DNA of 64,000 nt from Heliocidaris erythrogramma (lineage: Eukaryota > Echinodermata > Echinoidea > Camarodonta > Echinometridae), in NCBI GenBank assembly GCA_025617745.1, contig CM046853.1:59295233-59359232 (forward strand), given 5' to 3'. A model generated the notes under the pieces. That model had not been told where the DNA came from. It worked only from the letters and a program-made list of their open reading frames with translations, and searched no databases. The stretch's first letter is position 1. Every line of letters starts with the position of its first letter. This document shows positions 1 to 64,000 of this stretch, one piece after another. Both the position numbers and the translations under genes were made by a program.

Positions 1-698
1 TCCCCCACACCCCCCAAATATCCCTTGTGTATAGATAGCACAGATATGTGTGCTTAAGACGATGCACCGAGGTTTGGACTGCAAAGTAACATATCTCTGA
101 TTAAGTTTAATGTACTGGCATGCATTATGCGACAAGAAACAAAATGCATAAATTACTTGCCAAGTAATGCTCTGTTTTCTCCTTGCTCTTCAAAAACAAC
201 GCCGATGAAACCAGACACCAACATTTTGAGCGCTAATGTAAACATGTCAATGTCGTCGACCAGTGTATATGCTATGTCTCCATTTTCCCTACGGAGATTT
301 ATTTGTAACTATAAAAAATTTTGTCTAAGGACAAACTGTGCCAGACTAGTGCGATTCCAAAGCTTGTCTTGAAACGCTTGACCCAGATCAACTTTTATGA
401 CCTTGCGATCGGGCAGCTTTGATTATATTTCACCAAGTTCTAAAATTTACTGAAGTAGGCGTGGCCACTCAAAGATATCGCCGACTTATATATATTTCCC
501 AGTTATTGGCTGGGAAACAATCACAGCGGAAATGAGGCACATTGTTAATAATTTCTAAAAGAATGTTTCATTGATTTCCACTAACAATAACAAAAATTTA
601 CATGCACCTGCCCCATATCCTCCCTCTGAGACCGCCCCCAGTAATCATTTGCCGGCAATTGTGAAGAGTTCGCTGTATGACCAGCTGTTCAGCGGACC

Positions 699-723
699 GG
701 GGGGGGGGGGGGGTGGGGGGGTG
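699..723 (+). repeat. Poly-G tract (one of many)
   Basis: Long G or C runs recur: here, 5564-5574, 6780-6795 (C), 7228-7246, 8330-8342 (C), 15976-15992 (C), 21671-21680 (C), 45318-45358, 49958-49974, 53974-53988 and 60315-60352. Several lie inside inverted-repeat elements. Confidence 0.9.
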
Positions 724-910
724 GCAAAAGGAATGTTCGGATTACACATTGCCCTAGGATGATTTTTCGAAAGTAGTTGATCGCAACATTTATATTAAAG
801 GGAAATCGTACAGTAAAATTGCAGGATGTTCTGAAGGAAAGAAGAAAACTAGAGTAGCATAAAAATTATTGATGAGTTATGTAATTTTATAATTATCCGC
901 ATGGTCAGTG

Positions 911-1126
911 TGGTGCAGGGGCTTAGGAATTTTTTTTTTAAATGAGGGGGGGGGGCGGCACAAATATCAGACATTTCGAAATCACCAAAATATCAGGAGT
1001 TATTGTTAGAATTTGATATAAAAAAAATGTAAGGGCTTTTCAGGCATGAAAAAGTGAAGGGGCGGGAGGATATTCCCAACCCCTTCCAAATTTGAGCCCC
1101 CCCCCGATTCCTGAGCCTGTGGTGTG
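911..1126. repeat. Weak inverted repeat with G/C runs
   Basis: GTGCAGGGGCTTAGGAAT on the left resembles the inverse of ATTCCTGAGCCTGTGGTG on the right, each next to a G or C homopolymer. It looks like another decayed hairpin element. Only the tips support it. Confidence 0.35.
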
Positions 1127-1521
1127 ATGTATGCTATAGACCACTCTATTTGTTCCAACACTCAAAATGAATTTTAAAAAAATCAGATGTATTGAGTATA
1201 ATCAATTTCTTTTTATGAAGACAAATATAGTAATATGTAACGTCAGATACATTTTAAGTACTGCGTCGAGGGAAAGGGCACATTAGTGATAATTTTGTAT
1301 ACAACAAAATGGGAGAATTGTCCATAGCACATCACAATCAACTAACTAAATTGCCAATTTGAGATTTGCATACCATCGAGAGATCTCATTTTTCAAGCAT
1401 TCATAAATTAAGTTTGTTCTCTCCCTTGTCCTCTCATTCATTTTTGTCTCGTCCACCGGAGGTGAAGGTGAGACTAAGGGATCCAAATGGCGTCCGTCCC
1501 TCGTCCGTCCGTCACAAACGT

Positions 1522-1765
1522 TAAAGTTTACCTGCAAGACTCTCTTATGCTTTACTTGGCAACTGTTACTGCATTGGCAGCCACACTTGGGTGATAGAAG
1601 CACTAGGGGCATCTCCATGTTGTGTTGTCGGAGGTCACATGATGTCAAAGGTCATTTGAGGTCATATGTTAAAGTTTACCTGCAAGAATCTTTTGTGAAA
1701 TAACTTCACATCAGTTGCTTGGATTACAACCTAACTTGGGTCATATTTGCACTGAGGGTACCTGC
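1522..1765 (+). repeat. Two diverged ~147-bp tandem units
   Basis: GTTAAAGTTTACCTGCAAGA occurs at about 1521 and 1668. Each copy is followed by similar text (ACTTGGGTGATA against ACTTGGGTCATA; AGGGGCATCT against AGGGTACCT). The intervening bases include GGTCAAAGGTCA-like words common in diverged invertebrate repeats. Confidence 0.55.
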
Positions 1766-1834
1766 ACAGATATTAGACAAGGTGTCAAAAACAGTGTTTA
1801 TTTGACAGCAGCATCTCAGAGAGCAAAAGAGCAG

Positions 1835-1940
1835 AACTAATCCTTTAATGAGGTTGAGGGACCGACAAAGGAAGTCAGAAAAACGTAAAGATGCTGAATT
1901 CAGAGGTGAAGAGAGACAGCCAGCTAAGATGCCAACATAA
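1835..1940 (+). other. Coding-like fragment, Arg/Lys-rich, unidentified
   Basis: The plus strand reads LMRLRDRQRKSEKRKDAEF, then RGEERQPAKMPT and a stop. Such basic strings occur at the start of some helicase-type transposon proteins, but no further support exists. It may be an exon relic of a transposon or chance. Confidence 0.2.
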
Positions 1941-3116
1941 CATGCAGGTGCCCCAAGTGCATCTACAACCCAAGTCCCCCAAAATATGATTCTACTTTGT
2001 ACAATTTACATGCATGCCTTATTACAATTATAATGTTCACCATTATTCATATTCGTTGACAAACTTTCTCATATGAACGTATTGATTTTAAAAGCCTTAT
2101 TTCATTTCCACTTTTCAACCTTAGCACTATTTTTAACCTTTTTGCATTTTTATGCCACCCAGAGACAAACTCTACTTCGCCTCTATTATACAACTGATTA
2201 TCATCCTATTTTGTATTTGTGTAATCTAATAGGACTTGATGGTAACTTTTTATTCCATCTCTAAAAGGGGGGATGGGGGCAGTCGATAGGAGGGAAGTAG
2301 TATTTTGTGAATAGTCCTTCTCATTAATGGCATATTACATTCTGTGGCAGATACCCAGAGATACAATTCTTCTGCATGGCAACAGAGAACACGATATTTC
2401 CAGTTTTCGCAAGTGGGCGATGCACAATCTTGCTAATGCCTTGTTTTTTATTACAACACTGAACGAATAACTAAATATTTACCGAGCCACTCATTCACAT
2501 TTTGCCTTTACGTCAAGTTCTCCGTCTCTTTACAAGTTCACGTTCAATAACTCTCATTAAATCAAATTAACACAGCGGTATCGGCCAGTCAGGTAGACTT
2601 TTGATACAAGATGTTAGTCCTCTCGCACCCTTTTCTTACCGAGGTATACACCAAGTGGTTTTTATATTTCCAAGTTCTCTGAATAGTCTTCTGTTAATGT
2701 TTAATATAAGTTGTGCATTCGTTGAGCTTTTACGTATGAAAATATAAATGTATTATTTGCATTCTAATATACAGAGAAAGAGGAATTTGCATAATGAAAT
2801 ATTACAATCTTTAAAATTACTATTTACATTTACACCTGACAAATTGTGAATGAAGGATATTAACAAATATATAAAAATATTGATCAAATGCATGTAAGAA
2901 TTGATCATTAAATCTTATGGTGAGTATGCCATTGTACACTTATTGCTGGATATTTAGTATCAATTCAACGTTCCTTCTCTCGCGACACCCGGCAACTTGA
3001 CACCTTCCAAGTCCCTTTTCCTGGAATGTTGGCATGTAGCTACAAGGCTCCGTCGCTCTCAGGTCCTTACAGGCTTCCATGAATGTTATGAAATTGCCTA
3101 CGTGGTCCGGTGAAGG

Positions 3117-5000
3117 TTAGGGGAAATGATGTAAAATTGCCATGTCCTCATCTGAAAGAGTAGTAGGGTGGTCGTGGCAATGATGACACGTATCTGCCAT
3201 GTGAGTGTGTATGAACTGATGCTCCCCGTAGTAGTCTGACAGTTTCAGTTGCCTGGCCGATCCCGCCATCTCTCTCACAAGGTCAAAATCTTCGCCATAG
3301 GACATCGGACTTCGATCGCCTTCCCTCCGAACTTAACGCGTCTCCAATACCCATCTCTGAAGGATGCCATAGCACTGTCGAACAGCTTGTGTTCCTTTCG
3401 ACGTTGCTCCTTGACGGAGATATTCTGTCTGCAGGGCGGCTCGTCTTCACCGGGGAGAGTTGAGGATGAGTAGATGCCTGTGAGTGCTTGGGTACAAGGC
3501 TGAATCCCCAGGGCAGTATGAGTTGATGATCATCGCATCCAATCGCTTGTCCTTGAAGAATCTGCCGTAGTGGAATATGTTCGTAGCGTGGTTGGGATTA
3601 AAGTAGGGGGCCGTCGTCAAGTAGTAGCAACATTCTCTTGTCATTCAGATGGGTGGTGATATTGGTAGAATGAGTGCTTCGCAGAATGACTGTGGCCTGG
3701 TGGTTCTTGGGAAGCCTGAATGCAAGCAAAATAAAACAATGAAGAGTGAGTTGAACTGACTGAATCACTATTTTGTCATTCTTTGCCAAAAAGCTTTCTC
3801 GTCAAAATTACTATAATTGTAATATGCTGACGAGTGCTATAAATGTAAAAGTCAAAAACATAACTCGAACCAAAAGAAAATTGTATTGCCTGGAGGCTAT
3901 CAAAACAATTTTTTTCAGGGGGAGGGTGAGGCTCTAAAACGTGCTGGCAACGAGCGTGTGATTTTATAATTCTGAACCGTTTTTTTTTGTGTGTGAAAAT
4001 AAATAGTAAAAATAAATTGTGAGGTAGCTAATCCCTTTTGCAAAATCTAAGGAAATTTAATGAGTCCCTATAACTTGTACATGTATAATCAATATTCAAT
4101 ACTAAAACTTACACATAATGCTGTCGCCCAAGCTGATCCACCGTGAAGCCTGGAGAAAGGGACTGCTCCAAATACCCTGCTGGAGTAAGGCAGACCCGGG
4201 CGTGGGAAAATCGTGGTCCAGATAGTTGGGTTCGTCTGCGACCGGGAAGAATCGTCGAATGGTGATGTGTCGATCCACTGCTAGCGAGTCGTCACTTACA
4301 CGAATCTTATTGTCGGCGGAGAAAATCAGTGCCTTCTCCCCTACTTTTGATGCCATCTCCAAGCAGTATTTGACTCGAGCGGAGTAAAAGTGACTGTTCG
4401 TCTTCCTTGCCGAGTTGTCCTTTGCAGCAACATGAGCGTCGATCAGGCCTTTGTAGGATGTGGCAGTTCGGTGTCCCTTATTCGGTGGTTGCAGCAACTT
4501 AGCAACGGTCCTATCATCTGTAGATAGTACATAAGAGAGAATGCAAGATTAGCCAATATAATTATCACAATTTCTTTCACATTATCACTAACGACATTTC
4601 CATTGCACAGTGTATTTATAAATATGTCAGGCACTATTGGATTTATTTCTATCAAAACAATCCATATTATCAGGGGTGTCATTATTGTATTTTCTTTCAT
4701 TTTAATAAAGCACTGAATAAAATTCTGGCAGTTGACGTGGTGATCTTACCTAGGTTTGGGTAGGATTCCTGATGGTTTGGGACGGTGTCGAGCAGGTGTT
4801 TGATCTCTGGTAGTGTAAATCCGCAATCATGTCCCAGTTGCTTCTCGACGCCTCCGATGAGCTTGGAACCCATTGCTTTCAATGAGGTTTTTTGCGATGG
4901 GTGCCTATTACGGGGAAGAATGGTCGAAAGTCATCCCTAACGGCTGGCTGCCCTGGTCGTTGCCTCTTACGAGCAGCTGCATTGTCATTGGATGTAGCTT
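3117..5000 (-). pseudogene. Uncharacterised DDE-like transposon protein, three exons, broken
   Basis: A spliced, frameshifted minus-strand gene. Exon 1 ends at 4750 (NHQESYPNL; donor GTAAGATCA at 4741-4749). Exon 2 runs 4517-4113 (DDRTVAKLLQPPNKGHRTAT, then YSARVKYCLEMA, ITIRRFFPVADEPNYLDHDF, TPAGYLEQSLSPGFTVDQLG, RQHYV; donor GTAAGTTTT). Exon 3 starts at 3715 (LPKNHQATVILRSTHSTNIT, LLLLDDGPYFNPNHATNIFH, YGRFFKDKRLDAMIINSYCP, KEQRRKEHKLFDSAM). The joins restore open reading, so the introns are real. Frameshifts lie near 4195, in the C-run near 3610, near 3470 and near 3300. I recall similar unnamed proteins repeated in marine invertebrate genomes. DDGP and a later CPGDSALYPSTH resemble the DGGPD and APGHSxxNPIEH spots expected of a DDE nuclease, but that reading is inference. 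Confidence 0.6.
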
Positions 5001-5099
5001 GTTTAGGATCTCGCGTGAGCCAGCTCAGATCTACTTCTCGTTGAGCAGGGATATGCGAATGCCATTGTTTACATACATACAATGTGTTAAAATTTGAAA

Positions 5100-5543
5100 A
5101 GCCTCTGCAATCGGAGTATCGGGTACAAGAAATGTTAATTTGCCCTCTTGGCTCGTCAGCTTTCTACGCTATTGGCACGCCGATTACGCGACAAAGCCAG
5201 CGGTTGCTCATTCAGCGAGAGGCAAGTGGTCAGCCCATATCGAACCTACTCTGGCCAATGAGCCATGCCAGTAGGTGTGGCTTCATTGTGCAAAATTAAA
5301 ATACCCATAGCACTGGCGAAGATCTGTTACGTAATTCTATTCGTGAGGAGACGAGGGGGACCAATTGTTATATCCCCCCTCGTCATGAAAGAAATTCTTG
5401 CAGATCTACGTCCGTGGCCCATAATCTTTTTTGATATAAACGTTTTGTCATCCTTTCATATCCATGTACAGTTCACGACTGATTAGTTCTTTGACTATGA
5501 GCTGGAAGTGTATATGAGCCCCATTTTCTTTGTACATGTATCT
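5100..5543. other. Intergenic, no feature seen
   Basis: Non-coding, moderate GC. It may hold the decayed 5' part of the three-exon relic to its left; minus-strand PGQPAVRDDFRPFFP near 4930-4975 is coding-like but unresolved. Confidence 0.4.
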
Positions 5544-6232
5544 TTAACCCTAATAGGCCGGGGGGGGGGGCGGATTCCGCCCCCCCTCGACGTTTGTTCG
5601 CATCGCCAAAAGGAGTCACCACGCCGCTTCACTACTTTTTTCTTTCAAGTCTTGCGCAACTTTTGAGACCAAATTTGTGATGTCCGCGCGTGCGGTTCCG
5701 GAGTTACGCAACATTTCGTAAGTGCATGTCATACCCAAAATTGCTCAAAAACGCGATTTCGTGTACAAATCCAATGCAAATTGTGTTTCCAGCTAAAATT
5801 CATAAATGTTTCATTATTTTTACTTTTACTGTTTAAAAACAATTTATTTTATGTTTATGATTAAAATGGTGTCGCCGACGAATTCCATCGAAAAAACAAA
5901 ACAAAAAGTCGAAAAACAAAAATACATAAGAAATTAAAAAAACAATAAAATAAAAAGGATTTTACCGATTTTTTTTTTGTGGTTTATTTGATCAGAATCT
6001 GACAGTCTCTATACAAAAAATTAGCAATTCTGGGGCTTTATTTAATTAGAGCAAACCATTAATTTTATGCATAAATTAGCATAATTAATTAGTTGTGACA
6101 TTTTTTTGGAGAAATTGGCTATACAGTTTTGTAGATTACGTGATCAGCGGTGGACGGCCGAGATCTTGGGGGGGCGGAATCAGCCCCCCGGCTGTGAGAT
6201 GGGTCTAAATAACCCGGCTCTATTAGGGTTAA
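5544..6232. mobile_element. TTAA-flanked MITE with poly-G/poly-C ends (copy 1)
   Basis: Bounded by TTAACCCTAATAG (from 5544) and its inverse CTATTAGGGTTAA (to 6232). TTAA at both ends fits a target duplication, and CCC termini inside TTAA fit piggyBac-type elements. Each end has a G or C run around a GGCGGAAT/GGCGGATT word. The interior has no transposase. Confidence 0.7.
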
Positions 6233-8007
6233 GGAATATAATAAAGAAGAAGAAACGATCATTAGTATCTACCGAAATCCAAGTAATATTTCTTTGAATA
6301 TTAGTATTGCTTTGAAATACATAAAACTTATGGGACCCGTATAAAGAAAAAGTTGCGAATGATATCAATCGTAACTCCGTACAGGGGAATGTAAATTTGC
6401 AATTAATTTGGACCCTGGTGATGAATCACGATAGTACTAGCAGGAAGATTGTTATGCCAGTTAAATGAATAGTGAAAATCTAATATTTAATAGCGGCAGA
6501 TAGCCAAGCTTGACATCGGGGCTTGTAACTTTTACAATGTGCACATCAGCCAAATACATATACCGATAATGCTATACTGCTTTGTAGGCTCAAACAATGT
6601 ACGTAAAATACATACACCAAAAATAGAAGACCGAAGTAATATTTTATTTATACTCTGGCCCGGATCCAGGGGGAGGCGGAAGGGGGCATACGCCCCCAAT
6701 TTTTTTGACAAGGGAAGTTTATATGGGGGTAACCTTTGATGAAAAATATGGAGAAAAAAATTTGATAATCTGATAGCCAGCCCCCCCCCCCCCCCGAGCA
6801 AGGGCTGGCAAGAAGAAATTAGTAAAAATATTATATACGTGTACTTTTTGCATAATAGTCAAATGACTGCCTCGCTATACCCTAAAGCCATAAAAAGTGA
6901 CATTTGGAGAATTTGATTCTGTGGATTTCTCTAATAGATTATGATAACATTCATTTTGTTTCATGAAAATAATCAAATACCAAAGAGGGATTAGTAAGGA
7001 GAAATGGAAAGATATGAAATGGATTATTCGTAGCTAAAGTGAACAGGTTACTTTTCAGTATAGAACAATAAAAGTTGTTTGATGACTAGTTTACTAGTCA
7101 AGGCATAGCATCTCTTCGACAAAGTACTGCGGCTGGGAATGAATAAGGGAACTGTCGGCTAGCGACAGACGTGTTGCCATTTTCCTTTTATGTGTGAGTC
7201 TATGGCGCGGTTACGGTGTTCAGATCCAGAGAGGGGGGGGGGGGGTGAATACATGATTATATGTAATAATTGGGCGAATTTGTTCATTTCTTTTTCTCTC
7301 GATCTATGAAAAATGGAATGTAGCCCGGCTACATCGAAGTTCTCTCATTCCTTATTTGTCATTTTTCTATTAATTCTGTTACGTGACACCTTTTCATTTT
7401 TTATTTAATCTTGATATTCAGCTCTGATAGGTTATCGGTAACAGAGAGGTGTAAGAGAGGGATAGGGAGAGAATTATCTCTTCCACCTCTTTGGGCTATG
7501 TTTTATGAGCAAAATCTAAACTGTTCCATTGGATCTGCCGTACAGCCGCAACTGCTGGTAAGTCCATGGTACTGGCTATAACCCTTACTCGTGCTGTTAC
7601 TACAGTCTTATTGGGTTGAGTTACCTCAATACCTATATTGAAATATACAGTGTACATTAAAAAAAGGGAAAAAAAAACAGTGTTGAATTCCATAGGTTTT
7701 GTGCCAACATTTACATCAATGACATTGTCCCGGGATGATTAAAACAAGAGTATAGTGAGCTTTTAATAGAACTGGTGACTTTGAAGAATTAAAATATTGA
7801 ACTACCAGTATTACGTAAAATTATGGGTTTCGTACTTCCTGTGACAAATTCTCTGTTGGGAATTGGCTGGTTGTAAATACCACAGAATCAAGTATTATAT
7901 AACACTAAAATGTCTTTTGAAAGCCACAAATAATGTTTGCTCTCAACACAATAGAATTGATTGCCTGCTCAAGATTACCTTGTCTGGGCTTGGCTAAATC
8001 CTTTATA
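6233..8007. other. Intergenic, G-rich repeat scraps
   Basis: No gene recognised. 6655-6800 holds a G-rich scrap (CCCGGATCCAGGGGGAGGCG), a common look for decayed transposon ends, and a C-run at 6780-6795. A G-run at 7228-7246 is isolated. The rest is AT-rich. Confidence 0.5.
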
Positions 8008-8386
8008 TTAACCCTATGTTAACAGGGGGGGAGGGGTGTCATTTTGACCCCCCTGTACAAATTTCACAGTTGCCGCCTGCCGTTACACAACTTTTTTCCA
8101 TCTTTTGACACCTTGTTTGCGAAAATTGGACAAGGGGTTATTGGGTTATGACTGGTTATGTAATAGCCTGTTGGCTCAAAAACTGGCAAAAAACAGGATT
8201 TTGCATAGATTTGTGAACAAATGGAAAATATTCATTTTAGTAAAACACTGCTAATTTTGTTTTCTAATCCATTTTAATCATATTTTCTCTGTCAAAACTT
8301 ATTGAAATAATAATCATAAACAATAGCAACCCCCCCCCCCCCAGGAAGAAAAACAGTATGAAATAGCCCAGTTAAAATAGGGTTGA
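8008..8386. mobile_element. TTAACCCTA-ended MITE (copy 2, shorter relative)
   Basis: The left end TTAACCCTATGTTAAC starts at 8008. The right end, read inward, is TTCAACCCTATTTTAACTGG and ends near 8386, so one TTAA has become TTGA. Interior words (CTCAAAAAC, CACAACTTTT, GTGAACAAATGG) echo the 5544-6232 copy, suggesting a shorter member of the same family. Confidence 0.6.
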
Positions 8387-8390
8387 AGGT

Positions 8391-9055
8391 ATAGTAAAGT
8401 TTTGGTAGGGTCGGAAAATAGATTACTTTTTTGTTCTTATATTCCATTCGGATATACAAACAAAACCTCCACGTCCGTTTGGTCTAATTTTGCAGCATTT
8501 CCAAGATCTTAATTTTTTTGACTGTAAATGCAGAAATACTTGTACCATTGATGGGTATTTTGCGCCACTTTTGGCCAACATGAATTCTAAAACCTACAAA
8601 AATATCTGCATGATTTTTTTTGTTGTGAATTAGATGAAAACGTGAGTAAGCAATTGTGCAGCAGGAAATTACGAACCTGAAAATGTTTTTGAGGCGCTCA
8701 GCGTGAAATAAAGACGTTTACAGTAATACTAGTACCATATATTTTAATTTATCATGGGGTAAAAATCATGAGACCCCACTCTAAATAAAACTTCTGATCT
8801 TCATAAAAATCTAGTAATATCTAACTATTAAAATCTTTGACAAGAATATTGATTTATAAGTTAAATAACTTTTTGCATGGCATTTTTATCAATGAGGGCA
8901 CTGCTTAGGTCAATTAAAGTAATCCCTGGTATCTGTGAACTTTGACCAAATTTGACCGGGCCAATGGCTATTACATGTACCTTCTAGTGAAAGTTCAATG
9001 GCATGAATAAAACATATTTTGGCAAATTCTATGACCCCTACCAAAACTTTACTAT
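8391..9055. mobile_element. MITE with ATAGTAAAGTTTTGGTAGGG termini
   Basis: The left end (8391-8412) and right end (9033-9055) are inverted copies of ATAGTAAAGTTTTGGTAGGG with one extra G on the right. The interior of about 620 bp is AT-rich and non-coding. It abuts the preceding TTAACCC element within about 5 bases. Confidence 0.65.
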
Positions 9056-9655
9056 ATCTTCGAAGTAACTATTTGATTTTAAAGATTTATGTCATGCAAC
9101 ACAAATTTCAACCTTGGATTATTGAAAACAGAAAATTGTTATATACCTATTTGACTATAACTTGTTCAGTGTCATCACAATTGGTGACAAGTACATATTC
9201 ATGTCTTGTTTTTCCCATAATACAAGCCAAAGAAGTATATGTCCCTTGGAAAATCTGCAAGATACAAAGACAAGGAAGATCATGAGGAGAATTTAGAAAG
9301 TTTCCTGGTGATGTGCACAACTGCTAATGTGAATCACGACAACTATAGCCAACAGACTATGTCATATTAAAATGTACCTACATATCTATATTAATAGATG
9401 AAATGACAATGATATAAACCAACTATACACAAAGGTAAGATTAAAAAATATCAGTTTCAAAACTGACTTAATTATACAGCATAGTATTGCTATAACTTAA
9501 AATTTATATGAAAAGCGTACAAATTTACATGGAAAAAAAAGTCCACCCCAACGTTCATAATTTGAAAAGATTTTTTTTAATTTGAGTAGGCCTACATGAG
9601 GGTGATTAATTGGAAAACAAATTCGGTTTGCTTTTAAATAAAATATAACATTACC

Positions 9656-9806
9656 GCTTCCATGGTGGCAATTCGTTGACAGCTGAAAATGGCCACAGTT
9701 GATTGTCTTCGCTGTTGTACACCTGATGCATTGGATTTGTATATTTCCCCATCATATATATCACGGATGCACTCATCATTGGGCAAGTTGAACCTATATG
9801 CCAAGT
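9656..9806 (-). other. Exon-like segment, unidentified
   Basis: The minus strand reads FNLPNDECIRDIYDGEIYKS, then NASGVQQRRQSTVAIFSCQR, between a TATAG acceptor-like site near 9800 and a GGTAATG donor-like site near 9655. LPND-DIYDGEIYKS resembles the DVFDGxxYK spot of unnamed transposon-related proteins in marine invertebrates (weak recollection). No neighbouring exons were found. Confidence 0.3.
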
Positions 9807-10254
9807 CGTTGATAAATGAGGCGTTTGAAAGACAGCACAGAAAACAAAGTTGAGGATAGTATTTTTAACTCAAATTCCCTCAACTTGTTAAAGTATTTTT
9901 TTTAATGTAAAAAAAGAAAAAAACCCTGCATCACCAATTTGGCAAATTTTGATCAATTGTACCCAACTTAGTCTATAATGTTAGGACTGCACAAAATAGT
10001 TTGAAATAATACGTTTTCCATAGTTTGATCCCCAAAATTGGAGATGGTGAAATTTGATTTATGGGACTTCGATTTATGCAGAGTTAACTGTATGTTCCAT
10101 GAGTGTACATGTACATACATATTAATTGATTTCCTTTTATTTTCAACTTGATAACAAGTCTACAGTAAAATTAACAGTTCCATTTACAAATATAATTACA
10201 TTTTTGTCAACTTTCTAGTTTAAGCAGTTCATTGTTGTCATCTGTCATGCATCA

Positions 10255-10616
10255 CGTGGAGAAGGTTTACGGTTCACCATGTGTGTTGGTAGGAGGAAAA
10301 GGAAATTAGAAATGGATAGACGAGAAAGGATGACAAGAGAGAAAAGAAAAAATATTCTTTCGTGACAATGGGTGAAGTCCTGAAAAGGACTGTAAACCAA
10401 TAGGAAGGTTTACTGGTTCACCAGGTTTATGGATAGGTGAAGGGTGATGGATGATCTGTAAACCAGATGAGATGAGATGACTTGGTTGATGATCGATGGA
10501 TGAGTAGCAAAGGTTTGAGTAGGAGGTTACTCGATGTTTCGGACAGGTTGACTGTCCGTCATCAGGAGTGAAGTGTGCTAGACGAGCGGCGGGGTTTAAT
10601 GGTGTGTATGCGGACG
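10255..10616 (-). mobile_element. Penelope-like element 3' terminal region (pLTR-like)
   Basis: Non-coding tail downstream of the PLE ORF on the minus strand. It shares blocks with the separate copy at 28382-28760: GTGGAGAAGGTTTA with GGTTCACC, the hairpin GTCCTGAAAAGGAC with TGTAAACCA, and the stem-loop block at 10537-10565. The shared order and spacing identify both as ends of one PLE family. The hairpin GTCC-TGAAAA-GGAC lies at about 10378-10391. Confidence 0.7.
10537..10565 (-). ncRNA. Hammerhead-ribozyme-like motif in PLE tail
   Basis: On the minus strand the block reads CTGATGA, then a 7-bp stem (CGGACAG/CTGTCCG) with a short loop, then AAAC. This is the hammerhead core order CUGAUGA-stem II-GAAA. 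PLEs are known to carry hammerhead ribozymes in their terminal repeats. Against a perfect match, one extra C must be bulged for the G of GAAA to stay in the core, and stems I and III could not be drawn convincingly by eye. Call it hammerhead-like only. Confidence 0.35.
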
Positions 10617-12860
10617 TCAGAGGAATCCGCGGCCAGTGGTGTGGGCGGGGTTGCTGCTATTATGTCGGAGGGATTGGTAGCGGGTGGCTGGCGGCGTGAA
10701 GTCCTTTGTGTGGTTGATGGTCGTGGGCGGAGATTGTACCGGGTTTGAGTAGGTGGGACGGCCTGAGGGTTGGGTGGTGTGTTGGCGTTGGTAGTCGGCA
10801 GGTCGGATGGTCGGCGGGTTGAGTGGGCTGTGAGTCGGGTTTGGTGGGCGGCGATTCATTGGATTGAGTTGTCAGTGGTGCTGGTTGTGTGGATTGGGTT
10901 TGGTGTTGGTTGGTGCCCGTGAAGGATTGGGTGCCAGATGTGGTTGAGTTGAAGTCCTGTGTCCTGTGGTACTGTGTCGTGGCGTTGAATCTCGATGGCC
11001 TCCCTCACTCGTCTGGTGTGCCAGTGCTTGATGTTAGTGATTAGAGTGCTGTGTGCCCAGTCGATGTGGTGATCCTCTTGTTGTGCGTGTTTGACTATTG
11101 CTGATTTGTCCCAGTCGCCAAGTCGGTGGCAGGCCTTGTGTTCCTTGAGTCTTGTGTTGAAGTCTCGTCCTGTCTCTCCGGTGTAGACTTTGCCGCAGTC
11201 GCAGGGAATCTTGTATACGCCGGGTTGTTTGTTGGTAGGGGTCTTGTCCTTGTGTGAGTGCAAGATGGAGTGAAGTTTCTTGGAGGATCGGTGTCGGACT
11301 TTGAAGTTGGCCTGAGTAAGTATGCGGTGTAGTTGGTGGGATGTCTTGCCGAGGTACAGGAGAACAACTGTGGTGGGTTGGTGATGAGGTGGGTGGGTGG
11401 AGATCTTCTTCCTAGGGTATTGGTTGATGGAGGTGATTGAGTTCTTGTTGAAGATGGTCCTTGTCACTGAGTTGGTAGGCGCGTCTGATGAGGGAGTTGG
11501 GTACCGACTGATGGATGGGTGGTGGAAGGAGCGGTAGTTGAGGTATCTGTCCGTGTGGGTAGGTTTTCGGTAGATCTGGTGTGAGAGGAACACTGAGTTG
11601 GTCTTCTTGACGAGAACGTCCAGGAAAGGGATTGAGTCGTTGAGTTGAGTCTCCATTGTGAACTTGATATCCGGGTGTTGGCTGTTGAGGTGGTCGAGGA
11701 ATCGGTGCAAGTCTGTTGAGCTGTGTGGCCAGATGACGAAAGTGTCGTCTACGTAGCGAAGCCAGAGTGAGGGTCGTTTGTCGGTGGTCTTCAGTGCTTG
11801 GTGTTCGAGGTGCTCCATGAAGATGTTGGCGATGATTGGCAGCCCCTTTGAGTTTGTAGAAGTTGGTACGCCACTTGAAGGAATTGGAGTTGAGGCAGGT
11901 GAGAAGGTCGTCGATCTGGTCAGGAGTGAGGTTGGTGCGTGAGGCAAGGTCTGAGTCGGTGAGGAGTCGTCTGATATCGCAGGTTTCGGTGACTGGTACG
12001 CTGGTGAAGAGTGAGACGACGTCGAAGCTAACGAGTGTCGGTGGGTTGAAGCTTGGTCTTGGAGATGTGAGTTGGTGACGTGATGGTCGGTGAGGCCTAC
12101 TAGTGGTTGAAGTATGGTGGCTAGGTGTCGTGCTGTATTGTAGCTGGGAGATCCGCGGGTGGAAATGATGGGTCGGAGAGGCGTGTCGGGTTTGTGAATC
12201 TTGGGTTGGCCGAAGAGGATGGGGCAGGTGCCTGAAGAAGATCGGAGCTGAAAGTAGAGTGGTTTGGGTATGATGTCTTTGCGGTGGAGAGCGAGTAGCT
12301 TCAGGTTGATCTTCCTTTCCGTGGCTTGGGTCGTGCTTGAGTTCTTGGTAGGTGTCCGTTGATCTTGTGGTTGTAGTCCTGTTGGTCCATGACGACTGTT
12401 GCGTTGCCCTTGTCAGCTTGAATGTGGATGGATTGGTTTTTCGCGTAGTTCCTTAATGGCTTGGTGTTCTTCCTTGGTTAGGTTGGGTTTGGGTGGCTTG
12501 GAGTCGGCTGGGGCGTTGGTCACTTTGCGTCTAATTTCGTCGGCGGCTGTCTTGGAGAGGAAGCGGAGCTTGGGTTCAACTTGCTGGATCACATCGGAGA
12601 AAGGGAACTTCTTGGGGGGGACGGCAAGGTTAAGTCCTAGAGAAAGTACCTTGTGTTGAGGTTGAGTGAGTTGGTGCTTGCTGAGGTTGATGACGGTGTC
12701 CTTGTGTCTAGGGTGGCGTGAGTTGGTTGAATTTGTTGATGTGCTTAAGTCGGGTCGAGCTGAAGGCTTGGTCGGCGGTGTCCTTGTTGAAGGTGTTGAT
12801 CTTGTGTAGGTCTTCCGGATTGAGTAAACTGGATTTAAATATGAAATATCATTGTGGCAA
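10617..12860 (-). pseudogene. Penelope-like retroelement: RT plus GIY-YIG ORF, degraded
   Basis: Remains of a Penelope-like element (PLE), a retrotransposon that pairs a telomerase-related reverse transcriptase with a GIY-YIG endonuclease. From N to C: an N-terminal part with VEPKLRFLSKTAADEI and NLTKEEHQAIKELRE (12420-12630); frame-shifted HIQADKGNATVVMDQQDYN (about 12370-12430); RT finger FGQPKIHKPDTPLRPIIS (about 12160-12225); palm motif YVDD at 11744-11755 within LRYVDDTFVIW; a conserved SIPFLDVLV block; and the GIY-YIG nuclease with GVYKIPCDCGKVYTG (GVY at 11213-11221, VYTG at 11177-11188) and QLNHIWHPIL. The longest open piece is 10856-11947 (363 codons). The GxxMGSPLSP motif expected before ANIFMEHLE is missing (TNSKGLPIIANIF), so the RT is internally deleted. 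It is 5'-truncated: its sequence ends near 12840, only about 130 bases past the RAG1L stop. Confidence 0.88.
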
Positions 12861-12987
12861 GAGATTCTGTTAGAATATTCCAAAGTCCATGTAGATACAA
12901 CTTATTTTTCACAATAATAAGCGATTGTAGAGGTGATAAAACAAAAATAAATCTTAATTTCAAGTTCATGATTACATTTTTGCATCC

Positions 12988-14205
12988 TTACTTTGATGTA
13001 CATTTGTAAGACCTGGAAGCAACTATGACCATACGCCTAAGCTTTGGACGAGTATACAACCAATGCATCCAAAGGATGTATCGAAGTGAGTCCAGGGTGC
13101 AATTTTTCCTTGAGAAATTACGGCGTATATCCCTGAACAGTTTGTTTGCGGCCTCGTTGCCTTCTCCACTCGGGTCTCCAATTGTTCCAGGGCCTCGAGG
13201 ATCTTTGAGCACTTCTTGGACGTGCTCAATTATCTTATGAAGATAATTAGGCCATGATGCATATGGAAACTGACTGTCGAGAAGATCTGCCATCTGTACA
13301 ACTTTCACTTTGTAGGTGGCAAAATCAGCCTGTAGCAGATGATGGGCCCTGTAGACTTCCCTGAGCTTCCTAAAAAGAGACATCACTTCAGAAAGATGTT
13401 TTTTTTCTCGGGGTCAGGGATGAGCTGAAGAATTATGTCTATTTCTCGAGTCAAAGAGCTGACGAGCATAATTGCCCGGCATCATCAGGGTTGGCGCAAG
13501 TCCAAGAGATGCCCTGATATGGTCATCGAATCTTTTCTCGGCATCCTCAAACATTACCTTCACATCGCGTGTAATCTCCAAAGTGTATGTCCTTGCAATT
13601 TCATACACGATCAACTTTTGAAAGAAGGATCCCAGATTTATGTCCACATGTGTTAAGTGCGATAAGTTTATGGTCTTGGTCCATTTGCAATTCATTCTGA
13701 GACAGATTATTTGGGTTGGTCTGTATATAATTGGCTGTGTCTACGGTTTCCTCGAAAGAGCGTGTTATGGAGAAAGATCCAATGTCTGATCTGGCAGTGT
13801 CCCATGTAGCATGGCATAAAGTACAAAGATACTTGGAGCCGCTCCGTCCAACTTCTCATCTATCATTGAGTTGTTGAATATCAACTTGTGCCTCCTCCAC
13901 CATCCATTAACAAACACCGTCATCTCTTTGTTCTTCATAACATCCCTGCTATGCTCCATCGAATCTGGCTCATATACTAGAACTTTGGAGCCCCCCACCT
14001 CTACCTCGCACTTCACCACAGAATGTAGTCCACCTACTGGACTGTATTGAATAATCCACACAGCAAGCAGACCAAGCGGACGTTGAGGGCGAGTGACTTA
14101 GACAAATTTGTCGATCCTCGATACAGTCTAGCCAAACCTGCCATCTCCCCCGAATTTCAGGGGGAAATCTCACCGTCGGGCTCCGCCTATATGATTGTCA
14201 AAGCT
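12988..14205 (-). pseudogene. RAG1L: RAG1-like (RAG1L/ProtoRAG) transposase, frameshifted core
   Basis: Relic of a RAG1-like DDE transposase/recombinase, related to the V(D)J recombinase and to ProtoRAG and Transib transposons. Read with several frame changes, the pieces follow the vertebrate RAG1 core in order. EPDGEISP (14169-14192) sits at the D600 site. MIDEKL (13849-13866) sits at the D708 site. ITRSFEETVDTANY (about 13727-13768) matches the ITRSHAENLERY block. HVDINLGSFFQKLIVYEI lies in 13560-13650. PGNYARQLF matches NGNFARKL, and LQLIPDPEKK (about 13400-13432) matches CELIPSEER. GEGNEAANKLFR (about 13135-13167) matches the E962 motif, and HWLYTRPKLRRM lies near the C-terminus. All three acidic residues are present (codons at 14175-14177, 13858-13860, 13153-13155). 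The CxxC zinc residues that follow D708 in vertebrate RAG1 are not seen (IFVLYAML instead). Stops or frameshifts occur near 14185-14200, 14150-14160, 14098, 13767, 13660-13690, 13440, and in a homopolymer near 13400. The N-terminal RING and nonamer-binding regions were not found upstream. Alignment is from memory of the family. Confidence 0.85.
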
Positions 14206-14704
14206 CAGGTGATTAGTTTATTGCAAATTGTGTGTGTGTGTAATTGGGTTTTTACAGTCGTGGCCGATTAAGTTATAGTCTAAATTCAAGGCTTTACAAT
14301 TTATTATAAGTTTAATCCAAAATAGATTTTGACATTTCTTTAAATTAGTTTAAAAACCGCAGTGAATATTGAATATATATTTGAATGAATCAAATCTTCC
14401 CTGCCATTTTCTTTGACGGCCATCGCCATCGAGCAGCGAGTATATCAAACACCGTGCACCTCTAGCTCTGGAAGTTTTCACTCACGGCCACTGCACACAT
14501 GCATTGTTTTCTTTCGCTAACATCGCGATCTCGGGCGCATGTGATCAGCTGTTTCTCGCAATGCATATTCATTACGGAGCGGTTATGTATGAATATCAAT
14601 TTTTTTATATTGATCGATATGTTCATATAGGGGGGATGGGGAACAAAGAAGAAAAAGAAACTTTATGCTTTCTTGGAGATGTGTAGCCCTAATAAGGGCC
14701 CAAC
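14206..14704. other. Spacer between RAG1L and pogo relics
   Basis: No coding sequence recognised. The missing N-terminal RAG1L core (upstream of the first Asp) was not found here. 14225-14245 has a short (GT)n. A short CCCTAATAAGGGCCC palindrome lies near 14686-14700. Confidence 0.5.
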
Positions 14705-15530
14705 CCTAACAATGGACTAAGGCTTTATGAAAAGCCAAGAAATTCCTTGTCGGAGGAAGAGGCATTGAAGAGTCTCTCATCTGAATATGCCAGCTCATCC
14801 TTGGTGCCGTGAGCTTGTTGGAGACGCAGCACTTCAGGAAGGCCTTGATGGGCTCCGCTGGAATCTTTTCCCATACTTCGATGATCCACTTGCAGATCGT
14901 CGCCAATTCGACCTTGATGCGCCCGGACTTGGTTGTCTTCCCAGAGTTGCTTGAGGGCGGTCCTTGAAGGGCTTGTTGATGGTGACATCTAGTGGCTGTA
15001 GTAGAAATGTCATCCCGTCAGTGACCATAGTTAGGTCGATGTTGAGCCGCTGAAGAAATTACTTGGTTTCATCCGACTTATGGCATTTGAAGGCGTCCAG
15101 AACCAGAAGACTGCGTCGACAACAGAGACCTCCAACGCACGGCCCCCACACAATCTTCAGCCAGTCAACGAGGAACTGGTCCATCCAACCTTTAGTCTGG
15201 GCTCGTACAATCATACCCTGCAGGAGCTTGACGTCCTTAGGTAGCGTCTTCCTCTTGAACACTATGTAAGGGGGTAGCTTGCCTCCATCAGCCGTACAGC
15301 CAAGCATGACAGTGAAGCGGTCCTTCCTGTGCCCCGTCGTGACTAATTCCACCGTCTTCCCTCCTTTTTCTGCGACAGTGCTCGACCTCGGCAGATCAAA
15401 CGTTAGCGAAGTCTGGTCGCCGTTACCGATGCGGTTCAGTCCTCATCCTGATGATGAACCGATGGAAGTTGGTGGACTTCTCCTGTCGTCGGAAGTTTCT
15501 GGGCAATGTGGGTGCACCGTCTGACAGTGG
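14705..15530 (-). pseudogene. Pogo/Tigger-type DDE transposase relic
   Basis: Degraded C-terminal two thirds of a pogo-family (Tc1/mariner superfamily) transposase. In order: IGNGDQTSLTFDLP (15413-15430 and below) at the first-Asp region; TTGHRKDRFTVMLGCTADGG; KLPPYIVFKRKTLPK; AQTKGWMDQFLVDWL; RRSLLVLDAFKCH, with the second catalytic Asp at 15095-15097; one in-frame stop at 15059-15061; then QRLNIDLTMVTDG, FLLQPLDVTINKPFKD with the third Asp region, and WIIEVWEKIP. An acidic tail (DELAYSDERLF, SDKEFLGF) ends near 14725. The tail needs frame changes near 14960 and 14900. No CENP-B/HTH N-terminus was found, and no terminal inverted repeats are evident. Confidence 0.85.
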
Positions 15531-15659
15531 TGGGCTCTAGCATTTTGACTTAGCAGTGTCCCACCAGCGTAGTACATCAAGGTGATGCACACTTGTAAAG
15601 TGACATTTAATGCATTATTTCTGTTGGTTTCATAAGTCGGCTGCCAGGAGGTTTACTAA

Positions 15660-15768
15660 TTACTTGACTCCTGTGCGTGTGAATCGGTAAGCCTTTCGAA
15701 TCTCATCATTCAATCCTTGTAACAGATCCTCTCCTGGCAGGACCACCCTCCTTTCCCTAATAGCCATT
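15660..15768 (-). other. Short ORF with ATG, unidentified
   Basis: Starts ATGGCTATTAGGG at 15768 and encodes MAIRERRVVLPGEDLLQGLN then DEIRKAYRFTRTGVK and stop. It could be a first exon or a fragment of a transposon gene. It lies just upstream (in minus sense) of the pogo relic but is not recognisable as its N-terminus. Confidence 0.25.
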
Positions 15769-16559
15769 TTGTTGCTATGAAGCACTTACGCACAATTTTA
15801 CGCAAAACATTTGATTTTAAGAACAGTCCAATACCTTGCGTAACTTTACGCACGATTTTTGGCACTTACGAACAACTCAAATCTTTATGGAATAGCTCGA
15901 GTTGTGTGCAACTTTACACAGCTAAACACAAATTTAAGAACAACTCCGGGCACTTACACACAGCTTTATGAAACACCCCCCCCCCCCCCCCCACTTGGGC
16001 ACTGAAAGGGGAGAACCCATGCTGAAAGAGATCCTCCAGTTTCCTTTAGCAATCTCACATTTCAAACTGCCAGATTATTGACCCGATTTTTTTTTTTTTT
16101 TTTAACTTTCACCATTCCGTTTCTCTTTTTCTGATTCCATACCAATGATGTTATTACAATGGTTGGGTTGCCCTTTACTTCAAAAGTCGCCGGGCTAGAC
16201 TTCCATATGTACCCTCCACTAAAATTGAAAAAAAAAATATGGGTATGTCAGAAGTCCATATCAAGTAGTAAAAATGTGAGAAAACACTTTAATAGAAATT
16301 TAAATACAGGACCATATTAATACATAGTATATATACATGTATGTACTATACATACATGTATGTGTATTACATGTAAATTTGGATGTAAGACGAAGTAATA
16401 AGACATGACAAATTAGGGTTAAGGTTGTGTTTTGAAAAGGATATTTAGAATGAACTCACCATTTACTTGTTGGGATCATACAACAGCAGCATCCCTCAAA
16501 AACGTGCTGAACAGGTCATCCTCTTGAGGCTGTCACCACATATATTCTACTAGGTGCAG

Positions 16560-17290
16560 ATGCCATTTGTCTCTTGATCTGCTACCACAATCCTTTCATA
16601 GTATTAGTATGTTGTTGGGTCTCTGGGTCCACAAAATGCAAAGAATGGTTCAGTTAAATGCTGGAATCCCTTCACACCTAAGTTGTCATATGCTTTCCAA
16701 CAATCACTGATTGTTGTCCCTGGTTTGATGTGTTCAGAGTCGCCCTATCTCTCTTGTCTTGAAGAGGAACAAGAAAAATCTTTGGTTTCACGGCAGATAC
16801 CACCAAAAACCCACTGTCCCTCTACGGCTCTACCACGATGATATTTACGTTTGCCGAACTTTGATTCGTCGATTTCAACAGTAAATCTGGGTCCACCAAT
16901 TAGAGCTACCCGGTGAAGTTGAAGGCACGGTACCAGAAGTAGGTGTTGAAGATGTAGGTGTGGAAATAGGAGGTAGCGTAGTACCGGAAGAATGCGGCGC
17001 AGAAGAGGACGTAGAACGAGATGTCGCAGATGCGGATGTAGACCTAGTAAAAATAGTGACACAGCTGTGACACCTGCTTCTACTATCTGTTGATGATGTA
17101 GTACTAGATTCACCAGATGAAATGTATTGCACGATTATATGGCAATTTGTATGAAACAATATACAAGGAGACTTCTTCGGATGGATAAGTTTGACTGTCC
17201 AAACCAAGTTCCCTTCCTGACTGGTAATTGATTCTTCTTCAACCTACACTTATGGCGATTGCACTGGAAACGTACCTCGGCCTTCTGTCG
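16560..17290 (-). pseudogene. Merlin (ISXO2/IS1595-like) transposase, degraded
   Basis: The transposase of the enclosing element. The N-terminal part reads FQCNRHKCRLKKNQLPVRKG and TWFGQSNLSIRRSLL (about 17165-17270), the usual zinc-ribbon and SxxKGTWF start of ISXO2 proteins. The catalytic part reads [20 protein letters not shown] with [13 protein letters not shown] (about 16780-16905), then KPGTTISDCWKAYDNLG (16680-16740) and NHSLHFVDPETQQHTNTMKG (about 16585-16650). The family normally has NTxE in the last motif; here it is NTMK, so the third catalytic acid seems lost. Between the halves, 16915-17110 is low-complexity Ser/Thr/Pro-like sequence with no family match. At least one stop and two frame changes break it. 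Confidence 0.82.
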
Positions 17291-17561
17291 ACCTTGTCGC
17301 TGAATCTGCAAAAAGAGGGGAAGAAAACATAAATTAGATTTTATGGGCTAGGTTTGCTTCATTTGTTTTTGTTTTTTCTTTTTAGATGCCAAATACCACT
17401 GCTACATGGCTTTACTCCGTTAGCTCACAATCCGAACAGCTGATATTTACCTTATGAGGCTAGCAATATGAACCAAAATCCAAACGCCATCTAGTGACCG
17501 CTGTATTATAGTCTAAGCCACCTATATTAATGTCAAAATCCTCACAGCTGTCAACTCTCAT

Positions 17562-17625
17562 CCGTGGACACATCGTGTAGTCGGAGGTCTGCCATCCTCG
17601 AGGATCCAGGTTCGAGTCCATCACT
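17562..17625 (+). other. tRNA-like pol III promoter fragment inside the Merlin element
   Basis: The stretch contains GGTTCGAGTCC (17609-17619), a perfect B box, and GTGTAGTCGG (about 17575), similar to an A box about 30 bases upstream. It could be a tRNA pseudogene or the head of a tRNA-derived SINE. A full cloverleaf could not be drawn, so it is not called as a tRNA gene. Confidence 0.35.
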
Positions 17626-17852
17626 TTCTTCAATTAACATCTTGACTGAATATTAATGTTTCCTCACAGGTACTTGCAGAGAGAGACAGGGTGAGAGAGA
17701 GACATATACAATTTTTCTTTTATAATAACCCTCCAAAAATTTCCAGGCCCCATTTTTTTTACTCAACCCCCATCAAAAAAATCGCCCTTTCAGAATGTAG
17801 GCTAGAGCTGTAATTTGGAAAAATTTTAGTGGAGGGTACATATGGAAGTCTT

Positions 17853-19000
17853 TCCCTTTTACTTTTTAGCTTTATACCAAAATTTACTGTTACTCGTCAT
17901 TAAGTTGTCCAAATCAAATCTGGATCTCTCAAACTGGAAAACAGGTTTACATGGTTTGTAATGTCTTATGAAAGCACAAACAGCCTCCAAGATATAACGA
18001 AGATATGAACTTGAGTGAGATCTAACTTGGTGAAGATTCGCCATCGCTATGACCACACTGTTCGCAGACTGACAAGTGAGGGCAGTGTATTAAAGGACAT
18101 CTCCCGTCTTTCCATCAATGAAATGGGACGGAAAGTTGTGTGCTACGACCATCACGATCTGTTATCTCTCCGTCCTGTAGCTTTCCCATCCCACATAGCT
18201 CTGTAGTAGTTCATTGCAAACTGTACATAGGATTGCGTAGGTGAAAATGGAACTGTATTACAGGTAGCTCATTTGACGCCAACACAATTTTGTTAGATTT
18301 GTGGACTGTCCTATGGAGGCATCAAATTTCTAGTTTTTAAGACTCGTTTTCTAGATTGGAGGGGACCTCTTTATTTTATTTCATCTTACTGGAAATTCTT
18401 TTAAGGCACCGGTGCTTGATCAGCATTGTTGCCTAAATAAATGGATATTAATTGCATTGTTTTCTGCTCCATGAGAATTTTGTACAGCTCTGTCTATTAT
18501 TTTGTACCTCATACTTTATATTTCCTGCGATGTGCCCTAGCTTTTCTTTCTCCCTTCATCACACGACTCCTTAAGTTCATACATTAGAAATCATAAGTAG
18601 GCCTGCAGCAATTGATCAATTTGAAATTACCTCTTTAATGCATCCTAATATTCCTTTGAATGCACATTACTCAACTGTAGATTAATGAACAGTGTGCACA
18701 AATTAAAAAAAAATTAAACATTCCCTCATAGGAAGGTAAAAGTCTACATGTATTAAAGTGAATACAATAAAGAATCAATACAACAAAGTACTTTCGCGAT
18801 ATGAAAACATGAATTATAAATTAAAGACATTGTGAGCATATAATGAATATTAAAGTCGAGATGAAAAACGGATAATTAATTTTACAAATCTTAAACCAAC
18901 AAAAAATGAGTGAAATTCCTTAGATTACAAATGGCGAATGCTCTAGAAATGCAAACAAAGTCTCTAAACCTCAGTCGGTGCTTGACCATGTGTGTATGAG
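17853..19000. other. Intergenic, nothing recognised
   Basis: AT-rich unique-looking sequence with short open frames only. No transposase, RNA or host exon could be supported. Confidence 0.5.
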
Positions 19001-19019
19001 CAGATCTCTAGTAGGCGTT

Positions 19020-19465
19020 CAGTCGTTACTTGACCCTCCCGGTGTCTGTCCCAGGCTGAAAACACCCTTGCCTCCAGGGTCCTCGTGACTTGTCGCTGCC
19101 TTCTGGTAAGTTGATGCTTATCTATGAGCTAGACGGTGAGGTCAACCACCAGTGCCTCGTGCTGGAGCAACTTCACCAGTTGGTAGGGCCAAAGCTCTTG
19201 CCACCTGTTGTAACCTTCAGCATCGTTTGTTCTAATCTGCTGGTTATGCACATTACAAAGTAAATATGCACATCAACTCGCCGCTACAATAAATGACTAC
19301 CTCGCATAGTTGCTGAGCACACCACCTCACCACCGTTGAAATTGCTGGCAGCTAGCTCTGCACTTGTGAAGTGCAGACTCCGCAGGCTGAGAACCAGGTC
19401 TTTTGGTGTAGAGGCCGCCTCCCAACACTTCATGTAGTCCACCTTGTCCATTTCCAATCGTGACT
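19020..19465 (-). other. Coding-like relic, possibly BEN-domain-like
   Basis: An exon-like piece 19297-19465 lies between acceptor TCTGCAG and donor GGTAGTC and reads KVDYMKCWEAASTPKDLVLS followed by LRSLHFTSAELAASNFNGG. The FTxxELAxSNxxG pattern recalls BEN-type domains, but only weakly. Further down, QQIRTNDAEGYNRWQELWPY and QLVKLLQHEALVVDLTV are open to a stop near 19130, with more basic residues in another frame. Treat it as an unidentified relic. Confidence 0.3.
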
Positions 19466-19869
19466 CTGCAGACCCGATGAAGACAAATGAATACAAAAAG
19501 TTGATAAATAAAATTACACACTTAGACACTTTTCCCCAATTGTGGGAATTCAAGTTCAAAATTATTTTTAAAATGTGATACAGTAGGATGTATATCATTG
19601 AAGCATAACAAAAATATAACACGGATATTATAGACAACAGGTGAGCCAGTAATTCAAAATAGCAAATCTTATGTTGTCACATATAAATGTCAAATTATTT
19701 TTAAAATATAAAATACAAGGCATCTATTAGCCATCTACATGCGGGGTGCATCTAAAGGAAGTGAGCCTGCAGATTTCCATGGTACGACTGGTCTCGTTAT
19801 TTTGATAAAGGCATATCAGAAAAGACAGACCAGTGACGAATTAAATTCTAGTTTATACAGGCATCATCG

Positions 19870-20135
19870 GGCCGGGTTTGGCGTTGGGGCAGGCTGCGGC
19901 CGGACTACCTAATTGAGACAAAGCTTTCTGACGCTTGGCTTCCATTCGGGAGACTGTGGCCGGCTGCAGCCAGCTAATGTTTTCTAGATTTTTCTTAGGC
20001 TCTGCTTCCATTTGGGAGGCCGCGACCGGCGCATACTTTAGGCATGCCGCTGGCCTGCTGCCGGCTACAGCCGGCCGAGGTATTTAAAAAAAAAAAAGCG
20101 CAGCTGGCTGCAGCGAGCATGGTATAGACATTTTT
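19870..20135 (+). repeat. GC-rich repeat with GGCCGGCTGCAGCC words
   Basis: A GC-rich island in AT-rich DNA. GCTTCCATTCGGGAGACTGT and GCTTCCATTTGGGAGGCCGC recur about 65 bases apart, with several GGCCGG and CTGCAGCC palindromic words. It looks like a decayed tandem or inverted repeat. No coding content was seen. Confidence 0.5.
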
Positions 20136-23100
20136 TATGCTTTGCCTAAACGTACAGTGTTGTATAAATGAATATTGGGAGGTTTAGGTTGTAAAAAATA
20201 AAAGCACACACTACCCTTTTGTTTAATTTTTGGCTGCATTTTTCTTTTAAAATATCGTTTACTGCATCCTGCCTCTATGCAAGCCTATATTTCTTACATG
20301 TATATGAGCTACAGGTACCTAAATGCATCTCACATTTGTGTTTATATTGGTTGTATTCATAATCTTTTCAAATGATAAAATATGAATGTTTAAAAGAAAT
20401 AGTATTCGGATTTCGGTATTTGTATTTTTTATTTAGGATTTGTAGTGAAGACATTTAAGCCAACTATTTTTGGAGTAATTAATGGATTAAACTATACACC
20501 TGTCCTTGTGTTCCTCATGAATAAAAATTGATTTCGGTTATTCACAACAAAGAAAAGGGACAGTGTGCATGGGTTTGAACTCCTGTGCTTCACCGTGCTA
20601 GTATTTTACCAGAAAAAAAAGCAGAGGAAAACGTGTAATTGTTATGTGCAATATGATTTAGCTATGTATATTTCTTTGTACTATGTTCAAAAGCAGCAAT
20701 ATGATTGATTGCTCTATTGAGTTTTAATTTAAATGATTTACTTCTGTTTAGCTTTATGAAAGCAGATTTAATTGTACAATATCATTTGTTCAAATATATT
20801 AAATATAAAACTGATTCAAGCAAATGTGAAATGTGTGATTTATAACTGTACATTCTCTTGAAGGGAAGCTGTAAGATATTTGTAATAACACATTTTATCC
20901 CATTGATTGTTGTGATATAAAAAGTGATGTTATAGAGATGTCAATTACATGTATCCTGTCTTAAATTTGATTGCCATACAACTTAAGTTTCCCTCTTGAT
21001 TCCATTCCCAATGAAAATGTGACAGTTGTCTGGATGTTGATTAATTGCCATGTCCCTCGACAATAAGAAGTCTTGATGTAGGCGCTCCTGTCACAGCAGA
21101 GGGATGTGGCGATTCTTTAAATACAATTTCATTGAGAAAGGGAGTAGTATTATAGAGAGAGCAGGAAGGAAATGTAGAGCAGGAGAGACACAAAGCAAGA
21201 AAAACAAGACAATGAGATGTTGAAACTAAAAGAGAAACAGATTAGAATAGGGTGGAGGGCAAATAGAGAGTTTAAGCAGGCCATTTTTATTGGATTTAGA
21301 AAGAGGGGAGGCAAGGTCAAGCTTTAACAGGAATATTTAGTGTCGAGTAATCGTTTATTCTCGTAAATGTTACTTTCAAAAGTAGATTACCTACATGTAG
21401 CCTATTTATTTTAAGTACTATTGTTTAACCGATAATTGTAGTGATTTGAGTGACATTCTTTCTCTTATAAACAACCATTTTCACCACTCATCCTTATATG
21501 CAAATACTTTCAAAATATCTTTTACTCCTAGCATTTCATTTTAATCTTCCAATTATCCTTTTACTACCTTTCTTCTCACTCTTAACTACAACACTCCAAC
21601 TCTTATGATCTTATTTCCTCTCACAAAAATGGAAAAATTAAAGGTAAATAGGGAGTGTGGACTCAGGTGACCCCCCCCCCAATCTTATGTGTGAAGAGAA
21701 AGCTCAGAAGCATTAATTTTATTGTGGAGTGTTCAGTATGAAGTAAACCAATTGAAATATTAAAAGCGGTTTTAGTGATGGCAATAAATGAACAAAAACT
21801 ACAGACAAAATATAATAGACCGCTTCTGTAATATATACAAATTTATGCACATATATTCTCTGAGCACCTAGTGAAGACCTATTCCATGAAGCTGCTTTTT
21901 ATAAATGAGCCTCAATGCTTGGAATCTAATATGCATACATTATTTGTAGCTATGTCCGGCAAGCTTTCAGGTTAAAGTAGAACTTTAATGATTTTAAATA
22001 TTGGCTTAATACTTATTATTGCATAGATGGCATAAATTAAACAAGGTTTAAAGCAAACGATGTCTCATAACATCTTACACATTTTTCAGAGCCTATTTTG
22101 TCATCTCCTCTTCACTTATTTCTCTTCCTTCACTAGCGTCAGTCTTAATGTTAGTCTGTTGCCTCACTCTTAACTTCGTGTATGGTATTATTTTGATGAA
22201 AAATGCAGCGTTAAAAAAATAAAGGAATCAGTCAATTGTAAACAAAATAAGACGCCATTGTATTTTCAGCTGCTTGCACGGGGCATGTTCGGCGTTTCAA
22301 GAGGCAACGAATACCATCCTGCTATTATTCGGAGGGCTTTTCAATTTGAAAGTGGGCTTTATTTCATTGATCATTGACCCTTCTCCTGTGTATTTACAAT
22401 CAAACGGTTTTAGCTATCAGAATCAGTTTCACTTTCCCTTTATAATGGTGTGAAATAAGGTCATGTTTAAATACACCAAACTCTTTATAATTTGATAAAT
22501 AATTGCATTGCAATTACGTTCATTCATTATAGGACGTCGTCTGCTTAAGCAGGATCGATCCCGAGTGTGAGGACATCAAAACATCGCTATATTTCTGGCG
22601 AATCCTCGGATATTCCAGATGCTGAGAAGAGCTTTTATTTGTGTTTTTATAATCATCAGATACGCAGTTGGCATAAAACTTATACGATTGCCATCTGTAA
22701 GCTTCCCAGTTTCTAGTGATACATTAATTGCCATATTTGTGATTTTCTTTGAATATCTACTTTAAGAACAACCTTTATTTGAAAGGTATGCATAAAATTT
22801 GCATACGTTACTGAAGCGGTCTATTGCATGGATTTTAAAGCCATGTATTGGGAAGTTTTCTACCCACGTCGGTCTGTGGGATTTTATGGAAATTAAGAAA
22901 ATCTTTTTATAACCCCCTTCAACATTTACCAACACTGACAAGAGGTGGTTTATCATCTGTCTGCCTTTACAATACAAGTTCATTTTGCCGCATACTGAAG
23001 TCAACAACAGCTATCTGTAGAAAATGATAAAATTTTCCAAATCAAATGATCAGCAGACTTTCCTCTTTTGTGTTTGGGACTTAAGGCTATCATATGGAAA

Positions 23101-23877
23101 GATATGCATATAAATGTGACAATTTGAAAACATTAATTCTTCATCAGTAGTGAAAATTGCAAAATCTTGTCTGCTTGGAAAAAAAGGGGATGGCAGATAT
23201 CAGTCACATGACTGTCTTCAATGTGAAGCTGATTCAGATAGGGCCAATTTCATACCTACAATATTTGATTTTGGTATTCATTCTGTTATATGAGCATTTC
23301 CTATCTAACAAGTGCATTTTCATAATCATTTAAAGTTGCATGTTTTAAATGCAGTGTACAAATTTAGCAATGCATCCATGCTCTTCTCTCGCCATGATGC
23401 GGCAACGTATGATTCTTCCATATTGTACTTTGTATCCACTCCCAGTACTCCCTTTCCTCTTTTTTTTAAAATTTCTTCTCTATTTCCTCAGTCAATCCTT
23501 ATCCTCACACCAAGCACATGTCGTCTTATGATTATTTTATTAAAAAAGACTTCATCTTCCATCTTTATCATCACTTTTTAAACATATTCCTAATCTTCAG
23601 CTCCTTTGTTTCTTTCTTCCCATCTCTTCCCCACTTTCCTATTTGGTCTCTCTCCTTCACTATCTTCCTCTCTCATTCAATCATTTTATTTCATTCAATC
23701 TAAATCTAAATCATCTCAATATTAGTAAAAGAATACAACAAAAAAAACCTACCTTTATTTATTTTGACTTAAAATTTTAAAAATCACTTGCATTTTTTTA
23801 ATGAAAAAATATCTTTGGATAACTGACTTTAAAAATCAAATTAGATCAAGAGAAGTCATACAATTCAAAAATGTACC
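20136..23877. other. AT-rich intergenic, nothing recognised
   Basis: Read on both strands. No long frame, splice-bounded exon or clear inverted repeat. A C-run sits at 21671-21680 and a pyrimidine-rich stretch at 23450-23700 produces low-complexity Ser/Phe frames. Confidence 0.5.
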
Positions 23878-23879
23878 TA

Positions 23880-24788
23880 CAGCCCTGGAAAAAAATTATT
23901 GGACCAGCTCCGTTTTGGGGTATATGAGTAGTGTCAAGTCCATTGTCTATGGAAGTATGAAATGATTATCAACAGCTAATGCATGATTAATGGACTACCC
24001 CTATGACTTTTTACCCCAGGACAGTTACCACTAGGATGACTACAGCCAGGACAAATTGTCCCGGACAACTTTCCCCAGACAATTACAACTCCTTTTTCCC
24101 ATGAGTTTTTTGACCACCTAATAGACTGTAAATGTCAGAGGATGAATTTCAAGTGTTAATAGCCTTGGTCTGAGCACCATGGCCTTATTATTCTACTGAG
24201 ACCAGTGCATGTGACATCAAAATTAAAGGTATTAGAAAATTAATTTGATGGAATAAAAAAAAATTCTTGCAGCATGAATGAGCTGCTGTGAGGAAAAAAT
24301 AAAGGGAACACCTTGTTGACAGAATGCCACAAGGCATGGCTGCTATCGTCAATTGTAGCAATTTTCCACCAAGAACTGAACAAACTGCCTCCAGAGGTGT
24401 GGACATGGCTTTACGAGAAAATCAGGCATAATCCCCAGACAACTGCTGTCAGGACATTTTTTCCAAAACCCCTACCCCTGGAGAATATCCCTGAGGACAG
24501 TTAGCATCTGGGATATTTACATTCTGTTAGTAGTTTTGAAAGTTCTATCCGTTGGGGTGCCCTTAGAAGTAATTGTCCCTCAGCGAAAATTGTCTGGGGT
24601 TAATTGTCCCAGGGGCAATTACCCTGGCGATAATTGTCCGAGGGATTAGTTATTACACAAGCTAATTGTTTTGGGGAGTATTCATCCACTCATGAGTTAG
24701 CTAGTAGAAATCATTCTGAAAATTCAATTACTGATATAGCCGACACTTGCGATATAAGGAGCTGGTCTAATAATTTTTTCCAGGGCTG
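23880..24788. mobile_element. TA-flanked Tc1/mariner-like element, non-coding
   Basis: Inverted ends begin CAGCCCTGGAAAAA and continue to TTGGACCAGCTCC, at 23880-23911 and 24757-24788. TA dinucleotides flank both sides (23878-23879, 24789-24790), as expected for Tc1/mariner insertions. No DDE transposase is readable. The interior is filled with variants of GGACAATTGTCC-like words. Confidence 0.72.
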
Positions 24789-24790
24789 TA

Positions 24791-27700
24791 TATATATAAA
24801 TGTATGCCAAGATTAAGGAGGCCTGCAAATGGTAGATGATCTGCATTCACTCTGGATTACAACCTCAAAGAGGAATGCTGCCCTCACTCTATGAATTTGA
24901 TAAGGACACATGATTTAACATGTCAATTGTTTATTGTGGGCTCTATGGGTTAAGAAAATTCTACTTATTTGAAGCAAAATGAGCACAAGAAATAAGAAAG
25001 AGCATGCGTTTAACTCTTACTGTGCCAAGGGGTTTAGCTCTCTTCAAAATTTTACCAAAATGTGATCAATGCTTACTTTTCAAATGTCTACACTTCATTA
25101 ACCATCTATTATTTCACAATATATTTTGTACAAAACTTGCAGGAAATTTATCACCATTTTTTATGATACCAAACATTTTCCCAACTTTATGCATAAGAAT
25201 TATTGAAAATTACATTTGAGTTTCTTTTTTGTCCATCGTATTTTGGTTTCTCATTTGTTTACTATTGTTTAATGTTGAAATAAGGTAATATCTTTTTTTT
25301 AAATGCGAATTTTCTCTGAAATTTTCTATGTTAGCATATAATTATAATCATATTTAGAATGCTTGATTTAAGTTCAAAATTTTAATATACATTGACCACC
25401 ATATACCTTTCCTGTGGTCGAGCAATTGGTGAATGAAATGACAAGTCTATCTGTCACATATACATGCCATCGGCACTGAAAGAGTTAAAGGGTCATAATG
25501 CCATTTACATCCACTCACGAACTATGTGGGGCTGTGTCAATTTTGGTAAGTGATCATGACCCCAAGTTGAAGAGGTAATAATAATCAGCAAAATTTTGAA
25601 AAATACTTCCTAACATTTTAGCATGATAGAAAATCTTATTTCATGCCAGATTCTTCAATAGGAACTGTATTATATTGATCAAGTGAAATTTTCAGGCTGT
25701 TTTTGGCCAGCGATCTTGCTCCTTTCCAGCACACACATGTGCAAAATATCACACACTTGCTATGAGAGGCTATTATTATTTATCTTTCTTCAGTAACATT
25801 GTACAATACATATCATACAATTGTACATTTCATTTCATAATTAGCAGGAAGAGAGATGAAGTGGTGAGGAGAAGCAGAGCTTGTAAATTGGGTCCGTCAG
25901 AAGAATATAGCAAATTACTTTGTATAAAAAAAGTGGCTTAAAGTTAATAAGGCAAAAAACAACAGAAGAAAACAACAACTAGATAAATCTAATACACAGA
26001 ACGTATCTACAACACTCACAAATATATATATATATATATATATACAAGATAGATGCTTAGGTGATAAGGCAGATAAGCGATGAATCAGGAGGGGAAAAAA
26101 AATCGAAACAGGAGTCAGAAGTGAAGAGGGAGAGAGAAAATAGGGCAAAGATAAAGAAAACCAGTGAGAAGAGAAGGGGAAGGGGTCAAGGGGTTACACA
26201 ACATGACATATACATAGACATAGACACACACGGACAGAAAGGCAGGCTGGCTCTATACATGATGCTAAATATAGCTTCATGCTCTATAGATATCATTAAC
26301 CCAACCACTATAACAAGGTGGGCTCAGAATTTTTGCTCAATGGGAGCAAGGCCATAGTGATGAATTACAGCTGTGATCTTACTCATCATCGTGGTACAAA
26401 AGTACAAAGTGTGAGGTCATCTACAATAACCTCGCATTGTATGAGTAATTTACATCTAACATTTATTAGTCTAATTTGACAATCATCAAAGCCTTAAACA
26501 AATTTAAAAAAAAAATCATTATTTTTCTAACCTTTAAACTTAATACAAGAAAATACCCCTCTGTTCATTGATATCAGATTGTTGGCACTCTACTGCATAA
26601 TAACATCAAAATATTCAAACAAACACTTTTTGGTGAACATGTGTATGAAATTGAAAAAAATTGAAAAGCCTGGGCAAAGCAAGAACACTACCCCTGAATC
26701 TACAAGATAACTTACATGCCTTCCCTGGATACAAACCACAAAACCTTGGAGAGCTTGCATCCATTGATGAACTGGTGTTTCTATGAAACATGGCTGAACA
26801 GCATCATCTATAGCTGGTACACAAACCTATCAGCATGCATCCACACCAGCCCAGCCATGGGAGTGCCAGTCATGGTAAACCCCTCAGGTGATTCAGAATA
26901 CATGAATTCACAAAGAGGTCAAATCCAATACATACATTTAAGCTTGTCAAAGGCTTTCCTGACATGGGAATGTACTATGCATGCATCCTGCATTGTGACT
27001 GCTGAAATACAATACTGGTAACAGATGAATCCAATATTTCATCACCAGTCAGTGTGCATAAATTGAAATACATTTGTGAACTGATCTACTGGAATCATTA
27101 CGGTGTTGATAGGCTCAGAAATGCATTCAAATTCACTGTTGCATAGTTAACCTAGTCTGAACTATTGTATTTCAATAGATAGAATGCAGGTTGCATCTAA
27201 TAGTTGCTATGTCTGGCATGCAAATACATGTTATAGGGACATCAGGGTCACTCTCCAATCTCTCAATGTCTTCTATACGCTATAGATTCCGCACAAACAT
27301 ATTATATTATGCTGCTCAGACACATGGATCCTTATATTCCCTCAATAGGCCATATTTGTAATGTTTTCAAATTTATACAGGTTTACCTAAAATAAACTAT
27401 TACATTCACCTGTAAAAAGCTCTTTTTTTCAATAATCAGAATGCAAATTGCATGTATTAGGTGTTGTTAGGTTGGACAAACGTCTAGGAACACTTAATGT
27501 ATGCAATCTGACTATTGAAATACAATGACGTGTAACAGGTGGATGTAATAGTTCATTACTAGTTTGACAAAGAGGTATATAAGCATTAACTTTGAATACA
27601 TTACGAAAATGGCTTATTAAAGCAGAAATATATGGCCTTGTGTAAAACGGAAGAAAAAAAATGTTCCAAATGATAATTAAGTTTTTGAATTCATTCAAAT

Positions 27701-28381
27701 TTAGGTATGTTTCTGTTCATAATGGGTAATGAAATATTAAACTGTATGATAGCACCTGTGTGGACTACCTTCTCTGTAAATACATTAGTTGTTGTTAAAC
27801 ATGTATTAGACAAGCCCTAGCCAATATTTTGAGTCATTATGAGCAACATGTATATTACTTTGTCATTACTAAATAAAATATTTTATCCAGACACAGACAT
27901 CAGGAAATACAGAAATCACACTTTTTGATACAATACCAATTCTAAACAATTTATTAATCACTTGTACATGTATTAATACATTATATCAGATAATCACTTT
28001 ACAAGAACAATCACAGATTGTTACCAATCAAGAAAGATAAAATATGCAGTCATATTCAAAGGAAAATTCAGATTTGTTTTATTGGAATGAGGTTAAACAT
28101 GAGTTTCTGACAAGTAAAATAAATACAAATTCATAGACTACTAGATACCTGTTCTAAAAAGGTTGGGAATAGTGTGCGTCAGGAATGGTATTAAAGCTCT
28201 ACAGACACTATTACTCTACTGTAGTAAAACTCACACTAACAAATACCAATTCTCATTTTTAAATGTTTAAAAAAAAGGTAGCCTTTTATGGACATAATAA
28301 AAACATGCTCTGAGCACATACTTAATATAAGATTTGATTTATGATCTTTGAAAATAGGTTTGCATGGTGGTACTGATAACA
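24791..28381. other. AT-rich intergenic, nothing recognised
   Basis: Apart from a (TA)n run at 26022-26044 and a purine-rich patch at 26080-26180, no feature is supported. The open frame around 26716-27021 has no family resemblance or splice context. Confidence 0.5.
26022..26044 (+). repeat. (TA)n microsatellite
   Basis: Uninterrupted AT alternation of about 23 bases. A second at 52923-52943 is similar. Confidence 0.9.
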
Positions 28382-28760
28382 TGGAGAAGGTTTAAGGTTC
28401 ACCGTGTGGTTAGTCCTGAAAAGGACTATTGAGTGAGAAGAAGAAAGTAGAAGAAAGTGGAGAAAAGTTGAGAGGAGAAAAAAAGGAAAGGTGAGATAGA
28501 AATTCAGAGAGTGTAGAAATAATCTTTCTTGAAAGTGTGAAGTCCTGAAAAGGACTGTAAACCAGATGAGAAGGCTGAGAGTGGAGAAGACTCTCTGTGA
28601 CGTTTCAGACAGGTTGACTGTCCGTCATCAGGAGTGAGTAGGTGCCGGGAGGAACGGGGTAAAAGTAGCGGTAATGCGGACGATTCTTCTCCACTCTCAG
28701 CCTTCTCATCTGGTTTACAGTCCTTTCCAGGACTTCACACGTTCAAGAAACGTTCTCCAC
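28382..28760. mobile_element. Second Penelope-like end with inverted arms
   Basis: A non-coding PLE end. It repeats the 10.3-10.6 kb blocks: GGAGAAGGTTTAAGGTTCACC at its left edge, GTCCTGAAAAGGAC twice, and the hammerhead-like core at 28603-28631. The segment 28523-28590 recurs inverted at 28684-28752 (AGCCTTCTCATCTGGTTTAC and neighbours), giving a hairpin with about 65-bp arms and a loop of about 93 bases that contains the core. No RT or GIY-YIG sequence accompanies it. Confidence 0.65.
28603..28631 (-). ncRNA. Second hammerhead-ribozyme-like motif
   Basis: Same core as at 10537-10565 on the minus strand: CTGATGA, stem CGGACAG/CTGTCTG with one G-T pair, then AAACGTC. It differs from the first copy by one stem change that keeps pairing possible through a wobble. 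The same caveats on stems I and III apply. Confidence 0.35.
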
Positions 28761-30802
28761 GTTAACACGCCATTTATCATCAATATGAAACAAAACATTT
28801 TCTAATGGGAAGATTAACAAAAGTAGGATAAGTAATTGGATATAATTGAAACAAGATTATTGCATATGAATGTGTGAACAATAAGTGAAAGAGCATTTTG
28901 CTTGTTTATTTGCATTCTTGTGATGTGAAAGCAGCATTGCAGAGCCATATGACATCTTGCATTGTGGATGCTTATGGGCAGTAAACATATTAACATGTAA
29001 GAAAATGGGAGTTACCAGGAATATAGTTTGGTTTGCAGACAAAATTTTCTTTTCATATAAACAGATAACCTCTGCAGCTATGTATCATGTTTTTGGCCAA
29101 ACTATATCTTTGGATTGAATGTTTGATGATGAAAAATAGTTAAACTAAGAATTGGTTTTAACAAATCATTTTGGGGCACAGAGGGTCACATGAAAAATAA
29201 AAAAGCCCTCCCCTAGAAAATTAGTTTCATTGTTGTATGCATCTATGCATTGTCTATTTTACATGGCCTTGTTTTTTGAACTCTAGAAATAAATACTGGG
29301 GGAAAAAAAAGTATTCCACCAAAATTGTCACTTTATACTTCATGACACAATAAGTGTACCTATACACTATAATACACTGAACCTAAGTGAGTTATACTAC
29401 TGGACAAATGAAAAACATTAAGCTCGTTTTGATGTCATGTTGTGATAAGGAAGAAAGGTGCGTAGGAGCCTATGTACAATATTGACTTGTGACGAAATGA
29501 AAGATGGAAGATTTGACTTAGGAATGTATTATTATAAAGGTTTACCTTGTACAAAGTTTACAAAGACATAAGAAATATCTTACATAAGTGTACAGTCATG
29601 TTTCTAAGAATGCCTCCATACTTCTCATCATGAAACAGAACCAAAGTTTTGTTGTTTATCATAAAAATTAGCAATTTAAAATTTCTTTTATAAAAAAGAA
29701 AGTAAAATTTGTTATACACAGAAATATTTCGAAGCAGAATGCCAAAAAATTGTTTTCTCTTTTGTCAATTCACATATATTTGTATTCCACAAGATTCCCC
29801 CCAAATACAACTGCAATCCATTACAACGGTACTGGTTTGTGAGAAAACTGCAATCCATAATTTTTAATAGAGTAAATAATCATTACAGTTTAAGAAATAT
29901 ATGACCTTTTCATATTTTCTGTCTAGTGGGTGGAGGGAATACAAATGAAAATTGATTTATCCCCAAATTTAATCAACAATATCACCCCCCAAACAAGAGA
30001 TAAGTTGTATGCTGTGTGTTGCATATTATCTCTGTTTGCTGATTTAAATACAACTAAAATAAAATTCATGAAGATCTTTGAATGATTCACAAAGGAATGT
30101 ATCAGTTCACATATGGCCAAACATCAAACATCCATCACAACTTGTATCATTTGGCACAGTCAGTCAGACAGAAGATATCAATACCTACACACATAATATT
30201 TTACTCTAAATATTTCATGTTACTATGAAAAGCAAATATTTCCTTTACATAGAGAAACTGATGTAAGGGACTTATTGCACAATACAATAATTAACTAATG
30301 GTAGGTTATGGATTTCTTATATACAATATACAGCATATTTCAGACAAGACACAACAAAATAAATGAAGATTCCATTCATAAATGGACACAAAATCAGCAG
30401 AAGCTTTGAGATCATAGCTACAAACAAAAATCTTGAACATGAAAACAGAAATTACAAGCGTCTTTGATGTGATATTAAATGAAATATAGAGATCTCTCAT
30501 TTCTGGAACTAAATGGATGAGAATTCATGCATTTCATCATTTTTTTCTTCCAATTTTATCATGACGAATTCCAATACTACCCTTCTCTATTCCAAGAGCT
30601 CAAATCAGATTGGCCGACAGCGGTCCTTCGTTGCAAACGACAAGGTTTTATGTGCCACTACATTTCTCTAAGCAACATAAAGCTTCATTAGGAAATGTAA
30701 AAAGAAAATGGAAAGAGACTGTTTGTATGATGAAGAAGAAAATTCAAACTTGGCCAAAAGATGCTCCTGAATTCAAAGAGATAAAAACAAAACTAAAATA
30801 AA
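28761..30802 (-). other. Synapsin 3' flank, probably including 3' UTR
   Basis: Lies directly downstream of the synapsin stop in transcript sense. AT-rich, non-coding. Minus-strand ATTAAA near 29861 and AATAAA near 28906 are candidate poly(A) signals, but the true end cannot be chosen by eye. Confidence 0.45.
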
Positions 30803-31094
30803 TCACAAATCACCAAAGATGCTTGCAAAGGTCTTCTTGAGGTTCTTGAAGGTATCTTCATCTTCCGTGGGTGTCGCCCTGGCCGATGACGACGCCTGAG
30901 AGCCTCCTGCTGTGGCGTTGGATGTGGACGTCGTGCTGGCAGCACCCATGGACCTCACGCTGTTTGGGGTGTGGTTGTTGGAGGCTCTGAAGGGTGTGGT
31001 CTGAGGGGAGGTAGCAGAAGGGGAGTGGGGGGCAGAACGGGAGACAGTGGGAGCTGGGCTGGTGCTCAGCAATGAGGAGGAACTTGCTTTTGTA
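30803..31094 (-). CDS. SYN: Synapsin, last coding exon (linker and domain E)
   Basis: Final coding exon of synapsin, the neuronal protein that coats synaptic vesicles and tethers them to actin and to each other. The splice acceptor CAACAG sits at 31095-31100, and the first base completes an AGT serine codon split with the exon ending at 31653. It encodes about 73 residues rich in Ser, Thr, Pro and Ala, then the hallmark C-terminal domain E, DTFKNLKKTFASIFGDL, ending at a stop at 30803-30805. Vertebrate synapsin I ends in a very similar NLRKSFASLF motif (recalled from family knowledge). The linker stands where vertebrates carry the long proline-rich D region and is much shorter. Domain E drives self-association and vesicle clustering in the family. 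The frame agrees with all five upstream exons, so identity is very secure. The exact isoform name is not determined. Confidence 0.93.
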
Positions 31095-31652
31095 CTGTTG
31101 AGAGAAAAGAGCAGACAGAGGTGGAGAATGATTTAAGGAAAGAAGAAATGAAAGGAAAGATAGGATGGGATGGGAAAGAGGTAATGTTCAAATTAATGTC
31201 CATTAAAAGATTGCATGAAGACTATTAAACAAAATCATATGATTTTCTATCATGTCTATCAGTCATCTCACGTGAGCATCATGGGCTTTAATATTCTTCT
31301 TCATAAAAGAACAAATAACTGTTACGTTAGGTATATATGAGAATGTGAAGGTCATCATTAAAACATAAATGTCAAATATGATTGCAAATATTGGCATAAG
31401 TATGCAATTTCAACACTTTCCACAAAGATGACAAGAAAGAGATTTAAAATTTGCTATATTTATTATGGAATCTGTTCTATGTGCAGTCTCATTCTCATAT
31501 TTTCTGAGGCTTAGAAGTGTCAACATGAGCATAATAATCTTGCTGTCTATATTAATTTCGAAATGTACCCGTGCAACATCAACCTTAAAAATAAAATGAA
31601 TTCAACAGAAAGGGTGTGTTAACAGGACCCTGAATTTTTGTAAAACGCTGAC

Positions 31653-31765
31653 CTGATGGTGTTTTTGATGATAACAGCATGCATCTTCTGAATGACAAGC
31701 TCCGCTATCGACTTCCTGTCGTCTTCTTGTTTCTCACCCATCAGAGACATTGAAGAATCATTCAC
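31653..31765 (-). CDS. SYN: Synapsin exon, C-terminal end of domain C
   Basis: A 113-bp exon, phase 0 in and phase 2 out. The acceptor ends TTCTTCAG at 31766 upward, and the donor GTCAGC begins at 31652. It encodes VNDSSMSLMGEKQEDDRK, SIAELVIQKMHAVIIKNTI and the first two bases of Arg/Ser. This matches the end of the ATP-grasp fold of synapsin domain C, where vertebrates read close to [24 protein letters not shown] (from memory of the family). It joins exon 32076-32178 across an intron that is almost wholly trinucleotide repeat. Confidence 0.93.
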
Positions 31766-32075
31766 CTGAAGAAAAAAAACAAACACTTCATCATCAATAT
31801 CATCACCATAGTTATTATCATTATCATTACCATTATTATCATTATCATTACCTCATCATCACCATCATCACCATCATCATAATCATTATCATCAGCGTCA
31901 CCATTATCATAATCACCATCATCATCATCATAATCACAATCATCATCATCATCATCATCATCATCATAATCATCATCCCCATCACCATCATCCTCATAAT
32001 CATCTTATCATCATTATCATCTTATCATTATCATCGATCATCCTCATCCACATCATCATCACCAAGACCACATAC
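31766..32075 (-). repeat. Synapsin intron made almost wholly of TCA/TAT trinucleotides
   Basis: The 310-bp intron between the last two domain C exons consists of (ATC)n, (ATT)n and mixed CAT/TAT triplets from 31786 to 32063, leaving only short ends for splice signals. Plus-strand reading gives a spurious His/Tyr/Ile string. Confidence 0.85.
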
Positions 32076-32178
32076 CTCAATTATATAGTCCTTGCCATCC
32101 TTGGTACGTATGGCCTCTACTGTGACAATATCCATTCCTCCAAACAGATTTGCAGCCTCGTCTATCCACAACTTGAAC
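32076..32178 (-). CDS. SYN: Synapsin exon, domain C (KLWIDEAANLFGG)
   Basis: A 103-bp exon, phase 2 in and phase 0 out. The acceptor is TTCAG at 32179-32183 and the donor GTATG at 32071-32075. It encodes FKLWIDEAANLFGGMDIVTV followed by EAIRTKDGKDYIIE. Vertebrate synapsins have the same block (RYKLWVDTCSEIFGG, then the KDGRDHIIEV core). This is the ATP-grasp-like half of domain C, which binds ATP and forms dimers and tetramers in the family. The identity level leaves no real alternative. Confidence 0.95.
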
Positions 32179-32981
32179 CTGAACATCAAGAAACAAGAAT
32201 GGTAAACAATAGTCATCAACTTTCTAGATGGATATCATGGAAACTGTTCAAAAGCTTAGAAACTTCTCACAGTAGATGGGGTACTTTACATGACCATGTG
32301 GAAACCAACTACAGACACATACAGTTTGGACCATCTTGGTTTCAGTGATGTACCATCTGGCTCATGTTGTTTTGCGGTGTGCTTGCCTGACAAGCAACAT
32401 TTTCCCATACCATTATCTCAATGAAACAAACTTGTCCAAACTGTACATACATAGTTTTGGAGCACTTTTTTGACGATCAACTTCGGCCTTATTAATAAAA
32501 AAAAAAAAAAAAAAAAGTATAACTCTCTGTAAATGTATTTGAGTTTAATGCCTTCCTGGCATTAGGAAGACTGTATCAGTTACCGTTATGTAGAGAAAGG
32601 GGAGAGAGAGAGAGAGAGAGAGAATTTTAAAATCAAATTACATTTTCAGAGTTCTCATACTGATCCAAAGTCTTCTGATGAAAGTCTGTGCTTGACCTAT
32701 CACGTCTGCATGTACGTCATCATCTTTCGCTGTTTACATGATTTTCAGCGGAAACATTTCTTGGAAAAAAAACCCTCAATTAACAGGATACTTTATGACT
32801 CATGAGCACCCATTAGCTCAGAACTGCTTGTAACTACGTAAAACAATCACTGTGTTTCCACCCTCCCCACTTCCTCAGCATCTCCCATGCCATGTACGTT
32901 CATGTTTGCCTGTTATACTGCCCTCTCTGGTGATAACTATATACTGTGGGAATTTGTTTGTGCATCTTTTAATAATGACAT

Positions 32982-33113
32982 CTGGGGCCTGTAACATAAA
33001 GAGATAAATCAATCTTACGATTGATATCAATCCTAAGTATATGGCAAACTATGTACTGAAGAGTTACAATTGATTGTAAGATTGATTGTATCTCTTTATG
33101 TTACAGGCCCCAG
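32982..33113. mobile_element. 132-bp palindromic MITE
   Basis: Ends CTGGGGCCTGTAACATAAAG and its inverse. The arms continue through AGATAAATCAATCTTA with few mismatches (about 50 bp each side) around a short AT-rich centre. Non-coding; in a synapsin intron. Confidence 0.72.
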
Positions 33114-34252
33114 CTCCTGCAACAATTTTTCCAGTTGATTTCGTGCACTAACCGACTTCTTAACTTCAACCCTGGATCCAACACTGTATGCCAAACTTAA
33201 TCCTAACCTTAAACCTGACATTAAACCAATCAAACTATAGCCCAGATCAATAAACCAGTTCAGAATTACAATTTGCGCATGTGCAGATAAAGTTCATTTG
33301 TACCTAGTACAACTAGTACAAGTGACCTTTATATGCTTTCATAACATGCACATTATGATATGATTTTACTTGTTTTATAACAAGTAGCGCATCCAGAAAT
33401 CCAAGTTAGGGCAATTTCATGGTCATTTATACCATGTACTAATTCAGAACTGGCTTATTGTCACTAGAGCATGTATCAATCACTTTTCATCATATGTCCC
33501 ATATATGTCCTCTTGTTTTCCTACTTACTGTGAATCTATATGGGCCATTAATTGGACCAGTAAATGCTTTTGTTAGTTCTTGTTCTCATGGTCACTCCTA
33601 CATTATAAGTGCTAATGTCAGGATTAATTGGACTAATAAGAGATAGAACCTATTGGATGGAGGACTATATACAGGGTAAACCATCACTTCTGCAAAAAAT
33701 GCTCTTTTCAAAATAATTTACTGTCACCTTGAAAATACTTTTACAGTACGATTGAGAATATATGATTTTACCACCTCTTTTTAAACATTAAAACCTTGTT
33801 ATATGCACTCAAACAATAAAATCCAGTCCAATCAGAGGGACTTGACTAATTTGTAAGGTATAATGCTTTACATCATATTTCACTTTTAAGGCCACTCAGT
33901 TATCCGAGGGAGAGATAATTAGACTATTTCATAACTGATCACATAATAGTTAAGAAAGCATGTAGTAGTTGTAGTAGTGGCTACTGGTATTTTGCCAAGT
34001 GTGCCTGAAATGCCCAGGCACGTCCAGTAAGTTTTGCCCCCCTCTAGCAGCTTTCTACTCCCACTAGATCATTCTTTTTTGTCCAGGAAATCTTTGAAGA
34101 ACCTGGATGATTCCCCCTTGGCACCATGCCAAAGAGGTGATGACAGGTACCTGGGAACGAAGGAAGGAGGGATTGAAGAAAGATGGATAGAACGAGAGAA
34201 AGGCAGGGCATGCAGATAGATAATTGGACTCATTAGTCTGTTTCCATTTGGT

Positions 34253-34520
34253 AGCTTAGCAAAATGTTGTGGCGCATAAGAACGCGGGAAAGACGCATAT
34301 GACAAAATTATTCAAGATCAAAATTTTATTCTATAGAAGCAGAACCAAAATATTAGGATGTAGAATTAGTATTTAACTCTTTGAACACTTTTAAGCAAAA
34401 GAATATGAAAACTTTTTGCAGATTTGTCTGATTCTAATTTTAAAAGCACATACAAAATTAGCAATTTTCCTCCTTGCATCTTTCCCGCATCTTTATGTGC
34501 CACTGCGTTTCACTAAGCTT
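34253..34520. mobile_element. AGCTTAGC-ended MITE, copy 1
   Basis: About 268 bp with inverted ends AGCTTAGCAAAATG and a GGCGCATAAGAACGCGGGAA block. Homologous over the full length to 46975-47240 and, in reverse orientation, to 55260-55527. Non-coding. Confidence 0.72.
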
Positions 34521-34886
34521 ACCTTAGCAAGTAGCACTACCATAAGCAGGAAAATAATCTTGTGAAGGAATTTCTCAATGTCTCTCTCTCTCTAGATTTG
34601 GTGATTGTTTTTATAATGTATATAATTGAGATATATTGCATGATCACAACAATTTAATGAGCATCAACGAAGAAAAGCAAATGTGCAATCAGTTTTTGTC
34701 TGTAATACATAGGTGATGATACATAGATTGTTTTGCTGTGAATATTATATGTGAATGTGTTTTGCTTTTACTAGTAATTAATAGACCACAATCTTGCCAT
34801 GTTTCCATAGCACTGTCTATGATAAGGAATTGGAAAGGCAATGATCGAGAAATAAAGAATAAAGCAGGGAATAGAAATAAAAGAAT

Positions 34887-34891
<5 letters not shown>

Positions 34892-34918
<27 letters not shown>
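34892..34918 (+). repeat. (GA)n microsatellite
   Basis: About 13 GA units. A similar tract is at 32601-32623. Both are in the same synapsin intron. Confidence 0.9.
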
Positions 34919-36728
34919 TGAGTGAACTGAAGCCATCTTAAAAATCTAATAAAAAAACATCAAATTCCCCAGGTTTTTCTTAACTGGCCCCTCAGGACAA
35001 TCATGTCAGAAGAGTTGATGACACATTAGAAGCCCTAGACCTCAAAACTTTTAAAAGTTTACTCCAAGAAAGAAGCAGTGCAACCCTCTCTATGACTAAG
35101 CGGGTGCAAATTAGGACGTCTAGTGGCACGTTCTATATTTGGGAGGGCAAATCGCTCCGATTGGTGAAAACAAATTTTCCTCAAACACACACTGATCATG
35201 TGACAGACCATTATTATCTACATGTCAGACGTCAACAATCTCGACAATAACTGTGACTATTGTTCCAAAGAAGGATTAGTCTAAAGTTTGAATGAAAACA
35301 GTTGTGCTTGTGAAAGGAAACTAATCTGGCTCATCCTTTTTCAAATTACAGTTCACATGATTTTCATTCAATAACAAAAATACCCCACATTTTTGCTCCT
35401 CCCTCACCCATATCAGAGAGATGATTTTGAGAGCTTAGTGTATCTTCTGTGAAAGAAAATATAAGATGAAATCAATATATTGGTATGAGAAATTCTGTTC
35501 TTCTACATACCTAAATTCATAGTGGAATAATGAATTATAGGCAAAATCCAAATGATTATTAAAACTTTTTTTTTCTGAAACAAAAGTTAGATCAGCAGAT
35601 GTTGGATTTCAAGAGGGGTGGGGCAGATAAACAGTTGCCCTTCCAATACTTATTTTCATAAGTATATCAGATGCAGAAATAGGCACACACAAAAGGATTG
35701 TAGATCTGCCACGAAATAACCATGACTGGGAAAGCAGAAAGCATACAGGTCAAGAAAAATATCTAATTCCAGTGGAGGTTGGACCACATTCCAAATAAAT
35801 TACAACTTATCTGAACAGTGGAGGGTTCAAAACAAACAAAAAGATTCAAAATGGCCCTGTGGTTCAATAGCATCACTTCTACATATTACCTATCAGGTCA
35901 GCACATTACTGGAAAGCAGGGCAAATGCAAGTTGACAAAAAGGAGTAAATTGTGTACCTCAAGACTGATATGACTGGATAATTAGAATAAAAAATTCAAA
36001 ATGTTGGACATGAATTGCCCATAGGATTGATACAACTGATCCCAAGTATCATCAAGCTTGGTAATTAGTGACTATATGACCTCCATGTAACTGCAGATTA
36101 ATGAGTCAAAAGACACAAAAAAAGAAAAGTCGGGTCTCTGCATGAAGGTCAATTTCATGGCCACCCCCCTCCTCTCCGTCAGCCCACTGTCCACTGCTTA
36201 CCTCTGAGTCACAGGCTCACTGACCTCTACTCTACATTTGTCATGTCCTATTTTATAGCCTTTTAACATTGCTCCAAGGGGCCTAGACCATCCAGAAAGT
36301 TTTTACCTGGATATCATAAGTCATATGCAGCATATGTGAAGGATGGAGGATATGTGGATTGTGTTTCATACAGTTTCATACAATAATCAATTTTCTAAAT
36401 TCAACCCTGGAATGTAAATGTAACCGGCCTAACCCAAAACCTAACGTAAATCCAATCACAACCCTCACATTTGGATGTCCATCTCTGACGAAAGTAAGCC
36501 CGGAGCAAGTGTCTCAGGTGCATGTGTTGGATCTCCAATGAAAGTGATGAAAGTGGTGATCTTTTTCTCCTCATTTTGCTCTCCTAACATAACTGAAAAG
36601 AAACCCATAAGCTCTAAACTAGTGTGGTAGTAGGCCAGGTAGTCCTGTATATATTGAGGTGACTGTAATACTCTTTCCTTGGAGGTGAAGGGTCATAGGG
36701 GGTGTCATAAGAAATGGAGAAGTCTTAC

Positions 36729-36803
36729 CTGTCTGTCATGGGAATCTCTTCCACCACAGCTGAGCCTGTGTTTGCTTTCCAGTTCCCAGAAATTGAAGTC
36801 CTC
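36729..36803 (-). CDS. SYN: Synapsin exon, domain C ([13 protein letters not shown])
   Basis: A 75-bp exon between acceptor TTTTCCAG (36804-36807 and above) and donor GTAAGACT (36721-36728). It encodes [19 protein letters not shown] followed by IPMTDR, matching the vertebrate segment RTSVSGNWKTNTGSA. The first base completes an AAG lysine codon with exon 47402-47544, and the last two bases complete an Arg codon with exon 32076-32178. An alternative acceptor three bases into the exon (CAGGAG) would break the frame. Confidence 0.94.
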
Positions 36804-37081
36804 CTGGAAAAAAAAAATTGGAACAAAAAACGTAGAAAGATTACCAATATTTATGTGAGTTATTCAAGCTTAACAGGATCACAAAGACTTGTAAGAAATC
36901 AACTCAATGGCAATATCAGTACCCTACTGTATTAATTATAGAAATCATGTTCAAATATTAAAATCTCATTGTCATGTTAGCACATTCCAATAGGTGATGC
37001 ACTTATGTATTTTTTTAATATCATAACAAGGTATAAAAGTATTATCAAATCAACATACCATATGAGAGGGTGAAAAGGTCT

Positions 37082-37214
37082 GGGGAGCATTTCATCAAGC
37101 GTTTTGTCAGTGATTTTTACTGACAATTGTTATAAGCTACTGAAATCCTTGCATCTGATTGGCTGAGAGCAAATTTGTCAGTAAAAATCACTGACAAGAC
37201 ACCTGATGAAGCAG
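37082..37214. mobile_element. GGGGAGCATTTCATC MITE, copy A
   Basis: A 133-bp element with inverted ends GGGGAGCATTTCATCAAG and CTGATGAAGC, and paired GTCAGTGATTTTTACTGAC words. The core CTGAAATCCTTGCATCTGAT is shared with 37517-37640 (inverted) and 62976-63100. Non-coding, in a synapsin intron. Confidence 0.72.
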
Positions 37215-37516
37215 TAAAGAATAAGATGATTTATTTTGATTACTGACTTTTTCCATAACTGTACAAATGTGATCTCTTGCAAAAGAATTTAAAAAAAAAG
37301 TATGCAGAAGAAGAATTTTTCATCATAAAAAGAAATGAGATACAATTTTCATTCCCCTCTTACATTTCACCATTTAAGCCTCTCCCCATCCTCTGTATGC
37401 CTATTTCAAGATTTTTCACAGAGACACAACCGTTGTCAATTTCATTTTAGTCTATGATCCGTTTTTCTTAGCCCAAGGGTAATTGTTAGCCAGAGGCATT
37501 GGGGCCTCAGACAGCT

Positions 37517-37640
37517 GGGGAGCGTTTCATCAAGTGTTTTGTCAGTGACTGTTACTGACAAATTTGCTCTCAGCCAATCAGATGCAAGGATTTCAGTAGC
37601 TTGTAACAGTTGTCGGTAAAAATCACTGACAAAACCCCCA
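37517..37640. mobile_element. GGGGAGCGTTTCATC MITE, copy B (inverted core)
   Basis: Same family as 37082-37214, about 300 bases away, with the core in the opposite orientation (ATCAGATGCAAGGATTTCAG). The right tip is truncated to ACAAAACCCCC. Confidence 0.7.
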
Positions 37641-39515
37641 AAATCTTTTGAGTTTTATGTAGAATTCACACAAGTAAGCTGAGAGTAAAGCTGTATTCTT
37701 GTTTTATAAGGAAAATTACAAATAATAGTTATTTGACCAGCACATCAGTAATATATTACAACATGATAAAATCCTCTGTTACTGTACTTGGTCAATACTT
37801 GTTGCACTGTATTGTACTCCTATCAAAGGTTTTAGTCAAATAATACTAGTCACTTCACCCACTTGGCTTACACAAGCTGTTAAAGAGTAATTCCCAAATA
37901 AACTGCACATATATCATCTTAGAAAAAGTATAGTTGCCTTCATGCCTGATGCATTCTTTTTCATCCCATCATTTTGTGCTTACAAAACTAAATAAATCAA
38001 TCCGGAAATCGTGCATGCATTATCCAAACCCTGGCATAGGTTTGATCCAACTAATAGTTACATGGTAAAAAGGGGAAAAAATGGTCCAGTGCAATTATCC
38101 ATGTTGATGTTTTCATTGTTGCCATAGTAATATAACTACATTTCAAGTTTGCCACTTTTGAGGCAGAACACAGGTTTTTTTATCATCAGATCTGTGCCAA
38201 GGTAATAAGAAAAATCAGATAATCTGGAGAGCCCTGGGAATTCTAGAATATCACATAATCTCATCATTTAACTCATCCTCTTATCAAATTCACCCTCTTC
38301 TCTGGCCCCCATTTTCCCCCTTACCTATCAAACTGCCCTCATTTTGAAATTGTATTTGATGTCTATGAACAAAGAGCCTGTCTTTCTTTGTAAATTCAAA
38401 ACGGATTCATGAATTGTGAAGCCAGTTGTCATAAAGCATGTTTGTGTGAAAATAAATAATGAAAAAAGGCACTATAACTGCAACTTGTCTCACAACGTGT
38501 TTTTTTTGTGATATACCTGTTTATTATCAGCCTGGTGGTATTGCGAGGGTAGCTACACATCTATAAAATAAACTTGCCAAGGTAAAATATAACTATGAAG
38601 GAAAAACAAACACAACAACAACAATAAAAACCATGTCATGTATTGTGCAGTCTCTCTATCTTATTTCTGGACTTTCTGCTGAAGGATACTCATGTTGAAC
38701 CAAATTGTTACTGATGGCCATTTTCACAGAAAGAAACTTTTGCAAATACAAACATTAGTGATTATGATTCCACTCATTCATTGCCTAATTTCTTATTTTC
38801 CAATCTGGACCACTCATGAAATTTATGAAAGTTTTGTACACTTGAAAATATCTGGTATTACAGTACTCTATGAATGCATAAGAAAAAAAAAATGAAAAGG
38901 AGAGACAAGAATTATGCCTTAAAAATAAGTTTGTTTACATTGCAGTTATCATTCAACTGTAAGAAGAAAAAAAATCCAAAGCAGAATATAAACTGAGCAA
39001 AGTGCAGAAAGATTAACTTTTAAAAGATAGAGAGAGAAAGCTGGAGAGAGTGATGATGGATTTTCCTAATTGAATTAGAAATGGTATTCCTGTGTACTCC
39101 TAGACACCTGCAGATGGATATCAGTCAGCACCCACATTGTCCCACTTGTCCCCAGGTAAGAGGGAAAATCCCCAGATACTATATTTTAGTGGCTTGAACC
39201 TCTCCAGGTAAACCAGAATTGTGTCTTACAATTCTATGTAAATTGTAAGTCCAAATTATTTTTGCAGGTTTTGTATGTTAAATACTTTCAGTTTCTTGCT
39301 GTCTGATGAAGATATTAACATGTTGTTAGTGTGAAGCTTTATACACATGGTTCCTCACAACTACAAACTAGTTATGTTACCATGGTGGTATAACAAATAG
39401 ATTTCCCTGAGGTAAAAGGGTTATGGGGCAGTACAAACTGAACATAAACAGAGCAAGTGAGGGTCACAGTATAGATGATTATAGTATTAGGATATTAAAA
39501 CAAGATCAGATAGAT

Positions 39516-39518
<3 letters not shown>

Positions 39519-39554
<36 letters not shown>

Positions 39555-39770
39555 CAGATAGAGATACAGAGAAAGAGAGAGGGAGGTAGAAATATGAATA
39601 AGAAATACAGACATGGAGGAAAGAAAGAGATGGAGATAAGAGAGAGGGGAAGAAGAGAGAGAGAGATACATAGAGAAAGTGAGAGAAAGAAGAGGGAGAT
39701 AGAGAGGAGAGGGAGAGAGAGAGTGAGAGGGGAAAGAGCAAGAGAGAGACAGAGAGAGCAGGATAGAGAA
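39519..39770 (+). repeat. Purine (GA)n tract
   Basis: About 250 bases of nearly pure GA/AGG, starting with (GA)n. The long open frames on both strands here are low-complexity artefacts. Confidence 0.9.
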
Positions 39771-42700
39771 CAAATGGCCAACAGAGCAAGTCAGCAAGGG
39801 GAACTAACGAAGAACACCTAAAAAATGCACAAAATATTAAAGAAAAGCTTCGCCTGGAATCCTAATGAATTTTACTTATTGTTCCAATGAATCATAGGAT
39901 CAACCTTAGACAATAACTCGTTACTGACCTGAAGATGTTGAATTTTACCTGGCCTGGATTTAACTCCTCTAACTCTTCAGTTCCTCGATCTGTTTAAGGT
40001 TTAAGGAGGTACCTGGAGATTGAACCCACTATGAACCCCTCACACCCCCCTGATATTAAACTACAGCTGACTACAAAACAGGATGTAGTCTTTATGTTCA
40101 GGCATTATCAACTTGTTAATCTAATCAGATGGAAGGAGGGAGGTAACAGAATTTACCACTAAAAAAAAAAGAACATAGCGACTCTACTTAATTCGCTCCA
40201 ATTCTGCATGACAATGCTTACACATCCTGCTTTGGATGTTCACAGGCCTAGTCCATGATTTGGTAACTTTGTTGAGGCTTGATAAAATCTGAGCTGTCTG
40301 GCCTTACATGTTATTAGTGTATGTAATATGGCGTAAAAATGAAGCTATTGGGAAAAAAGCACTTCAAAATCATCATGTGCTTCACAAAAGTAAACATATG
40401 CAAGTGACTGGAAATGCCAGACTCATTTTCCCCCCATTGACTCAGACTAAAGCGTATGGCCATACACGTTCGTAAATGGGAGTATTCAGTCATAGAAATC
40501 TTAATAATAGCATTATATATTTGAAAACCTTTCTATGCCTGGCTATTTATTTATTCTTCTGAACATCATTATACAAGACAGATATAAAAATTCAACAATT
40601 TATTAAATCAAGCCTCCACAAAGTTACCGAATCCGTTTTTTATCTGTGTTGTGTCACCACGAAACCCAGACAAAGTTGCCAGAGGTCATTTTCCACAATC
40701 TGCAATTTCTCAGTTTCACTTTAATATACAGCATGCTAAAGTTTAGAATCTATAAATAGTCTTGAAATAGACATGAAGGTATGAAGGTGAGGAGTAATTC
40801 AGGAGAAAATTATCCTTAAAATGCAAGAGCATAGTCAAATGCGCAGTAAGAGCGCAGTGGGTGCGTAGTGCAGCATAAAGTCATATACACGCACCTGATC
40901 TGCAACAATAAAAGTAATGCACTTGTAAAAGAGCTGCAAAAGGGGCTGATTACACAGACTAGACTTCACTATCATATCATGTGACACTGAGACCTAATTC
41001 AAACCTTACAAAACATAAACTTCACATATTACTTTTGAGATGACATGGACTACTTCCAGGGCAGTTCCAAAACCACCCCTTTCCAATGATATCTCAGGCA
41101 CAAAATATTCCTTTTTAAGCTTTTAGCTCTTCATTTTCTTCAAAACAATCCAAACTTTCTGGAGAGCAACAACTCTAGTGGCCCCTGGGAAATGAGGACG
41201 TATCATCTTTTTGACAGTTAGTCTCTACTCCTGGATTATCTATTTTTTCCTCCTTGCCATAAAGACTAATTTTATCAGAGGGTAAAACCATGAAATACTG
41301 ATGTTTCTACTATAGAAAGAAAGGAAATAAATAAGCCTTGATACATTGTTTTTTGATATTTTAGGAAAGAAGTCAGAGTAAAATGTTCTTTCATTCTTCC
41401 AAGGAATCATTTCTAGGGAGGAGGTGATCAAATAAAAAGTCTTTATTCTAGACTAGAGCACAATGACACCATGTCATTAACTCATCCCTATGTCTTCAGG
41501 GAACAGGCCTGGGACCTACCCCCCTAGGGACGCGAGGAGGGGTGGAAGAGGGGGGACGGGGTACATAATTAATCACAGCTGTTCTTCTCCAAGAAATGCT
41601 TGACTCATGAAACCTCAACAAAAGATGTCATCTTTATTCTGACATCTGATTTTGTACCATCATTCTCTTTTTCCCAGTGTTTATTAGTAATAATCTCATG
41701 GGCAATGCCTTTTAATATATTTAAAAGAAATTGTGACATTTGGTGAAGACCTCTTGGTAATTCTGATTTATGCCAAATCTATCAAGATTTATGGCACATA
41801 TATCAAGATGATTAATGCTGCAGTACAATAATTTACTCCATCTTCTTACTTCAATCAATTCATTTCAATTCGGTTTATTAAGATGAAACATACAATGCAG
41901 TAGTTCAAGGACTTATAGTGCAATGTTTATATAAAACAGGCATCAGAAATAGGGATATTGATCAACAATTCAAATTATTATAGAAGCACATACTTCAAAC
42001 TATATTCATATTCTAATAAAATGATAATGATTAAGTTTGCATAAGGATGCAACCATATAGTCTAAAATTTGAAATTATGTTGCATCTATTATTTCAAGAA
42101 ACAATGTGAATCTGTGTAGAATATTCAATTTAAAAAAAGAGACAGAAACTATGCATTTGTATAATATAACTATAAAAGTAACTTCAAATGTTGGACCAAT
42201 TGACAGTGAACATGAAAGGAAGTGGAAATTATTACTTTTCAAATGTCACAATGAAATACATAAACTGAAGAATTGTATGTATGTGTATTTCACAAATTCT
42301 AGATATTAGTTGATTTTCTGCTGTCTTGTTTTCCTTTTTTTTATAAAGGCACTACTTAAGTAATTCTTTAACACCAGTTTGCTGTAGACTCTTTCTAGCC
42401 TCCTGAATAACATTTCAACCCTGAAATACTACCTTCAAACTGCATAAGTGTATTACATGGAGAGTGTTCTGAGTTGGATGGAACTATATGAATACTCTTA
42501 AAGTGGCATTAAACTGGTAGAACTTGAACAGCGTCATCTAACAGTGACTGCAGAATTAAGATTATAATTTGAAAATTAATTGCTTTTTATTTTGAATTTT
42601 GACAAACAGCTTGGATTGGATAATAGGTATATTTTATATTTCAAACTATTATGTTTGACTTTGCAAATGTGAAAAATTGCCTATAGGTACATTCTAAGCT

Positions 42701-44463
42701 TCTACAAACTAGAATGGGGCATGATGGGAAAATGAGAGGCACACACACTTTTCAAATCCTTTTAAAAGATGGTGCCATTAGGAGCTTCAGTTTACTGTCA
42801 TTTTAACATATCAAGAAAATTTTTGACGTAAAAAGTAAGATTCAGCCATTGATTGCTTCAAGGACATAGATGCATTGCATGAAAAAGAGCTTCAAATTAT
42901 TTGCAAAGCATTTTTCATATATCAAATCTAATTCACTGAAGGGTCATGGATACATGTTCTTTTCCATTTGATATGCATTTTTTATTGTTGTGAAACTGGG
43001 ATTTTTAGATTATTTACAATGGACAGCTTTAACTTATGAAATATGTACATGCATGTCTTTCTGTAGTTTATCAGGTTACAGGAAGTCTCATCCACATTAT
43101 TTTGAACAAGCAACAATTAATCTTAGAAGTGACCCCAGAGACCTGAAAGGAATGATGCAATATAATCAGATAATTCTCCTAAGATTAAAATCACTTGCTT
43201 ACATATTACTATCATCTGTAACAGGAGCATTGTTGAATCTGTGATCTGATCAGATTTAGCACGGCCAAACCACCTGGCTTCTCATAAGAGGCTACCTACG
43301 CTTTCTCATTTCTCGTTTGATCATGACCGCGAACCTCGATGAGTTCCTGCAATTTACTACTAAAACCGCATCAATGGCCGCCCAGGGTTGCCAAAACTTT
43401 CCCTTCTGTCCCCCTCACCAATTGCTCTCTTTCTTGGGCAGTAAGTTAAAAAAAGGAAATTAGTCTATCAAATAAGACCCCAGGACTTACACAAAATTCA
43501 CACATTTACAAAAGTATGGGGGCCTCTTGTACAAAAGCAACTAAAAAAATTAAACACAACTTGATTTTAAAGGGGATGCATAGTTTTGGTTGACCTCAAA
43601 ATCTCTTTGTCAGATTTCATGGATTTCAGGTGATTAAAAGCAAGATACAAGCATTACTAAATTGCTGTGAAGTTTCTGCCTGCTGAAGTGGAATATTAAA
43701 CAAATGCGAGGCAGAGAATAATTTAGATACCTGGCCTAGGACGCAAATTCAAACAACATTGATATGCACTATACACACATGTAAAACCTATACGTCTGTG
43801 ACACGCAAACAACAAACAAGCTATCTCCAAGTGAACCAATGACATGATTGTACTGGGAGCAGTCGGGGTCCAAGTGACCTAGCGTATAGGGTACTGCTAA
43901 GCCATGATCTTGCTTTGATTTGATTCCTTTGAAAAGTTTATCTGAAATCATGGATGGAATATCAAAACATCTCGCACATGTATCCTTTGATTAAAGGAGA
44001 ACAATATGAGACTTTATTTGACTTGTTTCATTCCAAGTTTCCATTTGCTATCAAAGTTATGAATTAGCTTTAAACCAATCAAGATTGTATATTCAGGGGT
44101 CACGACATCTGCTTCTTTCGTGGAGTTGTGTCTAAATGCAGCATTTTATGCAAATTGTGGATTTGTCAGTAGTTTCTGTAAAACTGTGGTTGGTTTTTAC
44201 CCTGATGTAATGTGATGACTAAAAGGATAGTACAAAAATAATTTTTTTTCAAAAGTAGTTTTTATTTGAAAAAATTCTGTTATATTTTCATTACTTTTCA
44301 TTTAGCAGCAAGATCAAAAATGACAATGCGTTCATTACTGTGACTAGCATCAGACTTGATCCTTAACACTTGTCAAAATCTAACATAAGAATATGACACA
44401 TTGCTTTTTTATAGAAGCATTTATAGCCTTCATCTTTTTAAATTTCATTTTGAAGTATGGGTT

Positions 44464-44594
44464 AGGTGCATTGTGTCCGGGCATGCCAGAATCCGATGAC
44501 CGGGGTAATAATATATATCTGTAATTGTGAGCGCTTTGGGCCACTATGGGAAAAGCGCGTTATAAATGCCAGGTATTATTATTATTATTATTAA
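44464..44594 (+). repeat. SINE 3' part with (ATT)n tail
   Basis: CCGGGGTAATAATA followed by GTGAGCGCTTTGGGCCAC, then AAAGCGCGTTATAAATGCC and a (TAT)n/(ATT)n tail. It is the same family as 58027-58120 and 62903-63235. It is 5'-truncated, as is usual for SINEs. Confidence 0.65.
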
Positions 44595-44996
44595 TAAAAA
44601 CAAAAAAATCCTGCTGTTCTTTTTTGGTGTTTGTTATGTAGCTGAAATAAAATGGTGATTTGCTCAGTGAGTTGATTAGGACCGGATGTAACTTATAGCT
44701 GCATCACACATCATATTATAACATTAAAAAACACAATTGAATGATAAATTTGTCATCATCAACTGACATATTTTTCACATTTTCATTATTTACAAAAGAA
44801 AATTTCCTTACTGGGTATTTTGTCTTAATGCTACTCTGTGCTATCAATCAAAACAAATTCCAGAATGTAGTATTCTTTTACCAATTGAGATATGATCATG
44901 TGAGATGACAAACAGTCGATGACAGTCATCTGTCCACATATGAATGGTGTTAATAGCCATCATAACCAATAAAAAGGAAGAAATGTAACAACTCTC

Positions 44997-45215
44997 TTTT
45001 TCCAGATCCTTCCTGAGAGCTGAACATTACCTTTTCTTTGGACACAGAGATGACACATAGCTCAAGAGCAAATTAAATTTAGTGAATAGATACAAATAAG
45101 AATTAAAAAAAAAGGAAAGAATATAACACCTTTTTTTTCCAGATCAGTCCCAAGAGCTTTTCTTTGGACATAGAGATGACACATAGCAAATGAAATTTAG
45201 TGAGTAGATACAAAC
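44997..45215 (+). repeat. Imperfect ~135-bp direct duplication
   Basis: TTTCTTTGGACACAGAGATG with ACACATAG and AAATTTAGTGAATAGATACA recurs about 130 bases on as TTTCTTTGGACATAGAGATG and AAATTTAGTGAGTAGATACA. Each copy follows TTCCAGATC. Confidence 0.7.
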
Positions 45216-46974
45216 AGTGTCACCCTTCATTTGGACAATCTCTTAACTCCCTTTCCTGTTTGCTTATCGGCGATTCGCTCCCAGCACGCAATCCCAACTG
45301 TACTTTTATCCTCGCGTGGGGTGGGGGGGGTCCGTCCCTAGGGGGGGGGGGGGGGGGGAGCATGATGAGGGGGTGGATAGATTTCAGAGATATATTTGTG
45401 TGGGTTGTGAAATGATACATGTAGCATCATACAGGTGAATTATGGGTACTGTGCTTATCATTCTCTGTCACGATCATATCGAATACCTACATACCAGCTA
45501 CATGTCTTGCTCTACATTTATTTTAATAGACCTTCAACTTTTTACCCTCATATCTGATGAACTATTACAAAAAACGGATATGCTAACTTGTGATATATTC
45601 TGAAAGGTATTGTTTGTTTGTTTGATTGATTTTATTTCTGCGTTCAATAGCATGATACAAAATATAATAATACATGTATTACAAGATAAAAAATATATAA
45701 ACATTAACGCAGGAGACTGTCATCATGAGCGATTTGCTTGATGTCGATGGCGGCCTGTTACTGTAGATGTTCAATGATAACAATTTCAAACCTTCATTCC
45801 TTCAAATGGTTGAGAAACCAACACACTTTTGACAAAGGCTGTATAAAAAAAGAACTTCTATAATTCTATAGATAAACATCTCAAATTTTCTTCAAAATTT
45901 AAATTTCCTACCCACCAGTAAGTCATTCCTAGCTGGAAACATAAAGTGAACTGTAAATAATATGTTACTGATTTGCTATGAATGAATGAAGAGTGTCACT
46001 TTCCACCTGTTTAAAATATATATCTTTCTTGACTACAACTGAGTAAAATTCCCTACAGATGCTTATCAAGACCAAATTTCAATTGCATGGAAACCACATT
46101 GTGGCAACATGTCATATTTACAAATATAAAATATGTATTTACAAAGAGGAATGTGTTGTTGGCAAGATGGATGATCCTTAATTTGAATGAGCACAAACCT
46201 TGGGGAAACTTTGTATGAAGAACAGGAAAGTGGTTTATCCTAAATTACAAGATCGGACATTCTTAACCCTAAGGATGACCTTGTTTATTCTTAACATCTT
46301 GCTAACCTTCCCTCACTTTTCCCGAAATCAAGCCTATTAGAGGATTTTTTTAAACGATGCACAGGAAAGTCTAATTGGTTGAAATTTGTTTTCATCAACT
46401 GGTCTAAATACTTTGTCACATCTCGTTTGAGCGTTCTGGTGGCGTCACATATTGTGTACATAATTGCAGTTGAGGCTACAGCAAGGTGTTTTGTTTTCCA
46501 CTATAATAATGAGAAAGTTGCAATCGTACCAGGTCCATCGCTTATAAAGGCATAGGGCAGGTTTGCATGTTTGTACCACATAAATATATAAATATACATT
46601 ATATGCATATACATTAAATGTATGAAACAGATTTGTAACTTATAGATGTAATCTTACATGATCGGCTTTCTCGAATATTTCATGGATAAAGATAATGGGT
46701 AAAACAAAGAAATATAGTTGTATGAATTGATTCATTGGTAAAACAAAAAAAATTATCAAATTCTTCCGTAATGTTTAATTCGATTGTTCTTCAAAAAGTA
46801 ACCGATACTAATTTTATATTTCCTTTTTAAAAATATAAATAAAGGTTTTTTTAATGTTTAGAGGACCAAGTTCTGGCAAATTTCCAACATGGTTCAGTGA
46901 ACTAGTTGCAGCAGCAAATACACCTATTAAAAATTAACACAAAAGCATGTATACCCTTTCTCTACTGGACTGGA

Positions 46975-47240
46975 AGCTTAGCGACATGTGATTGCACGTA
47001 AAAACGTGGGAGAGATGCATATGACAAAATTATTCAAAATCATAACTTTATTACATAGATATAGAAAGAAAATATGAGGATGTAGCATTAGTATTGAACT
47101 CTATTAACACGGTTAAGCTTAATAATATGAAAGTTTTATTCAGATAAGTCTGACTGCAAGTTTAGATGCACAGACAAAACTAGCAATTTCGCTTTTTGCG
47201 TCTTTCCAGCATCTTTTATGCGCTGTTACGTCTTGGTAAG
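46975..47240. mobile_element. AGCTTAGC-ended MITE, copy 2
   Basis: Same orientation as the copy at 34253. It shares GATGCATATGACAAAATTAT and GAGGATGTAGCATTAGTATT. The right end is decayed (TTGGTAAG instead of CTAAGCTT). It lies about 160 bases downstream (in transcript sense) of the 47402-47544 synapsin exon. Confidence 0.65.
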
Positions 47241-47401
47241 ATACCTGACTTGACAGTGACTATCAAGATGCAGCAATGATAGGGTGGGTGAGATCTGCAG
47301 TTCTGTTGAGAGCCAAAGAGTTTTAAATACCTCAAATACATACATGACAAACAAATTTGTCAGCAGAGGAGATAATCAATTGAATTTTCAACCAGACTTA
47401 C

Positions 47402-47544
47402 TTGAAAGCCTTGTAGTTGTTGCCAATCTTCTGTACTCTGATGTCATATTGGGAGTCGAGGAATGATTCTGTAGTGGCGTAGCAGTTGGTAATGGCGATG
47501 ACGCTGCCAATATCTTGGAAGTCTTGATGATTATCTACCTTAAC
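47402..47544 (-). CDS. SYN: Synapsin exon, domain C ([15 protein letters not shown])
   Basis: A 143-bp exon, phase 0 in and phase 2 out, between an acceptor CTCAG (47545 up) and a strong donor GTAAGTCTGG (47392-47401). It encodes [39 protein letters not shown] and IGNNYKAF. The vertebrate block is [20 protein letters not shown], then [20 protein letters not shown]. It is part of the nucleotide-binding domain C. A 10.6-kb intron separates it from the next exon downstream. Confidence 0.95.
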
Positions 47545-47767
47545 CTGAGGCCAAGAAGGAAATCAAAAGACACATCATCTACATTATCATCATTTCAATT
47601 GAACATTAATTTTTCACACACTGCTACACACATATTCAGTTTCAATTTATTGTTTCATATTTCACATTTACAGTGCTTTTACAATATAAATGGTACAAAC
47701 ATGAAATTTATTGTCAGAGAAAATAAAAGAAGGTGAGTACCTCATATCTATATGTTTGCATGCAGAA

Positions 47768-48377
47768 TTAAAGGGATACTCCGGTCTGAAAATAATAGTA
47801 ATTGAATGAATAGAGTAAAATTAAACAAGCAAAACAATGAAAATTTCATTGAAATCCGATAAAAAATAACGAAGTTATTGAATTTTTAAGTTTTAATTAT
47901 TTTGGGAAACAGTTCTATGCATGTCATCATGAATATGTAATGAATGAGGTGATGATGTCACGTCCCCACTTTCCTTTTTTAATTATATTATATGAAATCT
48001 TCATTATTTCATTTTTTCATACATGTCTATAAAAAAATATCTCCCTTGTAACAAAATAAGTTACAGCAATAATGAACGTACACATTAAATAAGGAGTCAG
48101 TCCTTTTAGTTATAGGCTTGGAGCAGAAAATTTGAATAATTGCAATTTCATATAATAAAATACAAAAGAAAAAGTGGGGATATGACATCATCACTCACTC
48201 ACTGCATATTCATGATGATGTGCATATCACTGTTTTACCAAAATAATGCAAAATTTTTTAAATTCCATAACTTCATTATTTTTCATCCGATTTCGATGAA
48301 ATTTTCATTGATTTGTTTGTTTAATTTTACTCTATTTATTCAATTCATATTAATTTCAGGCTGGAGTACTCCTTTAA
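47768..48377. mobile_element. Long-armed TTAA MITE, copy A
   Basis: A fold-back element with arms of about 230 bp. It is flanked by TTAA at 47768-47771 and 48374-48377. The ends read AGGGATACTCCGG and AGGAGTACTCCAG inward. Arms share GAGTAAAATTAAACAAGC and ATTTCATTGAAATCCGAT with their inverses. TTAA with AGG termini fits Kolobok-type or related elements. It lies in the synapsin intron between exons 47402-47544 and 52979-53041. Confidence 0.75.
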
Positions 48378-48939
48378 CTGAAAGGACTGGGATAGAATAA
48401 AAAAAGAAATATGGAGGAGCCTAAGCAGAAAGCTACGCTTGTGAGTTACAGGCTCCAAATTGATAATGTTACCAAATATGATAATGTTAAACTCTTTTAT
48501 GGCATCGGGTTTTGAATTAAATGGACTTTGAAAAGTCAAAGTTTGATTGTTCCATTGGACAGGGAATACTGCCCATGAGATTGATGCAAATATTCTTTCT
48601 TGGTTACAGTACAACACTTACACTTTGAGTGGAATTTACATTTAATGTTTGAAGAGCATACAGTTCTTCTACCTCCATATAGAAAATGGCTACCGTGGCA
48701 GCCATCAACATCAAGTTTGTCGCAAGGAATTTCTCTTTTTACTGGTTATTCCATCACCATACCTTGTTGATAGAGCTAACTATTACAAAATGTTCTGTCT
48801 ATGGGCAACAGTATTAGTTATGATATGAAACTGGGACCTTGTGATAGTACGCTACCCCATAAAGCCAAGACATGTATATGCTTCACAAAAACTATTTAAC
48901 ACATCATTTTTCAAGAGGTTAGAAGTAAACTTCCTTAGT

Positions 48940-49550
48940 TTAAAGGCCAAGTACACCTCAATATCAAGTTGATTTGAATAAACAGAGTAAAATTAAACAA
49001 GCATAACAGTAAAAATTTCACTGAAATCGGATGTAAAATAAGAAAGTTATGGCATTTTGAAGTTTTGCATTATTTCATGAAACAGTGATATGTATAGCAT
49101 GGGCGGTATGCAAATGAGTGAACCGATGATGTCACACACTCACTTTTCCTTATGTATTTTATTATATGAAATTTCAAATATTTCAATTTTTATAGATGTG
49201 ATAATAAAGAATCCCTTCCTTGTATGAAAATAAGTTACAATAATGATGATTTTACATGTTCCATATGGAGTCAAACCATGTTTTACATTATTGAAGCAAA
49301 AAAATGAAATATATGATATTTCATATAATAAAATACATAAGGTAAAGTGAGTGTGTGACATCATCGGTTCACTCATTTGCATACCGCCCATGCTATACAT
49401 ATCACTGTTTCATGAAATAATGCAAAACTTCAAAATGCCATAAGTTTCTTATTTTACATCCGATTTCAGTGAAATTTTTACTGTTGTGCCTGTTTAATTT
49501 TACTCTGTTTATTCAAATCAACTTGATATTGAGGTGGACTTGGCCTTTAA
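48940..49550. mobile_element. Long-armed TTAA MITE, copy B
   Basis: Fold-back element with nearly perfect arms of about 240 bp (48940-49178 and 49313-49550) and TTAA at both ends. The ends read AGGCCAAGTACACCTCAATA inward on both sides. It shares GAGTAAAATTAAACAAGCA and AAATTTCACTGAAATCGGAT with copy A but has different tips, so it is a sister subfamily only about 560 bases away. Confidence 0.78.
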
Positions 49551-50734
49551 CAAGGTCAGGTAACTCTCTGGTTCCACTACTGAGAACAATTGTTGTGCCT
49601 TCTCTAAAACTTACTTAATTTCTTGAAGTTTACCCATTATTTAGCCACATGACTTCTTGAATGATATTTGAAAAAAATAGAAGTCATTTTTCAATCAGTA
49701 GTTCTTCATTCAAAGAAATAAAATCTCCATGTATTTTCTTTAAAATTATAAATAAAAATAAAATTTCCAGATGGATTTGTTCCATGACTCCTATAATGTT
49801 TTGCTGTAGATATTGAGTTTTGAGCTGCAGGTACCACAGACTTGTTCATTTTTTTTCAACTCATCATTGCTATAAAGAAAGGTCACATACAAATAAAGCA
49901 AGATGTGTTTAAAGAAGTTGTCTTTGACAGGGGGTGAATCCAAGATTCTGTAAAAAGGAGGGGGGGGGGGGGGGTGTTTCTGAAAAAGCTCTGAAAAGCA
50001 AGAATAAAATAACTTTTGAGTACTTTAGGAATGCTATAGATTGGGTTAAAATGGGAGGGGATCAAGCTACTTGTGCCCCCCTTAATCTGCCAGTGGTCTT
50101 TGAGATGAGTTAAAGTATAAAGTCTCAGGAAAGCCCCTCTGAAAAAAATGGGCCATAATCATGGGACGATGAGCATCCTACAAAGCTCGTTTGTTAACAC
50201 TGATCATCCTGATTTGAAGATGCTGCTGCTGTAATGTCACTTTCAATAGCTGCTTCAAACCCACCCAGGAAATTACTTTTGACCAGAATTTATCATGGAT
50301 ATGGTTCTGAGGGAGGGTTGCCAAGGGAACAGTATGACATTAGAGTTTCGCTACTCCGTATCATGAAGTTATTCTTAGTGAAAGAGGCATGAAGTGTGGC
50401 TGTGACATTATGGTATTTAGTTGAAAGCAGTGTAAAGCTGAATATAATTGGGAAAATTAGAGTACAGAGGGGCCAAAACTGTGCAGGAATTTCTTCACAT
50501 ACTTAGCTGAATTCTTCAAAACATTTTGAAAGTACGTAATTTGCACTTAAAGTATTCTTTGTGATTAAATGCAGCCATTGTACATATAAAGAGAGAGAGA
50601 GAGCGTGCTAAGATGATGTATCATGTTTTACATAGAAAATGAACAGAGAAGCATCTAAACATTAAGATAGAAGTAAGCAAAATGAAAGAAAAATACTTGA
50701 AAGAACAAATACGAACATACTTTAACCACTAACA

Positions 50735-50755
50735 CCACTACTACTACTGCTACTT

Positions 50756-50806
<51 letters not shown>
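50735..50806 (+). repeat. (CTA)n microsatellite
   Basis: About 24 CTA/ACT triplets with a few interruptions (GCTACTT) at the left. Confidence 0.92.
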
Positions 50807-51460
50807 TGACAATTACTACTATGGCTACCACTGCATCTTAATTTGTATATACTATTTCTTAAATGATTTAAATGTTTATTGAAAAGAGTTTTTTACATTG
50901 TTGGTTTGCCAATGGGTCCACTTTATACTCACTGAACCAGTTGATTGATTCTGTAAAGGGTTTTTATATAATTTTCAAAATTGTCTTAAAGAGGAAAATG
51001 GGGCTGCGAAAATACCTAGTTATTGTGACCATTGAAGAACCTTTTAATGATTCCAGATAGAACCATATTTTCACACAGTGTTCACCTCAAAATATAACTA
51101 TACTATCTTTAACGTCAACAGAATGAATGACTTCTCCTATTTAAACTACTACTTCTAATACATGAAATTTTCTACTAGAGCTTATTGTTAATGTTAAAAA
51201 ACAAATAAATCTGTTATCAGTTATAACAACAACTGTACATTTGAAAACTGATTTTACTATATCAAGAACAAACATATTTCACCAATTTGTTATTCTGAAC
51301 ACCCCATTTAATCCTTCATAGGGATGAGATGTGACAACACTAATCCTTCAGAGTCACCCTAAGGAAGCCCTCTACTGATCTCAAAACCACCCCTATGGAA
51401 CACTGAACCCACCTCCTTCTCTCTCTTACTCCTTCAATCTCACACACACACACACACACA

Positions 51461-51812
51461 CGTTTACATGGCTTTACTTCCGAGGACAACTATTGTTCCT
51501 CTATTGTTACTCGTCCTCGGACTATTGTCCGGCTTCCGAGGACCATTGTTGTCATGATTTTTTTTTTGTTCTCTGTCCGAAAATGTCCTCGGACATAATG
51601 CTAAACAAACGCACACACACACGTTTACATGGCTTTACTTCCGAGGACAACTATTGTTCCTCTATTGTTACTCGTCCTCGGACAGTCGACGGAATAAAGC
51701 ACAAATTCATTGTTCGACGTTCGAGGACTATTGTCCGGCTTCCGAGGACCATTGTTGTCATGATTTTTTTTTTGTTCTCTGTCCGAAAATGTCCTCGGAC
51801 ATAATGCTAAAC
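51461..51812 (+). repeat. CA-linked tandem unit, locus 1 (two copies)
   Basis: Two units starting CGTTTACATGGCTTTACTTC at 51461 and 51622, each followed by CA repeats. The second is full length (about 190 bp). The first lacks about 45 bp between two short GAGGAC/CTCGGAC words, consistent with a deletion between them. Units are rich in the word CCGAGGAC and its inverse GTCCTCGG. Apparent reading frames here recur only because the DNA repeats. Confidence 0.85.
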
Positions 51813-51834
51813 AAACGCACACACACACACACAC

Positions 51835-52020
51835 ACACACTCTCTCTCTCTGATTCTTTAACTCCCTATTTCTGTCTTTTACTTTCTCTCCTTCCCAGTT
51901 TCTTTTTCTTTTTCTTTCTCCTCCCTCTCTTTCTTTCCCTATCTATATTTCTTACACCTCTTCCACTCTCCCTCTCTCTCTTTCTTTTTCTTTCTTTCTC
52001 TCTCTTTTTTTCTCACTATT
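51835..52020 (+). repeat. Pyrimidine-rich (CT/TTC)n tract
   Basis: Follows directly on the CA repeat after tandem locus 1. It is composed of CTCTCT, TTTCTTT and CCTCCC runs. Non-coding. Confidence 0.85.
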
Positions 52021-52978
52021 TTCTATTCTACCATCACCCCTGAAGCCAATGCTGTACAAACTAGTCATCACTAAACCCCAAAGTAAAGCAATTTAAACGC
52101 ACTGGGAATGCACATCTACTGAAGACGAACCATCTCTTTTGAGTAAAAAAAAAAAAAAAAAAAAGAAAATCAGTTTTTGTCCCATCGGCTTTAAACTCCA
52201 TCAGATAAGAAAGTCATAACAATCTAATTTCTTAGTTTCTGTTTCCATACATGCATCCTATGGCACAGAATAATATACCCTAGAGCTTCAGATATATTGT
52301 CCTTCCCACCTACCAGTACACCTCAAATGGATGTTGGGGATGTCTATTATTTCATCTTGTTGTGAAGCTTTTATTATCACATGGTGTTACAAGAGATGTG
52401 CATGATTGTTTTTTTTAACTTCCAATAACTGCCCTCTTTTGTTGTTACCCTTTACTTCTGAAAACCATGAGAAGCCACTATCATGCCCTTTGATAAGACA
52501 GATCAAGTCTGCAAGATAGGATTTAGAGCTGTAGGTCAGGTTTCTCATTTGTATACATATACCTACTTTATCTCGTGCAAAACAGACATCAGACAAGGGA
52601 TCAATGGTGTAAATATGCAATAAGGAATGCACAGATTTACGCCAATGCAAGTGATAATGGCTAGGGGGTAATATAAAGAAATTGGAATTCCCTAAAATTC
52701 ACTGTGAAGGAAAATATTTTTTATGTTCTATAAAATTCAATCTTCTAAACACTTCATCACCATCTTTATCTATTATCTATATCAAGAACAAATCTGTATG
52801 CCCACAGACTATACATGAAAATGACAACAACAAAATAGGGAAAGGAAATGGGGTCATATTTGGCACATACTGAGTAAAAAAAAATTGCATGCAAAAAACC
52901 TATTTGAAACACACTATCTCTAATATATATATATATATATATAAATCCTAAAGTTAGTAATTGATATCAAGAAAATAC

Positions 52979-53041
52979 CTTTCCCATTCCTGCATGTGCG
53001 TGGCCTATTTTGATGACGACTGGAAACCGAGGGGTAGTAAG
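52979..53041 (-). CDS. SYN: Synapsin exon, domain C (KIGHAHAGMGK)
   Basis: A 63-bp phase 0/0 exon, the most 5' synapsin exon visible. The acceptor TTTTCAG ends at 53042 and the donor GTATTTT starts at 52978. It encodes LTTPRFPVVIKIGHAHAGMG plus K. Vertebrates read TTYPVVVKMGHAHSGMGK here, the glycine-rich nucleotide-contacting segment of the ATP-grasp fold. The exon that should precede it (the NFCDKPWVFAQ to YPNHKEM block) was searched for by eye on the minus strand up to 64000 and not found, so the next intron is probably longer than 10.9 kb. Confidence 0.93.
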
Positions 53042-53504
53042 CTGAAAATTAATACAGAAAAAAAGTAAATGGTTATGTTTAAATAAAGACTTTATTAGAG
53101 AATCCAGCAAGTTCCATCCACTGAAGACAAAACATTAAAAAATATGAACAAAATATCTCACTCATTATGAAGATAACTGCAAGATTGTGATATAAAAAAT
53201 GAATAATCACTGTTCATTAATGGATCTGTGAAATAAACAGCCGGGTACATCCGTGACTTTACTACTATATAAAAAAATCATCCACATTAGCCATTTGACA
53301 TGAAATAAGTATTATAATTTCAAGAAATATGTCTTTTGTTAAGTATAAAAAGGTATACATTTTTGTAATATTTCATTCACAAACCTAATAGCTATGTTTG
53401 TGTAATCAAATACGGTTGAAATTTTGCGTTATAATAGGTATCAATCATCTTCATATTATGGTATGATTCCTTGCAGTGAGATGCATGGTTGAAATCAGGG
53501 CAAG

Positions 53505-53640
53505 GGGGAGAGAGAGAGTGAGAGAGAGAGAGAAAGAGAGTACGGTGGAAAGAGAAAGGAGAGAGACAGAGAGGGAGAGGGAGCGAGAGAGGGAGAGGGA
53601 GCGAGAGAGCGAGGGGGAAAGAAAGACAGAGAAAGAAATA
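53505..53640 (+). repeat. Purine (GAGA/GGGA)n tract
   Basis: Nearly all G and A, with GAGAGAGA and GGGAGCGAGA words. It sits about 460 bases upstream (transcript sense) of synapsin exon 52979-53041. Confidence 0.88.
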
Positions 53641-54417
53641 GATAGAAAACAGGATTGGGAAGAATGGGGAAAAGACATGAAATCATAATCATTATTTATT
53701 GAGCAGGTGATGGATAGAAAAATGATGTTTGCATGAAAAATAGTGGGTTAGAGTTCCAGGTAAAATTAAAATTCTAAAGATGCTCTTTTGTGCAGAAATC
53801 AATCATTATCAATATTGGAAAGTGTTAGTTGCATATACAGACAGGCAGAAATGCAGATTATGTGGGTAATTCATTTTCCCCCTGTAATTACAACAGAGTG
53901 TTAACTTCAGTCTACTTGAAGCATTATAAAAGGACAGAAAAGGAAATACATTTACATCATTTGATTTTTTTTTGGGGGGGGGGTGGGTGTCGATCAGTCC
54001 AAAAGTTTCTCTTGATATTGCCAAAAATTTCCAACAAGCACCCAAAAAAAGTTCAGATATTCAAGTTTGCTGAAAGGGGGGGATGTGAAAAGAGGTCTTC
54101 AAATTCATGAATAAAACAAACAAAGACAGGTAATGAAATTTTGTGTTTGCAACAAATATGCTAACAGGAAATTTTCACTCTTTATTTTCATAGAAACAGG
54201 TTTGATGAAAATAACAATAATTCTTGATCAAATCAATAATTCATATACAAAACTTCACTGCAGTGATTTATTAAATACCATTTTCACAATCACCATACAC
54301 AAACTAAACTCTTCTCACTCATGCCACAACTTTGCTTACAACAAATGAACATTAGCACATATTTATGAGGAAAGCCTGTGTGATTCTATTGAACGGTGTA
54401 AACACTTCTAATTAATG

Positions 54418-54608
54418 TTAACCTGGCTTCCCAACAGATATTTTGTGATTTCAACAACTAACTCTGGAGACAACAGATTACCATGATCTACCTCAGTTTG
54501 ATAAGATGAAAGCAGTGAGCAGGAATGTTACATGTCTATCATTTCCAGAATGCTCTAAAAATTACAACCTGGGAGGAAAAATGTCACTACAACTGGAAGC
54601 CAGGCTAA
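54418..54608. mobile_element. Small MITE with TTARCCTGGCTTCC ends
   Basis: TTAACCTGGCTTCC at 54418 is mirrored by GGAAGCCAGGCTAA ending at 54608 (13 of 14 bases). The 190-bp interior is non-coding. Only the ends pair, so confidence is moderate. Confidence 0.5.
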
Positions 54609-55026
54609 GTTCTAGGAAAAAGAAGGATTTTACAAGGACTTTACTTCTACTTCACAAAGACCAAGAACTACTGTTCTAAGAATATAATTTTAACTGTTTC
54701 AGCAATTCTCTTTTATCTAAAACACAATTATCCTAGGGTATTTCAATTAACATTCACTGACTGAAATTGTTTTAAAAGTAATGTTATTGATTTGAATAGG
54801 AACTCAAAATATATTGATATACATCACATTCATGTATTAAGATTTTTTTAAATGCTTAGGCTGTGCAATCAGGTATTCAATACATATGATAGTATTTTTA
54901 TGTTTTGAGTAAAACAAAACATACATTTAACCAGAATAAGGGAATTCAGTTCTCTATTTCCAAATTCTATTTGGTTTTCTCATCAACTTCAAATCAGTAA
55001 CATTACCTTTAAAGAACATCACTCGG

Positions 55027-55077
55027 AAACTAAACACAGCTCAAAACTAAACACAGCTCAAAACTGGACACAGCTCA
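55027..55077 (+). repeat. 17-bp tandem repeat, three copies
   Basis: The unit AAACTAAACACAGCTCA is repeated exactly twice and then once with AAACTGGACACAGCTCA. Confidence 0.85.
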
Positions 55078-55259
55078 AATATGAACACTCATCTCACAAC
55101 ATCATAAAGGGGAATTGTGAAATGGGAAAAACATATAGGGTGGTGGAAATTCTATGGGCTGGATAATCTACTTTCATTCTCACTCTATACAAAGAGAGGA
55201 AGTAAATTGATACAGTTATATCTCTAAATAATTTCAAACATAGTCATAGGAGTTAAGGT

Positions 55260-55527
55260 AGCTTAGCAAAATGCAATGGCGCATAAAGACGCGGGAAAGA
55301 CGCACAGAGGAAAATTCCCAATTTTGTATGTGCTTCTAAACTTAGAATCAGACATATGTGAATAAAAGTTTTCATATTATTTTGCTTAAAACTGTTCAAA
55401 GATTTAAATACTAATTCTACTTCCTAATATTTTGGTTGTGCCTCTATGGAATAAAATTTTGATTTTGAATAGGTTTATCATATGCGTCTTTCTTGCGTTC
55501 TTACGCACCACAACGTTTAGCTCAGCT
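55260..55527. mobile_element. AGCTTAGC-ended MITE, copy 3 (inverted)
   Basis: Ends AGCTTAGCAAAATG (55260) and CGTTTAGCTCAGCT (to 55527). The interior is the reverse complement of copy 1 (ATATTTTGGTTGTGCC against GGAACCAAAATAT-like sequence). The terminal GACGCGGGAAAGACGCA block is best preserved here. Confidence 0.72.
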
Positions 55528-56226
55528 AACAAGAGAAAGGGGTTGGAAAGAACAAACAGATCAAAATCTATTGGCTGCATGAACAACTTTCATTCTTGTT
55601 TGATACAAAGAAAGGAATAAGATCCAGTTTTTAATTTCTACAAGGGAATGGAGTGGGGAGGAAAGGGGGTATACAGATTAGATGAACTACTTTCAATCTT
55701 TTTACACTATTGCTATGGAGAAGCAGGAGGAAAAAAAAGAAGTAAAAAAAAAAGAGGAATAGAATGATAAAGAGAAAGAGATAGAGAGAGATTTGATGAC
55801 TACTGTACAGGATCATGAGAAGACACAAAAATGTACCGGTAAGCTACAAACTTCAGCTGAACTTTCTCACATGATTAAAAATATTGCTACTGTCGACCTC
55901 CATTAAATCCTAATAACTAATCAACACTGGCTAATTTCACTGCATTGAGGAAAATACATAGAATGTATTGAAAAAACATTTGAGGAAATGTTAAGCAAAG
56001 GGTTAGGGATATTCATTGTCACTATCACTCATAACCATCCATATCAAACATTACACAAAATATGACATATCTAAAACATGGCACAACAATTCAACAAGAT
56101 GAATGATTGTGGATCAATAACAATATTACTGACATAAAGCAATACTGAATGATATTGATGAAATATTCTGAAACTGATGTAAGGATATGAGGTATTCAAC
56201 CTGGAATGGATACTGAAACGGGTGGA

Positions 56227-56340
56227 GGTACTAGCTGATGAAAAGTAAGGATGGGGTGGGGTTGCTAACTGATGAAAAGTAAGGATGGGGTGGGGCTACC
56301 AGATGAAGTAAGGATGGGGTGGGGCTACTAGCTGATGATA
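56227..56340 (+). repeat. ~40-bp tandem repeat, three copies
   Basis: Units built on AAGTAAGGATGGGGTGGGG followed by CTACTAGCTGATGA or close variants. The third unit is shortened. G-rich (GGGGTGGGG). Confidence 0.82.
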
Positions 56341-58026
56341 ACATAAAACAATGTGCTAGTGAAATGTCAAATTATTTACCATGCCCGTGTAAAATCCAAT
56401 CGCCTAGATGCAAAATGCAAGTGATGGACAATAAAGAAACATGGAAAAAATAAAGACATTCACCAGTGAAAAAAATACAACATAAGCCATGGAAAAAAGT
56501 AAAAGCAATAAAGACCAAATAAAAACTGGAGACAGAGATGATGCTTCAAGCCATAAAATAATGTCTTATCACCTGCATTACGTGTGCTCTGAATTGACCC
56601 GTTTTTAATGTCTATCAGAACAGAAAGATGTAGAAAGAGGTAGAAAAAACAAAGTATTCAATCTGAAATGAATAAAGATATTGAGATATCATATATATAT
56701 ATAAGACAGTTCTTGTAGAACTAGTGTAGTATTTAACATACATATAACACCAATCAAATTACCACACTCACTTACAACAAAAGCTAAATGAACAGCATTA
56801 ACTTTTCAAAGAAAATGAGTACAGTTTCAAATGTTTTTTTTTCTGAAAGTACTATCCATATCAAGATAAGTTGCTTGTGAAAGATGATCCAAATCGTTTT
56901 CACCCACATTCACCAAAACATTCACATCGCATGTATGAATGAACAGTATATCACAAAGTGAATTCTTTCATATTGTAAACATTAAGTACATTTTGTGAAA
57001 CATAAATTTGTATAACGTAAGATTTTACCCTAAAATAACTACATATAAGATATTCATATGGTTAATGATAAGAGTGCACAAAGGGTCTGCACAGAAGTTA
57101 AATCACGGCTAACTTTCATGTGTGCAAAATTTAATGGATGTAAGTCAAATTGTGGAAGTGCCCTGGATTTGCTGCATACACCTGTACAGGTGCAAAGTTC
57201 ATATAACCCTGTACATTTCCTTTAAAAAAATGAAAGAGCATCAACACCATATAACAATATTTCCTTTTTTTTCTTCATGTTTTACATAAGATTCTGTATA
57301 TTGTACTCATCAGCACAAAATCTTAACTTAATCTGCAGAGTCTTCAAAAGACAACCTTTAGATAAAAGCTGAAGAAAAAGATCTTGAAAAATTTGAAGAA
57401 TGAAAATAACAGAGTTGGAAAAAATAGAACGAAATGAAAACTTTGCCACAAACAGATCCCTGCTGGGTTACACGTGTATAAATGAGCATCGGTAGTTGTT
57501 ATCTCGTCAGGGACCTCGTAGCTACCCACCTGGAGTTTCCTGGGAAGGGGGAAAGGGTTCGTTAGGGGGCAGGTCGGCCTAACCCATGACAACAACAACA
57601 CCAACCACCATTATCTTCCTCGTAGCAAAAGATCACCCACTTTCTTCTTTTAAAAGTGCACATGTATGGGATGGCTTACAAAAATCATGTTTTAAAAACA
57701 ATCAGAAAACTTACATAATCAGTTACAAATCCTCTAATCAATAGGTATATTCATTAATGCAGAGAATCATAAATCATATACATATATACAAGTATCTCAT
57801 TTTTTGCTCCTCTGTCAAAATGAAGGCCCACTCGGTGTTTTGGCTTTTAATATGGTATGGAGTATGTTATACCAATTCATAGTGCTTATGACATTTAATA
57901 TCTATGTGAGAAAAAAAATTAATTGGATGAAGCAGAAGTGTTGTCCTAGAGTGGTTCAAACATTATACTGGAGATATGAAATTTATGGGTCTGCACTAAT
58001 TACCTTTCTCAGGACTTTAATCTAAA

Positions 58027-58120
58027 AAGGTAGTGAATAGGTACCTGGAAGGGGGATTTATTCCATAAAATGCATTGTGTGTTGGTAGCAGTTGTCCGAG
58101 CTACAGCTGGGGTAATAATT
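58027..58120 (+). repeat. SINE middle fragment
   Basis: Reads GTGAATAGGTACCTGGAAGG, then GCATTGTGTGTTGGTAGCAG and GAGCTACAGCTGGGGTAATA. It overlaps the 5' portion of the 44464 copy (GCATTGTG, then GGGGTAATAAT). Both ends are truncated. Confidence 0.55.
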
Positions 58121-58128
58121 GGTTTTCA

Positions 58129-58200
58129 AGGGCTGGCCTCAGACCTGTTGTCCATTTACAACTACATGTAGCAGGGCCAGGTCTGAGATCAGGCCAGCCT
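58129..58200. repeat. Short fold-back (AGGCTGGCCT..CAGACCTG)
   Basis: GGGCTGGCCTCAGACCTG on the left pairs with CAGGTCTGAGATCAGGCCAG on the right, apart from a 5-base insertion in the right arm. It abuts the SINE fragment to its left. Confidence 0.6.
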
Positions 58201-61113
58201 AAGACTCAGGCCCTGGCGCTAGCCATTTCTCAGTGTAAAATAACAGGTCTTATCTACTTCTAAATGGAGTTAAACCCTTCTGGCTCTCAGCAGGCAGACA
58301 CTCCAAAATCTAATATACAGATGAGAATTTCAGTTTAACACATGAAGATGAACCTGCTCATAAAAAAAGGACCTTGGATGTGACAGAACAATTTCAGCCA
58401 AACATGTCTCACAAATTTGTTGAAACAAACACTCTGCAAGGCATTCCATTACAATCCGTTGTCTCTTTTTATTAGGCAGCATATGATCCAACAATAAATA
58501 TATCTGGTCTACCCTTGACAGATCTCCCTTAGGTCTACCAGACTCAAGTTTGCAGGAATTAGCCAATTTCCCACCCTGTCCAATGCTTTACTACGATTCC
58601 TCTTGGCCTAAGACCAAGACCTCGACACATGGCTCCTATCACACCAAAGATTTAAATTCATTCAAGAACTTAAAATGGGTTGGAATTAACCAGCTTGTGA
58701 CAAGATTAGTTCCTTATTTGCATGTCCATGTTTATTCAGTATTTGCATTTTTACATTGTCAGTGGCCTGAAAGGGGTTATACTAGAAACTTAACAATGCA
58801 AATTTTCACTTATCAATATTACAGTAATCCTCATATACCATATACAGAATTTACTCATACCTCCAAGTTGTTCCATTGCCTAATTAGGGTTACAAAAATG
58901 CTAAAATTCCTGAGAACATGCATTTGTATGATAAACACAGTATAACTTTATAAATCAAACACAAATGCCTTTCCTTTTATAGGAAGTTTCAAGAAATGTG
59001 GGTAGTCCTCACATGTACCCTATTCCCTCTAAGCATATGGTCAGCAGGATCAAATGGAAAAGTTGGAAAATACAACTTTCAAATGTGAAACCACTGGTCA
59101 GAATCAGGATTCATGTTTTGTGTTCTGAGAATGTGATGTCTTATCTCATTCTGATGATGATCATCTTTTTCATGTAAACAGCTGCTTCATTTAATTTATG
59201 AAACAACACTGGCTACAGGAGATCGATTCGCATTCAGTCCTCCTCACGTACTACCTGTCAGGAATCAGCTACGTGAGCTAATTAAGTCTAATAAAGCGCA
59301 TAAAGAGGGCTGGCAAGCGTTGGTCATGCTTTCTGATCTTTTGCCCATGATCAAGGTGATGATGAACAGCATAAAAACAAGGAGGGGGGTGGGATGCTCC
59401 TCTCAGGAGCCTTTTGTATTGTAATTTAGACCACATGAGGTTTACCATACAACATTTAGTTACAGAGAACCAAGCCAAGTGCCTCAAAATAAGAGTTAGT
59501 AGTCATCATGAAGAAACATGATCATAACAAGCCTCTTCATTGCTTTTGCCGGTGACAGTCAATTTCAGAAAGACTCAAAGCCAAATTTTGAAATAGAGAG
59601 CTTCTGCTGTTCGATGGTTCAGTGTCTGAAAGTTGATTCAAAGCTCACAAAGTTGCGTCACTGAGGTAATTTGTAAGATCCTGATTATTAAAATCCAAAA
59701 AAGTATTCCAGTGGATTCAATGAAAGTCTCAATTGAATGAGTCTACAGAGGATGTAAAAAAACATTCAATAATAGCATTTTCTGTGGAAGAATGACAAAA
59801 ATTGTAATTTTTCAAGTGAAATGTCATCATTGTTTTTCTAATTTCATCTGTGGCAGACAGGTTTGTCACATATGCTGTTTCTTTGTCACATCTAATTTTT
59901 ATAATGGTACAATGGGAGATTCAGGATACCAGTGCTTCTGTCTGGGTTAACTGTAGGGCTTCCTTTGTACAGAGAAAACCTCATTGGTTAAAAGTTATTA
60001 ACAGCTGGGCTAAGGATGCCTTTTATAGGGTTCACTTTTTGTTATTTTGTTGTCTCTTTGGCCAAATACCAATTGTATTCTTCTGCATTCTTGTTCGTCG
60101 CATGTATTCCATGATGTTGTTTTTTTATGTAAAAGACCTATGCTATATGGATATTGTATATTTATGTACTGGAGGAATGGTACAAGAAAAAGGAGTCTGC
60201 TAGCTACTAGCACAGACTCTACTTTGACAAATGAATTATTAGGAATTCCACAAGTTTGGTGATACTCTACTGGCAAACGACTTCAAAACTTTGTTTAGGG
60301 CAGGTGCATAGCCAGGGGGGGGGGGGGGGGGGTGGGGGCAGTGGGGGCAGTCGAGCACTCTTCAAGTGCTCATTGGCTCACAACCACCCCCTGAAATTAT
60401 ATCCTAGCTACATGGTTGAATTTGTCTGGGAACGCTTTAATCTTGTCCAAACTTTCTGAAAAATTGGAACATTTTCAATTGGAAAAACCCTGAAATTTTG
60501 GGCTATTTAGATTCTAACTGGTACAATGTTAATACTAAATGGTAAAATAGGAGAGGAAAGAAAGGGGGTCATCAGATCAGTTTCTATCAAAGAGTGAAGA
60601 GGGATGGGACAGGAGAGGGCCTTGCAGACCACTTCGTAACTTTTAAGAAATATGGACAGTTGTACATGCTAACCAATCAGCACTTGGCGGTACTAAATTG
60701 CACTTGACAAAATGCTGCAAATTATCACACAGGCCATTTCACACTAATGAGCCCGTGGGGAAGCTGCTGCAAAGGTAAATATGAACATGAGTCACTGAAA
60801 ATAACTTTGACTTCTACTCTGTTTCTTATACTCTACAGGCCATGAATCATCAGCTAAACAATGAATTCAAAAAGAGCACAAATTTGAACTAGACTGCCTA
60901 GAATAAATTACATATCTAAACTCAATATGAAGAGTTAACAAATTGACCAATATTGATTAAAAAATACGTCACACATTTTTAATATAATCGTGATCAATAG
61001 AATAGATACCTTTGCTGATTTGGCACAGGTAAATTTCCTTGTAAATTGCTGTGCATTTTGTTCTCTTTTGATTTCCACATTGTTACAAACAATGAATTCT
61101 ACCTTCATCACAA

Positions 61114-61148
<35 letters not shown>

Positions 61149-61153
<5 letters not shown>

Positions 61154-61774
61154 ACATGGCTTTACTTCCGAGGACAACTATTGTTCCTCTATTGTTACTC
61201 GTCCTCGGACAGTCGACGGAATAAGGCATAAATTCATTGTTCGACGTTCGAGGACTATTGTCCGCCTTCCGAGGACCATTGTTGTCATGATTTTTTTTTT
61301 GTTCTCTGTCCGAAAATGTCCTCGGACATAATGCTAAACAAACGCACACACACACGTTTACATGGCTTTACTTCCGAGGACAACTATTGTTCCTCTATTG
61401 TTACTCGTCCTCGGACAGTCGACGGAATAAGGCATAAATTCATTGTTCGACGTTCGAGGACTATTGTCCGGCTTCCGAGGACCATTGTTGTCATGATTTT
61501 TTTTTGTTCTCTGTCCGAAAATGTCCTCGGACATAATGCTAAACAAACGCGCCCTCACACACACGCACACACACACACGTTTACATGGCTTTACTTCCGA
61601 GGACAACTATTGTTCCTCTATTGTTACTCGTCCTCGGACAGTCGACGGAATAAGGCATAAATTCATTGTTCGACGTTCGAGGACTATTGTCCGCCTTCCG
61701 AGGACCATTGTTGTCATGATTTTTTTTTTGTTCTCTGTCCGAAAATGTCCTCGGACATAATGCTAAACAAACGC
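61149..61774 (+). repeat. CA-linked tandem unit, locus 2 (three copies)
   Basis: Three units starting CGTTTACATGGCTTTACTTC at 61149, 61355 and 61578 (spacing 206 and 223), separated by CA-rich linkers. They are almost identical to each other and to the unit at 51622. CCGAGGACAACTATTGTTCC and GTCCGAAAATGTCCTCGGAC flank each unit, the latter forming a hairpin (GTCCGA..TCGGAC). Confidence 0.88.
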
Positions 61775-62596
61775 ACACATACACTCACAAATCAAATATT
61801 CTGATGCTAGCAACATGAAAACAAAACCCATGTTTCCGATAGGTCTCTCTTAGTGTCGGGAACCGAAGAACCCCTCGATTACAGTAATGGAGCAGTCCTA
61901 AACTTAAGTTGCCTAATGTATTATGTATTATATGGTTGAAAGCTCAATGGATCACTATTAGCCTATGGAGAACTTTGAGAATGATTCAATACTGAACAAG
62001 GGTGTATCATTTGGTCTATGCATTGGCAATTAGGGTTGAAATATATATGAAAATATCTCTAAATATCCCTTATGGCAAGATTGGCAGCAGTTTAGTTTTG
62101 GCAATAAATAGTTGGCTCCCAATATACATTATTGTCCTTTCCATGCTATAATAAAAAGCCATTTGGTATTGTGGCAAATGTCTCAGAAAAAGAATATTTG
62201 TGCTTGTTTAGTGAAATAAAACACACTGGCAGTGTACAGCATCCTTTTCCAATTAGATACACATTGCCCCCCAAATACCACAGAAACATTACTATAGGTA
62301 GTAACAGCAACTTGAAACAGTTTGGTAGCAGATAAGCTAATGAATATATCCAGGGTAGTCGTTATACATCTGAGTATTGGCGGGAATGTTTGGCTGAGAG
62401 TGAGTGAGGGTGGCTTGAGATGCGTATTGTATAGTGGGTGATGAGTCACTGTCTTGTTATCAAGGCTCTTCCATCTACCTTACGTACACCTGTTGCTTGG
62501 CATGTCAGCCAAGAAAGTGACACCCTTTCAAACAAAAAATTTCTTAGCGAATGCATGTCATCAGTTTGTAGTAGGTCCACGATGTCATAAAAAATG

Positions 62597-62639
62597 TTGG
62601 TATTCAAATTCTAATATGATATTAGAATTTGAATACCAA
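62597..62639. repeat. Perfect 43-base palindrome
   Basis: Two 21-base arms with a single unpaired centre base (62618). The outer arm reads TTGGTATTCAAATTCTAATA. No mismatches. Confidence 0.9.
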
Positions 62640-62902
62640 AAATTATATTACACAAATTACAATTCATATAACTTATATAATTATATCAAATTGCCATTTG
62701 GGGAATTCATTGTTTTTCTATGCATATTTAAAAGCAATTGTATGAATAATCATCTATTTTTATTATAGAATTATAGAATTAGTGCATTATGCAGAGAGTT
62801 ACAGGAGAATGTTAATGAAATAACTTTAGCACTTCCCATTTCACCGGACTGTGGATGAAATGGTTTGCAGACTGCTATTTGAGTCCAAGCCAAAGCACTA
62901 AT

Positions 62903-63235
62903 GCCGGCCCTCTTACAAGATATTACTTAATCCATATTTGCCTCTCTCAACCCAGGTGCAGTAAATGGGTCCCACGGGAGCATTTCATCAAGTGTTTTGT
63001 CAGTGAACTGTTATGAGCTACTGAAATCCTTGCGTCTGATGGGCTGAGAGCAAATTCGTCGGTAAAAATCAGTGACAAAACGCTCGATGAAACGCTCCCC
63101 TGAGCATTCCAGCAACTCAGAGCAGCTTTGCTAAAGTCAGGGTACCAGTAGTACTTTGTAGGTTTAGGCATCCCCTGGGATGGTTATGTACACTATATAA
63201 ATGTAGCTATTTTTAGCATCATTATTATCAATATC
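62903..63235 (+). repeat. SINE copy interrupted by a MITE
   Basis: The left part has CTCTCAACCCAGGTGCAGTA followed by AATGGGTCCC. The right part has ACACTATATAAATGTAGC and an ATTATTAT tail. This is the body and tail order of tRNA-derived SINEs that end in (ATT)n. The MITE at 62976-63100 splits it. The tRNA head is missing or too decayed to see. Confidence 0.55.
62976..63100. mobile_element. GGGAGCATTTCATC MITE, copy C, nested in a SINE
   Basis: Third copy, with ends GGGAGCATTTCATCAAGTG and CGATGAAACGCTCCC. It interrupts SINE sequence: AACCCAGGTGCAGTAAATGG lies immediately to its left and the SINE tail follows. Confidence 0.72.
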
Positions 63236-63659
63236 ATCACATATCATCTACATGAAGTTATTGTGAAAAGCATGCAATTACACTATTCCTTAATCAGAAA
63301 ACACAAAATGAGTGAAAGGCAGAGAGAGAGAAAAAAAAAACACACAAAGGGAATAAAGAACGATTCTAAGAGCACATGGCCATGTTTTACATGATTACTT
63401 GTTAGAAGAACAAGACTAAAACGAAAACAGGATATGAAGAATAATGTTTGTATACATTCTCCTGCGAGAACAATGTTTCTCCAACATCCAGGAAAGATTG
63501 TGGTTCTTCCCGAGAGCTTGCTTTCCCATCGAGTTTGGCTTTGAATGACAGCATGGGGGACGTGATCTCAAAACTGCACAAGTGTGATGATTTAACCAAT
63601 CACATATGTCCTCTATATTAAGTAGCCATTTAAAGCCTTCAATCACTTATAGAGTACCG

Positions 63660-64000
63660 AAGTGTGACATCATCAAATTTTGATTTTTGTATTTCAGTAT
63701 TTTTAGGACCATATTTAGGTAGAGCATGATGGAAAACGTTCACACATCAAATTTGACATGAATCAGTTCATGGTGGCCAAAGGTATGGCTATATGAATAT
63801 CTAATTAGCCCCATTGAAGTCAGTGTAAATTGGCCTGGTTCTTAACAGTTTAGAACCAGGCCAATTTAACACTGACGTCAATGGGCCTAAGGAGGTATTC
63901 ATGCGGCCATATCTCGGGGCCCAATGAGCCAATTGCCATAAAATTTGGGCTCTGGATGTTTTCACCATGTTCCTTTGAGATATGGTATAAAAAATGTCAA
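63660..64000. mobile_element. Fold-back repeat cut by the window edge
   Basis: Large imperfect palindrome centred near 63847. AAATTGGCCTGGTTCT (to 63842) pairs with AGAACCAGGCCAATTT (from 63852). Pairing continues outward through CCATTGA/TCAATGGG and the GGAAAAC/GTTTTCACC region, so arms exceed 150 bp. The right end is beyond base 64000. Confidence 0.6.

Follow-up and report, generated by a model that had tools for sequence, protein, structure and literature searches.

A RAG1-like relic in a sea urchin genome keeps one of three catalytic acids

Does a decayed RAG1-like (RAG1L) sequence in a sea urchin genome still carry the catalytic acids of a RAG transposase, and what kind of ancestor left it there? 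An earlier note on this locus had described a relic in which all three acids survive in order. We analyzed the 64-kb stretch of DNA that contains it (the window) and related places in the same genome.

Identity and extent of the relic

On the minus strand of the window, we found four collinear pieces with RAG1-family matches (A to D in reading order). The RAG1-homologous interval is 13033-14022, read from 14022 down to 13033, and its sequence identifies it as a RAG1L relic. Piece D (12988-13413) contains NYLHKIIEH with the ZnH2 histidines and GEGNEAANKLFR with the third catalytic acid, followed by a stop; RAG1 homology ends at about 13033. Piece D matched the Pfam RAG1 profile (PF12940) with an E value of 7.4e-16 (57.8 bits versus a curated cut-off of 25), the RAG1L protein of lancelet ProtoRAG (PDB 6b40) at 1.9e-33, and zebrafish RAG1 at 4.3e-14, with the GNEAANKLFR block matched. 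Against 6pqn, an entry titled DNA-mediated transposase that we take to be Transib transposase, the E value was only 0.25.

Piece C (13438-13653; THVDINLGSFFQK...PTLMMPGNYARQLFD) matched 6b40 at 3.1e-18 when searched as 13665-13417, but the Pfam RAG1 profile only at 0.026, which is below the cut-off. It carries a histidine that aligns with the histidine of the conserved DIN/DIG block in ProtoRAG and vertebrate RAG1. Piece B (13667-13843; SGSKYLCTLCHATW...) is in a different frame and carries the two zinc cysteines (ZnC2). Searched as 13849-13641, it matched Pfam RAG1 at 5.9e-7 (28.4 bits, above the cut-off of 25) and 6b40 at 3.9e-5. Piece A (13852-14022; SVVKCEVEVGG..YEPDS/MEHSRDVM..NSMIDEK) has no second-Asp block between YEPDS and MEHSRD. 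It had no Pfam match and reached only 0.035 against 6b40, but it was 63% identical over 38 amino acids to a paralog on contig C7 (E value of 7e-14) and matched a paralog on C21 at 3e-5. For all four pieces, the best match among solved structures was 6b40.

The pieces had been said to align in order with the RAG1 core from the first Asp region to the C terminus. Their order was borne out. However, the homology begins at 14022, past the first Asp region. When paralog pieces were searched by tblastn against the whole 64 kb, no 5' RAG1L piece was found elsewhere, save that the C21 paralog weakly matched 12824-12771 (18 amino acids, E value of 0.057), which is outside the relic and which we took as chance. 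Invertebrate RAG1L proteins can end in a tail with the motif Cx2Cx3GHx4C, according to Martin et al. (PMC7204232), and by eye we saw no such motif beyond 13033 in the frames inspected.

Catalytic acids and zinc ligands

We take the catalytic acids to be those of mouse D600 (DGMGDVS block), D708 (ADE block), and E962 (GNEAANKLFR block). The third is present in piece D, as GEGNEAANK. The first-Asp block is absent: its DGMG word was not found in any of the six frames of the 64-kb window with up to two substitutions allowed, and a tblastn search with the paralog blocks was also negative. This block (ADGMG) is present in the C18 and C21 paralogs. The second-Asp block is missing from the window as well, leaving a 29-residue gap relative to the C21 paralog; C7 and C21 both carry the true block (RPLxEAIADE). 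The catalytic triad has not been kept. Two of the three acids are lost, with the third alone surviving.

Two other words had been read as the missing acids. EPDGE, at about 14180, is not part of RAG1L but belongs to a dispersed transposon whose first base is 14026, and it is present in all seven of the other transposon copies that we read. MIDEK, in piece A, aligns with MVDEK of ProtoRAG, which is a noncatalytic position.

The zinc ligands fared better than the earlier note had it. The cysteines that follow the second Asp were reported as absent, but we found the CxxC at 13831, in the YLCTLCHAT of piece B. Its frame differs from those of its neighbors, which may explain why it was overlooked. 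The HxxxxH is also kept, in NYLHKIIEH at 13248. Among single residues, PMC7204232 names H795.

Damage to the reading frame

The relic was also said to contain at least six frame breaks. We saw clear evidence of only two frame changes, one from A to B and one from B to C, plus one short out-of-frame stretch at the junction of pieces C and D (approximately 13411-13456, minus strand), where the main frame has a stop; this stretch was compared by eye with a copy on C5. At the two frame changes, the matched pieces are separated by 8 and 13 bases, gaps that are too short for introns. Beyond this, the 5' half is gone and the second-Asp block is deleted.

The relic and its paralogs diverge mostly at synonymous sites. 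Of 40 piece pairs between the window and its paralogs (the second C5 place, L025, was left out), 13 aligned with a score of at least 60, and in these pN was 0.17 to 0.39 and pS was 0.70 to 1.05. Such values would fit past protein constraint, but because pS is saturated the constraint can be neither dated nor assigned to one branch.

The adjoining transposon

A fragment of a dispersed DNA transposon abuts the relic at 14026-14601 (plus strand), with its terminus (TAGTCCACCTACTGG) at the boundary and its far part missing. DNA equivalent to approximately 14026-14300 occurs at no fewer than 39 further sites and once more as a short piece, 40 of the 157 candidates having been scored. The seven best-scoring copies (L002 to L008) were read in detail. 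All seven begin at the equivalent of 14026, with unrelated flanking DNA. The other end was visible in four, three with perfect 9-base duplications and the fourth with 7 of 9 bases matching; in the remaining three, it was not found within the stretch examined. The element is abundant, and the four copies with both ends seen are 0.8 to 1 kb long, with ends TAGTCCAnnTACTGG. The 9-base duplication is reminiscent of Mutator-like elements.

Beside the terminus in the window are nine bases (CACAGAATG, 14017-14025) that would be the expected left copy of the target site, with no right partner known. Because the far half of the transposon is missing, and a matching target-site duplicate with it, we infer rather than observe its insertion into RAG1L. 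The window copy differs from the seven others by a K2P distance of 0.073 to 0.085 (363 columns), whereas those seven differ among themselves by a mean of 0.017 (range, 0.006 to 0.036). By this measure, the insertion probably predates the seven copies, which are the best-scoring ones, unless the element in the window represents a different subfamily, as it could.

Several other features were seen. A decayed reverse-transcriptase element occupies 10856-12901 (minus strand). Its match to RVT_1 is below the cut-off (E value of 0.018), and by eye it resembles Penelope with a GIY-YIG end. A DDE_1 transposase fragment is at 15059-15442 (minus strand; E value of 3.1e-13). A tandem array at 61132-61784 repeats a roughly 206-base unit 3.1 times, and similar translated words occur near 51.4 to 52.0 kb. 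A tRNA scan gave no lead. Elsewhere in the genome, bindin was matched with an E value of 2.1e-68, and another match lies 0.8 kb from the first. Bindin marks echinoids, so these matches make a sea urchin host very probable.

RAG1L copies elsewhere in the genome

Three genome searches, which gave 7 matches among 8 candidates, 5 among 8, and 4 among 5, resolved to six RAG1L places on five contigs: C1 (the window), C7, C18, C21, and two on C5 that are about 414 kb apart. This agrees with the expectation that RAG1L loci are few per genome. A search for an intact RAG1L in the same genome had also been suggested, and none was seen among the six places found. In 10-kb stretches around the other five, all had broken frames or lacked blocks. 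In sea urchins, RAG1L genes are split into several exons (Yakovenko et al., PMC9885083), so a block absent from a 10-kb stretch could partly reflect an exon farther off. Amino acid identity was 37 to 71% in 15 piece pairs with a score of at least 60 among four of the other places.

The C18 copy (L017, C18:38250000-38259900) is frame-broken but has a 322-residue open frame. It keeps the first-Asp block and the word EGNEAG, and at the second-Asp place it reads DEN, one residue short. It is therefore closer to the earlier description than is the sequence in the window. A HAGH_C match lies less than 4 kb from this copy, on the opposite strand.

We also looked for hallmarks of a RAGL element. DNA comparison found no flanking sequence shared by the window and four paralog stretches, so terminal repeats could not be defined. 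Accordingly, no terminal inverted repeats that start with CAC and no 5-base target duplication were definable from these five stretches. For RAG2L, Pfam scans of the window gave no match at 8001-13000 (plus strand) and DDE_1 alone from scans including 14000-19000 (minus strand), which is a weak test. At four of the five other places, on the downstream side and opposite strand, Pfam gave only the HAGH_C match near the C18 copy. The Pfam RAG2 profile (PF03089) had no match genome-wide, but this is uninformative because the control profile was found in 0 of 14 genomes. Heptamer-like (RSS-like) words numbered 56 in the window versus a mean of 46.4 (standard deviation, 6.3), a count reached by 6 of 100 shuffles and hence no clear excess. 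A tree of five rows had no supported fork and gave no RAGL_B placement.

Discussion

We are nearly certain that the locus as a whole is the dead remnant of a RAG-like transposase gene in a sea urchin, a RAG1L pseudogene that has lost its 5' end. The ancestor would have been a coding, ProtoRAG-type RAG1L. Into this sequence, or at the point where it is broken, a short DNA transposon probably landed, immediately downstream of the first-Asp region. The 5' half is gone, the second-Asp block is deleted, and frame changes have accumulated. If the element did land within RAG1L, the gene would have been dead by then. The relic is predicted to make no working transposase and is now most likely functionless.

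In its broad outline, the earlier reading stands: the locus is a decayed RAG1-like sequence that lies among transposons and belongs to the RAG1L/ProtoRAG-type lineage, since piece D matched ProtoRAG at 1.9e-33 and Transib at 0.25. The same comparison, with vertebrate RAG1 at 4.3e-14, makes a relic of Transib or of another DDE transposase hardly credible, even with a DDE_1 transposase fragment nearby. A RAG1L relic with all three catalytic acids in order is also very improbable. The words EPDGE, MIDEK, and GEGNEAANK do all occur in the sequence, but the first came up in 7 of 7 other transposon copies, the second corresponds to MVDEK of ProtoRAG, and the second-Asp block is absent. GEGNEAANK alone stands.

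A closer question concerns the ancestor, which could have been a mobile copy that decayed where it had inserted or a solitary (type II) RAG1L gene, already settled, that was duplicated in the host. The latter is a real possibility, although we lean somewhat against it. Solitary RAG1L genes and pseudogenes have been described in sea urchins (PMC9885083), and both the mostly synonymous differences among copies and the lack of common flanking DNA are consistent with it. However, no intact copy was seen in the genome, and an old transposon lineage would be expected to leave the same signs.

This sea urchin may even have no intact RAG1L left, with six places that are all broken or incomplete and that represent separate old lineages, but we regard this as a tentative and rather doubtful proposal. 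If it is true, this species, at least, could do without RAGL, unlike urchins that express RAG1L and RAG2L. The possibility that a sea urchin loses all of its intact RAG1L copies is of modest interest for RAG domestication. The relic leaves the picture of the origin of V(D)J recombination as it was.

How does the relic compare with known systems? Like the RAG1L of lancelet ProtoRAG (6b40), it has the ZnC2 cysteines, the ZnH2 histidines, and the third acid, and 63 of 123 residues of piece D are identical. Unlike ProtoRAG, it is without first- and second-Asp blocks, its frames are broken, and no terminal repeats or RAG2L were seen. Its C-terminal half is also collinear with vertebrate RAG1, but identity is lower (46 of 117 for zebrafish in piece D) and the triad of the relic is lost.

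Its nearest parallels are in sea urchins. Kapitonov and Koonin (PMC4411706) describe a sea urchin RAG1L that has lost its N-terminal portion and has stops and frameshifts. This fossil, LVRAG1L/LVRAG2L of Lytechinus variegatus, is thus truncated much like the relic. In contrast, LVRAG1L adjoins RAG2L in an Ecp2 intron, whereas the relic has no RAG2L detected by Pfam (a weak test). The type II sea urchin RAG1L described in PMC9885083 is solitary, as the relic appears to be. The same paper reports three to seven RAG1L matches in four urchin genomes, with about 60% of the matches unannotated and treated as potential pseudogenes, and the RAGL copies reported throughout Bilateria in PMC7204232 range from intact through incomplete to possibly fossilized. 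Therefore, the relic is a further ordinary case of the already known sea urchin fossil RAG1L; it adds one member to that set and corrects the claim of a preserved catalytic triad.
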